Shown piece by piece: positions 1 through 64,000 of a stretch of 64,000 nt of DNA. A program made the translations under genes and the position numbers. The notes beneath the pieces are model-generated. The model was given only the letters and a program-made list of their open reading frames with translations. It ran no database searches and was not told the DNA's origin. The stretch is from Oceanobacillus halotolerans (GTDB lineage: Bacteria; Bacillota; Bacilli; Bacillales; Amphibacillaceae), in NCBI RefSeq assembly GCF_010993955.1, contig NZ_WIXL01000015.1:1-64000 (forward strand). The letters are read 5' to 3'. Position 1 is the stretch's first letter. Every line of letters begins with the position of its first letter.

Positions 1-161
1 AAGTTAACACGCGAAAAAGAATTAGAACGTGAGAATGAACTACTAAGACTAGAAAATGCCTACTTAAAAAGTTGAAAGCTTTTCGGGAGAATCCGAATGC
101 GTTCCACGAAAAGCACAAACAAAGGTGGCATTCGAACTCAAAGAAGAAGGATTCCGATTAA
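1..161 (+). pseudogene. IS3 transposase OrfA, C-terminal part with a frameshift
   Basis: Frame 1 from the window start reads as the basic, leucine-rich end of an IS3 OrfA but stops at 73-75, after AYLKS. Starting at 72 in the next frame, the expected continuation appears (LKAFRENPNAFHEKHKQ, then RWHSNSKKKDSD) and stops at 159-161. One extra A in the A-run at 66-70 would join the two parts. The gene therefore carries a one-base deletion, or the sequence has an error there. OrfA supplies DNA binding and is also needed in frame for programmed fusion to OrfB. The N-terminal helix-turn-helix part is outside the window. Confidence 0.7.
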
Positions 162-991
162 AAGATATTCTCGTTGTAGTAGGCATTCCTGAAGCAACCT
201 ATCACTATCATGTGAAAAACTTTGAAATAGAAGATTCGGACACAGAACTAAAAGAACTCATTACACACTTATTTAAGAAGTTTCATGAACGCTACGGTTA
301 TAAACGTATCACGAAAGAATTAAAGAAATTAGGACATCTTATCAATCATAAAAAAGTGTATCGAATCATGCGAGAACTAGGGTTAAAATGTGTGAAATTT
401 ATAAGGAAATCTCGCAAATACAATTCTTATAAGGGGAACGTTGGAAAAGTAGCGAAAAACCGATTATCCCGCCGTTTTAACACATCTATTCCACTTCAAA
501 AACTAGTTACTGACATTACAGAATTCAAGTGTCTAGGTGAAGAGAAGTTATATTTAAATCCGATGCTTGACCTTTATAATGGAGAAATTGTTTCTTATGG
601 TATCAAGAAACGTCCAACGTTAGATCTTGTCATGGAACCTTTAAAAGAAACGATAGAGATGATAAAGAATCGTGCAACCTATCGCACTACCATCCATTCC
701 GATCAAGGCTGGCATTACCAACACAACCAATGGGTGAGGACATTAAAAGAAAATAAAATATTCCAAAGCATGTTACGAAAAGCAACCTGCGCAGACAATG
801 CTTCGATGGAGAATTTCTTTGGTATTTTAAAGCAAGAAATGTATTATGGGGAAGAATTAGTAAGCTATGTAGAATTAAAAAGACGGATTGAAGAATACGT
901 CTACTGGTACAACCATGAACGATCAAAAGAAAAATTGGCTGGATTAAGTCCAGTAGAATACAGAACTCAACCCAGCCAATCAGCTGCATAA
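125..991 (+). CDS. IS3-family transposase OrfB (DDE integrase)
   Basis: This is the catalytic half of an IS3/IS150-type transposase, 288 residues from the GTG at 125. It has an N-terminal HTH_21-like region (about 40-100) and an rve integrase core. The DDE triad is visible: D130 in TDITEF, D193 in HSDQGWHY and E229 in ASMENFFG, with the classical 35 residues between the last two. In this family OrfB is normally made by -1 frameshifting from OrfA, and its frame here is -1 relative to the downstream part of OrfA, so the GTG may not be a real start. The reading frame is intact, but the OrfA frameshift probably prevents the OrfAB fusion. The C-terminus (YNHERSKEKLAGLSPVEYR) is typical. Confidence 0.93.
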   Translation: MAFELKEEGFRLKDILVVVGIPEATYHYHVKNFEIEDSDTELKELITHLFKKFHERYGYKRITKELKKLGHLINHKKVYRIMRELGLKCVKFIRKSRKYNSYKGNVGKVAKNRLSRRFNTSIPLQKLVTDITEFKCLGEEKLYLNPMLDLYNGEIVSYGIKKRPTLDLVMEPLKETIEMIKNRATYRTTIHSDQGWHYQHNQWVRTLKENKIFQSMLRKATCADNASMENFFGILKQEMYYGEELVSYVELKRRIEEYVYWYNHERSKEKLAGLSPVEYRTQPSQSAA

Positions 992-1169
992 TAAAACTCT
1001 AACTTTTAGGGGTAACCACCATATCATAACTTATCCAAGCATTTTTTCGTGTTAAAACAAGTGTTAAAATGGTTGTAAAAGATGCTGTGAAACCATATGA
1101 TATTTGTTATGTGATTTGGTGTTTTCTCCACGGTAAGTGAGCTACTTACTAATAACGTTGCACACTTTT

Positions 1170-3251
1170 TTAAGTATTATGTTTTTTTTGTTTGATATAG
1201 TTTATAAAGCGCATACCTTCATCATTTATACTCGTTCCTTTCCTCCCTTGTTTCACATCAATTAAATTCATTTTAGATAATGTTTCTAACCGATATCGTA
1301 ATTTTTGCTCTGTCAGGTTTTGATTTCTATCTATTATTAGAGTTAATAATTTTTTTCTTCCAATACTCCCGTTTATCTTACTTAAGGTAGTTAAGATTGT
1401 AATACTTTCATCCAAAAATCCTCTTTCCCTTAAGTCCCGTATAATCATTTCTTCATTATTTTCTTTTTCATTTAATAAATCCCTTTGTTCCTTATCGTAG
1501 AAAGGTAAATCTTCTGGTAAAACATCGCCTTCCTGTACATGTGCTAAATATTCAACAGTATTTCTTAATTCACGAACATTTCCTGGCCAATGGTAATTAA
1601 ACATGTAATCAAGCGCACTATCCAAAAACGTTATCGGATTACATTGTAATTTTTCTTCAAATTCTTTTGAGAATAGTTCAATTAATAATAAAATATCTTC
1701 TTTTCGTTTACGCAGTGGTATTATTGAAATTGGTAGAATACTCAATCTGTAGTATAAATCTTTTCTGAACTTATTTTCCTCTATTAATAATCTTAAATTT
1801 TTATTAGTTGCTGTAATGACCCGGACATCAATCGGGATGGGGTAAGCACCACCGACACGCTGAATCTCCTTTTCTTGTAAAACTCGAAGTAGCCTATTTT
1901 GAATAATGGGAGATGCATCCCCTATTTCATCTAAAAATACTGTTCCTTTATGCGCTCGCTCAAACAAGCCTGTACTACCTGTTTGATTCGCTCCAGTAAA
2001 AGCACCCTTTTCATAACCAAATAATTCACTCTCAACTAATGTTTCAGGAATTGCAGCTAAATTTACAGCTACGAAAGGTTCGTTTTTTCTATTGGAGGCT
2101 GAATGTATTGCTTGAGCCATTACTTCTTTACCAGTACCTGTTTCTCCAGAAATAAGAATAGTTGAATCACTATAAGCCATCTTTTTAGCTTTATCAATTA
2201 GTGAAATCATATTTGGTGAATTTGTTTTAATATCTGAAAAATGATGTTTTGCTTTAAAAACTTTATCCCTAGTACTTCTTCTATATTTCGTTTCAATCCT
2301 TTTTATTCGATCAACTTTCTCAAATAAAATAATGGTTGCAAATACCTTTGTTCCAACAAATATCCTTTTTTTACGGATATAATATGGGATATTGTCAATA
2401 TCAATAAAATTTTCTTTTTCCATCTCTACTTGCATAAATGCGTTATAAAACAATACAGGTAAAGTACGTATATCATTATTTATCAGTTGATTATATTCTT
2501 TGTTTAATAGTTTTAGCGACTGAGAATTAATGGAAATTATTCGATTTGATTGATCATAAACTACTAACCCCTCTTCTATTCTATCTACAATTCCTTCCAA
2601 GCTCTTGTGTAAACCTTTTGATTGAAGAATTTCTTGATGTAATTCCTTTATTAATGTAATGCTAGAATGAATGTATCTTGCTGTTAATTGATTGTTAGAA
2701 CCAAAAGTAGAGATTCCAAAGAACTTATAAATCTCAAAAAGGGTTGTCATATCTAAAAGACGATGACCAATATTTATTTTTGTAGAAATTGTATCTGGAA
2801 TCATTTCAACTTCTCCAGGAGTAACAGCAATGGTTATGGATGAATCTGGTTCTATTTGCCCGTAATACGGAATATAGTCATGTGAAATACCTACTTCAAG
2901 TAGTGTGTTAATCGTCTCCTCTGCTGCCTCTTTCATATTATTCACAAGATATATACGTGAAAAACGAGGTAATGATAATAATTCTTTAATTTTTGCAAAG
3001 TTAATAGATCTTTTTGCAATGATATAAGGTGTATTTGGATTAATAAAATTTTCACTCATCTTATAAACTATTTCACTAGTAGCTAACATTAGGGTGGGGG
3101 GATTAATCACACTATTAAACTCCAGATCTTTTACTAATGTACCTGATATCTTACAATGTTTAGAAAACCCTACATCCTCTAAATGCTCAACTATGGCATT
3201 TAATGATCTACTTTGATAAGCAAGGACTAACAGCTCTGGCTTTTCCATCAT
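1170..3251 (-). CDS. sigma-54-dependent activator with PrpR-like sensor and PAS domain
   Basis: Enhancer-binding protein of 693 residues that should drive ATP-dependent opening of sigma-54 promoters. Residues about 1-190 resemble a PrpR_N-type ligand sensor, followed by a PAS-like region (about 215-320). The AAA+ domain follows, with Walker A GETGTGKE near residue 365 and the sigma-54 contact loop GAFTGA near 415. The C-terminus is not a typical Fis helix-turn-helix. It looks like a winged-helix region (KINGSIGRKKLL, then LSKMNLIDVKQGRKGTS). I start at ATG 3251 because GAGAGG lies 6-8 bases upstream; an in-frame GTG at 3332 lacks a ribosome site. It sits downstream of rpoN in the same direction. 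The effector is unknown; proline or hydroxyproline is a guess from context. Confidence 0.88.
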   Translation of the reverse strand: MMEKPELLVLAYQSRSLNAIVEHLEDVGFSKHCKISGTLVKDLEFNSVINPPTLMLATSEIVYKMSENFINPNTPYIIAKRSINFAKIKELLSLPRFSRIYLVNNMKEAAEETINTLLEVGISHDYIPYYGQIEPDSSITIAVTPGEVEMIPDTISTKINIGHRLLDMTTLFEIYKFFGISTFGSNNQLTARYIHSSITLIKELHQEILQSKGLHKSLEGIVDRIEEGLVVYDQSNRIISINSQSLKLLNKEYNQLINNDIRTLPVLFYNAFMQVEMEKENFIDIDNIPYYIRKKRIFVGTKVFATIILFEKVDRIKRIETKYRRSTRDKVFKAKHHFSDIKTNSPNMISLIDKAKKMAYSDSTILISGETGTGKEVMAQAIHSASNRKNEPFVAVNLAAIPETLVESELFGYEKGAFTGANQTGSTGLFERAHKGTVFLDEIGDASPIIQNRLLRVLQEKEIQRVGGAYPIPIDVRVITATNKNLRLLIEENKFRKDLYYRLSILPISIIPLRKRKEDILLLIELFSKEFEEKLQCNPITFLDSALDYMFNYHWPGNVRELRNTVEYLAHVQEGDVLPEDLPFYDKEQRDLLNEKENNEEMIIRDLRERGFLDESITILTTLSKINGSIGRKKLLTLIIDRNQNLTEQKLRYRLETLSKMNLIDVKQGRKGTSINDEGMRFINYIKQKKHNT

Positions 3252-3391
3252 AGCATCCCTCTCTAAAAATACATTTCTTTTTAAAAATATTATTGAAACG
3301 ACATCGACATAAACACCTGATATACGGCTCACTGATTCTAAAAGGAGGATAGCTATCTAAATACAGTATTTATTTCTCTGAAAACGTACAA

Positions 3392-4705
3392 CTATATTTC
3401 AATCTCCTTCCGTTTACTAGAAGGTGGAATATTTAATTCATCACGATATTTTGCAACTGTTCGACGTGAAATGGTAATTCCTTTTTCTGTTTTAAAAAAG
3501 TCAGCAATTTTTTGATCCGAAAATGGCTTTTTCTTATTTTCACTCTCTACAAAACGTTTTAATAGATGCTTTACATTCGCCTGTGACAAATCATCCCCAT
3601 AATTAGTTGCAATCTTGGATGTAAAAAGCATTCGATAATCAAAGGTGCCAACAGGGGTTTGGATCACTTTATTCATTGTTGCACGGCTTACCGTCGACTC
3701 GTGTAATTCCACTTCATTTGCTATTTCCCTTAATGTCATTGGTTTCAAGTCAGCAAAACCATTATGGAGAAACGCTTGTTGTTTTTCAATAATAGCTTGT
3801 GTCACTTTCAAGATAGTTGTTCTCCGTTTATCCACACTATTTACTAGCCATTGGTACTTCCGATAGTGCTCCTGCATATACTTTCCAATATCACCTTTTT
3901 CTTTTAATAAATGGGTGTAATCTCGCTGTATATGAATAGTAGGTAAATAGGTATCATTTAAAGTGACAACAAATTTCCCATTTTCATCTTTAATCATAAC
4001 ATCTGGTATGTAGTAATCCGTACGTGTATTGGATCGTAAATCACACGGCTTTGGGTCAAGTGTTTGAATAAGATCATTGGCTTTCTTCACATCCTGTAGG
4101 GATACATCTAATTGTTTAGCTATCTCATGCCACTTTTTATTCGCTAATAATGGAAGATATGCTTCGATTATAGAAAGAGTAACTTGTTCATCTGGGTAAT
4201 AATGTCGCGCTTGAAGCAATAAGCATTCCTGTAAACTTCTCGCACCAATCCCTATTGGTTCTAATTGCTGAACGAGCTGAACTCCCTTCTCTACTTCTTG
4301 CATACTCATTCCTTTATATTCTACGATTTCTCCCACGCTTATTGGTAAATACCCATTATCATCTAAGTTTAATAGAATATAGTGGATCAACTCTTTTTCT
4401 CTTTTTGCGATCGATAACCACCGTATTTGTTCCATTAATTCATCCCTTATGCTCAACTGCTTTGCAGGCATAAAATCTATCGGATCTTGATGGGATGACA
4501 CATCTCGCTGTCTGGAACGCCGTGTTACTGTATAAGGCATGTCAAAAGGCTTTTCTTTCAGTTCAATTAAAGGATTCTCTAGCTCTTGTTCTTGTAAAAA
4601 TTGATACAAATCATAGGTCGAATATTGTAATAGTTCAATTGCTTGTTTTAATTGGGTTGTCATCACCAGATTAAGTGTTTGATTCTGCTGAAGCATAAGA
4701 TCCAT
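3392..4705 (-). CDS. rpoN: RNA polymerase sigma-54 factor (RpoN/SigL)
   Basis: Sigma-54 factor of 437 residues, near the length of Bacillus SigL. The N-terminus is the glutamine/leucine-rich activator-interacting region I (MLQQNQTLNLVMTTQLKQAI). The core-binding and DNA-binding domains follow, and the C-terminus carries the RpoN box as SRRTVAKYRDEL (canonical ARRTVAKYRE). Start ATG 4705 has AGGGGG nine bases upstream. The gene lies next to one sigma-54 activator and about 8 kb from a second, and four to five sigma-54-type promoters occur in the window. Such clustering of the factor with its dependent catabolic operons fits a dedicated regulon. Confidence 0.96.
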   Translation of the reverse strand: MDLMLQQNQTLNLVMTTQLKQAIELLQYSTYDLYQFLQEQELENPLIELKEKPFDMPYTVTRRSRQRDVSSHQDPIDFMPAKQLSIRDELMEQIRWLSIAKREKELIHYILLNLDDNGYLPISVGEIVEYKGMSMQEVEKGVQLVQQLEPIGIGARSLQECLLLQARHYYPDEQVTLSIIEAYLPLLANKKWHEIAKQLDVSLQDVKKANDLIQTLDPKPCDLRSNTRTDYYIPDVMIKDENGKFVVTLNDTYLPTIHIQRDYTHLLKEKGDIGKYMQEHYRKYQWLVNSVDKRRTTILKVTQAIIEKQQAFLHNGFADLKPMTLREIANEVELHESTVSRATMNKVIQTPVGTFDYRMLFTSKIATNYGDDLSQANVKHLLKRFVESENKKKPFSDQKIADFFKTEKGITISRRTVAKYRDELNIPPSSKRKEIEI

Positions 4706-4736
4706 TTTGTTTCCCCCTAAAACGTGTGTTCAAAAT

Positions 4737-5255
4737 GCTCTTTTCGCATGCTTTGTTGTTTTCTACGTCGTATAATCTATATAATGCTTCGTAACTTATG
4801 CTGTAAGTTGGTCGTTGCCCCCGCTACGGAAATACACTACGCTTTCACCAGGGGCATAAGTGCGACATCTGTTCAAAATGTTCGTTTTCACAGTGTCTAC
4901 TTTACCGCGGTTGAGTGGTGAGCCTCCTCGGGCTAGCGCCCTGTGGGGTCTCACCTATCTCCTACTTCCCGCAGGAGTCTTCGTGTTTTTCCTTCGCTGA
5001 TGTGTGATGTCCTCTTTCTTATCATTACTATTGCTAATATACTAGTTGATTGGAGTGTAGGACAGTCGACTCCTGCGGAAAAAACAACAGCTGAAGATCC
5101 CACAGGAAGCGGTTTTTGCTTCCGCGGAAGCTGAAGCGTTGTCCGCGGAAAGCGACTGTCCGAAGTGGAAATCAACGGGGTGAAGTTATTACGCATAATA
5201 CATCTTATATTCATGACGTTTCATACTAGAAAGCAACAGTCTTTAAGAAAACAGC
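4737..5255. repeat. R1 intergenic repeat, copy A (about 519 bp)
   Basis: This fills most of the gap between rpoN and the aldehyde dehydrogenase gene. Its left end reads GCTCTTTTCGCATGC then TTTGTTGTTTTCTA. Its right end, read on the other strand, begins GCTGTTTTCT and continues TGTTGCTTTCTAG, so the ends are imperfect inverted repeats. Inside are blocks such as GGGCATAAGTGCGACATCTG, GCAGGAGTCTTCGTG and GGACAGTCGACTCCTGC, also found in copies B (42369-42866) and C (44527-45400). No convincing protein is encoded; short open frames inside are chance products. It looks like a non-autonomous, palindromic mobile element. Bases 5256-5486 hold nothing I recognise. Confidence 0.75.
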
Positions 5256-5486
5256 CGATCAAAAAGAGGATGAACAGGACTGATAGGCTATGGTCATCAT
5301 GTCCTTGAAATACGAATAAGTACATCTAATGGAAAGAAGTTGAAAACAAAGCAAGTTGATACTATTTTCACCGAAAAAATATGCATCCTCTAAAATTTAT
5401 TAATGAATACGTTTACATACCATTATAATATTAATCAGTGAAATAATCGAGGGAATAATAGAATTATTTTAAATATTAAGGCGTAA

Positions 5487-5518
5487 AAATAGCTGTCCTT
5501 AGAAAAGGACAGCTATTT
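5487..5518 (-). terminator. Rho-independent terminator of the leftward hydroxyproline operon
   Basis: A perfect 14-bp inverted repeat (AAATAGCTGTCCTT, a 4-base loop, AAGGACAGCTATTT) lies directly after the aldehyde dehydrogenase stop. It is followed on the minus strand by a T-run (ATTTTTAC). Confidence 0.9.
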
Positions 5519-5524
5519 ACTGAA

Positions 5525-7015
5525 TTAATCTTCTTGTAAGTTTACCCAAATTTGTTTCACTTCTGTATAATTATCTAAGGCATAGTTCCCCATCTCACGG
5601 CCAATACCAGATTGTTTATAACCACCAAAGGCTGCGGCTGGATTTTCTTGGTTATAATCATTAATCCAGACATTTCCTGCTTTTAATTTATTTGCCACAT
5701 TATGTCCAGTACGAATATTTTCCGTCCAAACGGCTGCAGCTAAGCCATATTCACTATCATTCGCACGACGTACTGCCTCTTCTGTTGTATCAAATGGGAA
5801 TACCGTAACAACTGGTCCAAATATCTCTTCACGCGCAATCGTCATGTCATCTTCTACATCTGCAAAAACAGTCGGACTAATAAAGTACCCTTTATCGAAC
5901 GGCTTTTCTCCACCTGCTACGAGTTTTGCACCTTCTTCTTTTCCTTTTTCAATATAGCCATAGACGCGATCGTACTGCTCTTTTGACACTAAAGGACCCA
6001 TATCTGTATCAGGATCTAATCCATTGCCAAGTTTCACATCATTTGCTCGTTTTACTAATTCATCGACGACACGATCATAGTGTTTACGGTGAACAAAGAC
6101 ACGGGAGCCTGCACTACAATTTTGACCGTGGTTATACATAATACCATCAAAAGCACCTTCAATAGCCTTTTCTACATCCGCATCTTCCAAAATAATATTT
6201 GGGGATTTACCACCAAGCTCTAACGTAACATGCTTTACTTGGTCAGCTGCTTTTTTCATAATTTGTTTTCCAACTACGGTTGAACCTGTAAATGCTAACT
6301 TATCAACATCTTCATGCTCAACAATTGCCGCTCCTGTTGTTTCTCCATAACCTGGGACAAAATTGACCACACCATCAGGGAAACCTGCTTCCTTAAATAG
6401 TTTCGCAGCGTACAATAAGGAAAGTGGTGTTTGTTCAGCAGGCTTTAACACAACCGTACATCCTGTTGCAAGTGCTGCACCCAACTTCCAAGATGCCATC
6501 GATAATGGGAAGTTCCATGGAATGATTTGGCCTGCTACTCCCACTGGCTCATGTCGAGTATAAGTTAAATAATCAGGGAAAATAGGAACAGTTTGCCCTA
6601 ATACTTTTGTTGCCCAACCTGCATAATAACGGAAGTGTTCAGCTGTTCCATCAATATCATCTTCTAAAGCGACTTGATATGGCTTTCCATTATCTAATGC
6701 TTCTAATTGCGCTAGTTCTTCTCGGTGCTCTTCAATTAAATCTGCCAGTTTATAAATCATGTGTGAACGTTCTGCTGCACTCAAGTTAGGCCATTCTCCA
6801 CCTTCAAATGCTCGTCGTGCTGCTTTAACAGCCTTATCGACATCTTCAGGCTGTGCTTCACTGACATGTGCAAGGACTTCTTCAGTTGCTGGATTGAATA
6901 CTTCGAATGTCTTCCCACTTTCTGCGGGTACATATTCACCATTAATATAGAGCTCTTTTTTACCTTCTAAAAATTCCTTTACTTTCGGTTTTAAGCTTAC
7001 CTCTGATGTAATCAT
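5525..7015 (-). CDS. Aldehyde dehydrogenase, probable 2-oxoglutarate semialdehyde dehydrogenase
   Basis: NAD(P)-dependent aldehyde dehydrogenase of 496 residues, full length for the family. The general base E266 lies in LELGGKSPN and the catalytic C300 in GQNCSAGSR. The cofactor-binding region includes PWNFPLSM and the FTGSTVVGK motif. AGGAGG precedes the ATG. Sequence alone resembles generic DhaS-type enzymes. The operon (racemase, D-amino-acid dehydrogenase, DHDPS-like deaminase) points to oxidation of 2-oxoglutarate semialdehyde to 2-oxoglutarate, the last step of hydroxyproline breakdown. It is the last gene of the leftward unit, 13 bases after the deaminase gene, and is followed by a strong terminator. 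Family assignment is secure; the substrate is inferred. Confidence 0.93.
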   Translation of the reverse strand: MITSEVSLKPKVKEFLEGKKELYINGEYVPAESGKTFEVFNPATEEVLAHVSEAQPEDVDKAVKAARRAFEGGEWPNLSAAERSHMIYKLADLIEEHREELAQLEALDNGKPYQVALEDDIDGTAEHFRYYAGWATKVLGQTVPIFPDYLTYTRHEPVGVAGQIIPWNFPLSMASWKLGAALATGCTVVLKPAEQTPLSLLYAAKLFKEAGFPDGVVNFVPGYGETTGAAIVEHEDVDKLAFTGSTVVGKQIMKKAADQVKHVTLELGGKSPNIILEDADVEKAIEGAFDGIMYNHGQNCSAGSRVFVHRKHYDRVVDELVKRANDVKLGNGLDPDTDMGPLVSKEQYDRVYGYIEKGKEEGAKLVAGGEKPFDKGYFISPTVFADVEDDMTIAREEIFGPVVTVFPFDTTEEAVRRANDSEYGLAAAVWTENIRTGHNVANKLKAGNVWINDYNQENPAAAFGGYKQSGIGREMGNYALDNYTEVKQIWVNLQED

Positions 7016-7028
7016 TTTATCTCCTCCT

Positions 7029-7922
7029 TTATTTTTTAACGGCTACCAGGCTGTCTAAAATTTCTTTCAGTTGTTCATCTTCATCCTTTGTTAGTGGAAG
7101 TCTTGGTTTACGAGATGGACCACCTGCTAACCCTTGTAAATCCATCGCACGCTTTACAATTTGTACATACTTTCCAGATCCTTCAATGAAATTACAGAGC
7201 GGTAAAACTTGATCATATAACTCCCATGCCTTCTCTAAGTCATTTTTGACAAAACTATTATACAAATCTGTTACAAGACCTGGTGCAATATTCCCTGCAA
7301 CCGAAATCCAACCAGTTGCACCTACTAGGAAAGACTCTAATGCTAAATCATCTGATCCACAGAAGGTTTTAATAAATCCTTTTCCTTGTCTAGTAATATC
7401 GCGAGCTTTTGTGATATCACCACTCGATTCTTTAATATGGGTGATATTATCTACGTCTCTTGCCACTTGCAAAATCGTCTCTGTTCCAATGTCCACACCT
7501 GAAGTAAATGGATTGTTATAGAGCATGACTGGAAATTGAACCGATTCGGCTACTGCTTTAAAATGCTCGTAAATTTCTGGGTCTTTTGGATGTGCATAAT
7601 ACGAATTAATGACCAAGGCAGCGTCGGCTCCAACGGCTTCAGCCTGTTGTGTATATTCAATCGCATCCTTTGTTGTTTCAGCAGCTGTTCCTACTACTAG
7701 TGGAATACGTCCATTCACTTGCTCAACTGCTACTTGGGTAACCTTAAACCGTTCTTCCTTCGTCAAACTAACAAATTCTCCTGTACTCCCATTCACCACA
7801 ATACCTGCTACTTGTTCGTTGATAAAGTGGTCAATGTTGCCTCTCAATCCGTTATAATCTACTTCGCCTTCTTCTGTCATTGGGGTAATTAATACTGGAA
7901 ATGCTCCTTCTAGTTTTACCAT
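7029..7922 (-). CDS. DHDPS-family lyase, probable 1-pyrroline-4-hydroxy-2-carboxylate deaminase
   Basis: Class I aldolase of the dihydrodipicolinate synthase/N-acetylneuraminate lyase superfamily, 297 residues. The (beta/alpha)8 signature is clear: GSTGEFVSLTKEER, then PVMLYNNPF with the conserved tyrosine, then K164 in THIKESSGD as the Schiff-base lysine. In hydroxyproline pathways a member of this family converts delta1-pyrroline-4-hydroxy-2-carboxylate to 2-oxoglutarate semialdehyde and ammonia. Position between the transporter and the aldehyde dehydrogenase matches that role. The start has AAGGAGG upstream. The lysine operon DapA role is unlikely in this context, but it is not excluded by sequence. 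Confidence 0.9.
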   Translation of the reverse strand: MVKLEGAFPVLITPMTEEGEVDYNGLRGNIDHFINEQVAGIVVNGSTGEFVSLTKEERFKVTQVAVEQVNGRIPLVVGTAAETTKDAIEYTQQAEAVGADAALVINSYYAHPKDPEIYEHFKAVAESVQFPVMLYNNPFTSGVDIGTETILQVARDVDNITHIKESSGDITKARDITRQGKGFIKTFCGSDDLALESFLVGATGWISVAGNIAPGLVTDLYNSFVKNDLEKAWELYDQVLPLCNFIEGSGKYVQIVKRAMDLQGLAGGPSRKPRLPLTKDEDEQLKEILDSLVAVKK

Positions 7923-7961
7923 AATGATGTCCTCCTTATATTCTATTTAACTAGTAATATA

Positions 7962-9377
7962 TTAATTAACATTTTCTTTTATTTCTGGGGAATCTGATTC
8001 ATTCGTATACCAAATGAATTTATTTGTCAGACCGTAAAGTACCGTAATAATAATCACCAAAAAGTTAAACCAAAGAAATGGTAAATAAGCTAATGTCGAA
8101 ACGCCAAGCGTCGCAGCCATAAACACACCACCATCAGACCATGGAACCATTGGTGTGGTTACTGTCCCACCTGCTTCTGTGTTCCGTGATAGGACACGCC
8201 GATCAATACCTAAATCATCATAGTTTTCCTCTGTGATTTTACTTGCAGTTATAACTGATACATAAGCAGCACCACCAAAGAAGTTACCGAAGAAACCAGA
8301 AATAATGGTAGCTAACGTTGTTTTTCCTGCATTATCTGCCCATGCTAACAATTTGACACAAATCATGCGCAAGATGCCAGTTTGTTCCATTAGACCACCA
8401 ACACCTAGAGCAAAGATGATTAACGCAATTACCTCTAGCATAAACGTAATACCGCCACGGTTTAATAACTCATCAATAAATTCAACACCAGATGAAATGG
8501 AGCTACCTGTATACAATGTTCGAATTGCATCTAAAAATGCTACATCTTGGAAGAAAAATGCCCAAAATGAGCCAAGTAATGCACCAAACAAAATTACTGG
8601 GATGGATGGTTTCTTTAACGCTAACAAAATGATAACAACTACAGCAGGAAGGACCATCACCCATGAAATATTAAAGAATTCACTAAGAGAAGCCATTGTA
8701 CTTTCTGCTTGGGTTAAGTCACCACCACCACTGTTAAAAAAGAAACCAGTCGTTAAAAATAAGATGCCTGCAATGACAAAAGCTGGTGCACTAACATATA
8801 ACATCGATTTAATGTGCTCAATAACATTAACTTTTGATAACGATGCAGTCATGACAGTTGTATCAGATAATGGAGAGAGTTTATCCCCCACATAACAACC
8901 AGATATAACCGCACCAGCAACCAATGCAACAGGAAAGCCAAAGCTAATGCCAATTCCCATCATCGCAATCCCAGCTGTACCTGCAGACCCGAATGAGGTC
9001 CCTGTTGCTAAAGATGTAACAGCACAAATAATAAAAGCTGCTAGTAAAAAGATACTTGGATCGATAATCGTCAAACCATAATAAATAATACTTGGCACAA
9101 TCCCACCAGCGATCCAAGTTCCAATTAATGCGCCAACTGATATCAGAATCAATACTGCTTCCAATCCATCATATATTCCCTTTAAGATTCCTTTTTGCAT
9201 CTCAAAATAGGAATAGCCAATTCGCAATCCGACAGCGATAATGATAAACCAAGTCGTTAACAAGGCTAGTTGAATCGGAAGCTCAAACTGGACAATAAAT
9301 AAAAACATAACCAACACAAACGCAATTAATACAAACAGTACTTCACCTAAGGTTGGTAATCGTCTGTCTGGACTCAT
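7962..9377 (-). CDS. NhaC-family sodium/proton antiporter-type transporter
   Basis: Integral membrane protein of 471 residues with about 11-12 hydrophobic segments. It belongs to the NhaC family, which includes Na+/H+ antiporters and Na+-coupled organic-acid antiporters such as MleN. Visible family motifs include GTSFGSAGTAGIAMMGIG, GCYVGDKLSPLSDTT and TPMVPWSDGGVF. It is embedded in the hydroxyproline operon between the cysteine-less racemase paralogue and the deaminase. It may therefore move hydroxyproline or a pathway product with sodium rather than serve only pH homeostasis; that is inference. ATG 9377 has AAAGGAG nine bases upstream. A near-perfect cre box lies about 40 bases upstream, so it may also have its own catabolite-repressed promoter. 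Confidence 0.85.
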   Translation of the reverse strand: MSPDRRLPTLGEVLFVLIAFVLVMFLFIVQFELPIQLALLTTWFIIIAVGLRIGYSYFEMQKGILKGIYDGLEAVLILISVGALIGTWIAGGIVPSIIYYGLTIIDPSIFLLAAFIICAVTSLATGTSFGSAGTAGIAMMGIGISFGFPVALVAGAVISGCYVGDKLSPLSDTTVMTASLSKVNVIEHIKSMLYVSAPAFVIAGILFLTTGFFFNSGGGDLTQAESTMASLSEFFNISWVMVLPAVVVIILLALKKPSIPVILFGALLGSFWAFFFQDVAFLDAIRTLYTGSSISSGVEFIDELLNRGGITFMLEVIALIIFALGVGGLMEQTGILRMICVKLLAWADNAGKTTLATIISGFFGNFFGGAAYVSVITASKITEENYDDLGIDRRVLSRNTEAGGTVTTPMVPWSDGGVFMAATLGVSTLAYLPFLWFNFLVIIITVLYGLTNKFIWYTNESDSPEIKENVN

Positions 9378-9412
9378 TCATAACACTCCTTTAAACGTTA
9401 AAGCTTCACTTA

Positions 9413-9426
9413 TAAAAACGCTTTCA
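9413..9426 (-). promoter_or_regulatory. Candidate cre box upstream of the NhaC-type gene
   Basis: On the minus strand the site reads TGAAAGCGTTTTTA. It matches the CcpA consensus TGWAARCGYTWNCW at 13 of 14 positions and overlaps a TATAAG-like -10. It lies between the racemase paralogue and the transporter gene. CcpA control is inferred. Confidence 0.5.
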
Positions 9427-9457
9427 TTTGATACTTTGTTAGCCATGAATCCCTCCC

Positions 9458-10369
9458 CTACTTTAGTAAAAACCCATCTGGCAATGGATCATCAACGTCA
9501 TATACAAATTGATGCATTCCTGTAACAAATCCTGTCGCTTCCATTTTGAATTTACTACTTGAATCTGGGATAAACCTTGATGTTAATTGGCTATCAACTA
9601 TACTTATGTTCGTAAGCTCCTCAACTTTCCTTCTACTTAATGTATCCGTGTGAATGGCAAATGTACTATCCATACCAGGAGATCGTACAATACTTCCATC
9701 CTTTTCAAACGTCACAGATCGAACCCTGTTTTTTGATAATGGTTCCACTAGAATAACGCCAGTAAAGATACGACGAGTTGCTTGTAGCTGTTCGGTTAGT
9801 TCTTTTCCGTACTGCATAATTGTTGCTAAATGATCTACTTGTAAACTAGGGATCAAATTTGGTAATGGATAGATATAATAATTTCGTAATCCATCTACTT
9901 CTACTAAGCTATAATCCTTTGTTTGCTCAATCAGTCGACTAGAATCACTTTCAAAGGAAACGGAAGTTACTTCATTCTCTTCTGTTGAAACAGAAACGGT
10001 ATAAACACCTTGAATTGTTTCGATTTTATATTCATTGTTCACTTTTTTTGCTAAGTTACCTGTTTCGATAAGTGCTGTAATTGTTGTCACTAATCCACCA
10101 TATTTAAACTGTTGGTCATGATCATGATGGAAAAATAAAATTGCTATATCTGCTTTATCAGATGGCGTAACAATACATCCATTCATTCCACGATGTCCGC
10201 GTGGTTCATTTAAGAGAAAATACTTTTCATGCTGGAAATCAGATTGTAAACGCTTATTATTTTGTAAAATATCCGTTTCATTCAACACGATTGATGCTTG
10301 GACAACAATTCGAAATGCCTCCCCAGCAACATGGGTATCAATCGTTGTAAACATTTTTTCCATATCCAT
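9458..10369 (-). CDS. Proline racemase-family paralogue lacking both catalytic cysteines
   Basis: Protein of 303 residues with the proline racemase fold markers: IDTHVAGEAFR at the N-terminus, NEPRGHRGMNGC near residue 60, and GMHQFVYDVDDPLPDGF at the C-terminus. In active racemases and epimerases the two bases are cysteines in MCGH and [10 protein letters not shown]. Here the first region reads QQFKYGGLVTT and the second reads IVRSPGMDSTF, so both cysteines are gone. It is also shorter than its neighbour (340 residues). Racemization by the normal two-cysteine mechanism looks impossible. It could be a partner subunit, a binding protein or a new enzyme. AAGGAGG precedes ATG 10369, which sits 13 bases after the end of the active racemase gene. 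Confidence 0.85.
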   Translation of the reverse strand: MDMEKMFTTIDTHVAGEAFRIVVQASIVLNETDILQNNKRLQSDFQHEKYFLLNEPRGHRGMNGCIVTPSDKADIAILFFHHDHDQQFKYGGLVTTITALIETGNLAKKVNNEYKIETIQGVYTVSVSTEENEVTSVSFESDSSRLIEQTKDYSLVEVDGLRNYYIYPLPNLIPSLQVDHLATIMQYGKELTEQLQATRRIFTGVILVEPLSKNRVRSVTFEKDGSIVRSPGMDSTFAIHTDTLSRRKVEELTNISIVDSQLTSRFIPDSSSKFKMEATGFVTGMHQFVYDVDDPLPDGFLLK

Positions 10370-10382
10370 TACACACACCTCC

Positions 10383-11405
10383 TTAATGATCATCCATTGG
10401 CGGAATTAGTAAAAACCCTTCTTTTAACGGGTCCTTTTCATTGTAGAAAAAGCGATGCATCCCCATTATCCACGCTGATCCAGTCACTTCAGCAATAACT
10501 GCCTCAAGATCCTTCACATTTGTCGTTTCAAGTACTTTAGCTTTAAATAAGGACCCAACAATGCTTTCATGGACAAACAACTCATCTACTCCAATTTCTT
10601 TATTCGTGAACATCGTTGCTAATTTAGCCGATGTTCCTGTACCACATGGAGAGCGATCAATTCCTCCTGGAGGGACAACTACTGTATTTTTCACGGTTGC
10701 ATCAGGATGGACTGGATCTGTGAAAAACTCAATATGGGTTAACCCATTAATAAAGGGCTGATCTGGATGAACCACTTCCTCTGTTTCATTAATCGTATTT
10801 CGAATCGTAATCGCTGTATCAATAATCTTTGATGCATTATCTGTTGTTAAATCCAACTCTAACTTTCTAGCATCAATGATTCCATAAAAATTCCCACCAT
10901 AAGCGATATCACATTCTACGGTTCCTATTTCCTCTACTTCTACCTCAATTGATTTCAATAAAAAGGCAGGAACATTCGCAAAGGATACTTCTTCTGCTTT
11001 ACCGTCTTTTATTTTGATTGTTACTTCCACTAATCCCGCGGGTGTATCTAATGTTAATGACGTGTATGGCTCTTCTATCTCAATTAATCCAGCCTCTACA
11101 AGTGCGGTACAACACCCGATCGTATCGTGGCCGCACATTGGCAAATAACCACCTGTCTCAATATAAATAACCCCAATATCTGCATCTGGATGGCATGGAT
11201 CTACTAATAATGCACCTGACATCACATCATGACCACGCGGTTCATTCATTAAAAATTTTCGAATCCAATCATAATTCTCTTTCATATACAACATTTTTTC
11301 TGACATCGTATTTCCCTTTAACGGTGGTAAGCCACTAATAACTGTTCTCGTCGGATTCCCACCTGTATGGGTATCAATCGTAGAAAATAACCGTTGAAAT
11401 TTCAT
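10383..11405 (-). CDS. Proline racemase / 4-hydroxyproline 2-epimerase
   Basis: Protein of 340 residues with both catalytic cysteines: C91 in MCGHDTIGC and C254 in [11 protein letters not shown]. The N-terminal STIDTHTGGNPTR and the NEPRGHDVMSG motif are also present. Members of this family interconvert L- and D-proline or epimerize trans-4-hydroxy-L-proline to cis-4-hydroxy-D-proline. With a D-amino-acid-type dehydrogenase immediately upstream, 4-hydroxyproline epimerase is the more likely role. Two cysteines (not Cys/Thr) argue against a trans-3-hydroxyproline dehydratase. The ATG overlaps the region of the preceding gene stop (TAGATG), which suggests translational coupling. Confidence 0.92.
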   Translation of the reverse strand: MKFQRLFSTIDTHTGGNPTRTVISGLPPLKGNTMSEKMLYMKENYDWIRKFLMNEPRGHDVMSGALLVDPCHPDADIGVIYIETGGYLPMCGHDTIGCCTALVEAGLIEIEEPYTSLTLDTPAGLVEVTIKIKDGKAEEVSFANVPAFLLKSIEVEVEEIGTVECDIAYGGNFYGIIDARKLELDLTTDNASKIIDTAITIRNTINETEEVVHPDQPFINGLTHIEFFTDPVHPDATVKNTVVVPPGGIDRSPCGTGTSAKLATMFTNKEIGVDELFVHESIVGSLFKAKVLETTNVKDLEAVIAEVTGSAWIMGMHRFFYNEKDPLKEGFLLIPPMDDH

Positions 11406-12587
11406 CTAGCTTTTCACCCTCTCTTTAAACCGATCAATTCGTAATGGATCTGTTGGGATAGATGTTTCCTTTCCTGAAATCATTTCTTCCATCACTTTAC
11501 CTGTAATCGCTGCCAAACTAATACCATCTCCCTCATGACCTGCCGCTACATAAAATCCTGGTACAGCATCAACATGTGAGACGATTGGCAGATGATCTTC
11601 TGTCCATGGCCGCAATCCTGCATAAGTACGAATGACTGTCATTTCCGCCATTTTTGGATAAAACCGTACCGCTCTTCTAGCAATGTTTTTTGTGATGTCA
11701 TGATTCACCTTTACATCAAACCCTGCGAATTCCCGACTACTACCAATTAAGAAGTTTTGACTTTCTGTTGGTTCAAAAACTAACGCTACCCCATATTTTT
11801 CGGTAATGGCATCAACCTGCCGTTCCCCACCAAACTTCGATATTAAGTAGCCAAATTCCATAACTTTTCGCAGTCCTACTGGTTGCTGTCTAGAAGCGAC
11901 AATCAATTGTCCTTTCCGAGGCTTAATTGGAATCTCTACATCCACCATTTCGCCGATAAAAGGAGCCCAGACTCCACAAGCATTCACTACTTGGGTGGCC
12001 GTGAATGTTCCATTTGTTGTTTCCAGCACAAACTGGCCATTGGCATCCTTTGATAGATTTTTCACTTCAGTATTGGTATGTATTTTGGCACCATGCTTTT
12101 TCGCACTATAAAACATGGAATACGTGAGCATATATGGATTTACCGTTGAATCTGTTGCACACTCTAATCCACCATATAAATCATCTGCAAAATAGGCGGA
12201 TTCATTTCGCAAATCTTCCCGATCTAGCATCTTAAAATCAAGTCCTGCTTCTTGTTGTTGATTGACCCACTTCTCGGCAGCTTCCATTTCTGTATCATTT
12301 TCACAAACTAAAATACTTCCTGGATTGCGATATTCAAAGGGAATCTCTAATTCCTTACTTAACTCATGTACCAGTTGCTGACTTTTCAATGACATTTGAC
12401 TATCAAAGCCGGGATCTTTATCTATCGCTAATATATTCCCATCACATCTGGATGAGGTGCCACTTGCTAATTCTTTCTTCTCAAGTACCGTAACGTCGAT
12501 TCCTGCTTTCGAGCAATAATAGGCAATTGCCGCTCCCATAATGCCGCCACCAATTACAACCACGTCACGATGTATTGTTTGTGTCAT
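11406..12587 (-). CDS. FAD-dependent D-amino-acid dehydrogenase, probable D-hydroxyproline dehydrogenase catalytic subunit
   Basis: Flavoprotein of 393 residues of the DAO/sarcosine oxidase beta family. The FAD-binding Rossmann motif is DVVVIGGGIMGAAIAYYCSK near residues 9-28, and a typical C-terminal segment reads TYAGLRPWTEDHLPIVS followed by AAGHEGDGISLA. In hydroxyproline pathways such a subunit oxidizes cis-4-hydroxy-D-proline to pyrroline-4-hydroxy-2-carboxylate, working with an FAD/NAD protein and [2Fe-2S] proteins. Candidates for those partners lie in the divergent unit at 14535-16346. It is the first gene of the leftward operon, behind a sigma-54 promoter at 12623-12639. AGAGGGTG precedes the ATG. 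Exact substrate is inferred. Confidence 0.9.
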   Translation of the reverse strand: MTQTIHRDVVVIGGGIMGAAIAYYCSKAGIDVTVLEKKELASGTSSRCDGNILAIDKDPGFDSQMSLKSQQLVHELSKELEIPFEYRNPGSILVCENDTEMEAAEKWVNQQQEAGLDFKMLDREDLRNESAYFADDLYGGLECATDSTVNPYMLTYSMFYSAKKHGAKIHTNTEVKNLSKDANGQFVLETTNGTFTATQVVNACGVWAPFIGEMVDVEIPIKPRKGQLIVASRQQPVGLRKVMEFGYLISKFGGERQVDAITEKYGVALVFEPTESQNFLIGSSREFAGFDVKVNHDITKNIARRAVRFYPKMAEMTVIRTYAGLRPWTEDHLPIVSHVDAVPGFYVAAGHEGDGISLAAITGKVMEEMISGKETSIPTDPLRIDRFKERVKS

Positions 12588-12622
12588 CGAATCACCCTCT
12601 CTTTGTTGCTCAATTGTTTTAA

Positions 12623-12639
12623 TGCAAATTCGATGCCAA
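12623..12639 (-). promoter_or_regulatory. Sigma-54 (-24/-12) promoter of the leftward hydroxyproline operon
   Basis: The minus strand reads TTGGCAT, five bases, TTGCA, with GG and GC separated by exactly 10 bases. This matches the RpoN consensus TGGCAC-N5-TTGCW except for T in place of C. It lies about 36 bases upstream of the dehydrogenase start, between two divergent units. Confidence 0.88.
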
Positions 12640-12746
12640 CTTTTTGAACAGCATAAAATTCAAAATAATATTGCTCTTTGAAAAATAATGTGTAAAAATA
12701 TTTATAAAGTGTACATTAACTTATACAGTTAAACGGGGTGATAAAT

Positions 12747-14471
12747 GTGTACGTAAAAAAAGGTGAATGGAAAGACTTTATGGGAATGGATTTTAAATTA
12801 ATACGAGATGAAAACGACTATACCGAAAAGAAAATAAGATCCCTTCTTGATTCGAATCAATCTGAACCCATTTTTTTAGTGCAAGAAGATAAAACATATC
12901 ATGTAAAAATGGATACATCGACAAAACAACTGCAGTACATAAGATGTGGTGAATTATCTAGAATTGCTGACATCAGGGAGTGCGTAGATCTACTTAATAT
13001 TTTTGAAAGCGTTGTCATCAAAAAGGATAACGGAAAAATAATTGGGTATCTTGATCATCAAAAGTTCTGTGAAAAATTAATAACCGCCAATAACGAACTA
13101 AAAGCCTATTTGTCAACGATCGTCGCTACTGTTGATGAATCTTGTACCGTTATTGACAGCGATAAACGTGTCGTCGTTTGGTCAAAAGGAGCGGAAAAAC
13201 TATTTTCCGTAAAAAGTGAAGAAATTATCGGAAAACCCATTACCGACTTCTTTAGTCCTGATCGATTGGAAATTTTAAATACGTTAAAAGAGGAAACATC
13301 TGTCTACCATAGTCAACATATTGCACGTGAAAACCAAGTTGTGTTAATTAATTCAAATCCTGTACATTACAATGATCAGGTTATTGGAGCAGTTGTTTCC
13401 GAGCAGGATATCACTAGTCAAGTGAAACTTAACAAAGAACTGTACACCACATCAGAACGGTTATTTAATTTGGAAAAAGAAGTCAACAAATTAATGGCAA
13501 AAGAAGATCCGTTTGCTCCAATCAGAGGAAACAGTAGTGTATTAGACAAGACAAAGAACAAAATCATAAAAGCTTCCTCTACCGACGCAAATATATTAAT
13601 TCACGGAGAAAGTGGGGTTGGGAAAGAATTATTTGCCAAAGCTACCCATCATATTCGGGAAGGGAAACAAGCGCCATTTGTCGCCCTTAACTGTGGTGCA
13701 ATTCCTGCTGCTCTTTTCGAAAGTGAAATCTTTGGTTATGAAAAAGGAGCATTTTCTGGTGCTGACCAAAAAGGGAAAAAAGGGAAAGTAGAACTGGCAA
13801 AAGGCGGAACACTATTTTTGGACGAGATTGGTGAGATGCCATTAGATATGCAAGTGAAAATCTTACGTTTACTACAGGAAAAGCGATTTTATCCAGTAGG
13901 AGGGACAAAAGAAATTGAAGTGGACTTCCATGTTGTTGCTGCTACTAATCGTGATCTAAAAGAACTAATTAAAGAAGGAAAATTTAGAGAAGACCTCTAT
14001 TATCGACTAAACGTTGTAAGTATTGAGATCCCTCCTTTACGAGAAAGACCTGAGGATATCATTGAACTTACACATTATTTCCTGCACGAAATTTCGATTA
14101 AGTATAACCGACCGATTCACGGCGTATCTCAAGCTGTTATGCAAACACTCTTGCAGCATAACTGGCCTGGTAACATACGAGAATTAAAAAATGTAATCGA
14201 GCGACTCGTTGTATTTTCCGATAATGGGGAAATCAAACTGGAAGACCTCCCATTTGATACAGATATAATAGAAAACGGAAACCCTAACCCCTCTATTTAT
14301 ATGGATAACGATAACCGGTCTTTGAACGATCGTCTACAAGAACTGGAAAAAGAAATTATTTTAAAAGAGTTACAAAAAGTAGATGGCAATAAACAAAATT
14401 GTGCAAAGAACTTGCAAATCACCCGAGCAACCCTCTACAACCGCCTAAACAAGCTTGGGATAAAAGTTTAA
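12747..14471 (+). CDS. Sigma-54-dependent activator with PAS sensor (hydroxyproline locus regulator)
   Basis: Enhancer-binding protein of about 574 residues. Order: a short N-terminal region, a PAS domain (about 115-225) where the effector probably acts, the AAA+ ATPase (Walker A GESGVGKE near residue 287, sigma-54 loop near 334, Walker B GGTLFLDEIGEM), and a Fis-type helix-turn-helix at the C-terminus (NCAKNLQITRATLYNRLNKL). The sigma-54 contact loop reads GAFSGA instead of GAFTGA. I choose GTG 12747, six bases after GGGGTG; GTG 12738 and ATG 12780 are alternatives. It lies between divergent sigma-54 promoters (12623-12639 and 14478-14494), so it very likely controls both units and perhaps the hydantoinase unit. 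Confidence 0.92.
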   Translation: MYVKKGEWKDFMGMDFKLIRDENDYTEKKIRSLLDSNQSEPIFLVQEDKTYHVKMDTSTKQLQYIRCGELSRIADIRECVDLLNIFESVVIKKDNGKIIGYLDHQKFCEKLITANNELKAYLSTIVATVDESCTVIDSDKRVVVWSKGAEKLFSVKSEEIIGKPITDFFSPDRLEILNTLKEETSVYHSQHIARENQVVLINSNPVHYNDQVIGAVVSEQDITSQVKLNKELYTTSERLFNLEKEVNKLMAKEDPFAPIRGNSSVLDKTKNKIIKASSTDANILIHGESGVGKELFAKATHHIREGKQAPFVALNCGAIPAALFESEIFGYEKGAFSGADQKGKKGKVELAKGGTLFLDEIGEMPLDMQVKILRLLQEKRFYPVGGTKEIEVDFHVVAATNRDLKELIKEGKFREDLYYRLNVVSIEIPPLRERPEDIIELTHYFLHEISIKYNRPIHGVSQAVMQTLLQHNWPGNIRELKNVIERLVVFSDNGEIKLEDLPFDTDIIENGNPNPSIYMDNDNRSLNDRLQELEKEIILKELQKVDGNKQNCAKNLQITRATLYNRLNKLGIKV

Positions 14472-14477
14472 GGCTAG

Positions 14478-14494
14478 TTGGCATCAATCTTGCA
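14478..14494 (+). promoter_or_regulatory. Sigma-54 promoter of the rightward iron-sulfur/FAD unit
   Basis: TTGGCAT, five bases, TTGCA, with GG-N10-GC spacing. It starts 6 bases after the activator stop codon. Transcription would start near 14505, which places the open frame at 14478 inside the promoter and supports the downstream TTG start at 14535. Confidence 0.88.
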
Positions 14495-14534
14495 TATTTT
14501 GTTGGGTACAGACATTACAGTAGGAGTGATCCAA

Positions 14535-14801
14535 TTGACAGAAGACATGATTATATGCAGATGTGAAGAGGTTACTTATAAAGAATTAGCCGAAACAGCC
14601 AATAAATATAACTGTTCAGCAAGGGAATTAAAGCTACGAACAAGAGCTGGAATGGGGTATTGTGGTGGTCGAACATGTCGTAATATGGTCGATAAACTAG
14701 CAGCTGATTTAACGGATGAAAGACAAACACAAATCACATTAAAATATCAACCCCCAATACGACCAATTCACTTTGGTGACTTAGGAGGAGGTCAATCATG
14801 A
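14535..14801 (+). CDS. BFD-like [2Fe-2S]-binding subunit
   Basis: Small protein of 88 residues with the bacterioferritin-associated-ferredoxin cysteine pattern: C8 and C10 in ICRCEEV, then C43 and C48 in CGGRTC. Such modules occur in multi-subunit dye-linked proline and hydroxyproline dehydrogenases, where they carry electrons between flavin subunits. TTG 14535 is chosen because AGGAG lies eight bases upstream and because the upstream in-frame region is the sigma-54 promoter. An alternative is the ATG at 14547. The stop overlaps the next ATG by four bases (ATGA), which indicates tight coupling. Confidence 0.88.
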   Translation: MTEDMIICRCEEVTYKELAETANKYNCSARELKLRTRAGMGYCGGRTCRNMVDKLAADLTDERQTQITLKYQPPIRPIHFGDLGGGQS

Positions 14802-15136
14802 CACAACGCATTGTAGACCATCCAATACTTGGCTCCATAGAAGAAAAGGAGCAAGTTTCTTTTACATTTAACGAAAAAGAATATTACGGAATGAATGGAG
14901 AACCAATCGCAGCAGCACTATTGGCAAATGGTGTTCGAACCCTTCGACATCATGAAGAAAAGGCCACACCTAGAGGAATTTATTGTAATATTGGTCATTG
15001 CTTTGAATGTCGCGTCACCGTTGATGGGAAGCAAGGTGTTCGTTCCTGTCTAACGCCCCTTCAAGAGGGAATGGTGATCGAAAGTGGTGGTACACTTCCA
15101 ACCCCTGTTAAGGATTGGAGTGCTAAGAATGAATAA
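14798..15136 (+). CDS. [2Fe-2S] ferredoxin-like subunit of the dehydrogenase (LhpF/HcnA-like)
   Basis: Protein of 112 residues of the ferredoxin-like type fused or associated with sarcosine oxidase alpha and HcnA. Cysteines C63, C68, C71 and C84 (CNIGHCFEC, then RSC) form a plant-type [2Fe-2S] site. The N-terminal half has the GMNGEPIAAALLANGVRTLR signature of this family. In hydroxyproline-degrading pseudomonads the equivalent subunit is LhpF. The upstream and downstream genes overlap it, so the three are expected to be made together. The catalytic partner is probably the flavoprotein at 11406-12587. Confidence 0.88.
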   Translation: MTQRIVDHPILGSIEEKEQVSFTFNEKEYYGMNGEPIAAALLANGVRTLRHHEEKATPRGIYCNIGHCFECRVTVDGKQGVRSCLTPLQEGMVIESGGTLPTPVKDWSAKNE

Positions 15137-16346
15137 TGTCATTATAATCGGCGCGGGTCCCGCAGGAATGTCAGCAGCAATTGCCTGTGCTCAAAAGGGA
15201 TTGGATGTCGTTGTCATCGATGAGTATTTAAAAGCTGGTGGTAGATTACTAGGTCAGCTTTATGAACAGCCAGATGGGTCTTGGTGGAACGGAATAGAAG
15301 AATCAGCTCGGTTACATCAGCAAGCGTTAGATCTTGGGGTTCAAATCCAACTAAACACACCTGTAAACAATATTGAGCATCATGATGGTCAATGGACGAT
15401 TTATACCGAACATGAAACACTTTCTACTAATCATTTATTGCTAGCAACTGGAGCTGCAGAGTCGCCAATACCAGTACCTGGATGGACGTTACCTGGTGTC
15501 ATGTCTGTTGGAGCTGCTCAAGTGATGACGAATGTGCATCGAGTAAAACCCGGTGAACGTGGGGTAATTATTGGTGTGAATGTTCTATCTTCCGCAATTG
15601 CAATGGAATTAAAATTGGCCGGAATCGATGTAGCATGTATGGCATTACCAAAAATGAGTCAACTAACCGATCAACAAGCACACCCTAAGCATGTACTAGA
15701 TTCATTGCTTCACGTTTCCCATATGGCACCATCACAATTTGTAAAACTAGGAAGTAAGTTAATGAAGAATGATTTCATGAAAAAATTAGGGGTTACTTTT
15801 TATCCGAAAAGAGGCGTCAACATGTGGGATATTCCAATACAACTTCGAAAAGCAGTTATCGAAATCTATGGGGAAAAGCAAGTAGAAGGCGTTACAGTAG
15901 CCACCATAGATTCAAATGGTGAGATAGTTGCTGGAACAGAAGAAAATGTAGAAGCTGATTTCGTTTGCATTGCGGGTGGATTGTATCCATTAGCAGAATT
16001 AGCCGCACTTACAGGTTGTCCCTTTTATTTAATAGAAGAATTAGGTGGCTATATTCCATTACATAATGAACGAATGGAAACCCCATTAGATGGGTTATAT
16101 GTTGCTGGAAATATTACAGGTATTGAAGGTGCCAAAGTTGCAGCAGCACAAGGAACAACAGCTGGACTTACCATTGCAAAACAGGCTGGTTTTGAAGGGT
16201 TGGATGGAGAAATAGAGGAAGCGATTCAAGTGGTGGAAGAAACCAGGGATCAATCTTATATTCAATTTCATCCGGAAGTGAATAAGGGGAGAGAAATGGT
16301 TAAGGAGAAGTGGGAGGAATATGTTCTTCCATTAAGATCGATTTAA
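15129..16346 (+). CDS. FAD/NAD(P)-binding subunit of the dehydrogenase (LhpE/HcnB-like)
   Basis: Pyridine-nucleotide-disulfide-reductase-type flavoprotein of 405 residues. The N-terminal dinucleotide fold is NNVIIIGAGPAGMSAAIACA. A second nucleotide-binding region lies near residue 150 (GERGVIIGVNVLSSAIAMEL), and a C-terminal FAD contact reads GLYVAGNITGIEGAKVAAAQG. The family covers HcnB, opine oxidase subunit A and LhpE, which pair with DAO-type catalytic subunits. ATG 15129 follows GGAGTG and overlaps the end of the previous gene by eight bases. It is the third gene of the sigma-54 unit. Subunit role is inferred from family and context. Confidence 0.88.
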   Translation: MNNVIIIGAGPAGMSAAIACAQKGLDVVVIDEYLKAGGRLLGQLYEQPDGSWWNGIEESARLHQQALDLGVQIQLNTPVNNIEHHDGQWTIYTEHETLSTNHLLLATGAAESPIPVPGWTLPGVMSVGAAQVMTNVHRVKPGERGVIIGVNVLSSAIAMELKLAGIDVACMALPKMSQLTDQQAHPKHVLDSLLHVSHMAPSQFVKLGSKLMKNDFMKKLGVTFYPKRGVNMWDIPIQLRKAVIEIYGEKQVEGVTVATIDSNGEIVAGTEENVEADFVCIAGGLYPLAELAALTGCPFYLIEELGGYIPLHNERMETPLDGLYVAGNITGIEGAKVAAAQGTTAGLTIAKQAGFEGLDGEIEEAIQVVEETRDQSYIQFHPEVNKGREMVKEKWEEYVLPLRSI

Positions 16347-16350
16347 AATC

Positions 16351-16367
16351 TTGGCATGATTATTGCA
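16351..16367 (+). promoter_or_regulatory. Sigma-54 promoter of the hydantoinase unit
   Basis: TTGGCAT, five bases, TTGCA, with GG-N10-GC spacing, right after the stop of the preceding flavoprotein gene. The leader to the first gene is about 80 bases and contains two AAGGAGG-like motifs; only the one at about 16446 has a start codon in range. Confidence 0.87.
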
Positions 16368-16460
16368 TTATTGTTTTGTTGAAATCGTTGCCATCTTAAG
16401 GAGGTGAAACAGTACAAATTTCTAATCTTTAAACTACATTTACCAAGGAGGATTATCTAG

Positions 16461-18503
16461 ATGACAAAATATCGCTTAGCCGCTGACATCGGTGGTACAT
16501 TTACTGACGTAGTATTGTTCGATAAAGAGACAGGTCAATATAAAACCGAAAAAGTTCCAACAACCAACGAGAATCTTTCAGAGGGGGTTTTAAGTGGAAT
16601 TAGTAGAATGGTAACTGATTTTAACGATGTTGATTTTTTTGTACATGGAACAACAGTTGGACTTAATGCTTTCTTAGAAAGAAAAGGATCTAAAATTGCA
16701 TTAATCGTTACATCTGGTTTTAAAGATTTATATGAAATAGGCCGTGCTAATCGCTCGGAAATCTATAATATTCAATACCGACAGCCAGAACCTCTAATTA
16801 AACGCCGCCATGTTTATGAGGTAGAAGAACGTGTTTTAGTAGATGGACAAGTAGATACACCTATAAATCATAATAGCTTAGATAATGTTATTGAGGAAAT
16901 TTCAAAAGGAGATTATGATTCAGTATCGGTATGCTTGTTACACTCATACAAAAATCCAGATCATGAGAAACATATTAAACAAAGGATACAAGAAAAGATG
17001 CCTGGTATGTCTGTTTCCTTATCACATGAAGTTGTACGAGAGTGGCGCGAATATGAAAGAACAAGTACAACTGTTATAAATGCCTATATTGCTCCAATTG
17101 TAGAAGATTATCTGTTAAAGTTTGAAAATGAAATAGATAATAGAGGATTAAACAGAGACTTATATATTATGCAATCTAACGGTGGGGTTATGACATCTGA
17201 AATTGCAAAATCAAAACCAATTCAAACGCTTTTATCTGGACCTGTTGGAGGTACAATGGGTAGTTTAACACTTGGTCAACAAACACAAAAAGATAATCTA
17301 ATATGTGTTGATATGGGTGGAACTAGTTTTGATGTAAGTATGGTTATCAACGAAGAACCTGATGTTACCTCTGAAGGAAACATCGAAAAATTCCCAATAC
17401 TCTCACCAATGGTTAATATGCACACAATTGGTGCTGGAGGCGGATCAATAGCTTGGATTGAAGGCGGAGGATTACGAGTAGGCCCTCATAGTGCTGGCGC
17501 TAACCCTGGACCAGCTTGCTACGGAAATGGCGGTACAAATCCAACTGTGACTGACGCTAACCTTATATTAGGCCGGATTGATGCCGAGGGCTTTTTAGGT
17601 GGAAAAATGACACTTGATTGGCAAGCAGCCTATGATGCCATTGAAAACCTTGCTAACAAATTAGAGTTAACAGTTAATGAAACTGCTGAAGGTATATGTG
17701 ATATAGCTAATGCCAAAATGGCAGATGCAATTAGAACGTTAACAGTTTCTAAGGGGATAGATCCAAGAGATTTTTCTTTGGTTGCTTTTGGTGGTGCAGG
17801 CCCAATGCACTCTATGTTAATTGCAGATTACTTAGACATTAATAGAATACTTATCCCTACTACTGCGGGAACCTTTTCAGCATGGGGAATGCTACAAACA
17901 GATATTAGACATGATGATGTACGCAACTATGTATCCTTATTGAAAGACAGCGACTACACAAAAATTAGTGGCCTCTATAAAGAAATGGAGCAAAATGCAG
18001 AAATAGTTCTTAAACAACAAAACATCTCGAAACAAGATGTTGACTTTAACAGACTAGTGGACCTGCGATATGTAGGACAAGAGTATACCGTTACCGTACC
18101 ATTAAATGAAAACGGTTTAAATGAAACATCTATAAGTGAATTAGAGTCACTTTTCCATGATTCTCACCAGAATATATATGGACATAACAATCCCGAAGGT
18201 GCAGTTGAAGTAGTAAACTTGCGTATAGTAGCCCTAGGTAAACTTGAGAACAAAGAAAACATCCAAGCTTCCGAAAAATCTGTAGGAGCACCGGAGCCTA
18301 TAAGAAGAAAACCAGTTATTTGGAACAATCAAGAAATACAAACTCCGGTATATTCAACAGACGACTTACTATTTGGACATACAATAAATGGCCCGACAAT
18401 TATTGAATCTCCAACGTCAACTATTGTTGTTCCAAAGAACTACCTAGTGAAGGTTGATAGTGTAGGAAATCTTGAAGTGATTAGGAGGAATGAAGATGAG
18501 TAA
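16461..18503 (+). CDS. hyuA: Hydantoinase/oxoprolinase-family subunit A
   Basis: ATP-binding ASKHA-type subunit of 680 residues. It has ADIGGTFTDVVLFD at the N-terminus (Hydant_A_N), HGTTVGLNAFLERKG, and the central ATPase motifs SGPVGGTMGS and CVDMGGTSFDVSM. Family members hydrolyse cyclic amides (N-methylhydantoin, 5-oxoproline) in an ATP-dependent way or carboxylate ketones together with subunit B. AAGGAGG lies upstream of ATG 16461. The sigma-54 promoter directly ahead and the overlap with the next gene define a unit separate from, but adjacent to, the hydroxyproline genes. The base composition looks more AT-rich than in neighbouring catabolic genes. The substrate cannot be told from sequence. 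Confidence 0.93.
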   Translation: MTKYRLAADIGGTFTDVVLFDKETGQYKTEKVPTTNENLSEGVLSGISRMVTDFNDVDFFVHGTTVGLNAFLERKGSKIALIVTSGFKDLYEIGRANRSEIYNIQYRQPEPLIKRRHVYEVEERVLVDGQVDTPINHNSLDNVIEEISKGDYDSVSVCLLHSYKNPDHEKHIKQRIQEKMPGMSVSLSHEVVREWREYERTSTTVINAYIAPIVEDYLLKFENEIDNRGLNRDLYIMQSNGGVMTSEIAKSKPIQTLLSGPVGGTMGSLTLGQQTQKDNLICVDMGGTSFDVSMVINEEPDVTSEGNIEKFPILSPMVNMHTIGAGGGSIAWIEGGGLRVGPHSAGANPGPACYGNGGTNPTVTDANLILGRIDAEGFLGGKMTLDWQAAYDAIENLANKLELTVNETAEGICDIANAKMADAIRTLTVSKGIDPRDFSLVAFGGAGPMHSMLIADYLDINRILIPTTAGTFSAWGMLQTDIRHDDVRNYVSLLKDSDYTKISGLYKEMEQNAEIVLKQQNISKQDVDFNRLVDLRYVGQEYTVTVPLNENGLNETSISELESLFHDSHQNIYGHNNPEGAVEVVNLRIVALGKLENKENIQASEKSVGAPEPIRRKPVIWNNQEIQTPVYSTDDLLFGHTINGPTIIESPTSTIVVPKNYLVKVDSVGNLEVIRRNEDE

Positions 18504-20211
18504 AACAACTGCTCCCGTTTTTTTAGAGAACCCTATTACTACTGAAATAATTCGGAATGCATTAACTTCTGCGGCAGAAGAAATGAATGAAAGTTTAGCC
18601 CGTAGTTCTTTTTCGCCGATAATCTATGAGATGAAAGATTGTAGTGTAGGAATTTACAATGAAAATGCAGAATTATTAGGACAATCCTCGGGGTTACCAA
18701 TGTTTTTGGGAAATCTTGACGTTTGTATAAAAGAAACTACTAGCTTCATAGGTGGTAATGATAAATACAACCCTGGTGATATTTATATAATGAACGATTC
18801 TTATATGGCAGGTTCTCACTTGAACGATATTACTATAATATCACCTATTTTCTTTGAACAAGAATTAGTAGGTTTTTCTGCTACACGTGCTCATTGGTTA
18901 GATATCGGAGCAAAAGACCCTGGTTATCCCATGGATGCAATTGAAATTTATCAAGAAGGTGTAAGAATTCCACCTACAAAAATTTATGATGCGGGTAATC
19001 CTCGTAAAGATATTATAAACCTTATTACAATTAATAGTCGTTTAAGTAATGATGCATTAGGAGACATGAATGCACAAATTGCAGCATGTAGAACAGGTGA
19101 AAAAAGAGTTACAGACATTATAACAAAACACGGTCTTAATACTTTTAAACGTTCAATTCAGGATATATTCAAACAATCAGAAATTATGGACCGGGAACAA
19201 ATTGCAAGTATTCCAGATGGTGTTTATGAAGAAGAAGGTTTTCTAGATAATGATGGAGTATCTGATGAACCAGTACCTGTTAAAGTTAAAGTAACGATCG
19301 ATGGAGAAAACTTAACAATTGACCTAAATGGATCAAGTGAGCAAAAACAAGGTATGACTAATTGTGGATTAGCACAAACTGTTTCAGCTTGCCGTGTTGC
19401 ATTCAAGCATTTAATTGGTCCAGATTCTCCAGTAACAGGTGGGAACTTTAAAACAATGGATATTGTTGTTCCTAAACGATCCATATTCAGTGCTGAAGAA
19501 CCAGCTGCTTGTGGATGGTATTTTACTTCTTTGGGATTATTAATAGATTTAATCGTTAAGGCTTTATCTCCTGTACTAAAAGAACAATCTGCAGCAGCTC
19601 ATTACGGAGATTCAATGGTTGTAACTATTGCTGGTCAAAACAAAGATTCCACATCCCAATTCTTATATGTAGAACCTACTGCAGGGGGTTGGGGTGGATT
19701 CTCATCTAACGATGGGCAATCAGGATTAATTAATAACTCTAATGGGGACTTTAAAAATATGCCAGTTGAAGTCCTAGAAGAAAAGTATCCATTAAAAATT
19801 AATTCATATTCTCTTAGGGAAAACTCCGGGGGACCAGGAAAAACTAGAGGTGGTCTAGGTGTTACAAGAGAATATGAACTTCGAAGTAATGCAAACCTAT
19901 CACTATGGTTTGAAAGATCACAAGAACCCGCTTGGGGACTATTTGGAGGCAAGTCAGGAAAGCCACCTAAAGTTACGGTAATAGCAAAGAATGAAGAAGA
20001 ATCTATGTTAAAAGTAAACGCTAAACCACTTTCAAAAGGAGACCGTATACTTGTAGAAACTGGTGGAGGCGGTGGATTTGGTAATTCAGTTGAACGCCCA
20101 TTAGAAAATATTGTGGAAGATATAATTGATGGTTACATCGATAGTGAAACAGCACTAGAGGAATATGGAGTTACTTTTGATCCCAAAACAGGAAAAGCTT
20201 ATAGAAACTAA
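18496..20211 (+). CDS. hyuB: Hydantoinase/oxoprolinase-family subunit B
   Basis: Subunit B of 571 residues. The family start NPITTEIIRNALTSAAEEM, the MNDSYMAGSHLNDI metal-binding region and the C-terminal glycine-rich GGGGGFGNS are all present. It forms the catalytic complex with subunit A. I choose ATG 18496, seven bases after AGGAGG; the ATG at 18490 is only one base away from it. It overlaps the subunit A stop by eight bases. The following gene is a DUF3830-like protein that often accompanies such enzymes. Confidence 0.93.
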   Translation: MSKTTAPVFLENPITTEIIRNALTSAAEEMNESLARSSFSPIIYEMKDCSVGIYNENAELLGQSSGLPMFLGNLDVCIKETTSFIGGNDKYNPGDIYIMNDSYMAGSHLNDITIISPIFFEQELVGFSATRAHWLDIGAKDPGYPMDAIEIYQEGVRIPPTKIYDAGNPRKDIINLITINSRLSNDALGDMNAQIAACRTGEKRVTDIITKHGLNTFKRSIQDIFKQSEIMDREQIASIPDGVYEEEGFLDNDGVSDEPVPVKVKVTIDGENLTIDLNGSSEQKQGMTNCGLAQTVSACRVAFKHLIGPDSPVTGGNFKTMDIVVPKRSIFSAEEPAACGWYFTSLGLLIDLIVKALSPVLKEQSAAAHYGDSMVVTIAGQNKDSTSQFLYVEPTAGGWGGFSSNDGQSGLINNSNGDFKNMPVEVLEEKYPLKINSYSLRENSGGPGKTRGGLGVTREYELRSNANLSLWFERSQEPAWGLFGGKSGKPPKVTVIAKNEEESMLKVNAKPLSKGDRILVETGGGGGFGNSVERPLENIVEDIIDGYIDSETALEEYGVTFDPKTGKAYRN

Positions 20212-20233
20212 CTAAATTGAGGTGAATCAACTT

Positions 20234-20671
20234 TTGAAACGGATAAGAATTAGATTTGAAGGTGGAGAAGAACTATATGCTACTTTAATTGAAAATTCGG
20301 CTCCTCAAACGTGCAAAATAATATGGGAATCACTACCCTTTCAAAGTGTTGTAACACAATCAAGATGGTCTGGAAGAGAAGTTAACTTAAAATATGATAA
20401 TAACGATTATCCAATACGAGAGAATCAAACAATTTACACTGGTAAAGGTGAATTATGCTATTGGCGGGATTGGAACTCGGAGGGAGATATACCTCCCTCC
20501 CAAGCCATAGCCATCTATTATGGTGCTGAATTAGCTAGAAGTAATAGAGGGAATGAACCTGTCAATGTATTTGCACAAATAGACTTCAAATATTTCAATA
20601 TATTAGATGAAATTGGAGAACGTATATGGTTGAAAGGGGCAGAGGATATTTACTTTGAACGCCTAGATTAA
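20234..20671 (+). CDS. DUF3830-like (cyclophilin-like fold) protein
   Basis: Protein of 145 residues from a TTG start with GAGGTG nine bases upstream; a GTG at 20222 is possible but lies on the ribosome site. It matches my memory of DUF3830 proteins: KRIRIRFEGGEELYATLIE, WSGREV, a PIRENQT segment, CYWRDW, IAIYYG and a PVNVFAQI segment. The fold is predicted to be cyclophilin-like and the function is unknown. The gene lies between hydantoinase subunit B and an NCS1 permease, so it probably acts on the same substrate, perhaps in binding or amide isomerization. That role is a guess. Confidence 0.75.
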   Translation: MKRIRIRFEGGEELYATLIENSAPQTCKIIWESLPFQSVVTQSRWSGREVNLKYDNNDYPIRENQTIYTGKGELCYWRDWNSEGDIPPSQAIAIYYGAELARSNRGNEPVNVFAQIDFKYFNILDEIGERIWLKGAEDIYFERLD

Positions 20672-20701
20672 ATAATAAATCATATTAGGGGGAACTAATT
20701 C

Positions 20702-22030
20702 ATGGAGAAAAAAAATGATTCAGCACTTTCCGCCGTTCCATTATCGGAGCGTCAACATTGGATAGTGCCCGCTACCATTTTTGGTGGGTTAGAATTTGCA
20801 GTACCAGTTATAATGGTTGGTGCAACATTAGCTGGAAGCTTTGGTTTATCAAGTATATTTTTTATTTTATTAGTAGGCTTGGTAATTATACAGTGGATCG
20901 GGAATGCTTTACAGGGATATTTGGGAGCAAAAACTGGAAGACCATCATCCGTAATTGCAAGATCTAGTTTTGGTTCTTTACAAGCTAGATTCGTTGTTGG
21001 TCTTGCTCTTGTAGTACTAAATGTGGGTTGGTTTGGACTAAACACAGCGGTTGCAGGCAATGCGTTGTCAGCAACATTAGGAATTGATTATGGACAAGAT
21101 TGGTTTCTATGGGCTGTTATTACTCTAGTAACAGGGCTATTATTTGCACTACCAGCAGTTTTAGGATATAACTCAATGAAATGGACTGATTATGTGGCGG
21201 TTCCAGCTGGTATTCTTCTTATTTCATCAGGAGTATATTTTGCTTTAAGAGGAGAAGGTTGGTCATCTATTTTATCCTGGAATCCCGAGCCATCTATAAC
21301 AATTTTTGGTGCTATTAGTTTGGTTTTAGGTGCAAATGTTGCACAATGGTTAATCGCATCAGATTATACACGTTATTCAAAACCAACATTGAAAGATCAG
21401 TCATTAATACCTTTAGGCATTGTTATAATTGGCTTACTATTCTTCTTTACAGGTGCAATCATGTCAGTAGGAGTTGGAAATGCAGACATTGTAGCAGTAA
21501 TGCAGGACTTGGGCTTCCCATTTTGGGGATTTTTAATACTATGGGTTGCACTATGGACAAGCCAGATGGTTGCGAGTTATTCAATTGGACTAGCAGCTGC
21601 TAATATGTTTAATATTGATACTAGTAAGGGCAGAGCGATACTAACAATAATAGGATCGGTCTTAGGGATCGGTCTGGCTTTGGTCGGGATATTATCTTAC
21701 TTTCAAGATTTCCTTATTATTTTAGCGGTTATTTATCCAGCAATTGCAGCAGTAATGTTTGTAGACTTTTTCTTTATCAGAAAACAAGAATGGGTGGATA
21801 ATGAGGGGTGGAACTGGATTGCAACCATTGCAGTTCTATCAGGAGCTTTAATAGGGTATATTACTGAATACGTAGTTATTTTCGGTATCCCTGCTCTTCA
21901 ATCCCTTGCAATTTCTGCAATTGTTTATTTAATTGGAATGAATTTAAAAGCTAAAATAAGACCAGATCATTTTACAAACAATAATGTCTACAAAAACAAT
22001 ACACAACTGGACAAAGTATCTAATAAATAA
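20702..22030 (+). CDS. NCS1-family purine/pyrimidine/hydantoin-type permease
   Basis: Membrane transporter of 442 residues with about 12 hydrophobic segments, of the cytosine/purine/allantoin/hydantoin family. Near the N-terminus it has QHWIVPATIFGGLEFAVPV and later the IARSSFGS and WLIASDYTRYSKP motifs of CodB-like proteins. AGGGGG precedes the ATG. It is the last gene of the hydantoinase unit and probably imports its substrate. NCS1 carriers use nucleobases or hydantoins, so a cyclic ureide or amide is more likely than free proline. A stem-loop terminator follows. Confidence 0.9.
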   Translation: MEKKNDSALSAVPLSERQHWIVPATIFGGLEFAVPVIMVGATLAGSFGLSSIFFILLVGLVIIQWIGNALQGYLGAKTGRPSSVIARSSFGSLQARFVVGLALVVLNVGWFGLNTAVAGNALSATLGIDYGQDWFLWAVITLVTGLLFALPAVLGYNSMKWTDYVAVPAGILLISSGVYFALRGEGWSSILSWNPEPSITIFGAISLVLGANVAQWLIASDYTRYSKPTLKDQSLIPLGIVIIGLLFFFTGAIMSVGVGNADIVAVMQDLGFPFWGFLILWVALWTSQMVASYSIGLAAANMFNIDTSKGRAILTIIGSVLGIGLALVGILSYFQDFLIILAVIYPAIAAVMFVDFFFIRKQEWVDNEGWNWIATIAVLSGALIGYITEYVVIFGIPALQSLAISAIVYLIGMNLKAKIRPDHFTNNNVYKNNTQLDKVSNK

Positions 22031-22070
22031 TCAGAATTAAAAATATATTATTAAAAATATAGAAATAGTG

Positions 22071-22110
22071 CCCACTAATTTATTGATTATAAAATAGTGG
22101 GTATTATTTT
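22071..22110 (+). terminator. Terminator of the hydantoinase unit
   Basis: CCCACTA at 22071-22077 pairs with TAGTGGG at 22095-22101, followed by a T-rich tract. Bases 22111-22435 hold nothing I recognise. Confidence 0.65.
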
Positions 22111-22435
22111 GATTGTAGGAGTATTAAATTATAGAACTATTTTTATCTATCTATTTAATTCAACTTATGCTAAAGACTCCGTTTAATGAGGGGCGCGGTA
22201 TATAGTTGACCGTATTTTTGCTAGATACTAAAACTGATATTGAATGGTGTTACAATTAGAGCATCTTTTAAAATAATTTCCTGTGCTTCTTTATACATTT
22301 ATGCACGTTTTATCTTAATCCGTTTCCATTCTCGCATTATCAAAATCTCATTTACTGTTAAGTTATCACAATAAATTATAATTTTTATTGTCTTTCAATA
22401 GATTAATTATTAAAATTACAGTTTTTCTATATATT

Positions 22436-22471
22436 AAAAAGTTATACACCCTTTTACGAAGAGTGTATAAC
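22436..22471 (-). terminator. Terminator of the third racemase gene
   Basis: The inverted repeat GTTATACAC / GTGTATAAC spans 22441-22471 and is followed on the minus strand by TTTTTAATAT. It lies about 80 bases after the racemase stop. Confidence 0.8.
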
Positions 22472-22548
22472 TTATTTATTCGTTTACTTTAATGTTAAAA
22501 TCTAATATATCTTGCAATATCATATAGAGTACAAAGTAATCTCTACTT

Positions 22549-23553
22549 CTATTCCAACCTAAACCCCTCAGGCATTTCATCTCGCTCATCTACAACAAAT
22601 TGGTGAAGCCCTGTAATTCGTGCTGTTCCTGAAATCATTGGTACAACAGCTGGATAGTTTTCTACTTCAGTAGGTTGAATGATCTCTCCTTTAAAAATAC
22701 CTCCAGTAATACTTTCATGTAGGAAAGTGTCCCCCTGATTAAACTCACCTCTGTCAAACAAATTTGCCACTCGAGCACTTGTCCCTGTCCCACATGGTGA
22801 ACGATCAATTTGTCTATCCGCAAAAATGGTGACATTGCGTAAATCAGCATGACCATTTACGGCATCGTCTGAAAAAATGACACCGTAAATATCTTTTAAA
22901 TCATTTTGTAAAGGATGTTGAACATTACTATTTTTCTCTATAAATAGCTTTATTTTCTTACCCCAATCCTGTAATGCTGGTAAACACTCATTGTTGACCT
23001 TTAACCCTAATGCTTTACTGTCCAATATGGCATAAAACGCTCCACCGAACGCAATGTCAACATGAAATGATTTACCATCTAACTGAATTGGATAATCTTT
23101 TTTATATACAAATGATGGAACATTTTCAAAGGAAACCTCCACCACTTTCTGACCATCACAAACTGCATAAGCGATGACTTCTCCAGCTGGACTATCAATA
23201 ACAAATTTTCGCTTATTACTTGTTACAGGGTATTTTCCAGTCTCCACTACCATTGTCACCGCCGCAATAATTCCATGACCACACATGGTGCTCCAGCCCT
23301 CATTATGCATGAATAATACGCCAAAATCAGCATGATCTGATGCAGCTGGAGTGATGATACAGCCATACATTCCGTGATGTCCTCTTGGTTCATTCATCAG
23401 GACTTTTCGAATGTGATCCAAATACTTTATACAATATGCTCTTCGCTCAGGTTGCGAGTCTCCTTTTATTTCTGGAAGTCCTCCCGTTATAATCCGAAGT
23501 GGTTCTCCTGCCACGTGCATATCAACGGTTGACACTAATCGATTAAAATTCAC
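22549..23553 (-). CDS. Proline racemase / 4-hydroxyproline epimerase, second active copy
   Basis: Protein of 334 residues with the two-cysteine active site: C91 in [11 protein letters not shown] and C254 in [13 protein letters not shown], the same positions as in the enzyme at 10383-11405. The [14 protein letters not shown] and [12 protein letters not shown] motifs are present. The start is GTG 23553 with AGGAGGGG seven bases upstream. It is a single-gene unit behind its own sigma-54-like promoter and stands divergently from the Xaa-Pro peptidase/proline dehydrogenase unit. One of the two active copies may act on proline and the other on hydroxyproline, but sequence does not decide this. Confidence 0.92.
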
Positions 23554-23579
23554 TTTTCGTCCCCTCCTATCATTATACT

Positions 23580-23596
23580 TGCAATTTTTATACCAA
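23580..23596 (-). promoter_or_regulatory. Sigma-54-like promoter of the third racemase gene
   Basis: The minus strand reads TTGGTAT, five A, TTGCA, with the invariant GG-N10-GC spacing and one deviation (T for C after GG). Transcription would start about 17 bases before the GTG, just ahead of the AGGAGGGG site. Confidence 0.7.
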
Positions 23597-23617
23597 ATAT
23601 TAATTTTCAGTAAACTA

Positions 23618-23647
23618 TTGTGGAATACTTCTTGCATGGTATATAAT
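23618..23647 (+). promoter_or_regulatory. Sigma-A promoter of the peptidase/proline dehydrogenase unit
   Basis: TTGTGG, 18 bases, TATAAT, followed after 14 bases by AGGAGG. The -35 is two bases off consensus and the -10 is perfect. It is divergent from the sigma-54 promoter of the racemase gene. Confidence 0.55.
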
Positions 23648-23674
23648 GTAATTAGTGCATTAGGAGGTTTTTTT

Positions 23675-24784
23675 ATGACAATTGATTATCTTGATAGATT
23701 ACAGACTTTGCAGGAACGTTTACTAGAAAACAAGATTGATGTGGCAATGATCACAGCCCCTGCAAACGTTTTCTATTATACTGGATTTAATTCTGATCCA
23801 CATGAACGATTTATGGCATTAATACTAGATAATAGAAAGCAGACATTTACATTATTTGTCCCATCACTAGATAAAGAAATTGCGGATCAGGCTTCTTCTG
23901 TAAAAAACATTATCCCAGTTTCTGATGATGAAGATCCATTTAAAAAATTACAGGAGCATATTGGAGGTACTGTTTCAACATTTGGTGTGGAGACAAAAAC
24001 AGTTAGTATGTTTCAGCATCAGCGAATGAATGAGTCCTTTCCAGAAGCAAACTATACCGACATAGAACCTATTATTAATAAACAGCGTTTGAAAAAAACG
24101 CGTGAAGAAATGGTATATGCACAAAAGGCCGTAACCATCATTGAAAAAGTGCTCAGAGACGGAATCAAACAAGTGAAACCTGGTATGACAGAATTAGAAG
24201 TAACAGCTGAACTAGAATATTTAATGAAGAAACACGGAGCACTTGGACCCTCCTTCTCGACAATCGCACTAGCTGGGGAAAAAGCTGCCCTGCCACACGG
24301 TGTACCAGGAAACCGGAAGCTAAAACATGGTGACTTCTTACTAATTGATATGGGTGTAGAAATAGAAGAAGGCTACTGCTCTGACATTACTAGAACCTTT
24401 ATTATTGGAGAAGCCTCCACAAAACAGCAAGAAATCTATGATATTGTTTTACGGTCCAATCAAGCTGGAATAGATGCAGTGAAGGCTGGTGTTCCATTAA
24501 AAACTTTTGATATTGAAGCAAGAAAAGTCATCGATGAAAGTGGTTATGGACAATACTTCAATAATCGCATCGGACATGGTTTAGGCATTGAAGTCCATGA
24601 AGCGCCATCCATCCATGAGAATAATCAACAAATCTCTGAAAGCGGTTTATTTTTCACAATAGAACCAGGGATATATATTCCCGAATATGGTGGAGTCCGT
24701 ATAGAAGATGAAGTATATATTAATGAAAATGGGGATTGTGAAGTTATTACCTCCTTCCCAAAAGAACTGCAGATTATATCATAA
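23675..24784 (+). CDS. Xaa-Pro aminopeptidase/dipeptidase (M24B)
   Basis: Metallopeptidase of 369 residues with an N-terminal creatinase-like domain (about 1-135) and a C-terminal pita-bread domain. The metal ligands are visible: the two aspartates in [21 protein letters not shown], the histidine in [12 protein letters not shown], and the glutamates in FTIEPGIY and GVRIEDE. The enzyme splits peptides before proline or releases Xaa from Xaa-Pro dipeptides in the cytoplasm. ATG 23675 follows AGGAGG by eight bases; upstream in-frame codons lie in the promoter. It is co-directional with proline dehydrogenase (37 bases apart), so proline release is coupled to proline oxidation. Confidence 0.93.
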
Positions 24785-24821
24785 TCCATTCACTAATAAA
24801 TCCTACAGGGGGAATTACAAC

Positions 24822-25817
24822 ATGTTATTAAAAGACTTTTTTATTGGCTTATCACAAAATCAGCAATTAAATAGCCTAGCACAAAACTACGGAAAACACT
24901 TAGGTGCTAAATCAGTTGTTGCAGGAACGACGATCGATGAAATGATTGAAAGTGTTAAAAAACTAAATGCACAAGGAATTGCAGCTACAATTGATAATTT
25001 GGGTGAATTTGTATCAGAGGAAAAAGATGCCATCCAAGCAAAGGAACAAATTATTAATGTAATAGATGCAATCCAAGATCATGACGTAGACGCTCACATT
25101 TCGCTTAAACCAACACAACTTGGCCTTGATATTGACTATGACTTTTGTTACAACAACTTAAAAGAAATAGTCGATCATGCAAACAAATTTGATATATTCG
25201 TTAACTTTGATATGGAGGATTATGGCCACCTAGCACCATCCTTCAAATTAATCGACGAGCTTTCAAAGGAATATAATAATATCGGCACAGTTATTCAGGC
25301 ATACTTTTTTGAATCAAAAGATAACGTTGAAAAATATAAAGATTATCGTCTCCGTCTTGTAAAAGGAGCGTACAAAGAGCCCGAAGAAGTAGCATATCAA
25401 GATAAAAACGATATTGACCAAAATTTCATCGAATTAATTGAATCTCATCTACTAGATGGGAAGTTTACGTCAATTGCTACACATGATCATCATATTATTA
25501 ACAAAGCAAAAGCATTTGTGAAACAACACAACATTCCAAAAGAGCAATTTGAATTCCAGATGCTATATGGCTTTCGCAAGGATTTACAACAGGAGCTTGT
25601 AAATGAAGGGTATAATGTTTGTACGTATGTTCCATTTGGTGATGATTGGTATGGCTACTTTATGAGACGACTAGCTGAGCGTCCGCAAAATATCAATCTT
25701 GTAGTCAAACAAGTATTTAATAAACGGACCAACACGATGATTGGTATCGGAGCAGGAGCATTTTTATTAGGACGATTAACAAAGAAAAAACAAAAAGAAA
25801 AGAAAGATGCTAAATAA
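24822..25817 (+). CDS. putB: Proline dehydrogenase
   Basis: Monofunctional FAD-dependent proline dehydrogenase of 331 residues. The beta/alpha-barrel motifs RLVKGAYKEPEEVAYQ, IATHDHHIINKA, FEFQMLYGFRKDLQQ and the C-terminal YFMRRLAERPQN are all typical of Bacillus PutB/FadM. It converts L-proline to pyrroline-5-carboxylate. AGGGGG lies nine bases before ATG 24822; an upstream frame overlapping the peptidase gene is not real. A short hydrophobic segment near the C-terminus (TMIGIGAGAFLLG) followed by lysines could anchor it to the membrane. No pyrroline-5-carboxylate dehydrogenase dedicated to this unit is seen in the window. Confidence 0.94.
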   Translation: MLLKDFFIGLSQNQQLNSLAQNYGKHLGAKSVVAGTTIDEMIESVKKLNAQGIAATIDNLGEFVSEEKDAIQAKEQIINVIDAIQDHDVDAHISLKPTQLGLDIDYDFCYNNLKEIVDHANKFDIFVNFDMEDYGHLAPSFKLIDELSKEYNNIGTVIQAYFFESKDNVEKYKDYRLRLVKGAYKEPEEVAYQDKNDIDQNFIELIESHLLDGKFTSIATHDHHIINKAKAFVKQHNIPKEQFEFQMLYGFRKDLQQELVNEGYNVCTYVPFGDDWYGYFMRRLAERPQNINLVVKQVFNKRTNTMIGIGAGAFLLGRLTKKKQKEKKDAK

Positions 25818-25836
25818 TAGCATCTTTCTTTTTCTT
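25802..25836. terminator. Bidirectional terminator between putB and the dpp operon
   Basis: AAAGATGCTA / TAGCATCTTT with a short loop and T- and A-runs on the two sides. It overlaps the end of putB and serves the converging dpp operon as well. Confidence 0.85.
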
Positions 25837-25847
25837 ATATACCGTAT

Positions 25848-26780
25848 TTAGTTCTTCATTTTCGGATCAAGTGCATCACGTAATCCATCACCTATTAAAT
25901 TAAATCCTAAAACAACTAACATGATGGAAATTCCTGGAACAATTAATGTCCACGGTGCTAGTTGAATGAAATCACGTGAGCCTGCTAGCATTGCACCCCA
26001 TTCAGGTGTAGGTGGTTGAGCACCTAATCCTAAGAAGCCAAGTGCAGCTGCATCTAATATGGCTGTACCAAATCCTAACGTAGCTTGTACGATAATCGGT
26101 GCAGCACTATTAGGCAAAATATGATGAAGTATAATACGGCCACTTTTCATTCCTTGTGCCTTAGCTGCCATAATAAATTCTTCTTCACGTAAACTAATTA
26201 CCTTTGACCTTACAAGTCTTCCAAAAATTGGTATATTGATAATCGCGATCGCAATTAGTGCATTTTGCAGGGAAGCACCTAAGATTGCTACAATAGCAAT
26301 GGCTAACAAAATACTAGGGAAAGCTAGTAATATATCAAAAATACGCGATATAATCGTGTCGATCCATCGTCCAAAATAACCTGCAATAATACCTAATAAC
26401 GTACCAAATACTAATGCACCAGTTACCGCAAAAAAACCAACCTGCAGGGAGACTCTTGCACCATAAGCGATTCTGGCAAAAATATCTCTTCCAACATCAT
26501 CTGTCCCAAACCAATGCTCAGACGATGGCGGCTGTAAGCGATTCACTAAGTCCTGCTCCTCATATGAATAGGATGTGAACAAAGGTGCAAAAACGCCTAG
26601 TATAATAAAAAATAAAATAATCACGAATCCCGCAATAGCAAATCGATTCTTCCGTAATTGCTTTAGGGTATCTTTCCATGGTGATGTTTCTTCTATATTA
26701 TCCTCTTCTACTTGCTGATCAACACTTGCGGGGTTTGTTATTGGTTGTTGTTCTTGTTTCTCCTCTTTTTCTGTTTTCAT
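25848..26780 (-). CDS. dppC: Dipeptide/oligopeptide ABC transporter permease (DppC-like)
   Basis: Inner-membrane permease of 310 residues. It has a charged cytoplasmic N-terminus (about 1-45), the OppC_N segment, six hydrophobic segments and the coupling EAA loop (EEEFIMAAKAQGM, then HILPNSAAPIIVQ). FGTDDVGRDIFARIAYGARVS is the DppC/OppC signature. It is the last gene of the importer operon (order dppD-dppF-dppA-dppB-dppC), 11 bases after dppB. Confidence 0.93.
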   Translation of the reverse strand: MKTEKEEKQEQQPITNPASVDQQVEEDNIEETSPWKDTLKQLRKNRFAIAGFVIILFFIILGVFAPLFTSYSYEEQDLVNRLQPPSSEHWFGTDDVGRDIFARIAYGARVSLQVGFFAVTGALVFGTLLGIIAGYFGRWIDTIISRIFDILLAFPSILLAIAIVAILGASLQNALIAIAIINIPIFGRLVRSKVISLREEEFIMAAKAQGMKSGRIILHHILPNSAAPIIVQATLGFGTAILDAAALGFLGLGAQPPTPEWGAMLAGSRDFIQLAPWTLIVPGISIMLVVLGFNLIGDGLRDALDPKMKN

Positions 26781-26791
26781 TCTAACACCCC

Positions 26792-27793
26792 CTAGTATTT
26801 AATCCTTGGATCAATGTAAGTATATAAAATATCAACAATTAAATTGATCATGACAAAGAGAAACGCAATTACTAAAATACCAGATTGAATCACTGGATAA
26901 TCCCTATAGTTAATCGCCTCAAATACATAGCGACCAATTCCAGGCCAACTAAAGATGGTCTCTGTTAGGATCGCTCCTCCCAAGAGAACACCTGTTTGAA
27001 GACCGATTACCGTCAACACTGGAATCGTGGCATTTTTCAAGGCATGTTTATAAATAACTAGGAATTGGCCAGATCCTTTTGCACGGACAGTTCGGATATA
27101 ATCAGATTGCATCACTTCTAACATACTAGAACGAGTCATTCTGGCGATAATCGCCATTGGAATCGTTCCAAGTGCAATACTAGGCAAAATCAAATGCTTT
27201 AACACTGTTAGGGCCCTTGGAAAGTCCAAATGAATGAGTGAATCTAGAACATAGAAATGAGTAATTGGTGCAATCGGATCCCTACTATTTTCCCTACCAT
27301 ATGCAGGTAACCATCCGAGCTCTTGTGCAAACACCCATTGTTCCATTAAAGCTAACCAAAATACAGGCATCGAAACCCCAACTAACGCAAACATCATCGC
27401 TAAAAAATCAAACCAGGAGTTTTGTTTCCATGCACTAATAATGCCAGCATTGACACCTATGAAAATGGCAAATATCATCGCAAAAAATGTTAATTCAAAC
27501 GTCGCTGCAATGTGGGGCCAAATTTCATCTGTAATATCGGTTTTAGTACGTAAGGATGTTCCTAAATCCCCTTGCAGTAAATCAGTTATATAAATTCCAT
27601 ACTGGACAATATATGGTTCATTAAGTCCCATGTTTTCCTCTAATGTTTCAATGGACTCTTGTGTTGCTGTTTCTCCTAGTATGGTTTGTGCAGGGTTTCC
27701 TGGTATTAAGTGCACGATAGAGAAGGTAATCAATGTCATTCCAAGTAATACGGGTATAAGCTGTAGTAATCGTCGCATAATATAGGCAGTCAT
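26792..27793 (-). CDS. dppB: Dipeptide/oligopeptide ABC transporter permease (DppB-like)
   Basis: Permease of 333 residues with the DppB N-terminal segment (MRRLLQLIPVLLGMTLITF), the SLRTKTDI segment, six membrane spans and the EAA loop (SDYIRTVRAKGSG, then HALKNATIPVLTV). I choose ATG 27793 because GGGGTG is six bases upstream; the GTG nine bases earlier overlaps that site. It follows dppA after a strong intercistronic hairpin. Confidence 0.93.
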   Translation of the reverse strand: MTAYIMRRLLQLIPVLLGMTLITFSIVHLIPGNPAQTILGETATQESIETLEENMGLNEPYIVQYGIYITDLLQGDLGTSLRTKTDITDEIWPHIAATFELTFFAMIFAIFIGVNAGIISAWKQNSWFDFLAMMFALVGVSMPVFWLALMEQWVFAQELGWLPAYGRENSRDPIAPITHFYVLDSLIHLDFPRALTVLKHLILPSIALGTIPMAIIARMTRSSMLEVMQSDYIRTVRAKGSGQFLVIYKHALKNATIPVLTVIGLQTGVLLGGAILTETIFSWPGIGRYVFEAINYRDYPVIQSGILVIAFLFVMINLIVDILYTYIDPRIKY

Positions 27794-27840
27794 ATTTTTC
27801 ACCCCAATTCTTATGTAACACCTTAACTTGGCTAAATATG

Positions 27841-27867
27841 AAGGGGTAGTAGATGCTACTACCCCTT
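27841..27867 (-). terminator. Intercistronic stem-loop between dppA and dppB
   Basis: A perfect 12-bp inverted repeat, AAGGGGTAGTAG / CTACTACCCCTT, with a 3-base loop lies 8 bases after the dppA stop and lacks a long T-run. Such hairpins after binding-protein genes usually protect the mRNA and reduce expression of downstream permeases. It is probably partial termination or processing, not a full stop. Confidence 0.7.
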
Positions 27868-27874
27868 TAAGTGA

Positions 27875-29563
27875 TTAATTCTCGATTTCAACCTCTTCTA
27901 ACGGATCACTCGTAGATGGATGTGCGATGAAGTTTTTCACTTCACTCTTAGCTGCTACAAGAGGTGTAGAATGCACCATATTTACCACTGGGACATCTTC
28001 ATATATTATCTCTTGCGCTTGTTTATACAATTCTGCACGCTCATCCTGATCAATCGTTTGAGCTGCTTCATCAATTAACGCATCAACCTCTTCATTTTGA
28101 TAGAAGGAACGGTTTTCCCCACCAATACTATCGCCATGTAATAGGCTTCCAAAGAAGTAGTCTGGGTCACCATTAGATCCTGACCACCCAAGTAAGAACA
28201 GCTCTTGTTCTCCCTGAGATGTTTTTTCTAAATAAGGAGCCCATTCTTCTCGTACAATGTTCGCCGTAATGCCGACTTCTGCCAAATTGCTTTGAACAAT
28301 TTCTGCTACGGTCTCAGGGTCTGGCATATATGGTCTAGAAACTGGCATTACCCAAAGATCAATTTCAAAACCATCTTCAAGACCAGCTTCTGCTAATAGT
28401 TCCTGCGCACGATCCGTATCATATCCATAAGGATCAAGTTCATCGTTATATCCTAAATAGTTAGGTGGAATTAAGTTAACTGCTGGCGTTGCATAGCCTG
28501 CATACAAAGCTTCTACAATAGATTCTGAGTCAACTGCGTAACTAATAGCTTGACGTACTAATTTATCATCTAATGGTGCTTTTTCATTATTCATCCCTAA
28601 AAATCCAACATTATTTTCACCACGTACATGTAGCTCCAATCCTTCTTCTGACTCAATACCTGCTGCATCATCTGGATTTACATCATCAATAATGTCTACT
28701 TCCCCAGAACGTAGTGCGATTAGACGTGCAGAGTTTTCTGGAATGACCTCATAGATCACTTGGTCTAATTTTGGCAGACCATCTTTACGATAATCTTCAA
28801 ACTTCTCTAAAACAATTTGATCATCCTTCGTCCAACTAACAAATTGAAATGGACCAGTACCTACTGGATTTTCAACAATATCAGGTCCATACTCTTCTAA
28901 AGCAGCTGGAGAAGTAATTGCAAAATAATGCATTGCCATATTTTGTAGGAATGACCCTTGTGGTTCTTTTAAGACAAATTCAATTTCATAATCACCGACC
29001 ACATTAATTTCCTCGATGATATGACCTTCATCCCCTTTGAACCCACCAAACATCGTTCCATATAATGGATAAGCAAACCCTTCATCAGTAAAAGCATATT
29101 CATGCTCTGGATCTGCCCAGCGTTCAAAATTAACCTTTACTGCTTCAGCATTGAATTCTGTACCATCATGGAATGTAACACCTTCTTCTAGGAAGAATGT
29201 ATAATTTAATCCATCATCTGATACTTCCCAGTCATGAGCAAGACCTGGAACAACTTCAAATGAATCTCTTTCATAGTCTAGAAGACTATCAAAGATGTTT
29301 TTCGTAACACGGGAAGCTTCCCCATCTGAGTTACTGGCAAAGTCTAAACTGGTAGAATCTCCTCCACGAGCAAATACTAATACTTGATCTTCATCAGATT
29401 CGGTATCTCCTTCAGACCCTTCACTTGCACCTTCTTCATTTTCTGTCTCGCTTCCTTCGTCTTCTGTAGAGCTTGTGTCTGCTCCACCATCACCACTACA
29501 TGCTGCCAGAAATAATACAAATGCCAGCATTAAGGTGACTAGAAATGAATACTTCCACTTCAT
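27875..29563 (-). CDS. dppA: Peptide-binding lipoprotein of ABC transporter (DppA/OppA-like)
   Basis: Extracellular solute-binding protein of the SBP_bac_5 family, 562 residues. It is a lipoprotein: signal peptide with lipobox LAAC, lipidated at C22. An acidic linker rich in Glu, Ser and Gly follows (about 23-58). Family motifs include GLAHDWEVSDDGLNYTFFLE, VRQAISYAVD and the C-terminal YKQAQEIIYEDVPVV. The start at 29563 is set by the signal peptide and a purine-rich ribosome site. The operon suggests dipeptides or short peptides; proline- or hydroxyproline-containing peptides are an inference from neighbours. Confidence 0.93.
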   Translation of the reverse strand: MKWKYSFLVTLMLAFVLFLAACSGDGGADTSSTEDEGSETENEEGASEGSEGDTESDEDQVLVFARGGDSTSLDFASNSDGEASRVTKNIFDSLLDYERDSFEVVPGLAHDWEVSDDGLNYTFFLEEGVTFHDGTEFNAEAVKVNFERWADPEHEYAFTDEGFAYPLYGTMFGGFKGDEGHIIEEINVVGDYEIEFVLKEPQGSFLQNMAMHYFAITSPAALEEYGPDIVENPVGTGPFQFVSWTKDDQIVLEKFEDYRKDGLPKLDQVIYEVIPENSARLIALRSGEVDIIDDVNPDDAAGIESEEGLELHVRGENNVGFLGMNNEKAPLDDKLVRQAISYAVDSESIVEALYAGYATPAVNLIPPNYLGYNDELDPYGYDTDRAQELLAEAGLEDGFEIDLWVMPVSRPYMPDPETVAEIVQSNLAEVGITANIVREEWAPYLEKTSQGEQELFLLGWSGSNGDPDYFFGSLLHGDSIGGENRSFYQNEEVDALIDEAAQTIDQDERAELYKQAQEIIYEDVPVVNMVHSTPLVAAKSEVKNFIAHPSTSDPLEEVEIEN

Positions 29564-29619
29564 TCTGTTTCCCCCTTTTTTATTAAGTAATTTATAAGAT
29601 TCCACTTTATTACACACAC

Positions 29620-30588
29620 CTAAGTATACAAATGGCATGCAACAAAATGGTTATCTTCAACCTCTTCAAACTGTGGCCTTACTTCCTTACAGATATCCAT
29701 TGCTCGTGGACATCTTGTATGGAATGCACACCCTGTCGGTGGATTGGAAGGACTTGGTACATCTCCTTCCAAAATCACTCGTTCTCGAACTTCATCAGGA
29801 TCTGGTGTTGGTACGGCTGATAAAAGTGCTTGTGTGTATGGATGTTTTGGATCCTCATACAATTTATCTTTGTCTGTTAATTCAACCATACGCCCCAAAT
29901 ACATCACACCGACACGATCACTGATATGTTTTACAACACTTAGGTCATGTGCAATAAAAACATATGTAAGATGGAATTCCTCTCGCAGTTCTTGCATTAA
30001 GTTTAAAATCTGTGACTGAACCGAAACGTCTAATGCAGATACTGGCTCATCACAAATGATTAACTTCGGATTATTTGCTAATGCTCGAGCAATCCCTATT
30101 CTCTGTCGTTGTCCACCACTAAATTGGTGGGGATATCTCGAAGCATGATAACCACTCAATCCCACTACTTCCAGCAATTCTTTTACCCGCTTTTTTCGGT
30201 CTTCACTAGATGTCATTCCATGGACAAGTAATGGTTCGCCTACTATTTTTTCAACGGTATGCCTTGGGTTTAGGGAGGCATACGGATCCTGAAAAATGAT
30301 CTGCATGTCCCTTCTTAGTTTCCGCATTTCTTCAGGATCCAAATGTGTGATATCTTGATCTTCAAACTTTACTTCACCATCCGAAGGCTCAATTAGGCGT
30401 AAAATGGATTTTCCAGTTGTTGATTTACCACATCCTGATTCTCCAACAATCCCTAATATTTCACCTTCCATAACAGTGAATGAAACATCATCGACGGCCT
30501 TTACTTCTCCTACTTTTCGACCAAATACGCCACCTTTAACATCAAAATACTTTTTTAGTCCATTAATTTCTAATAGTGGTTTCGGCAT
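29620..30588 (-). CDS. dppF: Peptide ABC transporter ATPase (DppF-like)
   Basis: ATPase of about 322 residues. It has Walker [14 protein letters not shown], the signature [15 protein letters not shown], Walker [14 protein letters not shown], and a C-terminal oligo_HPY region with a cysteine cluster (GCAFHTRC, then C) seen in Dpp/Opp ATPases that carry an iron-sulfur site. I take the ATG at 30588 ([15 protein letters not shown]), the usual N-terminus for the family; starts up to 30618 are possible. It overlaps the end of dppD, so the two ATPases are translationally coupled. Confidence 0.92.
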
Positions 30589-31579
30589 TTTTGGTAACAT
30601 CCCCTTCTGTCTCATCATTTAGGAAGCAGCGACTACTGCGGTTATTTTCCAGCTGAAATAATTCAGGATCTTCTTGAAAACATCGCTCGAATGCAAATTC
30701 ACAGCGAGGTGCAAAGCGACAACCTACTCTCCCCATTTTTGGCTTTGGTACTGTACCTGGAATGGAGTAAAGCTTTTGTTCTTTTTGCTTCATATTTGGT
30801 AATGATCGAATTAATCCTTTGGTATAAGGATGATTAGGAGATTTTAGTATTTCTCTTGTTGTCCCTTCTTCAATCACTTTACCTGCATACATGACCACTA
30901 CCCGATCACATATTTCAGCCACCACACCTAAGTCATGTGTAATTAACATTATGGCTGTTTCTTTTTCTTTATTTAAATTGCGCATTAAATCTAATATTTG
31001 TGCTTGAATGGTTACATCCAATGCTGTAGTAGGCTCATCGGCAATTAATAACTCTGGATTGCAGGCCATTGACATGGCTATCATTACCCGCTGACGCATT
31101 CCACCTGATAATTGATGTGGGTATTCATCAACAACCTGATCTGCTCTGGGAATACCTACTAACTTCAATAATTCTATAGACCTATTACGCGCCTCCTTTT
31201 TAGAAATTTTTTCATGTAACCGTAATCCTTCTATAAGTTGGTTACCAATTGTAAATAATGGGTCTAAAGATGTCATAGGTTCCTGAAAGATCATCGCGAT
31301 TTCGTTCCCACGTATTTCTTTCATTCGTTTTTTGGAAGCGTGTACAAGATTTTCATCTTTAAAATTAATTTCACCATCTACTATTTTTCCTGGTGGATTA
31401 GGAACTAATTGCATAACCGACAAAGAGGTTACACTTTTTCCGCAACCAGACTCACCAACGACACCCACAACTTCTCCTTTATGTACGGTTAAACTAACAC
31501 CATCTACTGCGGGTACTTCCCCACTATCCGTGAAAAAATGAGTATGTAGATCTTTTAATTCTAGTACTACATCAGACAT
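30563..31579 (-). CDS. dppD: Peptide ABC transporter ATPase (DppD-like)
   Basis: ATPase of 338 residues, the first gene of the importer operon. It has Walker [14 protein letters not shown], the signature [15 protein letters not shown], Walker [14 protein letters not shown], and the C-terminal oligo_HPY region with cysteines in [23 protein letters not shown] precedes the ATG by about ten bases. A possible sigma-54 promoter lies about 160 bases upstream. Confidence 0.93.
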
Positions 31580-31738
31580 AGGACTTATTCACCTCTTTGG
31601 GTTCATTAAATTTTGTATAATTAAAATTATCAAGTATTTATATATTATCAATATACAGAAAACTTTTGTCGTTAGCAAGTCTTATTATAAATTTAGGAAA
31701 AATGCAAATCTAAATATGATATATAGCACCTTTTATAT

Positions 31739-31755
31739 GAGCATATTACATGCCC
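31739..31755 (-). promoter_or_regulatory. Weak sigma-54-like promoter candidate of the dpp operon
   Basis: The minus strand reads GGGCAT, five bases, ATGCT, with GG-N10-GC spacing kept but T replaced by A in the -12 box. It lies about 160 bases upstream of dppD. The rest of the 482-base gap (31580-32061) is AT-rich; I see no gene in it. Confidence 0.35.
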
Positions 31756-32061
31756 CCAACTTAATATAACCTAATTCCTCGGTTAACGATAAATAGATCA
31801 GGCAGAAGAAAAATCGAAATCTAACACAACAACTTGATTAGTACATTCTTCTACAGTAAATAAGATTCATCTATTACATTTAGCACTTTATACTTATTAA
31901 TCACTGTTAATCTGGTTTTTTTCAATTTTCGACATAACTAGTAGTACTATTTTATTAATTTTCAAAATATACAAAAATCATATTGAAAGCGATTTTCTTT
32001 CTGTTAACATTAAAAGTACACAAGGCCTTGTGAATACCTTTAATAGAAAGGATATAGATAA

Positions 32062-34524
32062 ATGTTCAAAAGACGCGCTGGTATTATTTCTTCGCTACTT
32101 GTGTTGACACTACTATTTTCAAACTTGGGGTTTATCGAAAGTAATCTAGGAATACAAGAAGCATCAACTGTTTCAGGTGAAGAATTGGAAGTTGGCGATG
32201 TGAATATCGTTCCGCTTCAGGTAACTGGTCCAGCCGATGAACGGCTTAATTTGGTTATTTTTGGTGATGGTTATACTCCAGATGAAATGGATAAGTTTCG
32301 CACAGATGTGGACAGGAACCAAAACGTTCAATGGAGTGTCGAACCATTCCGTAGTTACCGGAATTACTTTAATGTTTACATGGTAGAAACGCCTTCAAGG
32401 GAATCTGGCGTTAGTTGTGATCCTGACGATGGAAACGTTCGTCGTGATACAGTATTTAATCTTCAATATGTTTGGAACGGTGACTGTCCAGCAGATGAAC
32501 TAGCACGTGGTCTTTACTATGGTGATGGTGGAAGAGAAGCAGCAGATGAGATAATCGAAGAACACATAGCACCAGAGCTTGGAATTCCAGCAGATGCTCA
32601 AAACATCCAGACATTGGCGATTGGTAATACCTTTACTTATGGCGGAATAGGTGGGGTTAATGCAACGACCACAGGTGGAAGTCCACAGGGACCACTTGTT
32701 TCCCTACATGAGCTAGGACACTCACTTGGGAATCTAAGAGATGAGTATGCATATTCTAATCGTGATGTTCCTGGAGGACCTCATGGTGATTATGAACCAC
32801 AATCATTCCATCACACTCGCATGACCTCTGAAGAGATGATTGAGCAGGAAGCTAAATGGTGGCGCTGGCTAGGAGAAGAGAGTGAATCTGGCGGAATCAT
32901 CCGTGCTGCCGACCCTGATGGCTATGAGAGTGGAGCTTTACACAGTTCCAATGTATGGCGTCCTAGTAACCATTCAATGATGAGGCATACTGGATTCTAC
33001 TTTGATCAAGTAGGTAGGGAACACATGACACAACGAATTACTGGTATGCGTGATGCTGGAGTAATGCCTCTACGCTCAACACCTGAGGGAGAAGTTGGGT
33101 TTGATGATGTAGTCTGGGTACAAACTATGCACCCAAGATTCCATATGTTAGACGTAACTTGGGAGGTAAATGGTAACGAAATAGAAAATACGAACAATAC
33201 ACGATATCTAGATCTTGCTAACCTTGATCTTGAAAATGGAGATACTGTTAAAGTAACAGTAAAAGATCAAACTGAGTTTGTTCGAGACCCAGAATACTTG
33301 GATGGCCCTCGCATGACACAAACAAGAGAGTGGGAAATTGGTGAGTCTCAAGAAAATACTGTAAACGAAGTGAAATTTACCAATCATTCTCCAACTGGAC
33401 ATGCATTAGCAAAAGATGAAATTGCCTTTGTGGAAACTACTAATCCAAATAATCGTATATTAGAAGTGACATGGAATCTCAATGGGGTGGAAATTTTAGA
33501 TTCAAATAATACTAGACATCTAGATTTAAGTGAATTTGACTTACCAAGCGGTGCATCTGAACTAACAGCAACTGTAACAGACCCGTCAAACCCTGAAAGT
33601 AAATCTGATACAATTACCTGGACTGTTGATAATGGACTTCCAACAGCACCAAAAACACTGTCAGATCCGCTCACGACTGTAACTGAAAATGATGAGCATC
33701 ATATTTATTTTAATGAATTTGATATGTTACTTGAACCAGAAGATGATCAACCAGGTTTCGTTGTAGGTGAATTCCGTCTGAATAAAGATGGATGGTATAA
33801 CTACTTTGGGTTCCCTGATGAACCTGAAGGAACACCATTTAACTTTTCACACTCAGGTACTGATATCAAGGCTTTAACCTATGGTAACTTAGGAACTGGT
33901 GGTTTATCAAAAGTAACCTTTGAACAGGAATATACAGAGGATGATCCAGGCGGTCCATTTATTCCAGGGTTTGGTAGCCATACAGTAGAACATCGTGCAA
34001 TTGATGCAGCAGGTAACATTGGTGAAGCTGATGAATTCCAAGTAACTGTCCTTCCTGGAGAAACACCTGAGTGCAGCACAACGGTTACTGGCAAACACAA
34101 TGGTGGGTTAGTCGTAAGTGATGGTGTAACCTGTGTAGAAGATGCTGATGTAAAAGGTGGTATAACGATTGAAGAGAATGCTTCATTAGTGGTATTTGAC
34201 AGCTCAATTAAGGGTGGAATTACGTCTGATGATGCAAATATCGTACAATTATTCGGAAGTTCGGTTAATGGAAAAACAAAAATTAATGGAACACGGCAAG
34301 ATGTAACTCTAGCAGGCAATACATTTAATGGTGGTGTTACACTAACTGATAATAATCAAGTCTCCGCAAATAAAAAATATGGAGAGTATGGACCAATTTT
34401 TGCTGGTAACAAAGTAAATGGGCTATTTTCTAGTTCAGGTAACAACACATCTATTGCTGACTTTGGAGCACCAAATAAGATGAAAAAAACGAAAGGAACA
34501 CAAAGTAAGAATTTAACCAATTAA
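32062..34524 (+). CDS. Secreted M64-like metallopeptidase with C-terminal repeat domains
   Basis: Secreted protein of 820 residues. Residues 1-33 form a signal peptide. A peptidase domain resembling the M64 (IgA1 protease-like) family spans about 50-335: LNLVIFGDGYTPDEM, a PFRSYRNYFNVYMVETPS segment, and zinc motif HELGH at residues 216-220 followed by LRDEY. Two tandem Ig-like repeats follow (about 350-430 and 440-525; each has a DVTW/EVTW-x-NG and an NNTR-x-LDL motif), then another beta domain (about 540-665). The C-terminal part (about 670-800) has short glycine-rich beta-helix-like turns. No sortase motif is seen. The protein probably digests extracellular protein; the target is unknown. 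Confidence 0.85.
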   Translation: MFKRRAGIISSLLVLTLLFSNLGFIESNLGIQEASTVSGEELEVGDVNIVPLQVTGPADERLNLVIFGDGYTPDEMDKFRTDVDRNQNVQWSVEPFRSYRNYFNVYMVETPSRESGVSCDPDDGNVRRDTVFNLQYVWNGDCPADELARGLYYGDGGREAADEIIEEHIAPELGIPADAQNIQTLAIGNTFTYGGIGGVNATTTGGSPQGPLVSLHELGHSLGNLRDEYAYSNRDVPGGPHGDYEPQSFHHTRMTSEEMIEQEAKWWRWLGEESESGGIIRAADPDGYESGALHSSNVWRPSNHSMMRHTGFYFDQVGREHMTQRITGMRDAGVMPLRSTPEGEVGFDDVVWVQTMHPRFHMLDVTWEVNGNEIENTNNTRYLDLANLDLENGDTVKVTVKDQTEFVRDPEYLDGPRMTQTREWEIGESQENTVNEVKFTNHSPTGHALAKDEIAFVETTNPNNRILEVTWNLNGVEILDSNNTRHLDLSEFDLPSGASELTATVTDPSNPESKSDTITWTVDNGLPTAPKTLSDPLTTVTENDEHHIYFNEFDMLLEPEDDQPGFVVGEFRLNKDGWYNYFGFPDEPEGTPFNFSHSGTDIKALTYGNLGTGGLSKVTFEQEYTEDDPGGPFIPGFGSHTVEHRAIDAAGNIGEADEFQVTVLPGETPECSTTVTGKHNGGLVVSDGVTCVEDADVKGGITIEENASLVVFDSSIKGGITSDDANIVQLFGSSVNGKTKINGTRQDVTLAGNTFNGGVTLTDNNQVSANKKYGEYGPIFAGNKVNGLFSSSGNNTSIADFGAPNKMKKTKGTQSKNLTN

Positions 34525-34529
34525 TATTA

Positions 34530-34566
34530 AAAATGGCAAACAATCCTATTTGTTTGCCATTTTCTT
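34530..34566 (+). terminator. Terminator of the metallopeptidase gene
   Basis: AAATGGCAAACA / TGTTTGCCATTT, a 12-bp stem, followed by TCTTT. Confidence 0.85.
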
Positions 34567-34571
34567 TACAA

Positions 34572-34596
34572 AAGAGAACCCTTATTAAGGGCTCCC
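34572..34596 (-). terminator. Terminator of the SASP gene
   Basis: An imperfect hairpin (GAGCCCTT / AAGGGTTCTC on the minus strand) ends in CTCTTTTG, 15-40 bases after the SASP stop. Confidence 0.5.
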
Positions 34597-34611
34597 TTTT
34601 TAAATTTTTCA

Positions 34612-34812
34612 CTATTTGTTTCCATTTGTAATATCTTGTTCGGCAATTTTAATCATACGTTTAACCATTTCCCCACCAACTGATCCGTTTTCACGTGCTG
34701 TGGTGTCTGCTCCTGGCTGGACACCAAATTCATTTGCAATTTCCTGTTTCATTTGTTCCATTGCATTTTCCGCACCAGGCACTAACAATTTGTTACGATT
34801 GTTGCTTGCCAT
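34612..34812 (-). CDS. Alpha/beta-type small acid-soluble spore protein
   Basis: DNA-binding spore protein of 66 residues. The family segments [16 protein letters not shown] and EIANEFGV (the GPR germination-protease site), then [20 protein letters not shown], are nearly canonical. AGAGGTGA precedes the ATG. Such genes are read by sigma-G in the forespore. Its presence shows that the organism forms endospores. Confidence 0.97.
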
Positions 34813-34942
34813 GACTAGATCACCTCTTGTGGGATAGTTTAGTTGTGAACAGTTATTATTGCTGACTAACTGTTCAACCCTTATTGTATGAGGTCTGAGC
34901 AGTTTTACACCTGTTAAATAAAGGATGTATTAGCAACAAGTA

Positions 34943-35941
34943 CTATCCAACAAAAATAATGTACGAAACAATAAAGTATCCCAAGAAAATAATTAATGAC
35001 GGCATGATATAGCGTAATACGGATTCAGACTGTTTACGACCTAAGGCAACCATCACAACCAAAGACATAATTAAAATACCGATTGAAGTAAAAATATGGG
35101 ACCCAGATACTTCTGCTAGAATAGATCCACCTCGATAAACAATATCTGATATAGCTAAGATAAGCATATTAAACATATTACTACCAAGAATGGATCCGAT
35201 CGCTAGGTTCACATTTTTTAATCGTAACGCAATAAAGACAGAAACTGCTTCTGGTAAGGAGGTAGTGGCAGCAATTAAAAAGCTCCCAACAAAGCTTGAC
35301 CCCATTCCAGTTACAAGAGCAATTTTATCCCCCATGATGGATAGAACAGTTCCCGCTCCCATAATGACAATCGCTGCAATGATGAAACCAATAATTGCGC
35401 CTTTTGCCGTAACCGAGGATTCTTTCTTTTTTATTACACTTGTGTCCGCTTTAATTGCGTTCTCATCTACTGGTGGGGCTGGTAATTTACTGATAATGAA
35501 CATGCCAAACACGTAAACTGCAGCAATAATAAGAGCGTCAATACCAATCCCAAAAATGATAAAGTCAATCCGTAGTAGTAATGCTAATGTTACCAATAAC
35601 GTTAAAATCAATCCGAGTGTCGCTGAATGAAGATGACTGCCACTTCCTAGATGAAATAGCTGTTTTCGTCTAAAATAAAGGTCAAAACTAGCCAAAATAA
35701 AAAAGTTAAATAAGTTTGATCCTAGCATATTTCCAATTGCAATATCTGGATTTCCGATAATCACTGCTGAAAAACTAGTAGTGACTTCAGGAAGGGAAGT
35801 TGCTCCTGCTAACAGGACGGTACCAACTAACATCCCGCCCATAGCCGTTTTCTCACTAATAATATCTGCAAACTGAGATAATTTCCTTGCTGAATATACT
35901 GTTACAACTGCTGCTAAAATGAAATAGATAAAAACCAACAC
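34943..35941 (-). CDS. CaCA-family calcium/sodium antiporter-like membrane protein
   Basis: Membrane protein of 332 residues with about ten spans and the internal duplication of the Ca2+/cation antiporter family. The two alpha-repeats read GATSLPEVTTSFSA with GNMLGSNLFN, and ATTSLPEAVSVFIA with GSILGSNMFN. The start is a GTG with AGGGGG five bases upstream. It is monocistronic. Ion specificity cannot be told from sequence. Confidence 0.92.
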   Translation of the reverse strand: MLVFIYFILAAVVTVYSARKLSQFADIISEKTAMGGMLVGTVLLAGATSLPEVTTSFSAVIIGNPDIAIGNMLGSNLFNFFILASFDLYFRRKQLFHLGSGSHLHSATLGLILTLLVTLALLLRIDFIIFGIGIDALIIAAVYVFGMFIISKLPAPPVDENAIKADTSVIKKKESSVTAKGAIIGFIIAAIVIMGAGTVLSIMGDKIALVTGMGSSFVGSFLIAATTSLPEAVSVFIALRLKNVNLAIGSILGSNMFNMLILAISDIVYRGGSILAEVSGSHIFTSIGILIMSLVVMVALGRKQSESVLRYIMPSLIIFLGYFIVSYIIFVG

Positions 35942-36029
35942 AAATGCCCCCTAAGTTATCTGCCAATGCTTGTAATCTTAACTTTACCCTAAAATTGTTA
36001 TTTTTATCATGTCATACGATTCAAAAAGT

Positions 36030-36068
36030 AAAAAAAGGTGTGCCTTCCAAATGGATATACACACCTTT
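36030..36068 (-). terminator. Terminator downstream of the NTF2-like gene
   Basis: AAAGGTGTG / CACACCTTT with a T-run on the minus strand. It lies about 200 bases after the gene stop at 36264; R1 copy D lies between them. Confidence 0.7.
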
Positions 36069-36151
36069 GACCTATTCGTATTCATTTGCCAATTCCTAGG
36101 CGAACCTCTCCACCTAAACTAAAGATTTTGATGGAGCAGTCCTCTATAAAT

Positions 36152-36251
36152 TAGGCTCTTTTCACATACTTTGTTGTTTTCTACGACGCATAATACATCT
36201 TATATGCAAGACGTTTCATACTAGAAAGCAACAATATTTTTAGAAAACAGC
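36152..36251. repeat. R1 intergenic repeat, copy D (about 100-bp deletion derivative)
   Basis: The left end (TAGGCTCTTTTC then CTTTGTTGTTTTCTACG) is fused to the right end (CATAATACATCTTATATGC, then TAGAAAGCAACAA and AGAAAACAGC) with the whole centre missing. TTGTTG-x-TTTCTA and TAGAAAGCAACAA can pair. This 100-base form defines both ends of the R1 family. It lies just downstream of the gene at 36264-36728. Confidence 0.7.
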
Positions 36252-36263
36252 GATAAAGATTAA

Positions 36264-36728
36264 TCATTTTTTATAATCCCACAAAATTGTCCATTCTCCC
36301 CCTTCTTTTGCTGCATACACATCCTGTACAATGGTGAAATTCCCATATTTTCCCTTAAACACTTGTGAAACGGGTATATGATAAACTGTTCCAATAGACT
36401 CCGTATTTTCCTCCATTTTCCAATTTGTCACTTTTGATGCGTCTCCCAAAGAATAGGAAAACGTTTCTACATCAAAATGATTTAAAAATACATGTGCACG
36501 ATCTTGTAAGTAATGACCTTTATCAAATTTTTCTTTCATATATGGGTGAAACATGGTATAGGATTCCGAAAAAGCACCTTCCTGTTCATAGGCATAAAAT
36601 GTATCAACCGCTTTTTTTGCTTGATGCTCGGGAGACGTTAAGAGGAAAATCATAGTGGATACCCCTGCTATAATGATCACAGACAGGATTAACACCATAT
36701 AGTTTATTCCACGTTTTTGGCGTTTCAT
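36264..36728 (-). CDS. Membrane-anchored protein with NTF2-like domain, unknown function
   Basis: Protein of 154 residues. A basic N-terminus is followed by one membrane span (about 11-31) and an extracytoplasmic domain. The pattern (AKKAVDTFYAYEQEGAFSESYTMF, then a beta-rich end with WTILWDYKK) resembles NTF2-like/DUF4878-type domains. GGGGACAAT precedes the ATG. No function can be assigned. It is monocistronic. Confidence 0.75.
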   Translation of the reverse strand: MKRQKRGINYMVLILSVIIIAGVSTMIFLLTSPEHQAKKAVDTFYAYEQEGAFSESYTMFHPYMKEKFDKGHYLQDRAHVFLNHFDVETFSYSLGDASKVTNWKMEENTESIGTVYHIPVSQVFKGKYGNFTIVQDVYAAKEGGEWTILWDYKK

Positions 36729-36802
36729 ACATATTGTCCCCTTTTTTAGTCAGTTACTTCATTTCTATTCAGAAGACATTTTATTTAGTATTTTTGTCCA
36801 AA

Positions 36803-36838
36803 TAAAAAGAGCAGTTCGAGGATAAACTACTCTTTTAA
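36803..36838 (-). terminator. Terminator of the small gene at 36879-37046
   Basis: AAAAAGAGCAGTT / AACTACTCTTTT, with one mismatch, and a T-run on the minus strand. Confidence 0.7.
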
Positions 36839-36878
36839 GGTAGGAAATTAGGGGACAAAGAGGCATCTTGGAGGAAAA

Positions 36879-37046
36879 TCATTTCTTGGTGAATTGGCTA
36901 GTAGTTGTTTGGATAGGTTGATTAGATAAATCGGCAATTCTTCGATTCATCGAGCCAATGATTGCAACTAATTGGGTTATCGTCTCTTCATGCTGCTGTA
37001 CCTTTCGTCTGAGCTCATTATAGGTTTTCCAATCCCACTCATACAT
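36879..37046 (-). CDS. Small protein of 55 residues, unknown function
   Basis: A short open frame with GGAGAGGTG five bases before its ATG and a terminator 40 bases after its stop, so it has the layout of a real gene. The protein begins MYEWDWKTYNELRRKV and continues with an amphipathic, probably coiled helix (QQHEETITQLVAIIGSMNRR), then a polar tail rich in Thr and Gln. No known family is recognised. It may be a small oligomerizing or regulatory protein. Confidence 0.6.
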   Translation of the reverse strand: MYEWDWKTYNELRRKVQQHEETITQLVAIIGSMNRRIADLSNQPIQTTTSQFTKK

Positions 37047-37273
37047 AACACCTCTCCTTTCTATTTTTGTTGTACCTTAGTTATAGCACGAATCACAAAA
37101 ATGGCCTAATCCACACTTTCCAATTTTCGATAAGAAAAGTAAACAAAAAACAACAAAATATGTCGATCTTTTTAATAATTATGTCATTTTAACTTCCTTT
37201 TCTTCCTGAAATTAAATTTTTTATTAATCGTTCGACATAATCGTTCGACATCTTTCGACAAACTTATTCCACA

Positions 37274-38209
37274 CTAAGAAATTCGCTCTTTAATTTGTTG
37301 ATTACCTTTAGATTTACGTTCATGCGTTGTTAACATAACACCACCCATAACGGCTAATGCTCCTACTATTTTAGCGCCTGTAACCGTCTCTCCTAACCAT
37401 ACTGATGCTCCAATCATCGTAACCACTGGTAAGAAGTTCAAAAAGATCGAGGCTTTGGATGCGCCTAATTGTTGGACAGCGTGATTGTACATCAAGATTG
37501 CGATAAAAGAAGGAAAAATACCTAAATAAATTAGTCCTCCAATATGTGCATTACTACCTAAAGCAGTTGGAATACCGACAACTAGCCACTCTACCATCAC
37601 AAAAGGGAATAATACAATTACCGAAATACCTGTCATAACCAGCATTGCAGCATAAGACGGAAAAAGAGGCATGTATTGTTTGACAAATACGGAATAAATC
37701 GCCCAGCAGCCAATTGCAAGGATCATAATACCATCCCCGACATTCCAATCCATCGCCAATAGTTGCATTACATTCCCATCTATGACTACCCAAACAGCAC
37801 CAATAATTGATATAATCATGCCAATCCATTGAAACGATTGAATATGTTCTTTTAAGATAATAGCACTTAATAAAACAGTAACTACTGGAATGGCCGTTTC
37901 AAGTACGGATACATTCGTTGACGTGGTAAACTGTAAGGCAGCATAAATTAATGTATTAAAAAAGGTTATCCCTGATAATGTCATGATTAGGAACGGTTTT
38001 TTATAGGCCATAAATTGCTCACGATATTGCAATGCTTTTCGAAATCCTATTGGAAACAAAACGATAAAAGCTACTACTAATCGAAAAAATGCTATCGTAA
38101 ACGGCGGAAGTTCATTAATCGCCTTCCCTGTCAAAATATTTCCTGCAAAAAAAATAACAACGAAAATTAACAATATGTATGAATAAATATCATCCACCCC
38201 TTCCCACAT
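37274..38209 (-). CDS. EamA/RhaT-family (DMT superfamily) transporter
   Basis: Membrane protein of 311 residues with ten predicted spans in two EamA halves. The N-terminal half has GNILTGKAINELPPFTIAFFR and the C-terminal half has PSFIAILMYNHAVQQLGASKA, which are family hallmarks. AAGGAG precedes the ATG by nine bases. The family exports amino acids and other metabolites; the substrate is unknown. It is divergent from the TPR protein gene. Confidence 0.92.
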   Translation of the reverse strand: MWEGVDDIYSYILLIFVVIFFAGNILTGKAINELPPFTIAFFRLVVAFIVLFPIGFRKALQYREQFMAYKKPFLIMTLSGITFFNTLIYAALQFTTSTNVSVLETAIPVVTVLLSAIILKEHIQSFQWIGMIISIIGAVWVVIDGNVMQLLAMDWNVGDGIMILAIGCWAIYSVFVKQYMPLFPSYAAMLVMTGISVIVLFPFVMVEWLVVGIPTALGSNAHIGGLIYLGIFPSFIAILMYNHAVQQLGASKASIFLNFLPVVTMIGASVWLGETVTGAKIVGALAVMGGVMLTTHERKSKGNQQIKERIS

Positions 38210-38270
38210 AGTTCGAACTCCTTGTTAAAATGTGGTATAGTAAAACTACATACTGAGGAGGGATTGGAAA

Positions 38271-39647
38271 ATGACGACAGATCATCACATCCAAATTCAA
38301 ATCAATAAAAAGCAGATAACGGTAACACCCCAGCAATTTGTTCTATACAAACAAAGTAAAGTAATTGAAGTTATAGACAAGCAACAAAAAACCTATTACC
38401 TTCTTTTCTATAAAAACAACTTTTTAAATGGCTTTCAAACAAATGCCATTAAACCTAACACATATCTACACCGTGCTTTAACGAATGGAATAAGCTTTAG
38501 TGGTGAACATCCATTAACCATTCACTTCCTACATCAAAACCATTCTTTCCAATTTGTCAAAGCTCCATTATTTATCAAACACGTTCAAAAAGCATACTCT
38601 CCCATCGAAACTGCCTTAATCATGACAATTTGCGATTCCCTTATCCCGTTAGAAACAATCCAAGAAATGATAAAAAACACCTTTTATGAATACCGTCGAA
38701 ATGGGAAAACACTTGCAGCCTATAAAGTCCTCACAATTGCTATTCATTATAATCCAACAGACCAATTTGCACTCGATATGCTACGTAATATGGAATTCCA
38801 AAAATATGACCGCTTATACCAAGATATGATGAAAGTCTATTCAAAAGATCCTATTTATACAGAATTCGTCTGTTTTGAACAGTTAGAGAAGGACGAAAAA
38901 GTTGACTTATTAGTCCAATTATATAAAGAACAAGGCCGCTTGATCGATGAATTGGCAATACGTCTTACAGCACTCAAAGCGAATTTTACGAATGACAAAT
39001 TTAACACCTTAGAAACCATGCTTCAATCATTCAGTCCTGAAGAGCAATTTGTCATACTACAGGAGATCCAAGAAACTTCTTCTGCACCTGCATTAACCGA
39101 AAAAGTGTTATCCATCCTCTTAACGGTTGGAAAACCAAATGACCTTGTTGATTTTACGATGTCATCCAATTACAATCCAACAAATGAACAATTACCTACC
39201 TTTGTAAAAAGTGTCGAGCAAGCAGACCGTACTGTTCTCAAGTCCTACTTCCATAATGGAAATAAACGACTTTTACAGCTTAGTGCTTCAGACTCTAAAA
39301 CGTTAGAAAAATTAGTAACTCCATTTATTTCATCCTTTTTAGACCAACATTCCTTAGAAGAAATTGATCAATGGTTGGTACCATTCCGCCATGCAAAGAT
39401 TCACCTTCCAATTGAGCAAAAAATAAAGAAAATGCAAGCTTTAGCAGATGATCCTGATCAACAATATACACTAGGTGAATTATACATGGGTCTCAAGCAA
39501 TATGAAAAATCAATCGATTGCTTTAAATGGGAAATGGAGCTACACCCCGAAAACCCAAAACCAGTAAAATACTTAGCAAAAATTTATCAAGAACTAGATC
39601 AGCCAGAAGAAGCATCTGCATATAAACAACTTTTAAAACACATGTAA
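38271..39647 (+). CDS. TPR-containing protein, unknown function
   Basis: Protein of 458 residues with GAGGAGG before the ATG and no signal peptide. The N-terminal 120 residues look like a beta-rich domain with no recognised family. The remainder is helical, and residues about 400-455 form tetratricopeptide-like repeats (YTLGELYMGLKQYEKSIDCF, then VKYLAKIYQELDQPEEAS). It is probably a cytoplasmic protein-protein interaction factor. It is monocistronic. Confidence 0.7.
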   Translation: MTTDHHIQIQINKKQITVTPQQFVLYKQSKVIEVIDKQQKTYYLLFYKNNFLNGFQTNAIKPNTYLHRALTNGISFSGEHPLTIHFLHQNHSFQFVKAPLFIKHVQKAYSPIETALIMTICDSLIPLETIQEMIKNTFYEYRRNGKTLAAYKVLTIAIHYNPTDQFALDMLRNMEFQKYDRLYQDMMKVYSKDPIYTEFVCFEQLEKDEKVDLLVQLYKEQGRLIDELAIRLTALKANFTNDKFNTLETMLQSFSPEEQFVILQEIQETSSAPALTEKVLSILLTVGKPNDLVDFTMSSNYNPTNEQLPTFVKSVEQADRTVLKSYFHNGNKRLLQLSASDSKTLEKLVTPFISSFLDQHSLEEIDQWLVPFRHAKIHLPIEQKIKKMQALADDPDQQYTLGELYMGLKQYEKSIDCFKWEMELHPENPKPVKYLAKIYQELDQPEEASAYKQLLKHM

Positions 39648-39649
39648 AA

Positions 39650-39685
39650 ACGAGCATTATCCAGTGGTATATGGATAATACTCGT
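39650..39685 (-). terminator. Hairpin terminator between converging TPR and AKR genes
   Basis: ACGAGCATTATCCA pairs with TGGATAATACTCGT (one mismatch). The minus strand continues with TTTTTAC, so it best serves the aldo/keto reductase gene, but it can also stop the other direction. Confidence 0.75.
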
Positions 39686-39693
39686 GATACGAA

Positions 39694-40527
39694 TTATGAA
39701 TCAAAGCTATCTGGATTTGAACCACTTCTGTCATTCCGATTTAATGCATCGATCCGATTCATTTCTTCTTCTGTTAAAGCGAAATCGAATATAGACGCAT
39801 TTTCTTTAATACGATGTGCTTTCGAGGATTTTGGTATTGTAATGACATCATGTTGAATATCCCATCGTAATATGACTTGTGCGGGTGATTTCCCGTACTT
39901 GTTAGCAATTTCGGTAATGGTTGGCTCTTCTAAAAGCTGTCCTCGTTTAAGTGGTGACCATGCCTCTAGTTGAATATTTTCTTGCTGACAGAAGGTTCGT
40001 AAATCCTCTTGTGTAAGGTGTGGATGGAACTCAACTTGATCTATGACAGGCTTGTGATTACTATCTGCCATTAGATCCTCTAAATGATGGACATGAAAAT
40101 TACTGACACCAATGGCACGTACTTTTCCTTCTTTATATAATTTTTCGAGTGCACGCCAAGTTTCTTTATACATACCTTTAACAGGCCAGTGAATTAAATA
40201 TAAATCCAAATAATCTAGTCCTAGTTTCGAAAGACTTTCGTCAAATGCTTTTAATGTATTCTCATACCCCTGTTGGTCATTCCATACTTTAGAGGTGATA
40301 AAGAGTTCCTTTCTTGGGATATTGGATTCCTGGATGGCTTGACCTACTCCAGCTTCATTATCATAAAATGACGCGGTATCAATACTGCGATATCCATAAT
40401 CTAAAGCAGCTTTGACAGCTTGGATTACAACATCCCCATCTTCCACTTTATACACACCTAAACCAAAACCTGGCATTTGAACGCCATTATGTAGTGTGAC
40501 CGTATCCTGTAAATGTTTGATCATCAT
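39694..40527 (-). CDS. Aldo/keto reductase
   Basis: NADPH-dependent oxidoreductase of about 277 residues. Family motifs are GYRSIDTASFYDNEAGVGQA (catalytic Asp and Tyr), YLDLYLIHWPVKG, GVSNFHVHHL, and the C-terminal VITIPKSSKAHRIKENA cofactor-binding segment. It resembles Bacillus YvgN/YtbE-type enzymes that reduce glyoxals and other aldehydes. GGAGG precedes ATG 40527 (the next codon is also ATG). Confidence 0.94.
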   Translation of the reverse strand: MMIKHLQDTVTLHNGVQMPGFGLGVYKVEDGDVVIQAVKAALDYGYRSIDTASFYDNEAGVGQAIQESNIPRKELFITSKVWNDQQGYENTLKAFDESLSKLGLDYLDLYLIHWPVKGMYKETWRALEKLYKEGKVRAIGVSNFHVHHLEDLMADSNHKPVIDQVEFHPHLTQEDLRTFCQQENIQLEAWSPLKRGQLLEEPTITEIANKYGKSPAQVILRWDIQHDVITIPKSSKAHRIKENASIFDFALTEEEMNRIDALNRNDRSGSNPDSFDS

Positions 40528-40631
40528 TTCTACCTCCAACTCCTAAAGTAACACGCTACTTTTAATCATACTGATAATCGCAAGCTGACTCAACTATCCC
40601 ATATGTTATATTACATATTTGGAAACCTGTT

Positions 40632-40722
40632 TTCTTATAAAAACTCGCATTCACTCGTCCTTAGCAAATGTGTTCGTTTTACTTATACTTGGGACATTAA
40701 AATTTTAAACTTTCCTAACGTG
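40632..40722. repeat. R4 repeat, copy 1
   Basis: It shares AACTCGCATTC, CTCGTCC, GTGTTCGTTTT, CTTATACTTGGGACAT, AAAATTTTA and CTTTCCTAACGTG with the copy at 52437-52562. Its stem is less perfect than in that copy. It is the first repeat of a 790-base gap without genes (40528-41315). Confidence 0.6.
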
Positions 40723-40766
40723 TGAAAAATTGTTCCTTTCCGCACCCTTTTTGAGTGTTTTATTGG

Positions 40767-40860
40767 ACAGTTGATAGATATTACGACGTAACATAGCGTA
40801 GTTGATTTCCGCTTCGGACAAATAGTTCACTTTCGACGGAAATTAATTTGCTATCAATGT
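40767..40860. repeat. R1-related palindromic fragment (E)
   Basis: It contains GTTGATTTCCGCTTCGGACA, matching the R1 block GTTGATTTCCACTTCGGACA. TTGATAG pairs with CTATCAA and TTTCCG with CGGAAA, so it can fold as a nested hairpin. Bases 40861-41021 hold nothing I recognise. Confidence 0.45.
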
Positions 40861-41021
40861 TTACATATAAATAACAGAACGAGGATTACAAACCATCCTC
40901 CAAACAGGGGTTTTTCGGCAAAGAACGGAATGACGATTCAGACTAACATTTATCATCGTGATAAACGGAGGTCAAGTACGACGGTGAGAAAGCAATAAAG
41001 TATGTATAAAGACAAACGAAC

Positions 41022-41216
41022 AAAAGCGCAAGCGCATTGTTCACCCCCGATTAGAAAACTTGGCTTTTCGCCAAGTGGCGAAAGCCTTAGTTGCACTTAT
41101 GCAGTAAGAAATTTTTTCTTATCTGCCAAGCATAAGCCAAGCCTCGACGTGGCGCTTTTTGCGCGTAATGTGGATTGGCTTATGACCTCGAGGGGGGTAG
41201 GCGCTTGAGCTGGGCG
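41022..41216. repeat. R2 structured repeat, copy 1 (about 190 nt)
   Basis: Almost the same sequence occurs at 44715-44898 and 58495-58680. The outer helix AAGCGC / GCGCTT closes the element. A hairpin in GGCTTTTCGCC / GGCGAAAGCC is invariant. A long helix CATAAGCCAA (41131-41140) / TTGGCTTATG (41175-41184) is perfectly paired here. It holds no convincing gene. The conserved structure suggests an RNA or a cruciform-forming mobile repeat. Confidence 0.7.
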
Positions 41217-41271
41217 TGACTGTTACTGTATATGAACAAAATAAAGCCAACTTTTTATACATTCTTATCTT

Positions 41272-41306
41272 TAAAAAAAGCCATGTGCTAACATGTAGCC
41301 ATGGCT
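41272..41306 (-). terminator. Terminator of the small secreted protein gene
   Basis: AGCCATG / CATGGCT with an inner GCTA / TAGC stem, followed on the minus strand by TTTTTTT. Confidence 0.85.
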
Positions 41307-41315
41307 CCAGAGTAT

Positions 41316-41642
41316 CTATGAATGATCTTCACTGTGATGTTCTTCTTCTATAAATGTTTCCGATCTTGTGTGATCATGAATATCACAATAGTAAACGACC
41401 GTTTTTATTTCATAGGATAAATTACATGTCCGGGTTCGTTGGATAAAGTTTTTCCAATATGTAAATTCATGAGAACCTGCTTCAATTACATTCGTCTCAG
41501 AACTATATTGCTCCCAATTGTGTTCAATAGTATCTGACTCTTGACCATATTCCTCTGCTACTGTTGTATCCATTGTGATTGCTCCCATTAGCATCATCAT
41601 ACCAACCAATAGAAATACAATTTTAGGGATGTGCAGTTTCAT
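41316..41642 (-). CDS. Small secreted protein, unknown function
   Basis: Protein of 108 residues from ATG 41642 (GGTGAT five bases upstream). An N-terminal signal peptide (about 1-30, hydrophobic core VFLLVGMMMLMGAI) is followed by a polar extracellular part with two cysteines (TCNLSYEIKTVVYYCD) that could form a disulfide. The tail is rich in histidine and glutamate (HDHTRSETFIEEEHHSEDH), which could bind metal. No family is recognised. Confidence 0.7.
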   Translation of the reverse strand: MKLHIPKIVFLLVGMMMLMGAITMDTTVAEEYGQESDTIEHNWEQYSSETNVIEAGSHEFTYWKNFIQRTRTCNLSYEIKTVVYYCDIHDHTRSETFIEEEHHSEDHS

Positions 41643-41727
41643 GTTTATCACCACTTTTTAAAAAGGTATATATGCTCAGTAAGGTAATATACCCAACGAT
41701 CAATAAAATATACCTAAATAGTGGGGA

Positions 41728-42204
41728 TTATAAAATAATATGTATGGCTAGTAGGAAAAACAAGGCCATCCCAAAATAAATATGAGCCCTTCGCTTTTTT
41801 ACACTTGGCTTAATCAGACGTAACCAACCAGTTGTGACCATACCTACTAAGGCAATTCCAGTCACAAATCCACTTAAAAATGTTGGATTTTCCCAATAAA
41901 ACCCATATAAATGAATGACTAGTATGGCATGAATGATGATAATAACTAACGCTAACGTACCAACCCACCTATGATATGGGACAATTTTTTTCGATAAGCT
42001 GGCCAGTTTAATTTTCACATTTCGATCTGGCGTATTTCGGATCGTAGAAAATACAGCTTGTCTTGTCCAATTAAACAAAACAAACAGTGCTCCCAATAAA
42101 CCTGCTAATAAATGAATGGGAACCCCAGAAAAGGAACTCTTTGATATGACATGCCAAATTGCAATACCGACTAAAACAATATTGGCATAAAACCACTTAC
42201 TCAT
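41728..42204 (-). CDS. Four-helix membrane protein, possible b-type cytochrome
   Basis: Protein of 158 residues with four hydrophobic segments. Histidines lie in the membrane-adjacent parts (HLLAG, YHRWVGTL, IIHAILVIHLYG, AHIYFGMALF and the terminal AIHIIL). This resembles ferric-reductase-like or cytochrome b561-like four-helix heme proteins, but I do not recognise a precise family. GGAGG precedes the ATG. It is co-directional with the small secreted histidine-rich protein (74 bases apart), so the two could work together in redox or metal handling. That is inference. Confidence 0.75.
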   Translation of the reverse strand: MSKWFYANIVLVGIAIWHVISKSSFSGVPIHLLAGLLGALFVLFNWTRQAVFSTIRNTPDRNVKIKLASLSKKIVPYHRWVGTLALVIIIIHAILVIHLYGFYWENPTFLSGFVTGIALVGMVTTGWLRLIKPSVKKRRAHIYFGMALFFLLAIHIIL

Positions 42205-42368
42205 TGTTGTCCTCCATCAATTATGAAAGTAGAAACGGGATGTAGTATAACTCTTTACGTAGAAGTATATCACTTTTTTCCTACTTATTATAAGTAGAAC
42301 AATTTTCTTAACAAAAATAATCCTTTCGTTCATATACGAAAAGATCATTCCTCATTCTTATTCTTTGG

Positions 42369-42866
42369 CCGTTTTCTAGAAGTTTGTTGCTATTAGGTAT
42401 GAAACATCATGCATATAAGATGGATTATACGCAATACCTAAACCGTTGATTTCCACTTCGGACAGTCGCTTTCACCACGGGCATAAGTGCGACATCTGTT
42501 CAAGCTTTTGTTTTCACAGTGTCTTCTTTACCTCAGGCACGGCCTCAGCCTCCTCGGAAGAAGACCACTTCCTGCTCAGGTCTAGACACGTGCTGTTCCT
42601 GCAGGAGTCGACTGTCCTACGCTCCAATCACTAAAATAAGCTATAATTTGCTGTGTATTTGGAACTCATTTCTAGCGAAGGAAAACACGAAGACTCCTGC
42701 GGAAAAACGAGCCTAAGAGACCCCGCAGTGTGGGTTCCACGAGGAGGCTCGTGGAGAGTCCCGTGGAAAGCGAAGTGTTTTCCGTAGCGGTAATTAAATC
42801 TAAATTTTACGTCGTATAATATAGATTAAACGTAATAGAAAACAACAAAGTATACGAAAAGAGCCT
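42369..42866. repeat. R1 intergenic repeat, copy B (about 498 bp, opposite orientation to A)
   Basis: This is the reverse arrangement of copy A. It begins near CCGTTTTCTAGAAG, contains GTTGATTTCCACTTCGGACA, GGGCATAAGTGCGACATCTG and GCAGGAGTCGACTGTCC, and ends in TATACGAAAAGAGCCTA. Its end touches the coaW stop codon: the CTA at 42865-42867 is the TAG stop. Internal short open frames are not genes. The 660-base gap 42205-42864 otherwise holds only AT-rich sequence. Confidence 0.75.
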
Positions 42867-43677
42867 ATTCTTTTGCAAGCAATGCACCGATTGCTCCAGC
42901 ATGAGACCCTTTATCTAAAAAGATTGGATCATACGGCAACATCTCTTGAAAAGATTCCAATACTGTTTTAAGAGGTGTATTCCCATTTAGGGTACTACCG
43001 ATAAAAACAAGTGATTTCATATTATGTGAAACAGCTACTTGTGTAGCAAGCGTTAATAATGATTCTCCGATTAGTTGAACCACACTTGCCATATGGTCTT
43101 CCTTTGTTGCGTGATCATTTAAATGTGCCTTTCCTAAGTTAGCAGCTGTTAATTCCCCTAAAATAGGTGTGTCAGTATTCCCTGTATAAATATCTTTAAC
43201 GAGTAAGTCACTTTGTTTTTGATCCCCTTTATTAGCAAGCTGTACCAAGTTTGAAAAGGTTCTTTCTCCTGTTAGAAGGTGGCCTAACCCCATAAAAGTG
43301 CCACCACCAATACCACTTCCAAGCACCCGTTCATAGGAATTCGATTGAACTGCAAACATTGATGTTCCCGTTCCAATACTCACTAATAAGTACGGATCTA
43401 CTTCTTTCCAATTTCTCTCCGTTTGTAATAAATAACGAGTGCCTTCCACTAGTGCTTGAAACTCATCCATATATTTAACGGGTAAGGATGTTCGTTCCCC
43501 TACTTCCTCCCTGCGTCCACCTGTTAACAATAATTCCGCATTTGATGCTGTAATTGCTAACCACTGGATCATTGCATCCATTTCCGTATTGGAATATGTT
43601 TTGGTATGAAGCGTTCCTTGTTCCATATACGCAAGCTTGGTTAGAGAACCACCAGCATCGATTCCAATTTGTTTCAT
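42865..43677 (-). CDS. coaW: Type II pantothenate kinase
   Basis: Protein of 270 residues of the staphylococcal/Bacillus CoaW type. It has the ASKHA nucleotide motif IGIDAGGSLTKLAY, the SIGTGTSMFAV motif and GSGIGGGTFMGLGHLLTG. It phosphorylates pantothenate, the first step of coenzyme A synthesis, and is not feedback-inhibited in known members. The ribosome site is weak (AAAGGTAAGTG). It lies 31 bases after the SDR gene in the same direction. The stop codon coincides with the end of repeat R1 copy B. Confidence 0.93.
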   Translation of the reverse strand: MKQIGIDAGGSLTKLAYMEQGTLHTKTYSNTEMDAMIQWLAITASNAELLLTGGRREEVGERTSLPVKYMDEFQALVEGTRYLLQTERNWKEVDPYLLVSIGTGTSMFAVQSNSYERVLGSGIGGGTFMGLGHLLTGERTFSNLVQLANKGDQKQSDLLVKDIYTGNTDTPILGELTAANLGKAHLNDHATKEDHMASVVQLIGESLLTLATQVAVSHNMKSLVFIGSTLNGNTPLKTVLESFQEMLPYDPIFLDKGSHAGAIGALLAKE

Positions 43678-43708
43678 ACAAATTCACTTACCTTTCGCTT
43701 GTAAAATA

Positions 43709-44500
43709 TTACAATGCTTTAACCATTCCACCGTCTATTACGAAGGATTGTCCTGTCATATACGTATTTGCTTGTGAAGATAAAAAGACAACGATTTTGG
43801 CAAATTCTTCAGGTTCTCCATATCGTCCCATTGGAATTTTCTTTGCTGTTTCTTCTTGTAAATCCTCTATTGAAACATTTACCTTTTCTGCTTTAATGGC
43901 ATCTAGTTCCCTCACTCTATCAGTCAAAATGCGGCCTGGTCCAATCGTATTAATTTTAATATTATCAGCTGCTAATTCTTGTGACAGGCTTTTAGCAAGC
44001 CCAACTATCCCAGAACGGAATGTGTTTGATAGAATCAAGTTATCAATTGATTGTTTAATAGATGAGGAAGCAATGTTAATGATATGGCCACTTCCTTGCT
44101 TTTTCATATGTGGTATGACTTCCCGAATTGCTCGAATATAACTGAGTAAATTTAATTCAAAGGCATGCTGCCAAGTGTCATCCTCGAAATCGTCAAACCC
44201 ACCAGCTGGGGGGCCTCCTGCGTTGTTTATTAGTACATCGATTGTACCATTTCGTTCCACAACTGCTGATACTAACGCTTTAATGGATGCTGGGTTTGTT
44301 ATGTCGCATACTTGATAATCTACATTAGTATTTCCTGTTTCTTCTTTAATCTTCTCTGTTACAGTTTCTAACGTTCCCTTATCACGACTAGATAAAAAAA
44401 CATGTGCACCTTCTTTTGCAAATTGGTAAGCTGTTGCTTTTCCTATCCCTTTACTGGAAGCGAGCACGAGTACCGATTTTCCAGCCAACCCTAGGTCCAT
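43709..44500 (-). CDS. Atypical short-chain dehydrogenase/reductase
   Basis: Protein of 263 residues with an SDR Rossmann fold: LVLASSKGIGKATAYQFAKEG, the NNAGG motif, and a C-terminal TGQSFVIDGGM. The catalytic YxxxK is missing; where YSASK is expected the sequence reads LSNTF with an arginine after it (LSNTFRSGIVGLAKSL). A family of FabG-like SDRs with LSNxxR at this place is known to me by pattern, with unclear function. AAGGAGG precedes the ATG. It is upstream of coaW in the same direction. Confidence 0.9.
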   Translation of the reverse strand: MDLGLAGKSVLVLASSKGIGKATAYQFAKEGAHVFLSSRDKGTLETVTEKIKEETGNTNVDYQVCDITNPASIKALVSAVVERNGTIDVLINNAGGPPAGGFDDFEDDTWQHAFELNLLSYIRAIREVIPHMKKQGSGHIINIASSSIKQSIDNLILSNTFRSGIVGLAKSLSQELAADNIKINTIGPGRILTDRVRELDAIKAEKVNVSIEDLQEETAKKIPMGRYGEPEEFAKIVVFLSSQANTYMTGQSFVIDGGMVKAL

Positions 44501-44526
44501 ACTAGTCCCTCCTTTTTTGTTTAAAG

Positions 44527-45400
44527 ATCTTTTTCACATATATAGTTGCTTTCGTGAATTTGTGTATTCTATATAATGCGCAGTAAATTAAAGCCGTTGA
44601 TTTCCACTTCGGACAGTCGCTTTCACCACGGGCATAAGTGCGACATCTGTTCAGACTTTACGTTTTCACAGTGTCTTCTTTACCACGGACAACGCTTTTA
44701 GCTTCCTCTATAGAAAAGCGGAAGCGCCTTGGTCACCCTCGATTAGAAAACTTGGCTTTTCGCCAAGTGGCGAAAGCCTTAGTTGCACTTATGCAGTAAG
44801 AAATTTTTCCTTATCTGCCAAGCTTAAGTCGAGCCTCGGCGTGGTGCTTTTTGCCACAAAGAGGATTGACTTAAGACCTCGAGGGGATAGGTGCTGGCCG
44901 ATGATAACGCCACGTCCTTATGACTATCGGCACTAGGACGTCCTGTCCATCGAAGCTAGACACCGGAAGCAAAAACCGCTTCCTATGGGAACTTCAGCTG
45001 TTGTTTTTTCCGCAGGAGTCGACTGTCCTACGCTCCAATCAATACCGTATTAGCAATCTAAATGATAAGAATAAGAATTAACAAAGCTCAAATCAGATGA
45101 AAAACACGAAGACTCCTGTTTCGTCAGCTAAAAACGGTCACGTCCTGTGGCAGGTGCCGACACTAGAACGTCCTCCCAAAAGAAATACACTTTGCTTCGG
45201 CGATGTTTCGCTGTCGTAGCTTTCCTTGTCCTGTTCGTCGAAGTAAGCAAAGTGAGACCCCTAGAAACGTGTGACGAGTTGAGGAGGCTCACAGCTTACT
45301 TGCGGAAAGCGTAGTGTATTTCCGAAGCGGAGCAATGTGCATATTCTAGTTACAACACATAATCTATCAACCAAGCATTAAGATTCATACGAAAAAGCAC
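44527..45400. repeat. R1 intergenic repeat, copy C, with nested R2 (about 870 bp)
   Basis: It fills the 920-base gap between the SDR gene and the prolyl oligopeptidase gene. R1 blocks GTTGATTTCCACTTCGGACA, GGGCATAAGTGCGACATCTG, GCAGGAGTCGACTGTCC and the terminal CATACGAAAAAGC are in the same orientation as in copy B. An R2 element (44715-44898) lies inside it. Extra palindromes (CACTAGGACGTCC, CACTAGAACGTCC) make it longer than A and B. No gene is seen. Confidence 0.7.
44715..44898. repeat. R2 structured repeat, copy 2, inside R1
   Basis: It has the same structure as copy 1, but the long helix reads CTTAAGTCGA (44823-44832) with TTGACTTAAG (44866-44875). Two base pairs differ from copy 1 by changes on both sides (A-T to T-A and C-G to T-A), which keeps the pairing. 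The outer helix is AGCGCC / GGTGCT with one G-T pair. Confidence 0.7.
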
Positions 45401-45421
45401 AACAGGCTTGTTTGAAAAATA

Positions 45422-47461
45422 TTAGATTGACACATTTAGTTCTTTAAATAGGAATGTAAATAGATCAGTTTGTTCTTCAATCCATTTTTCAGTTGGTTTA
45501 CCTAGACCATGTCCTGCGTTTTTATCAACCCGTAATAGGATTGGGTTTTTGGGGTCGTGTTCTTGTAATGCAGCAGCAAATTTCGTTGCATGTAATGGAA
45601 CCACCCGATCATCATGATCCCCCGTTGTAATGAGAGTAGGTGGGTATTCCGCATTAGGATTCACATTATGTAATGGCGAGTATTTATACATGAAATCAAA
45701 ATGTTCTTTGTTTTCTTCTGCATTTCCAAATTCATTTATCCAAAATCTCCCAGCGGTAAATAAATGGAAACGGAGTGCATCTGTTACTGGAACCATACAA
45801 AGTGCTGCACCGAATAAATCAGGTCGTTGATTAATACAAGCACCTACTAAAAGTCCTCCATTACTTCTTCCCATAATCGATAGTTTCTTAGGGTTTGTGT
45901 ATTTATGCTCGATTAGCCACTCAGCTGCAGAAATAAAATCATCAAATACATTTTGTTTCTTTTCGAGGGTTCCTGCTAAATGCCATTCCTCGCCATATTC
46001 ACTCCCTCCACGAAGATTAGCCACTGCATATATGCCTCCATTATCCATCCACATCATGTTTGCTGGTGAGAAGGATGGGGTCATACTGATGTTATATCCA
46101 CCATATCCAAAGAGTAATAGAGGATTGTCCCCATTTAATTCAATTCCCTTTTTATAGGTGATATACATCGGGATTTTCGTACCATCCTTGGAGGAATAAA
46201 AAATCTGTTTTGTTTCGAATTGATTGGATTTAGCGTAATCTTCCGGATCAACGATAGAATCTAAACGGTCGTTCTGATAGTTATATTGTACAATCTGATC
46301 AGGATGAAGAAATGAATGGTACGAAATTAAAATGTCTTCTCCCTTTTGATTTCCTTTTATATCCGTTACCGAAACAAACGTTGGTAGATCAATTGTTTTT
46401 AAGAAGGATCCATTTTTATCAAAAGTTTTCACGATGTGATAGGCATGATGCAAGTAAACGATGATAAACTTCTGATCAATATAGCGAATGAACGAAATGG
46501 TATCATCATTCTCAGGTACAACGTCTTTCCAGTTTTCTTTTTCTGGATTATTGATATCGATTGCAATAATTTTCCCTTTCGGTGCTTGATAGTTTGTATG
46601 CATATAAAATGTTTCTCCATCGTTTGCAATGAAGTCATAATTATCTTCCCCATCACTAATTAATGGAATAAATGAATCATCGCTGTTTAAAGAACGATAG
46701 TAGATTCTACTTTTAGGCTCAGTACCATCTGTCGCTTTTAAGATAAGATAATCTTCCACTACAATTGGAGAGAACGCTAATTCTTTACGATCTCGATCTT
46801 CGTAAACTAATTGATCTTCTTCTTGAGCTGTACCTAATTGATGAAAGTATACCTGGTTATGGTAACTAGCTTCGTTTTCTGGAACGGTATTCGGATCTGG
46901 ATAACGACTATAGTAAAAACCGCTACTCTCCTTGTTCCATGCAATATTAGTAAAACGGCACCAGTTAATTACTTCTGGAAAATCCTTTTTCGTTTCTAAA
47001 TCTTTTATTTTGATTTCTTGCCAATCACTGCCATTATAGGAAATCGCATATGCTAAATAACCATGATCTTTACTGAATGCCATACTAGTAATGGCAGCAG
47101 CACCTTCCTCATGAAGGGAATTTGGATCTACTATGACTTCTGGATTTTCTAAGTCTAGTGACGTTGAACGAGACAAGACAGGTTGATTTTGTAATCCATC
47201 ATTTTGATGAAAATAATAGTAGTCTCCTATTTTTTCAGGTACCGTTACTTTTTCAAAATTGGTCCATTCTGTGATTTCCTTTTTCACCTTTTCTCGATAC
47301 GAAATATTACCGAGATATTGTTGGGTTCTATTATTTTGCTCATCCGTCCATTGTTGCACTTCAGGGGATTGCATATCCTCTAACCAACGATAAGGGTCCT
47401 TCACCTTAGTTCCGTGGTAATCCGTTACGACATTTTCCTTTTTTGACGTTATACTCATCAT
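45422..47461 (-). CDS. Prolyl oligopeptidase (S9A)
   Basis: Serine peptidase of 679 residues. An N-terminal part (DYHGTKVKDPYRWLEDM) and a beta-propeller (about 70-400) precede the alpha/beta-hydrolase domain with S533 in GRSNGGLL, the aspartate in TTGDHDDRVVP and the histidine in NAGHGLG. It cleaves short peptides after proline in the cytoplasm. No signal peptide is present. GAAGGG precedes the ATG; a second ATG follows directly. With PepF upstream in the same direction (55 bases apart) it forms a peptide-degrading pair that could feed the proline catabolism genes further left. Confidence 0.94.
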   Translation of the reverse strand: MMSITSKKENVVTDYHGTKVKDPYRWLEDMQSPEVQQWTDEQNNRTQQYLGNISYREKVKKEITEWTNFEKVTVPEKIGDYYYFHQNDGLQNQPVLSRSTSLDLENPEVIVDPNSLHEEGAAAITSMAFSKDHGYLAYAISYNGSDWQEIKIKDLETKKDFPEVINWCRFTNIAWNKESSGFYYSRYPDPNTVPENEASYHNQVYFHQLGTAQEEDQLVYEDRDRKELAFSPIVVEDYLILKATDGTEPKSRIYYRSLNSDDSFIPLISDGEDNYDFIANDGETFYMHTNYQAPKGKIIAIDINNPEKENWKDVVPENDDTISFIRYIDQKFIIVYLHHAYHIVKTFDKNGSFLKTIDLPTFVSVTDIKGNQKGEDILISYHSFLHPDQIVQYNYQNDRLDSIVDPEDYAKSNQFETKQIFYSSKDGTKIPMYITYKKGIELNGDNPLLLFGYGGYNISMTPSFSPANMMWMDNGGIYAVANLRGGSEYGEEWHLAGTLEKKQNVFDDFISAAEWLIEHKYTNPKKLSIMGRSNGGLLVGACINQRPDLFGAALCMVPVTDALRFHLFTAGRFWINEFGNAEENKEHFDFMYKYSPLHNVNPNAEYPPTLITTGDHDDRVVPLHATKFAAALQEHDPKNPILLRVDKNAGHGLGKPTEKWIEEQTDLFTFLFKELNVSI

Positions 47462-47516
47462 ATCTCATCCCTTCTAATGTTACTTTGTCCTTCTGAAATT
47501 AATTGAAATGATATTA

Positions 47517-49355
47517 CTATGAAATTGGTTGAAAACTTGCTTCCAATTCATCAACAATCGTTCCAACACGGGCAATGGCTTTTTTGAGATTTTCAGTGGT
47601 AGACATTTCAAGCCCTGCCATTCGATATAGATCAAGACCGCTTTTATTTCCACCTTGTTTTAATACTTCCGTCCACTGTTTTCCTATTGCCTGACCTTCT
47701 TTTTGAATTCGTTCAGCCATAACCGTTGATGCGGAGATACCGACAGAGTAGGTAAATGGATAAAGTCCCATATAATAATGAGGTTGCCGCATCCATGTTA
47801 GATTTGCACCTTCATCTATTTCCACTGTATCTCCCCAGAACTCTGAAAGAATAGCACCTTTTGTTTTACTTATAATGGCTGTTGAAAGTGGTTGATTATT
47901 TTCAGCAAAGTCATATAATCTTCTCATTAATTCTGCTTCTAACACATGGGTCACACAATTATGGTGGTAACTCATCATTAAATACATATTCAACCAGCGC
48001 TTTAATCTCGGGTCATCTCGGTTTTCTTTTAGATAATCTACAATGAGTTGTTCCACAAGTGTGGAAGGTGCCTCCACAAATAAATGTGCTTGTGTATTGT
48101 TAATATAACGTTGATTTTTCATGGATAAAGAGAAATGCAAGGTATGCCCTAGTTCATGCCCTAGTAACAGCATGTCAAACAAATTTCCACCCCATGGATA
48201 AAAGGAATAGCCATGGACACCATGAACGCCACCACCAAAGGCAATCATTCGACGGCCAACGTTATCTCCCCTGTATACCCATCTTTCCGAAAAAACTCGT
48301 GCCATTTCATTTTGATACTCTGGACCTAATACACCAACTGCATCTGTAATAATTTCTCCAGCCTCTTTGTAGCGAATTGGTGGATCAAATTCAGGATCGA
48401 GTGGTGCTTTTACATCAGAAAACTGTAATTTATCTAATCCTAATTGTCTTTTTCTCAACCGTGCATAACGCTGCATGTGTGGAGAAAGCTCTTTTTGAAA
48501 TGTATCCAAAATGTCTCCAAAGAATGAAGATGAAATTGCATCTGTCGCGTAAAATTGGTTTGGATCCGAATACTGTAACAACATATCTTTTGCAGAATCA
48601 TAACCACGTAATTTAGCTAACGATATATTTTTCGTAATTTCACTTGTTAACGATTTCCCCAGTGTATGTTGATAGTTTTTTAAACCATTTGTAAGCGATT
48701 GATATGCATTTCGACGTAAAACCGTATCTGGTGATGTTTCAATTTGTGTCATGTACATATGTAACGAAACGGGATGTTCTTTTCCGTTTTTATCTTTAGC
48801 TGGTTCAAACTTCATATCGGAGGATGTAACCGCATGAAACATGACTTCAGGTACACGCAGTGTTTCAGATAAGGATGCTAATGTATTTTCCATATCAGAT
48901 GTTAACGTATGGTGACGAACCTCATCTAAACGATCCAGAAACCGGTCAAATTCATGTATTCCTCCTTCTTCCTTTTTCCAATTGTCAATATCATTTTTGT
49001 CTACTTGTACTAATGCATTCGTAAAATTAGTAGTAACTTGTCCCCCTTTTGCAACTAATGATAAGGAACGACCCATTATTTCTTGATTTTCTGCATCTGA
49101 TTCGTCCTCCGAAAATTTGTACATCGCATAGCTGGATACCCGATTTAAACGTTCCATTAACTGATCATAATCATTTAAACTATCGAATAACTCACGTGCA
49201 GTAGAAAGAGGAAATGGGTCACCACCAGCAAGCAAGTTATCAATCTGTTTTTCTACTTCTTGAAAGGACTGTTCCCATTTATCAACAGATGCAAATATCG
49301 GGGTAAGGTCCCATGTTTCTTCTTCTGGAATATCTTTACGCAGTATTTGTTTCAT
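47517..49355 (-). CDS. pepF: Oligoendopeptidase F (M3 family)
   Basis: Zinc peptidase of 612 residues. An N-terminal helical PepF domain (about 20-200) precedes the catalytic part with HELGH at residues 400-404 and a third ligand region further on (HLFVEAPSTLVE). It degrades peptides of about 7-17 residues in the cytoplasm. AAAAGGAG precedes the ATG. It is transcribed toward the prolyl oligopeptidase gene and probably together with it. Confidence 0.95.
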   Translation of the reverse strand: MKQILRKDIPEEETWDLTPIFASVDKWEQSFQEVEKQIDNLLAGGDPFPLSTARELFDSLNDYDQLMERLNRVSSYAMYKFSEDESDAENQEIMGRSLSLVAKGGQVTTNFTNALVQVDKNDIDNWKKEEGGIHEFDRFLDRLDEVRHHTLTSDMENTLASLSETLRVPEVMFHAVTSSDMKFEPAKDKNGKEHPVSLHMYMTQIETSPDTVLRRNAYQSLTNGLKNYQHTLGKSLTSEITKNISLAKLRGYDSAKDMLLQYSDPNQFYATDAISSSFFGDILDTFQKELSPHMQRYARLRKRQLGLDKLQFSDVKAPLDPEFDPPIRYKEAGEIITDAVGVLGPEYQNEMARVFSERWVYRGDNVGRRMIAFGGGVHGVHGYSFYPWGGNLFDMLLLGHELGHTLHFSLSMKNQRYINNTQAHLFVEAPSTLVEQLIVDYLKENRDDPRLKRWLNMYLMMSYHHNCVTHVLEAELMRRLYDFAENNQPLSTAIISKTKGAILSEFWGDTVEIDEGANLTWMRQPHYYMGLYPFTYSVGISASTVMAERIQKEGQAIGKQWTEVLKQGGNKSGLDLYRMAGLEMSTTENLKKAIARVGTIVDELEASFQPIS

Positions 49356-49582
49356 TTTTATACGCTCCTTTTCTTATCTTGCTTTACACTTATTTTTTCC
49401 ATAATATGTATATTGCACATAACATAGAAGGTGCGACGTATAAAGGCAACAAGGAATGTGAAAAAAGCCTAAAATTAAGAAATATTATAATATTTGTTCC
49501 TAAAATAAATTATACTCCTGGAGCTAACTTAATGCAATAAAGCATAACCTAAATCAGAATCATCTTAGAATACCTGCAAAAA

Positions 49583-49622
49583 ACACAAAAGATCCTATCT
49601 GTTTTGATAGGATCTTTTGTGT
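49583..49622. terminator. Bidirectional terminator after the response regulator gene
   Basis: A perfect 17-bp stem, ACACAAAAGATCCTATC / GATAGGATCTTTTGTGT, with a 6-base loop, 13 bases after the regulator stop. Confidence 0.88.
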
Positions 49623-49634
49623 AGAATACGGGAT

Positions 49635-50276
49635 TTAAAAGTGAACTAGGCCATTCTCCATCGCATACTGAACTAGTGCAGGGCGATTTCGCAAATTTAA
49701 TTTATCCATAACATGTGCTCGATGGGCCTCGATTGTTTTAACGGATACATACAGTTTTTCTGCTATTTCACGATTGGTATAGCCTTTTGCAATATAGCTT
49801 AATACTTCCTCTTCTCTTGCTGTTAATCGATTTTTCTGTCCCTCTGCATTGCGGCTTGTTCGTACATAATCGTCTAACATCACTTTTGTTGCATTCGGAT
49901 AAAGATAGGCTCCACCATGATAGATTGTTCGAATTGCTTCAATGAGGTCTTGATCATGATTAGTTTTTAATAAAAATCCAGAAGCACCAGCTTTTAAAAC
50001 ACGAAATAGGCATTCTTTGTCCTCATAATTGGTTAGGACAATTACCCTGGACTTCTGGCTAGATGCTTTTATTTTATTTATTGCGTGCAAACAAGCCTTC
50101 TTTTCCAAGTATAATTCTGTAACAACAACATCTGGTTTTTCATCATCTACTAGTTGTAATAATTTTTCTTGATTATCCGTTTCCCATAGAACACTCATGT
50201 CTGGTTCTTGTTCAATTAATAATTTAATTCCTTTTCGAATAATCCCATGGTCATCTGCTAGCAAGATTGAAATCAT
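49635..50276 (-). CDS. NarL/LuxR-type response regulator with glutamate at the phosphorylation site
   Basis: Protein of 213 residues: receiver domain (1-120) and a C-terminal LuxR helix-turn-helix (about 148-205, LTAREEEVLSYIAKGYTNREIA then VSVKTIEAHRAHVMDKLNLRNR). The acidic pocket D8-D9 and the lysine in GFLLK are present. The phosphoacceptor aspartate is replaced by E54 (VVVTELYLE where VVLMDIxMP is usual). It may therefore be constitutively active or phosphorylation-independent. No histidine kinase is adjacent. AGGGGGT precedes the ATG. Confidence 0.92.
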   Translation of the reverse strand: MISILLADDHGIIRKGIKLLIEQEPDMSVLWETDNQEKLLQLVDDEKPDVVVTELYLEKKACLHAINKIKASSQKSRVIVLTNYEDKECLFRVLKAGASGFLLKTNHDQDLIEAIRTIYHGGAYLYPNATKVMLDDYVRTSRNAEGQKNRLTAREEEVLSYIAKGYTNREIAEKLYVSVKTIEAHRAHVMDKLNLRNRPALVQYAMENGLVHF

Positions 50277-50409
50277 ATAATGTGACCCCCTATATACCTA
50301 TTACGTAAGTACTATTATACGTTAACAGGCATGTGATGGTGGGTCACATTTGTGTGAAATATTTGTTAAATTTTTTCTATTGTTTATTAATAACTGTTTT
50401 TAATTGAGG

Positions 50410-52137
50410 CTATTTTTTATCAAGCTGAAACCTACTTATATATGCTTGAAGCTCAGTAGCCATGGATGCTAAGGATTCAGAAGCAGCTGTAATTTCCTGT
50501 ACACTTGCACTTTGTTCTTCTGCAGCTGCTGCTACCGAATTACTATGTTCGGAAGTCTGTGTCGCAATTTGTTCAGCATTTTTCACAATTCCAATTAACT
50601 GTTCATTTCCTAAATTAACTTCTTGAATGGATTTATTAATGGCACTTGTCATTTCAACCACTTTAGCTATTTGATCATTGATTACGGTAAAGGTTTGTCC
50701 TGCTTCATCAACTAATTCTCTACCTTGTTCCACATCTTTTCCTTCTTCTTTGACAACTGTGATTGTCTCCGATACTTTTGTTTGAACTTCGTTTATTAAG
50801 TCACTTACCTGACTAGTTGCTTGATGAGATTGCTCTGAAAGCTTGCGAACCTCGTCTGCAACAACCGCAAATCCTTTTCCATGCTCCCCTGCTCTTGCAG
50901 CTTCTATTGCTGCATTTAATGCTAATAAATTCGTTTGATCCGAAATTTCTTCAATAAGGGAAATGACTTCCCCAATTTCTTCCGACGTATCTCCTAATGA
51001 TTGAATAACAGTACCCATTTGCTTACTGGAGGACTGAATATGGTGCATTTGTTCCGTTACCTTATTAAGCTTTTTAGAACCTGCAGATGCTTTTGTTTTT
51101 GTTTCTGTTGAGGCTTTAGAAAGATCCTCTACATTTTCCGTTATTTGTGTCATCCCATCTCGAATACTTTCAATAGTTTCTTTTGCATGATTTGTTCCTT
51201 CCAAAGTATTCGTGGTATCCTCTGAAATATTCTGAATGGATGCTGCCACTTCCTGACTAGTACTGCTTGACTCCTCAGCACTGGCACTTAACTCTTCTGA
51301 GGTTGATGCCACATGTTCTGCGTTATCTCGGATTATCGTCACCATACCTTTTAAGTTTTCGACCATTTTATTAAATCCTGCTCCCAAATCACCAAGTTCA
51401 TCTTTACGATTAATAACGAGCTTATCCATTGTTAAGTCGCCATCTGCCAGTTGTAACATATGGTCTCGAACTGTAATAATTGGTTTGGAAATCCGTGATA
51501 CAACAAAGAAAACAACTAAGAAACCAACGATACTAACAAGTCCAATCGTTATAGCTAGCGACCATAGTAGGTTATCGGCTGGCGCACTAAAATCATCATA
51601 AAAGGCACTTCCACTTAAAATCCATCCCCACTCTTCAAATGTAGCAGAGTAGGCTATTTTTTCATCCCCTTCAAAGATATATTCCGTGTACCCACCACCT
51701 TGACCTGATTGTTTAATAAAATCTTGGACATATTGAAATCCATTTTCATCCTCTGCATCATACATATCTTCACCTTCGATCGTAGGGTGTGCAAAAACTT
51801 TTCCGTCATCTCCTAATATAAATAAATAACCCTCTTCGCCAAACTGATAATCAGAGGTGAAGTTACGTGTCCCATCTGATTCTCGAACACCTATTAATTC
51901 TTCTTTCGCCATTTCTTGTGCCTCTTCTAGCGTTAGATCACCATTTGATACTTCTTGTTGTAAAACATCCAAGGTAGAAATAGCAATATTCACCTTATCT
52001 CTTATCGCTTCTTTTCCTAAATCATTTAGTGACTGACTTGCTTGTCCATATTGAAACAATCCAATAAACAAACTAGGTATTAAAAAAATGAGTCCTGTCA
52101 GGATAATCAACTTTGTCTTAATGGAATAAATTTTCAT
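50410..52137 (-). CDS. Methyl-accepting chemotaxis protein with Cache sensor
   Basis: Chemoreceptor of 575 residues. Membrane span (about 10-28), extracellular single Cache-like domain (about 35-180, with [20 protein letters not shown] and [18 protein letters not shown]), second span (about 190-215), HAMP, then a signalling domain with the hairpin tip [25 protein letters not shown] precedes ATG 52137. The ligand is unknown. Cache domains of this kind often sense small organic acids or amino acids. Confidence 0.93.
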
Positions 52138-52163
52138 GTTTCTACCTCCAATCTTTTTGATCA

Positions 52164-52325
52164 CTATATGTGTTGAAGAAATCTTTCCTTATACGTAACT
52201 ATTGGTACTGGCTTACTAAATAAAAATCCTTGTACCGTATCACATTTCATTTCCTGAAACATCTGCAGCTGTTCTTTTGTTTCTAAACCCTCTGCTACAA
52301 TTTGTAGTCCAAGCTCATGTCCTAA
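52164..52325 (-). pseudogene. EAL-domain remnant (C-terminal end only)
   Basis: About 53 codons read GHELGLQIVAEGLETKEQ, then CDTVQGFLFSKPVP and end at a TAG. This is the typical last part of an EAL cyclic-di-GMP phosphodiesterase (AEG-x-ET and CD-x-x-QG-x-x-FSKP). A stop codon lies immediately upstream in frame and no start or N-terminal part exists. The rest appears to have been lost, and repeat R4 lies about 110 bases away. Confidence 0.75.
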
Positions 52326-52436
52326 CTAGAAATAATTGGCATCGACCAACATGACTTATAACCAAGATCCATTGGCTGATCACGATACCTATCCCATAGT
52401 AAATCTGTCTCAATATCCGTTACATAAATTGGAATG

Positions 52437-52562
52437 TATAAGAAAAACTCGCATTCGCTCGTCCTTTAGCGAATGTGTTAGTTTTTCTTATACTTGGGAC
52501 ATAAAAATTTTAGCAACGTCGAGTCCACTTCTTAGCTAAAATTTTCTACTTTCCTAACGTAA
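52437..52562. repeat. R4 repeat, copy 2 (long hairpin)
   Basis: TATAAGAAAAACT (52437-52449) pairs with AGTTTTTCTTATA (52480-52492), with CATTCGCT / AGCGAATG inside. A second hairpin, AAAATTTTAGC / GCTAAAATTTT, follows. CTTGGGACAT and CTTTCCTAACGT are shared with copy 1. It lies in the 946-base gap between the chemoreceptor and ilvE. Confidence 0.65.
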
Positions 52563-52640
52563 AAAAAACTGCCGTACCACTTGATCCTGCATAAGGGCCC
52601 ATTTTCACTGGTTGGAATGGACCAATGAATTCGGTAAGGA
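52563..52640 (-). pseudogene. Possible gene fragment of unknown origin
   Basis: On the minus strand a short open stretch reads EFIGPFQPVKMGPYAGSSG, then TAV, and runs into the edge of R4. It has no start and no ribosome site. The composition looks protein-like, but I cannot name a family. It may be the remains of a gene cut by R4 or by a deletion. Confidence 0.3.
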
Positions 52641-52683
52641 TGGACCTACTAAATTACTTATCCTTTCCATGCTAAGAACAATA

Positions 52684-52848
52684 AAGTGGAAACTTCAATC
52701 ATTGGGGGTTTCCTTTCCTCCCCCAATGATGGTTAGTTGAACGAATCGGACATTTACGGGCAGTTTGATCCCCCACTTATCTTTCTTGGGTCTCCTAAGA
52801 AATCTTGAAGTGGGGGTCTTACTGCCCGTTACATGTGGGATAAAGTGA
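52684..52848. repeat. R3 hairpin repeat, copy 1
   Basis: ACGGGCAGT (52756-52764) pairs with ACTGCCCGT (52821-52829), and CCCCCACTT with AAGTGGGGG inside. Flanks include GGGGGTTTCCTTTCC and GGGATAAAGTG. Related copies lie at 54181-54297 (same orientation) and 57191-57302 (opposite, shortened). Bases 52849-53083 hold only the ilvE leader. Confidence 0.7.
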
Positions 52849-53083
52849 AACCATATCATTTTCCTATTTCTTTTCCAGGTTATTGACATGAATTAACTAT
52901 TTACATGTAATTCTGACAAAATTTCGACACATTTACTATAAGGGAAAACCCTAATTTTCCTTCATTACCACCTTAAAAACCTAATAAACATAAGCGTTGT
53001 TATTTTTTAGAAATAATCTTGCTTCCCAAATAGATATGAATTATGATAAATATTAAAAATCTATAGTCGGGGGGATTGACGTA

Positions 53084-54157
53084 ATGGAAGATTGGACCAT
53101 TCACGTAGAATATTCCACAACTAAAAAGGAAAAACCGAAAGACGAGGCATTAGCCTTTGGCAAAGTATTTACAGATCATATGTTTATTATGGATTATACG
53201 GAAGGAAAAGGCTGGCACGATGCAAGAATTGTAACCTACCAACCTTTAACAATGGATCCCTCTGCAATGGTGTTTCACTATGGTCAATCTATTTTTGAAG
53301 GGTTAAAGGCATATCGAACACCTAATGATGACGTTCACTTATTTCGGCCTGAAAAGAATATGGAGCGACTAAACCACTCAAATCGCAGGCTATGTATCCC
53401 ACGAATTGATGAGTCATTTGCACTTCACGCGATTAAAAAATTAGTTGCTATTGATAAAGAATGGATTCCGCGATCACCAGGTACATCCCTTTATATACGA
53501 CCATTTATCATTTCAACGGAACCGAATCTTGCGGTAGCACCTTCACAACATTATAAATTTATGATCATCCTTTCTCCTGTAGGCGCTTATTATAAGGAAG
53601 GAATGAACCCAGTAAACATTGCAGTGGAAAATAAGTATGTTCGTGCGATAAGAGGTGGAACAGGGGAAGCAAAAACAGGCGGCAACTATGCAACTAGCTT
53701 AAAAGCACAAGAAACTGTTGCAAGAGAAGGATTTTCCCAAGTATTATGGCTTGATGGTGTAGAACGGAAGTATATTGAAGAAGTTGGTAACATGAATGTT
53801 TTCTTTAAAATTAATGGAGAAATTATTACCCCTGCTTTAAATGGAAGCATCCTTAGTGGTATTACAAGAGACACAGTCATTCAGCTATTGAAACACTGGG
53901 ATATTCCGATAACAGAACGGAAAGTAACTATGGATGAAATAAAACAAGCACATCAAGATGGGAAACTGGAGGAAGCATTTGGTTCAGGTACTGCTGCCGT
54001 CATTTCACCTATTGGAAAATTAACCTGGGGAAAACATGATATGACGGTTAATGAAGGAAAAACTGGTGAGATAGCCAAATCCTTATATGAGACATTAACT
54101 GGAATTCAGTATGGGCAACAAAAAGACCCATTCAACTGGATTGTAAAGATAAAGTAA
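53084..54157 (+). CDS. ilvE: Branched-chain-amino-acid aminotransferase
   Basis: Class IV PLP-dependent aminotransferase of 357 residues, the length of the Bacillus YbgE/YwaA type. The PLP lysine K197 lies in EAKTGGNYATS. VLWLDG, YIEEVGNMNVFF and the C-terminal GSGTAAVISP cofactor-phosphate loop are family motifs. It interconverts branched-chain 2-oxo acids and Leu/Ile/Val. The leader has GGGGGGATT before the ATG and no T-box was found. R3 repeats lie on both sides. Confidence 0.95.
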   Translation: MEDWTIHVEYSTTKKEKPKDEALAFGKVFTDHMFIMDYTEGKGWHDARIVTYQPLTMDPSAMVFHYGQSIFEGLKAYRTPNDDVHLFRPEKNMERLNHSNRRLCIPRIDESFALHAIKKLVAIDKEWIPRSPGTSLYIRPFIISTEPNLAVAPSQHYKFMIILSPVGAYYKEGMNPVNIAVENKYVRAIRGGTGEAKTGGNYATSLKAQETVAREGFSQVLWLDGVERKYIEEVGNMNVFFKINGEIITPALNGSILSGITRDTVIQLLKHWDIPITERKVTMDEIKQAHQDGKLEEAFGSGTAAVISPIGKLTWGKHDMTVNEGKTGEIAKSLYETLTGIQYGQQKDPFNWIVKIK

Positions 54158-54180
54158 AACGCATTTAGTCTAGGTTCCTT

Positions 54181-54297
54181 TCCCCCTCACTGATGGCTAG
54201 TGGAACGAATCGGACATTTACGGGCAGTTTGATCCCCCACTTATCTTTCTTGGATCTCCTAAATGGGGGCTTAACTGCCCGTTACATGCGGGATAAA
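54181..54297. repeat. R3 hairpin repeat, copy 2
   Basis: TTTACGGGCAGTTTGATCCC and GGGGGCTTAACTGCCCGTTA form the same long hairpin as in copy 1, with a shorter centre. It starts 23 bases after the ilvE stop. Confidence 0.7.
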
Positions 54298-54318
54298 TGA
54301 GTAATGATTCGAATCATT

Positions 54319-54352
54319 AATCCGGTACTTTTGAGAGGGTATCGGATTTTTT
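54319..54352 (+). terminator. Terminator downstream of ilvE
   Basis: AATCCGGTAC pairs with GGTATCGGATT, followed by TTTTTT. Confidence 0.75.
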
Positions 54353-54388
54353 GCTCTCTTCAATTTGATAATTAAGGTTTTTAGTGAC

Positions 54389-54457
54389 ACATTATTAGGG
54401 AAAACCCCTATAGCTTTTCCCTATTTACACATAGATAATGTTTTTATGTGTAAATTG
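54389..54457. promoter_or_regulatory. Two adjacent hairpins upstream of the DoxX-family gene
   Basis: AGGGAAAA / TTTTCCCT and TTTACACATA / TATGTGTAAA form two stem-loops in the leader region about 65 bases before the DoxX-family start. They could be a leader structure or an operator; the role is unknown. Confidence 0.4.
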
Positions 54458-54521
54458 GGCAAAATCCCCATTCATCACTTCTTAATACATGGAACCATAA
54501 TAATTCAATAGGAGGTATTGT

Positions 54522-55085
54522 ATGGTTGAAGTAAAACAAAGTGGACGAGTTAGAGAAATAATTGTCGAAGAAAACCCACTTTCCCGAATGTTATTTGTAA
54601 GCACAAGATTGGCTTGGCTTTGGCTCATTCTTCGTATATACCTTGGCTATTCATGGATCACATCTGGATTAGGTAAAATAGGGGAGGATGCATGGACTGG
54701 TGAAAATGCAGGTGCTGCAATTCAAGGATTTGTTGGTGGAGCCATCACAAAAGCGGAAACAGGAGATGTATCAGGATGGTATGCCTGGTTTTTAGAAAAT
54801 GTAGTATTACCAAATGCAGCTCCTTTTGCTTACATGGTCGCATTTGGTGAGGTACTTGTTGGACTTGGATTAATTGTTGGTTTATTAACTGGTGTTGCGG
54901 CATTTTTTGGTGCACTAATGAATATTTCCTTTTTACTAGCAGGGACGGTAAGCTCTAACCCAATTATGTTTATTATTGCAATCCTAATCATCATGGCATG
55001 GAAGGTTGCAGGCTGGTATGGATTAGATAGATGGGCACTACCATATTTAGGAACTCCATGGCGTTATGCAAGAAAGAAACCTTAA
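54522..55085 (+). CDS. DoxX/DoxD-family membrane protein
   Basis: Membrane protein of 187 residues with four spans. The segment RIYLGYSWITSGLGKI and the FGEVLVGLGLIVGLLTGVAA segment are typical of DoxX family proteins, related to the small thiosulfate:quinone oxidoreductase subunit. AGGAGG lies nine bases before the ATG. Its role may be in redox or quinone-linked reactions; no partner oxidoreductase is next to it. Confidence 0.88.
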   Translation: MVEVKQSGRVREIIVEENPLSRMLFVSTRLAWLWLILRIYLGYSWITSGLGKIGEDAWTGENAGAAIQGFVGGAITKAETGDVSGWYAWFLENVVLPNAAPFAYMVAFGEVLVGLGLIVGLLTGVAAFFGALMNISFLLAGTVSSNPIMFIIAILIIMAWKVAGWYGLDRWALPYLGTPWRYARKKP

Positions 55086-55132
55086 TGAGAAATTCCAATT
55101 AACAGAATTACGTTAAATAACTTGATATTGAT

Positions 55133-55261
55133 ATGGACATAGATGTTGAAAATGATTGGGTAACACGTGGAACTGCGGATGGCATTCACGAGATCTCAAT
55201 CCATCAACAAGGAGGTAACATCCATTATATCTATTTCATTGTAGATGAAAAATACCAATAA
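55133..55261 (+). CDS. Short open frame of 42 residues, possible gene remnant
   Basis: The frame starts at ATG 55133 (MDIDVENDWVTRGTADGIHE) and ends with HYIYFIVDEKYQ. No ribosome site precedes it. The ending looks like the edge of a small beta-domain, so it may be the last part of a decayed gene. A terminator follows about 70 bases later. Confidence 0.3.
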   Translation: MDIDVENDWVTRGTADGIHEISIHQQGGNIHYIYFIVDEKYQ

Positions 55262-55329
55262 TGAAAAAGGAATTCCCCCTACACGTAAGTAGTTCACTTA
55301 CAGTGGAGAAAAACGAAAATAAACGATGT

Positions 55330-55371
55330 ATAGCATACCAAATCACATAAGCTTTGGTATGCTATTTTTTC
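55330..55371 (+). terminator. Terminator after the 42-residue frame / DoxX-family region
   Basis: ATAGCATACCAAA / TTTGGTATGCTAT, a perfect 13-bp stem, followed by TTTTTC. Bases 55372-55606 hold nothing I recognise. Confidence 0.88.
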
Positions 55372-55608
55372 TTGTATTTTAAATAGTATTGTACCTATTT
55401 TATCATTTGAAATAAAGGAGGATATAGTTATCATCAGTGGGCAACCAACCCACTTAAGCATCCTCTCTTGCACCTCAGGAAATATGATTGGAATGACATC
55501 ATAGATCTAAGGTAATACCAAATTTCTTTTGAAAGTTTGTTGCATAGTTAAATAAAGGTTAGATTCTAATCATTAAGGGTCTAATCTAATTTATTTTTTA
55601 TTTTATAT

Positions 55609-55645
55609 AAGTTTACTTTACTTTTGTATAATTATAGTTTACTAT
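55609..55645. promoter_or_regulatory. Promoter with two candidate operators for the XRE regulator
   Basis: A TATAAT -10 (55627-55632) is flanked by two palindromes, AAGTTTACTT (55609-55618) and ATAGTTTACTAT (55634-55645), which share the AGTTTACT core. Their centres are about 26 bases apart. This fits autorepression by the encoded XRE protein. Confidence 0.5.
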
Positions 55646-55676
55646 AAAGATGTGGTTAAAAAGGAGGGTGTTGACC

Positions 55677-55904
55677 TTGAAGAAAGAATTTGAGGATTAC
55701 ATTGAAAATAAGGTGTATGAGCATAGGGTTTTAAAAAGAATGACACAAAAAGATTTGGCGGACGCTGTCGGTGTATCTAAGCAAACTATATTTGTTATGG
55801 AGAAGAATAATTACTCTCCTTCTCTTGTTTTAGCTTTTCGAATAGCTGATTTCTTTAACGTAGATGTTAACGATATTTTTACTTATGTGAAAGGAAGTGA
55901 TTAA
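55677..55904 (+). CDS. Small XRE-family transcriptional regulator
   Basis: DNA-binding protein of about 75 residues, almost entirely a helix-turn-helix ([20 protein letters not shown], then [17 protein letters not shown]). I take TTG 55677 because AAGGAGG lies nine bases upstream; GTG 55668 and TTG 55671 are too close to it. It is followed without a gap by a small membrane protein gene, a common pairing in Firmicutes. Two palindromes overlap its promoter, so autoregulation is likely. Confidence 0.88.
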
Positions 55905-55905
55905 A

Positions 55906-56253
55906 ATGGGGAAATCTAGTACAGAAATATCAAATACAATCTTTTACCCTTTAAAAACTTGGGCGGAAGAATCACCTGGTAATTGGAATATGCTTCTTGG
56001 CAGCGGTTTTGTATTGCTTTTAGTTGGATTGATTCTGTCATATGTATATTACAAAAAAATAGGTAAGCCTGACGAAAGAACAAATCAAATACATTTAAAA
56101 AGTGCCTACATTGTATTATGGGGAGTAATTTTGTGCGACATAATTTTTCCAAAAGAATATATGTGGCAAATTTTCTTCTTATTCAAGTATTCTCTTGCAT
56201 TCATCGCTTCAGGAATATATCTAGCTGTTCGATACAAAAAGGATTTTTCTTAA
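55906..56253 (+). CDS. Small membrane protein paired with the XRE regulator
   Basis: Protein of 115 residues with three hydrophobic segments (FVLLLVGLILSYVYY, YIVLWGVILCDIIF and FKYSLAFIASGIYLAV). It resembles DUF2178-like partners of small XRE regulators, but I cannot fix the family. AAGGAAGTG precedes ATG 55906, which directly follows the regulator stop. Function unknown. Confidence 0.75.
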   Translation: MGKSSTEISNTIFYPLKTWAEESPGNWNMLLGSGFVLLLVGLILSYVYYKKIGKPDERTNQIHLKSAYIVLWGVILCDIIFPKEYMWQIFFLFKYSLAFIASGIYLAVRYKKDFS

Positions 56254-56319
56254 CTAAAGAACTAAACAGGAGTGTTTAGTAGTTCCACAAAAGGTCGCGA
56301 TTGGTTAACACTGAAAATA

Positions 56320-56352
56320 AGAAACAGCTCAGTGAACTGAGCTGTTTTATTT
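56320..56352 (+). terminator. Terminator of the XRE/membrane protein operon
   Basis: AAACAGCTCAGT / ACTGAGCTGTTT, a perfect 12-bp stem with a 2-base gap, followed by a T-rich tract. Confidence 0.88.
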
Positions 56353-56505
56353 TTATACCAAAAACCTCATCATAAAGCAATGTTTTTTAATATGTTGTTT
56401 AACTTGTTAATTAGCCTGTTAATAATGGTCTAAAGATGGTTCAATTTAATAAGATAACCATATTGAAATTTTATATTTTCTACCCTACACGTTTTGCTTC
56501 TTTTT

Positions 56506-57138
56506 TTACGATGCTGGTTCTATTACATCATATTCATTTTTACGCTTTTTGCCGAATTTCACAAGGATGTAGGCAATTGGCGTATCGATCAGTGCAATTC
56601 CTAGCTTAAAGACGTATTGTGTTGCAATCATCCCAACTAATGCACCTGCAGGAACCGTACCCCAAAAAGCAACCGTTATAAAGATAGTTGTGTCGATTAG
56701 CTGACTGGACATTGTTGATAAATTGTTTCGTAACCAAAGTTTTTGGCTGCCATGTCTTGCTTTTAAGCGATGGAATATCGTGACATCAATATGTTGACTA
56801 GCAAGATAGGACAAGAGACTTGCCACAATAACTTGAAAACTTCCTCCTAAAATTTGCTCAAATTCTGCTTGTGCACCAAAGACTGGCGCTGCAGGAAGTT
56901 GAATTGCAATAAAGACAAAGACAAGTGCAATAATTTGTGTAAAAAATCCTGCCTGTATTGTTTTACGAGCTGCATCTTTCCCATATAACTCACCGATTAC
57001 GTCTGTTAATAAGTAAGTGACAACATAGACGATGACGGCTGCAGGCAGCATAAATTCACCAATCTGAAATAGCTTTACACCTAAAATATTAGATAATAAA
57101 AGTAATCCTACAAATAAAGCATTTAAATATATAAACAT
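56506..57138 (-). CDS. yhhQ: Queuosine precursor transporter (YhhQ/VUT family)
   Basis: Membrane protein of 210 residues with about six spans. ILGVKLFQIGEFMLPAAV, LLTDVIGELYGKDAARK and the C-terminal LIDTPIAYILVKF segments are typical of the YhhQ (COG1738) family, which imports 7-cyano-7-deazaguanine or 7-aminomethyl-7-deazaguanine. AGAGGG precedes the ATG. It follows queF in the same direction, so it is likely controlled by the same preQ1 riboswitch. An R3 repeat lies between the two genes. Confidence 0.92.
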   Translation of the reverse strand: MFIYLNALFVGLLLLSNILGVKLFQIGEFMLPAAVIVYVVTYLLTDVIGELYGKDAARKTIQAGFFTQIIALVFVFIAIQLPAAPVFGAQAEFEQILGGSFQVIVASLLSYLASQHIDVTIFHRLKARHGSQKLWLRNNLSTMSSQLIDTTIFITVAFWGTVPAGALVGMIATQYVFKLGIALIDTPIAYILVKFGKKRKNEYDVIEPAS

Positions 57139-57190
57139 CTGAACCCTCTTCCCTTATTGTAGAAAAGGATCAAAGCTAACCCTCAAGCTT

Positions 57191-57302
57191 ATTTATCCCG
57201 CATGTAACGGGCAGTAAGACCCCCACTTCAAGATTCCTTAGGAGATCCAAGAAAGATAAGTGGAGGAGGAAAGGAAACCCTACTGATTGAAGTTTCACTT
57301 TA
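57191..57302. repeat. R3 hairpin repeat, copy 3 (opposite orientation, shortened)
   Basis: It contains CATGTAACGGGCAGTAAGAC and CCCCCACTTCAAGATT, but the second arm with ACTGCCCGT is deleted, so the large hairpin cannot form fully. It lies between queF and yhhQ. The queF stop codon (57300-57302) lies in its terminal AAGTTTCACTTTAT sequence. Confidence 0.65.
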
Positions 57303-57797
57303 TCTGTTATCAATTTTCTCTGGATACATATCATGGTTCATCATTCGATTGTCGGCCATTTTTTCATATTTCGTTCCAGGCTTTCCATAATTACAGTATG
57401 GATCAATAGATATACCACCACGCGGTGTGAATTTCCCCCATACTTCAATATAGCGGGGATCCATCAATTCAATTAAATCATTCATGATGATATTCATGCT
57501 ATCCTCGTGAAAGTCGCCATGATTACGGAAGCTGAATAAATATAATTTAAGTGATTTACTCTCGACCATTTTTTCATCGGGAATGTAACTAATATAAACT
57601 GTTCCAAAATCTGGCTGATGGGTTTTCGGACATAATGTTGTAAACTCAGGACAATTGAATTTTACAAAATAATCGCGATTTGGGTGTTTGTTATCAAAGG
57701 TTTCTAACACTTCTGGTGTGTAGTCAAAAGCGTATTTCGTTCCTTGACTTCCTAATAAGGTTATATCCGTTAATTCATCATCTCGTCTACCTGCCAT
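57300..57797 (-). CDS. queF: NADPH-dependent 7-cyano-7-deazaguanine reductase
   Basis: Protein of 165 residues, the short (unimodular) QueF type. The catalytic C56 and D63 lie in [32 protein letters not shown] and the C-terminal [16 protein letters not shown] are family motifs. It reduces preQ0 to preQ1 in queuosine synthesis. GGAAGGGGG precedes the ATG. A preQ1-I riboswitch and terminator lie in its leader. Confidence 0.96.
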
Positions 57798-57831
57798 AAC
57801 AATACCCCCTTCCTATTCGATTTTTAGGCAT

Positions 57832-57864
57832 TAAAAAAACCACGGCCTAAGGCACATGGTTAAC
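57832..57864 (-). terminator. Expression-platform terminator of the preQ1 riboswitch
   Basis: On the minus strand ACCATGTGCC / GGCCGTGGT forms a stem followed by TTTTTTTAATG, between the aptamer and the queF ribosome site. Ligand binding would favour this terminator. Confidence 0.82.
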
Positions 57865-57876
57865 ATTCGTCATCTG

Positions 57877-57917
57877 TCCTTAGTTTTTTATAGAGGGTTA
57901 AAGCTAAGAACCTCTTC
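57877..57917 (-). promoter_or_regulatory. PreQ1-I riboswitch aptamer
   Basis: On the minus strand GAGGTTCTTAGCTTTAACCC is followed by TCTATAAAAAACTAAGGA. This fits the preQ1 class I pattern: a short stem AGAGG / CCTCT, then an A-rich tail with AAAAAACTAAGGA for the pseudoknot. The sequence lies upstream of queF, the expected target. Confidence 0.92.
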
Positions 57918-57952
57918 CGTATTCTTACGGATATTCTTTTTTTACTTTGTTT

Positions 57953-57981
57953 ATTATATCGGTCGGTGTGGAATGTGTCAA
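57953..57981 (-). promoter_or_regulatory. Sigma-A promoter of the queF unit
   Basis: On the minus strand TTGACA, 17 bases, TATAAT: a perfect consensus. The start would lie about 30 bases before the riboswitch aptamer. Confidence 0.88.
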
Positions 57982-58106
57982 TAAGTGTTTATGTTGAAAG
58001 GTGGACCAGTTCCATGATCCATTTTTAAGGAGAATATAGCGGTTCTAAGAGATAATGCTAGACTTAAAAAGAACCTATAAACTGCTATAGAAAGGAGGAA
58101 AAGAAA

Positions 58107-58511
58107 ATGAACGAGACACTCTATCAAGGAATTTCAAAAGAGATACAACACATCAAAGTGAATATGGCTACCAGACAACACTTTGAAAACTTTGCTACTA
58201 AGGAAGATCTACAACAGATGGCAACAAAGCAAGACCTTGAAAGCTTTGCTACAAAAGATGATCTACAACTGATGGCGACAAAATATGATTTCGAAAACAT
58301 GGCCTCTAAAGACGACATCAAGCATATGGCGACAAAGATGGATATCCAGGATGTGCTCAATAAAATTGACCGAAATCACAAACAGATTGCACGTAACTCG
58401 GAGCAATTAACCAATCTTTCTACTAGTCAAGAAAAACAAGAAAAACAAGAAAAAACATTGGAAAAACTTGCATTGCGTTCTATTGAAGAACAAAAGCTAG
58501 AAGCGCCTTGA
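58107..58511 (+). CDS. Coiled-coil protein with MATKxDL repeats, unknown function
   Basis: Protein of 134 residues with AAAGGAGG before its ATG. Residues about 20-90 contain at least six repeats of about 12 residues built on (M/F)ATKxDL(E/Q), for example FATKEDLQQ, MATKQDLES and FATKDDLQL, which predict a long coiled coil. A glutamine/lysine/glutamate tail follows (SQEKQEKQEKTLEKL). Similar repeats occur in phage and DUF1640-like proteins; no function is assigned. The last codons and the TGA stop (58509-58511) lie in the R2 repeat, so the native C-terminus may have been changed by its insertion. Confidence 0.75.
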   Translation: MNETLYQGISKEIQHIKVNMATRQHFENFATKEDLQQMATKQDLESFATKDDLQLMATKYDFENMASKDDIKHMATKMDIQDVLNKIDRNHKQIARNSEQLTNLSTSQEKQEKQEKTLEKLALRSIEEQKLEAP

Positions 58512-58680
58512 TCACCCCCGATTAGAAAACTGGCTTTTCGCCAAGTGGCGAAAGCCTTAGTTGCACTTATGCAGTAAGTATTTTCTTATCTGCCAAGCAT
58601 AAGCCAAGCCTCGTCGTGGCGCTTTTTGCCACAAAGAGGATTGACTTATGACCTCGAGGAGGTAGGCGCTGGAGCTGGAC
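58495..58680. repeat. R2 structured repeat, copy 3
   Basis: It begins in the 3' end of the coiled-coil gene. The outer helix AGCGCC / GGCGCT and the GGCTTTTCGCC / GGCGAAAGCC hairpin are intact. The long helix CATAAGCCAA (58598-58607) / TTGACTTATG (58641-58650) has one C-A mismatch. The inner hairpin is GTGGC / GCCAC. Bases 58681-58830 hold only a short hairpin (CTTTCTT / AAGAAAG). Confidence 0.7.
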
Positions 58681-58835
58681 GCGGCCTTTCCTATAAAGCC
58701 ACTAATGACACCAACATTTTTATACTTTCTTGCCTCACAAGAAAGTAAACTGCGAAACTTATAATGTGACATGTAACTACTAACGCCTCTAGATAAACAC
58801 CACGTAACCATGATAAAAGTTACTCCATAAGATAG

Positions 58836-58866
58836 ATGAAGGCATTCGCTACCCCTTAGGAATGCC
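58836..58866 (-). terminator. Weak hairpin after the HAD phosphatase gene
   Basis: AGGCATTC / GAATGCCT on the minus strand, about 20 bases after the stop; the T-run is poor, so termination is uncertain. Confidence 0.4.
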
Positions 58867-58879
58867 TCAACCCTTCCAT

Positions 58880-59551
58880 TTATGCAAAAATTTTCCAGTT
58901 ATGTTGCTTAGCAATTTCCTTCATAGCTTGATTAGGGTTAACAACAACTGGATGTTGAACAAATTGAAATAATGGAAGATCACTCTCACTGTCTGCGTAT
59001 GCCCACAATTCTACATATTCACTATCTTTTCCTTGCTGCTTTTCGTTCGCAAGAAATTCCTGGACTTTTTTCACTTTTTCATCCCCATTAATAAGAGGAC
59101 CAATTTCACCCGTACAAACACCTTGAGCATCATATTTTAACGTAGTACTCCTAATATATACATCTAACTCTAAACTATTGGTAAAAGCTTTTAAAAATGG
59201 TTGTAATGCACCTGATAAAACTATAATGGTATCACCTGTACGCTGATGCTCTCGGATTTTATGTACTAGCTCGTGATTAACCTCTTTTTTTCCTATTTCC
59301 ACTAGCTGGAAGAAAAACTGATCCAGTTGTTTGCTTGTCTTGCCTTTAAACGACTTCGCAAACGCTTTAAAGAATGCATGTCGAAAAGCATTCTTTCCTT
59401 TTGTGATACCAAGAGCAATAGCTTTAGCTAATCCAACTGCTACTATAGACCATTCCGTTAAACCAAAATCTTTTTGCGCTGCTCGAAACATTGCTTTAAA
59501 TGAATTTCCTTGATATAGTGTACCATCAAAATCAACGGTCACAATTGCCAT
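58880..59551 (-). CDS. HAD-superfamily phosphatase (type IB)
   Basis: Protein of 223 residues. Motif I VDFDGTLYQGN (nucleophile aspartate), motif II IVLSGALQPF, the lysine region and motif III AYADSESDLPLFQF fit HAD IB hydrolases such as SerB-like enzymes. Residues about 25-95 form the helical cap. ATG 59551 follows AGAGGTGATAGG; a GTG three codons upstream is less likely. The substrate is unknown (a phosphoserine- or phospholipid-type phosphomonoester is possible). Confidence 0.9.
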   Translation of the reverse strand: MAIVTVDFDGTLYQGNSFKAMFRAAQKDFGLTEWSIVAVGLAKAIALGITKGKNAFRHAFFKAFAKSFKGKTSKQLDQFFFQLVEIGKKEVNHELVHKIREHQRTGDTIIVLSGALQPFLKAFTNSLELDVYIRSTTLKYDAQGVCTGEIGPLINGDEKVKKVQEFLANEKQQGKDSEYVELWAYADSESDLPLFQFVQHPVVVNPNQAMKEIAKQHNWKIFA

Positions 59552-59619
59552 TCCTATCACCTCTATTTCTATTGTATGGAAGTCTGATCAAGCTGTAAAT
59601 CGTTTCGTAAATGATAGAG

Positions 59620-59674
59620 AAAAAGCTGTTTGCATTAATGATCGCCTCTGATCATTTTACAAACAGCTTTAATT
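59620..59674 (-). terminator. Terminator of trpB
   Basis: AAAGCTGTTTG / CAAACAGCTTT with an inner ATGATC / GATCAT stem; the minus strand ends in CTTTTTC. Confidence 0.82.
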
Positions 59675-59769
59675 TAGATTGATATTCCTCGAAATATTCT
59701 TCTCTGTTATAAAAACAGGTCGCTATAGCTCAAAAATGTATCGAGATCACTTCTCTGTAATATTTAAAA

Positions 59770-60936
59770 TCAGTTCTTTAACATTTCAAATACTTGATCA
59801 ACATCTTTATCGCCTCTTCCAGACAAGTTGACAATAATAGATTCATCGCTTGGTAATGTTTTCGCAAGTTTCATCGCATAGGCAACAGCATGAGAGCTTT
59901 CTAGTGCAGGGATAATCCCTTCTACTTTGGACAATACTTGAAATGCCTCTAAAGCTTCATCCCCTGTTACCGTTACATAATCACCCCTACCACTTGTTTT
60001 TAGATGACTATGCTCTGGACCAACTCCTGGATAATCTAGTCCTGCCGCAATTGAATAGGTTGGTTGTGGCTCTCCTTTGTCATCCAATAAGGTTAAACAT
60101 TTAAATCCATGAATAACGGCAGGTTCTCCTTCTGTGACAGTTGGTGCTTCAGATGGTTCAACGCCAACTAAGCGAACACTTGGCTCTTCCATGTAATGCG
60201 AGAATGCACCAATTGCATTACTTCCACCACCAACACAGGCAACAACTGCAGCTGGTAATTTCCCTTCTTTTTCTACGATTTGTCGTTTCGATTCTTCACT
60301 AATAATAGATTGAAAGTGCTTCACAATGGAAGGATATGGATGTGGTCCAACCGCAGAACCTAATAAATAAAACGTATTTTCATAGTTTTGTACTAAATCG
60401 GCCAACGCTTCATCAACTGCATCCTTTAGTCGACCTTGCCCTTTTTCAACTGGAACAACCTTCGTCCCTAATAGTTCCATCCGAAATACATTTAGTGCCT
60501 GGCGCTCTGTATCCACTTTTCCCATGTAAACGGTACATGGAATATCGAACATAGCACATGCCGTTGCCGTTGCAACACCATGCTGTCCCGCACCAGTTTC
60601 TGCAATAATTCGTGTCGCACCCATTCGTTTTGCCAGTAAAATTTGACCAATAACATTGTTAATTTTATGGGCACCAGTATGGTTCAAATCTTCGCGTTTT
60701 AAATAAATTTTAGCGCCGCCAATTTTTTCTGTCAGGTTTTTAGCATAGGTTAATGGATTTTCTCTTCCGACATATTCTTTTAAATAATAACGAAAATCTT
60801 CTTGGAATTGCGGATCAACCTTGTATTTATCAAACTCTTCCGCAAGCGTCGCTAATACCTTTTGTAAATCCTCTGGTATATAGCTACCTCCAAATTCACC
60901 AAAATAGCCTGTCTCTACTACACTCTGCTTACTCAT
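59770..60936 (-). CDS. trpB: Tryptophan synthase beta chain, stand-alone gene
   Basis: PLP enzyme of about 388-392 residues. The PLP lysine lies in REDLNHTGAHKINNVIG, and the GGGSNAIG phosphate loop and GLDYPGVGPEH are typical. It makes tryptophan from indole and serine. Neither trpA nor any other trp gene is present in the window, so it is an orphan copy, perhaps for indole salvage or a related beta-replacement. ATG 60936 is chosen; ATG 60948 touches the GAGGAG site. No T-box was found in the leader. Confidence 0.93.
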   Translation of the reverse strand: MSKQSVVETGYFGEFGGSYIPEDLQKVLATLAEEFDKYKVDPQFQEDFRYYLKEYVGRENPLTYAKNLTEKIGGAKIYLKREDLNHTGAHKINNVIGQILLAKRMGATRIIAETGAGQHGVATATACAMFDIPCTVYMGKVDTERQALNVFRMELLGTKVVPVEKGQGRLKDAVDEALADLVQNYENTFYLLGSAVGPHPYPSIVKHFQSIISEESKRQIVEKEGKLPAAVVACVGGGSNAIGAFSHYMEEPSVRLVGVEPSEAPTVTEGEPAVIHGFKCLTLLDDKGEPQPTYSIAAGLDYPGVGPEHSHLKTSGRGDYVTVTGDEALEAFQVLSKVEGIIPALESSHAVAYAMKLAKTLPSDESIIVNLSGRGDKDVDQVFEMLKN

Positions 60937-61075
60937 CTCTACACTCATCTCCTCTAATACTTTTATACTATATCCTGTAAAAGAATACTGAATATTAGTG
61001 TAACATGTTTTCCTTTATTTCAAAAGGTACTTTTAACAAAGTATTCAACTTAAATGCAACTTAATAGATGCACCC

Positions 61076-61165
61076 GATTCCACTTCATACAGTCACCTTT
61101 TTAGCAGACAGACCAGTACTAAAACGTCCTCGTAAAAGAAATACACTTTTGCTTCGTGCGAAATA
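61076..61165. repeat. R1-related fragment (F)
   Basis: Short degenerate blocks match the inner part of R1 copy C: TTCCACTTCATACAGTC and ACTAAAACGTCCTCG, then AAAAGAAATACACTTTTGCT. It is the only recognisable structure in the 323-base gap between trpB and the acyl-CoA dehydrogenase gene. Confidence 0.4.
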
Positions 61166-61259
61166 ATTTCAAAGCCTTGCACTTTTCTGAAACGAGTGAA
61201 ATAATATAATTATAATTCCGACTAATCTAATATGAATTTAAAAGTAGGTGACGTGAAAG

Positions 61260-62420
61260 ATGAAATTAACAGAGTATCACACAGCTGAAGAACGGAACAA
61301 AGCGTTAGCTGAAGTCGTTCAGCAATTTTCCGAACGATCACGGGAACATGACGAAGCTGGAACATTTCCTTTTGAAAACTTTAAAGCCTTGCAAAATATC
61401 GGCTATCCATCCTTAACGATTCCAAAACAATATGGTGGTCTCGGTATCTCCTTACAAGAAATGCTCCATCACCAAGAAACCATTGCAAAAGCTGATGGAT
61501 CGACAGCTCTTTCGATTGGATGGCATATGGGAATCATTCAATTCTTAGGTGAAAATAAGATTTGGGATGAGAAAAAATATAAGACCGTGACACAAGATGT
61601 TATCCAAACGGGTGCACTCTTAAATAATGCTGCAACAGAACCAGCAACTGGCAGCCCAACTCGTGGCGGAAGACCTGAAACGGTTGCGAAAAAAACAGAA
61701 AATGGCTGGGTTATTAATGGCCGGAAAAGTTTTACAACGTTAGCGCCTATTCTTTCATATTTTGTTGTTAGTGCATCTATTGATGGAACAGATAAGGTTG
61801 GGAACTTTTTAATAAAACGAGAACGAGATGGTGTCAAAATTGATGAAACGTGGGATTCGATTGCCATGAAAGCAACCGGAAGCCATGACCTTGTTTTGGA
61901 AAATGTAGAAGTAGCCGAGGACGATCTAGTTGAATATATAAACCCTAGCAACAAGCCTGCAGCTGGTTGGCTTTTGCATATTCCAGCATGCTATCTTGGC
62001 ATTGCACGTGCTGCACAAAGTTATGCTGTTCAGTTTGCTAAAACATATTCACCAAATAGTATTAAAGGTACTATTTCAGACTTACCAAACGTAAGACAAA
62101 AGATTGGAGAAATGGCATTGCTTGTACAACAAAGCAGTCATTTCCTTTACGGTGTTGCAAAAAAGTGGGATGAAGCAGATGATCAAACCCGACAAACCAT
62201 GAAGTCTGAACTTGGTGCGGTAAAATTGTCTGTTGTCAATCAAGCAAATGATATCGTTGATTTAGCTATGCGAATTGTTGGAGCAAAAAGTTTATCCCAA
62301 CAAAATCCACTTCAGCGCCATTACCGTGATGTTCGCGCGGGTTTACACAATCCACCAATGGATGACATGACCATTATGAACCTGGCAAAAGAGTCAATTG
62401 AAAACGAACCTACTGATTAA
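61260..62420 (+). CDS. Acyl-CoA dehydrogenase-family protein
   Basis: Flavoprotein of 386 residues with the three acyl-CoA dehydrogenase domains. Near residue 120 it reads GALLNNAATEPATGSPTRGG, a variant of the flavin-binding segment, and the middle beta-domain has WVINGRKSFTTLAPILSYFVV. The C-terminal helical part ends in MNLAKESIENE. AGGTGACG precedes the ATG. It resembles stand-alone Bacillus family members (YdbM type); the substrate is unknown. A strong terminator follows. Confidence 0.92.
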   Translation: MKLTEYHTAEERNKALAEVVQQFSERSREHDEAGTFPFENFKALQNIGYPSLTIPKQYGGLGISLQEMLHHQETIAKADGSTALSIGWHMGIIQFLGENKIWDEKKYKTVTQDVIQTGALLNNAATEPATGSPTRGGRPETVAKKTENGWVINGRKSFTTLAPILSYFVVSASIDGTDKVGNFLIKRERDGVKIDETWDSIAMKATGSHDLVLENVEVAEDDLVEYINPSNKPAAGWLLHIPACYLGIARAAQSYAVQFAKTYSPNSIKGTISDLPNVRQKIGEMALLVQQSSHFLYGVAKKWDEADDQTRQTMKSELGAVKLSVVNQANDIVDLAMRIVGAKSLSQQNPLQRHYRDVRAGLHNPPMDDMTIMNLAKESIENEPTD

Positions 62421-62425
62421 GAACA

Positions 62426-62463
62426 AAAGCGCTTGGGAGTTCATTTGACCCCCAAGCGTTTTC
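62426..62463. terminator. Bidirectional terminator between converging genes
   Basis: CGCTTGGG (62430-62437) pairs with CCCAAGCG (62451-62458), with TTTTCC after it and an A-run before it. Confidence 0.85.
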
Positions 62464-62469
62464 CTATTA

Positions 62470-63543
62470 CTATTTCACTATCTTCTTCAATCCTTCTACA
62501 ACTTGATCTCCAACCTCTTTTGTTGTGCCATTACCACCCAAATCCGGCGTTAAAGTAGATGGATCTAGTAATATGTGTTGTATGGTAGTGAGTACGTTAT
62601 TTGCCCATTCCTGCTCCCCAAAAAATTCTAGCATTTGGCTAACGGACCAAATTGCTGCAATTGGATTAGCAATTTGTTTTCCAGCTATAGTTGGTGCAGA
62701 GCCATGGACTGGTTCAAACATCGATGGGTACTCTCTTTCTGGATTGATATTAGCACCAGTAGCTAAACCTAGCCCACCAGTAATTCCAGCTCCTAAGTCT
62801 GTCATTATATCCCCAAATAGATTCGACGTCACGACTACTTCAAATCGTTCAGGATCTGTTACAAAATAGAGACTAGCTGCATCAACTAAATAACTGTACG
62901 TATCTACATCTGGATATTCCTTACCTACCTCTTCAAATACCTCATCCCAAAAAACCATGGAATAATTTAATGCATTACCTTTACTAATACTTGTTAAGGA
63001 TCGTTTCGAATGACGTGCTTCTTCATAAGCGTACCGAATAATTCGCTCCGTTCCTTTACGAGAAAACACACCAGTTTGCAGTACAACTTCTTCTGGCTTG
63101 CCTATAAACAACCAATCCCCCGCACCTGCATATTCTCCTTCACTATTTTCCCGAATAACGAGCATATCAATATCTTTTTCACCCTTATCCTTTAAAGGAG
63201 TTAATGTTGGGTTTAATAGTGTAATTGGACGGAGATTGACATATTGATCAAAGGACTTACGTATTTTTAATAACAGGTCCCATAAGGAAATATGGTCAGG
63301 GACACCAGGATACCCAACTGCACCTAGATAGATGGCATCAAAATCTGCCAATCTCTCAATTCCATCCTCATCCATCATTTTTCCATGCTCAAGATAATAC
63401 TCACATCCCCACGGAAACTCCGTAAATAAGAAAGATAGATTGGCATCTAATTGTTCAATGGCTTTTAAAACCTTTACCCCTTCTGTTACTACTTCTGGAC
63501 CTATCCCATCACCAGGAATTAACGCAATAGAAATTTCGTTCAT
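62470..63543 (-). CDS. Isopropylmalate/isocitrate dehydrogenase-family enzyme, probable D-malate/tartrate dehydrogenase
   Basis: Oxidative decarboxylase of 357 residues. It has IALIPGDGIGPEVVTEG at the N-terminus, the metal-binding VTSNLFGDIMTDLGAGITGG and FEPVHGSAPTIAGK. The substrate region ENSEGEYAGAGDWL and the length resemble tartrate/D-malate dehydrogenase (TtuC/DmlA) rather than LeuB, and no leu genes are near. I choose ATG 63543 with GGGGGAG six bases upstream; a TTG five codons earlier overlaps this site. It is divergent from a hydroxyacid dehydrogenase gene, which suggests a role in hydroxyacid use. Confidence 0.9.
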   Translation of the reverse strand: MNEISIALIPGDGIGPEVVTEGVKVLKAIEQLDANLSFLFTEFPWGCEYYLEHGKMMDEDGIERLADFDAIYLGAVGYPGVPDHISLWDLLLKIRKSFDQYVNLRPITLLNPTLTPLKDKGEKDIDMLVIRENSEGEYAGAGDWLFIGKPEEVVLQTGVFSRKGTERIIRYAYEEARHSKRSLTSISKGNALNYSMVFWDEVFEEVGKEYPDVDTYSYLVDAASLYFVTDPERFEVVVTSNLFGDIMTDLGAGITGGLGLATGANINPEREYPSMFEPVHGSAPTIAGKQIANPIAAIWSVSQMLEFFGEQEWANNVLTTIQHILLDPSTLTPDLGGNGTTKEVGDQVVEGLKKIVK

Positions 63544-63637
63544 AAATATCTCCCCCAATTTTTATAATTTTCTTTAAAGCTTATTGACACCCAACCTGAT
63601 TCAAGCTACCTTAACATTAGATATGGAGGGATGAAAC

Positions 63638-64000
63638 GTGGCGAAAAAAGTGATTGCCTACAATCGTATTGAGGAACCTGTCTTACAGCAATTAAAAAAA
63701 TCTTATGACGTTCGTTTCTTTAAGGATATTGATCCCAAAACGGACGATGAATTCTTAGCTTTTCTAAAAGAGGCAGAAGGTATCATTGGACTCGGTTTAC
63801 CAGTGGATAGTGAATTAGTACAACATGCTCCGAACTTAAAAATCGTTAGCAATATCTCTGTTGGCTACAATAACCTTGATATTCCTACACTAAATAAACA
63901 CCATATTATGGCTACTAATACCCCTGATGTATTAAATGATACCGTTGCAGACACGATTTTCGGCCTTTTAATTGCAACTGCACGGCGAATTCCTGAGTTA
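63638..64000 (+). CDS. D-2-hydroxyacid dehydrogenase, N-terminal part (runs off the window)
   Basis: The first 121 residues are visible from GTG 63638 (GGAGGG upstream). The catalytic-domain pattern VAKKVIAYNRIEEPVL, LKIVSNISVGYNNLDIPTL, then ATNTPDVLNDTVADTIFGLL matches glyoxylate/hydroxypyruvate/2-ketogluconate reductases (GhrB-like). The NAD-binding domain and the catalytic histidine lie beyond 64000. It is divergent from the malate/tartrate-type dehydrogenase gene. Confidence 0.9.
   Translation, partial: MAKKVIAYNRIEEPVLQQLKKSYDVRFFKDIDPKTDDEFLAFLKEAEGIIGLGLPVDSELVQHAPNLKIVSNISVGYNNLDIPTLNKHHIMATNTPDVLNDTVADTIFGLLIATARRIPEL

Follow-up and report, generated by a model that had tools for sequence, protein, structure and literature searches.

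A protein that we call B, encoded on the minus strand at 9458 to 10369 of a 64,000-nucleotide stretch of Oceanobacillus halotolerans DNA (contig NZ_WIXL01000015.1, positions 1 to 64,000; here, the window), is probably, though by no means certainly, a noncatalytic pseudoenzyme subunit of a two-protein hydroxyproline epimerase, in which it would stabilize or license the catalytic protein, A. Hydroxyproline is an amino acid of collagen, and the epimerase starts its breakdown. Catalytically dead paralogues serve as subunits elsewhere, as in the trypanosomatid AdoMetDC prozyme and HisZ, the partner of HisG. Like these, B is a degenerate paralogue beside an enzyme predicted to be active, with the fold kept and the catalytic residues lost. 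They differ from B in belonging to other enzyme families, and for A and B both the complex and the activation are predictions.

B lies beside A in a predicted hydroxyproline operon

The operon and its flanking elements are as follows.

5525 to 7015, minus strand: aldehyde dehydrogenase, predicted alpha-ketoglutarate semialdehyde dehydrogenase (profile; PMC4113996)
7029 to 7922, minus strand: DHDPS/DapA-family protein, predicted 1-pyrroline-4-hydroxy-2-carboxylate deaminase (profile; PMC4113996)
7962 to 9377, minus strand: NhaC-type Na+/H+ antiporter family transporter, the next gene downstream of B (profile)
9458 to 10369, minus strand: B, putative Cys-less pseudoenzyme with a proline racemase fold, 303 aa (profile, alignment, model)
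10370 to 10382, minus strand: 13-nt gap from the A stop to the B start, with the Shine-Dalgarno sequence GGAGGTG (sequence)
10383 to 11405, minus strand: A, Cys-Cys proline racemase family protein, predicted 4-hydroxyproline 2-epimerase (operon and PMC4113996)
11406 to 12587, minus strand: FAD-dependent oxidoreductase (DAO family), predicted D-hydroxyproline dehydrogenase/oxidase subunit (profile; PMC4113996)
12623 to 12638, minus strand: sigma-54 -24/-12-like promoter TGGCATCGAATTTGCA upstream of the operon, a consensus match with 1 mismatch (the consensus scan gave 37 sites in the window versus 26.5 expected)
12738 to 14471, plus strand: divergent PrdR-like sigma-54-dependent activator with a PAS domain (NF041552, 534 bits, below the cutoff of 795)

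The predicted gene roles, which follow Zhao et al. 2014 (PMC4113996), point to an operon for the full trans-4-hydroxyproline pathway. B starts with ATG and has its own GGAGGTG ribosome site; an earlier note on this DNA had rightly placed it in a catabolic operon with a ribosome site of its own. A scored 396.9 bits against PF05544. It has C91 in LPMCGHDT (MCGHD at 90 to 94) and C254 in DRSPCGTG (250 to 257), and from these residues we predict that it is catalytically active.

We also observed other genes near the operon. Divergent to it on the plus strand (14478 to 16346) lie genes for two small 2Fe-2S proteins and an FAD oxidoreductase, which resemble the remaining subunits of a multisubunit D-hydroxyproline dehydrogenase; a sigma-54-like site lies at 14479 to 14494. 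Two caprolactamase alpha/beta-like genes (hydantoinase/oxoprolinase type; 16461 to 20211, plus strand) adjoin the hydroxyproline cluster, and a similar pair lies near the A gene of locus L218. A sigma-54 (RpoN) gene (3392 to 4705, minus strand) is found near the operon, which itself appears to be sigma-54 dependent. A further two-Cys proline racemase family gene (22549 to 23637, minus strand), with a weak sigma-54-like site at 23580 to 23595, lies near an Xaa-Pro peptidase gene and a proline dehydrogenase-like gene.

B keeps the racemase scaffold and has lost the catalytic and binding residues

We found that B belongs to the racemase superfamily by profile (PF05544, 83.7 bits; cutoff, 27) and falls far below every NCBIfam equivalog cutoff. 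The score against NF045511 was 69.5 bits (cutoff, 540), with half of the length matched and K and G at the catalytic positions. In the alignment with A, K89 (in FKYGG) and G232 (in RSPGMDS) stand in place of C91 and C254, and B has neither the Cys-Cys nor the Ser-Cys acid/base pair of proline racemase and 4-hydroxyproline epimerase. Two substrate-binding residues are replaced as well, the His in MCGH by G91 and the Asp in DRSP by V228. The scaffold motifs IDTHVAGE, NEPRGH, and GMHQFV are present. The earlier note had described a racemase paralogue that lacks both catalytic cysteines and keeps these motifs, and our results agree with it on both counts.

Like the PF05544 enzymes (proline racemase, 4-hydroxyproline 2-epimerase, and trans-3-hydroxyproline dehydratase), B has the fold, a place in a catabolic operon, and the motifs DxHxxGE, EPRGH, RSP, and DPLxxGF. 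Unlike them, window B has Gly at position 2, lacks both a Cys or Ser at position 1 and the substrate-binding Asp and His, and is shortened in its middle segment.

The AlphaFold2 model of B (80 sequences) had a pLDDT of 92.2. Its closest solved structures were members of the proline racemase family (TM up to 0.85 for 6r76 and 0.83 for 6j7c), and comparison with TcPRAC gave a TM of 0.79 to 0.84. B is predicted to keep the two-domain racemase scaffold without a working pocket. In the monomer models of both proteins, confidence was lowest in the EPRGH loop and the C-terminal tail, conserved elements that may be contact surfaces.

We counted pocket residues in an alignment of 74 B orthologues. The first catalytic position was variable (mostly K, H, Q, or S, the commonest at 34%), and the second was Gly in 73 of 74. 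The carboxylate-binding His position was mostly G, E, S, or A, and the substrate-N-binding Asp position was mostly V or L. D11, H13, G16, R20, the EPRG loop, R229, and, at the C terminus, D294-P295 and G299-F300 were conserved, and 33 residues were invariant in an alignment of 20 sequences. C65, the sole Cys of window B, was present in 71 orthologues and missing in three, and it also occurs in two-Cys relatives of the type encoded at 22549 to 23637. Because C65 is shared with these relatives and is missing in some Bs, no catalytic Cys has been relocated to the pocket. We therefore rejected a shifted catalytic Cys, which the earlier note had named as grounds for giving up its idea; the only cysteine is ancestral and dispensable.

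The absence of Cys alone is no proof of inactivity, since the Ser-Thr superfamily member B9K4G4, which has no Cys, was reported to be an active trans-3-hydroxyproline dehydratase (PMC4113996). Thus, the cysteine loss described in the earlier note is real but does not by itself imply inactivity. B is probably catalytically dead, judging from the joint loss of the base and the binding residues and from the variable catalytic positions in the alignment.

A and B form a conserved tandem

We fetched 147 B loci, counting some places twice, with about 106 distinct B proteins, and found A immediately upstream on the same strand in all 147. Loci retrieved with A cannot test whether B always occurs with A; searches with B as the query turned up no B that lacked A. 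The neighbor was a Cys-Cys racemase in all cases, so the constant company of an active racemase, proposed by the earlier note as a check, was observed at the level of predicted activity. The distinct Bs came from more than 25 genera of bacilli, many of them soil and marine.

Among 80 named loci holding the closest As, B adjoined A in 78; the exceptions, with A and no B, were Bacillus sp. FJAT-47783 and Aneurinibacillus thermoaerophilus. More distant As, such as those in the 4- to 7-Mb genomes of group f68, had no adjacent B, although other pathway genes were in place. A also occurs without B in L079 and L093. This indicates that B is not required by every A. B-less operons retained the neighboring pathway genes, and thus no pathway step is lost when B is missing.

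Among 102 distinct pairs, A and B overlapped by 4 nt in 47, abutted with a gap of 0 in 17, and had a gap of at most 21 nt in 96. Genes that overlap by 4 nt or touch have the arrangement of translationally coupled subunits. We saw no A-B fusion genes among the fetched loci. The gene after B varied, coding for NhaC, an APC permease, or a different transporter, and the A-B tandem stayed constant. At locus L216 (minus strand), the A gene, at about 3434 to 4588 of the reverse complement, is split over two frames, by a frameshift or a sequencing error.

A residue of A changes with the presence of B

We compared the residues of A alone with B presence in 138 distinct As, 110 with B and 28 without. 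Residue 54, which precedes EPRGH, was Asn in 105 of the 110 As with B, leaving five A-B pairs without Asn54. None of the 28 As without B had Asn; all had Phe or Tyr. Fisher's test gave a P value of about 1.7e-24, which ignores descent. Three independent contrasts fell on well-supported branches, none of them contrary, and the sign test was not significant. With only about three independent events on the tree, the link between Asn54 and B is suggestive, not significant. In one more lineage (f82), a reduced B of 248 aa likewise occurs together with Asn54. B itself has Asn at the matching position in 69 of 74 orthologues.

Probable homologues of A and B in published work

Zhao et al. found that proteins of their "teal" cluster 4, represented by B. 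cereus, were insoluble and could not be purified (PMC4113996). B. cereus BC2835 is the 4HypE of this cluster, and BC2834 is among the neighbors tested by qRT-PCR (PMC4113996). We found that the printed BC2835 primers encode TDPCHP and DTPAGL, which are A motifs, and that the BC2834 reverse primer encodes FIVRSP, a B motif. A sample of the genus gave one A-B pair, in the related genome L202, and the best matches of the BC2835 and BC2834 primers in L202 lie in its A and B, with 4 to 6 mismatches. Among 397 genomes of the order, none matched the BC2834 primer pattern. To judge from the primer sequences, A and B probably have their orthologues in BC2835 and BC2834, respectively. The account of the teal cluster in PMC4113996 neither describes BC2834 as a racemase relative nor proposes a pair.

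Goytia et al. 2007 (PMC1964878) made the B. anthracis Cys-Cys proteins Q81PH1 and Q81UH1 alone and observed no proline racemase or hydroxyproline epimerase activity. They called this unexpected and pointed to pocket residues (PMC1964878). We infer that one of the two is the A orthologue. Both the insolubility in the teal cluster and the inactivity in B. anthracis would follow if A needs B. Our literature search found no paper on an A-B pair or on a proline racemase pseudoenzyme.

Origin of B and stages of loss

B probably descends from a two-Cys paralogue, as the trees and the range of tandem partners suggest. In a first quick tree, a branch (SH-aLRT, 95) set B apart, next to the two-Cys type encoded at 22549 to 23637. 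A second tree with other rows needed two changes for B, so B probably, though not certainly, arose once; the most divergent rows sit on long branches, and their placement is unsure.

The tandem partners of A differ in how much they retain, and stages of loss can be made out. Both Cys are present in L166 and L217 (VCGHG and RSPCGTG). The partner in L010 and L195 is 333 aa long and has no Cys (RSPSVSG), and those of L011, L012, and L044 are shorter than this. The type seen in the window comes next in this series. Remnant-like Bs of 245 to 249 aa follow A in L199 and L200 (245 aa) and in L209 to L211, and they keep little beyond DIHxxG, NEPRG, and a C-terminal GF(V/I)IK.

We also observed a Cys-less protein in tandem with A, whose catalytic positions hold Ser and Gly (ISGHG and RSPGGAG), in L212 (3197 to 4237, minus strand) and L213 (4847 to 5887, plus strand; open reading frame limits approximate in both). 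It groups apart from B in the tree and is perhaps a second, independent case of Cys loss. Racemase family proteins of L149, L151, and L152 have the first Cys (MCGHA) and Gly at the second position (RSPGGTG), a pair not among the types named in the relevant passages of PMC4113996 and PMC1964878.

Alternative explanations for B

The median dN/dS over 73 locus pairs was 0.20 for B and 0.07 for A, and all of the roughly 106 distinct B proteins collected were intact, with no stops. B is under purifying selection. That it is a decaying duplicate, a pseudogene in progress, is scarcely credible: the evolution of B is about three times faster than that of A, mean protein distances are 0.54 for B and 0.23 for A, and some lineages have short versions of 245 to 280 aa, but a dN/dS near 0.2, the lack of stops, a synteny that holds across more than 25 genera, and the 33 invariant residues in the 20-sequence alignment all oppose decay. 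We rejected it, and the earlier note, which had offered decaying homologues as its own refutation, withstands this test too. We consider it unlikely that B is an enzyme of new activity with a pocket rebuilt from H82, Y90, D224, N254, and W187. These residues were at least 95% conserved in the 74 orthologues (window B has Y at 187) and differ in A, and the Cys-less dehydratase described above (PMC4113996) is active. However, the variability of the first catalytic position is evidence against a new activity, as are the Gly at the second and the replacement of the binding Asp and His. Moreover, the pathway steps are all covered already, also where B is missing.

A still smaller chance falls to B as a ligand-binding sensor through which the sigma-54 activator or the transporter would respond to proline or hydroxyproline. 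B retains the two-domain clamshell fold, and the operon comes with both a PAS-domain sigma-54 activator and a sigma-54-like promoter; but B has lost the substrate-binding residues and tracks A rather than the regulator or transporter, and operons with the regulator but without B exist. We give an equally small chance to a role of B with the FAD-dependent hydroxyproline oxidoreductase, either as its subunit or scaffold or as a link that holds it and the epimerase in one complex. The oxidoreductase gene lies directly upstream of A, and in the distance correlation of A, B, and the oxidoreductase, the partial r with B was 0.63 for the oxidoreductase and 0.48 for A, so this correlation does not identify A as the partner. 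Distance correlation within one operon is weak evidence, however, and the oxidoreductase is present in B-less operons too.

The pseudoenzyme subunit is the best supported of the three options that the earlier note had left side by side, given the strict tandem, overlapping genes, purifying selection, intact predicted fold, and co-changing residue of A. The variability at the catalytic positions and the loss of the substrate-binding residues weaken the case for a new activity. A ligand-binding regulator is conceivable but less supported, and a PrdR-like sigma-54 activator already lies divergent to the operon.

Model and implications

B combines the features of a pseudoenzyme (catalytic residues lost, fold kept, and purifying selection) with the obligate co-occurrence with a predicted-active paralogue expected of a pseudoenzyme partner. 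According to our model of B as a noncatalytic subunit of the epimerase, A and B would be made together through translational coupling. B would then pair with A, most simply by replacing one protomer of the usual homodimer, and this pairing would let A fold, stay soluble, and/or be active. The genomic evidence leads us to expect a physical A-B complex and an effect of B on the solubility or activity of A.

More tentatively, the epimerase of many Bacillales may be a heteromer that requires both a catalytic and a dead subunit; A would have become dependent on B (Asn54 and nearby changes), and B would be shrinking in steps from a two-Cys ancestor, with L212 and L213 as perhaps a separate case. If this is true, A-B would be, to our knowledge, the first catalytic/dead paralogue pair among cofactor-independent racemases. 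This pairing could account for the insolubility or inactivity of Cys-Cys racemases from the Bacillus cereus group that were made alone, and many tandem genes annotated as "proline racemase family protein" would need to be renamed. The range from a two-Cys tandem partner to a 245-aa remnant would offer a well-sampled series for the change from an enzyme to a pseudoenzyme subunit.
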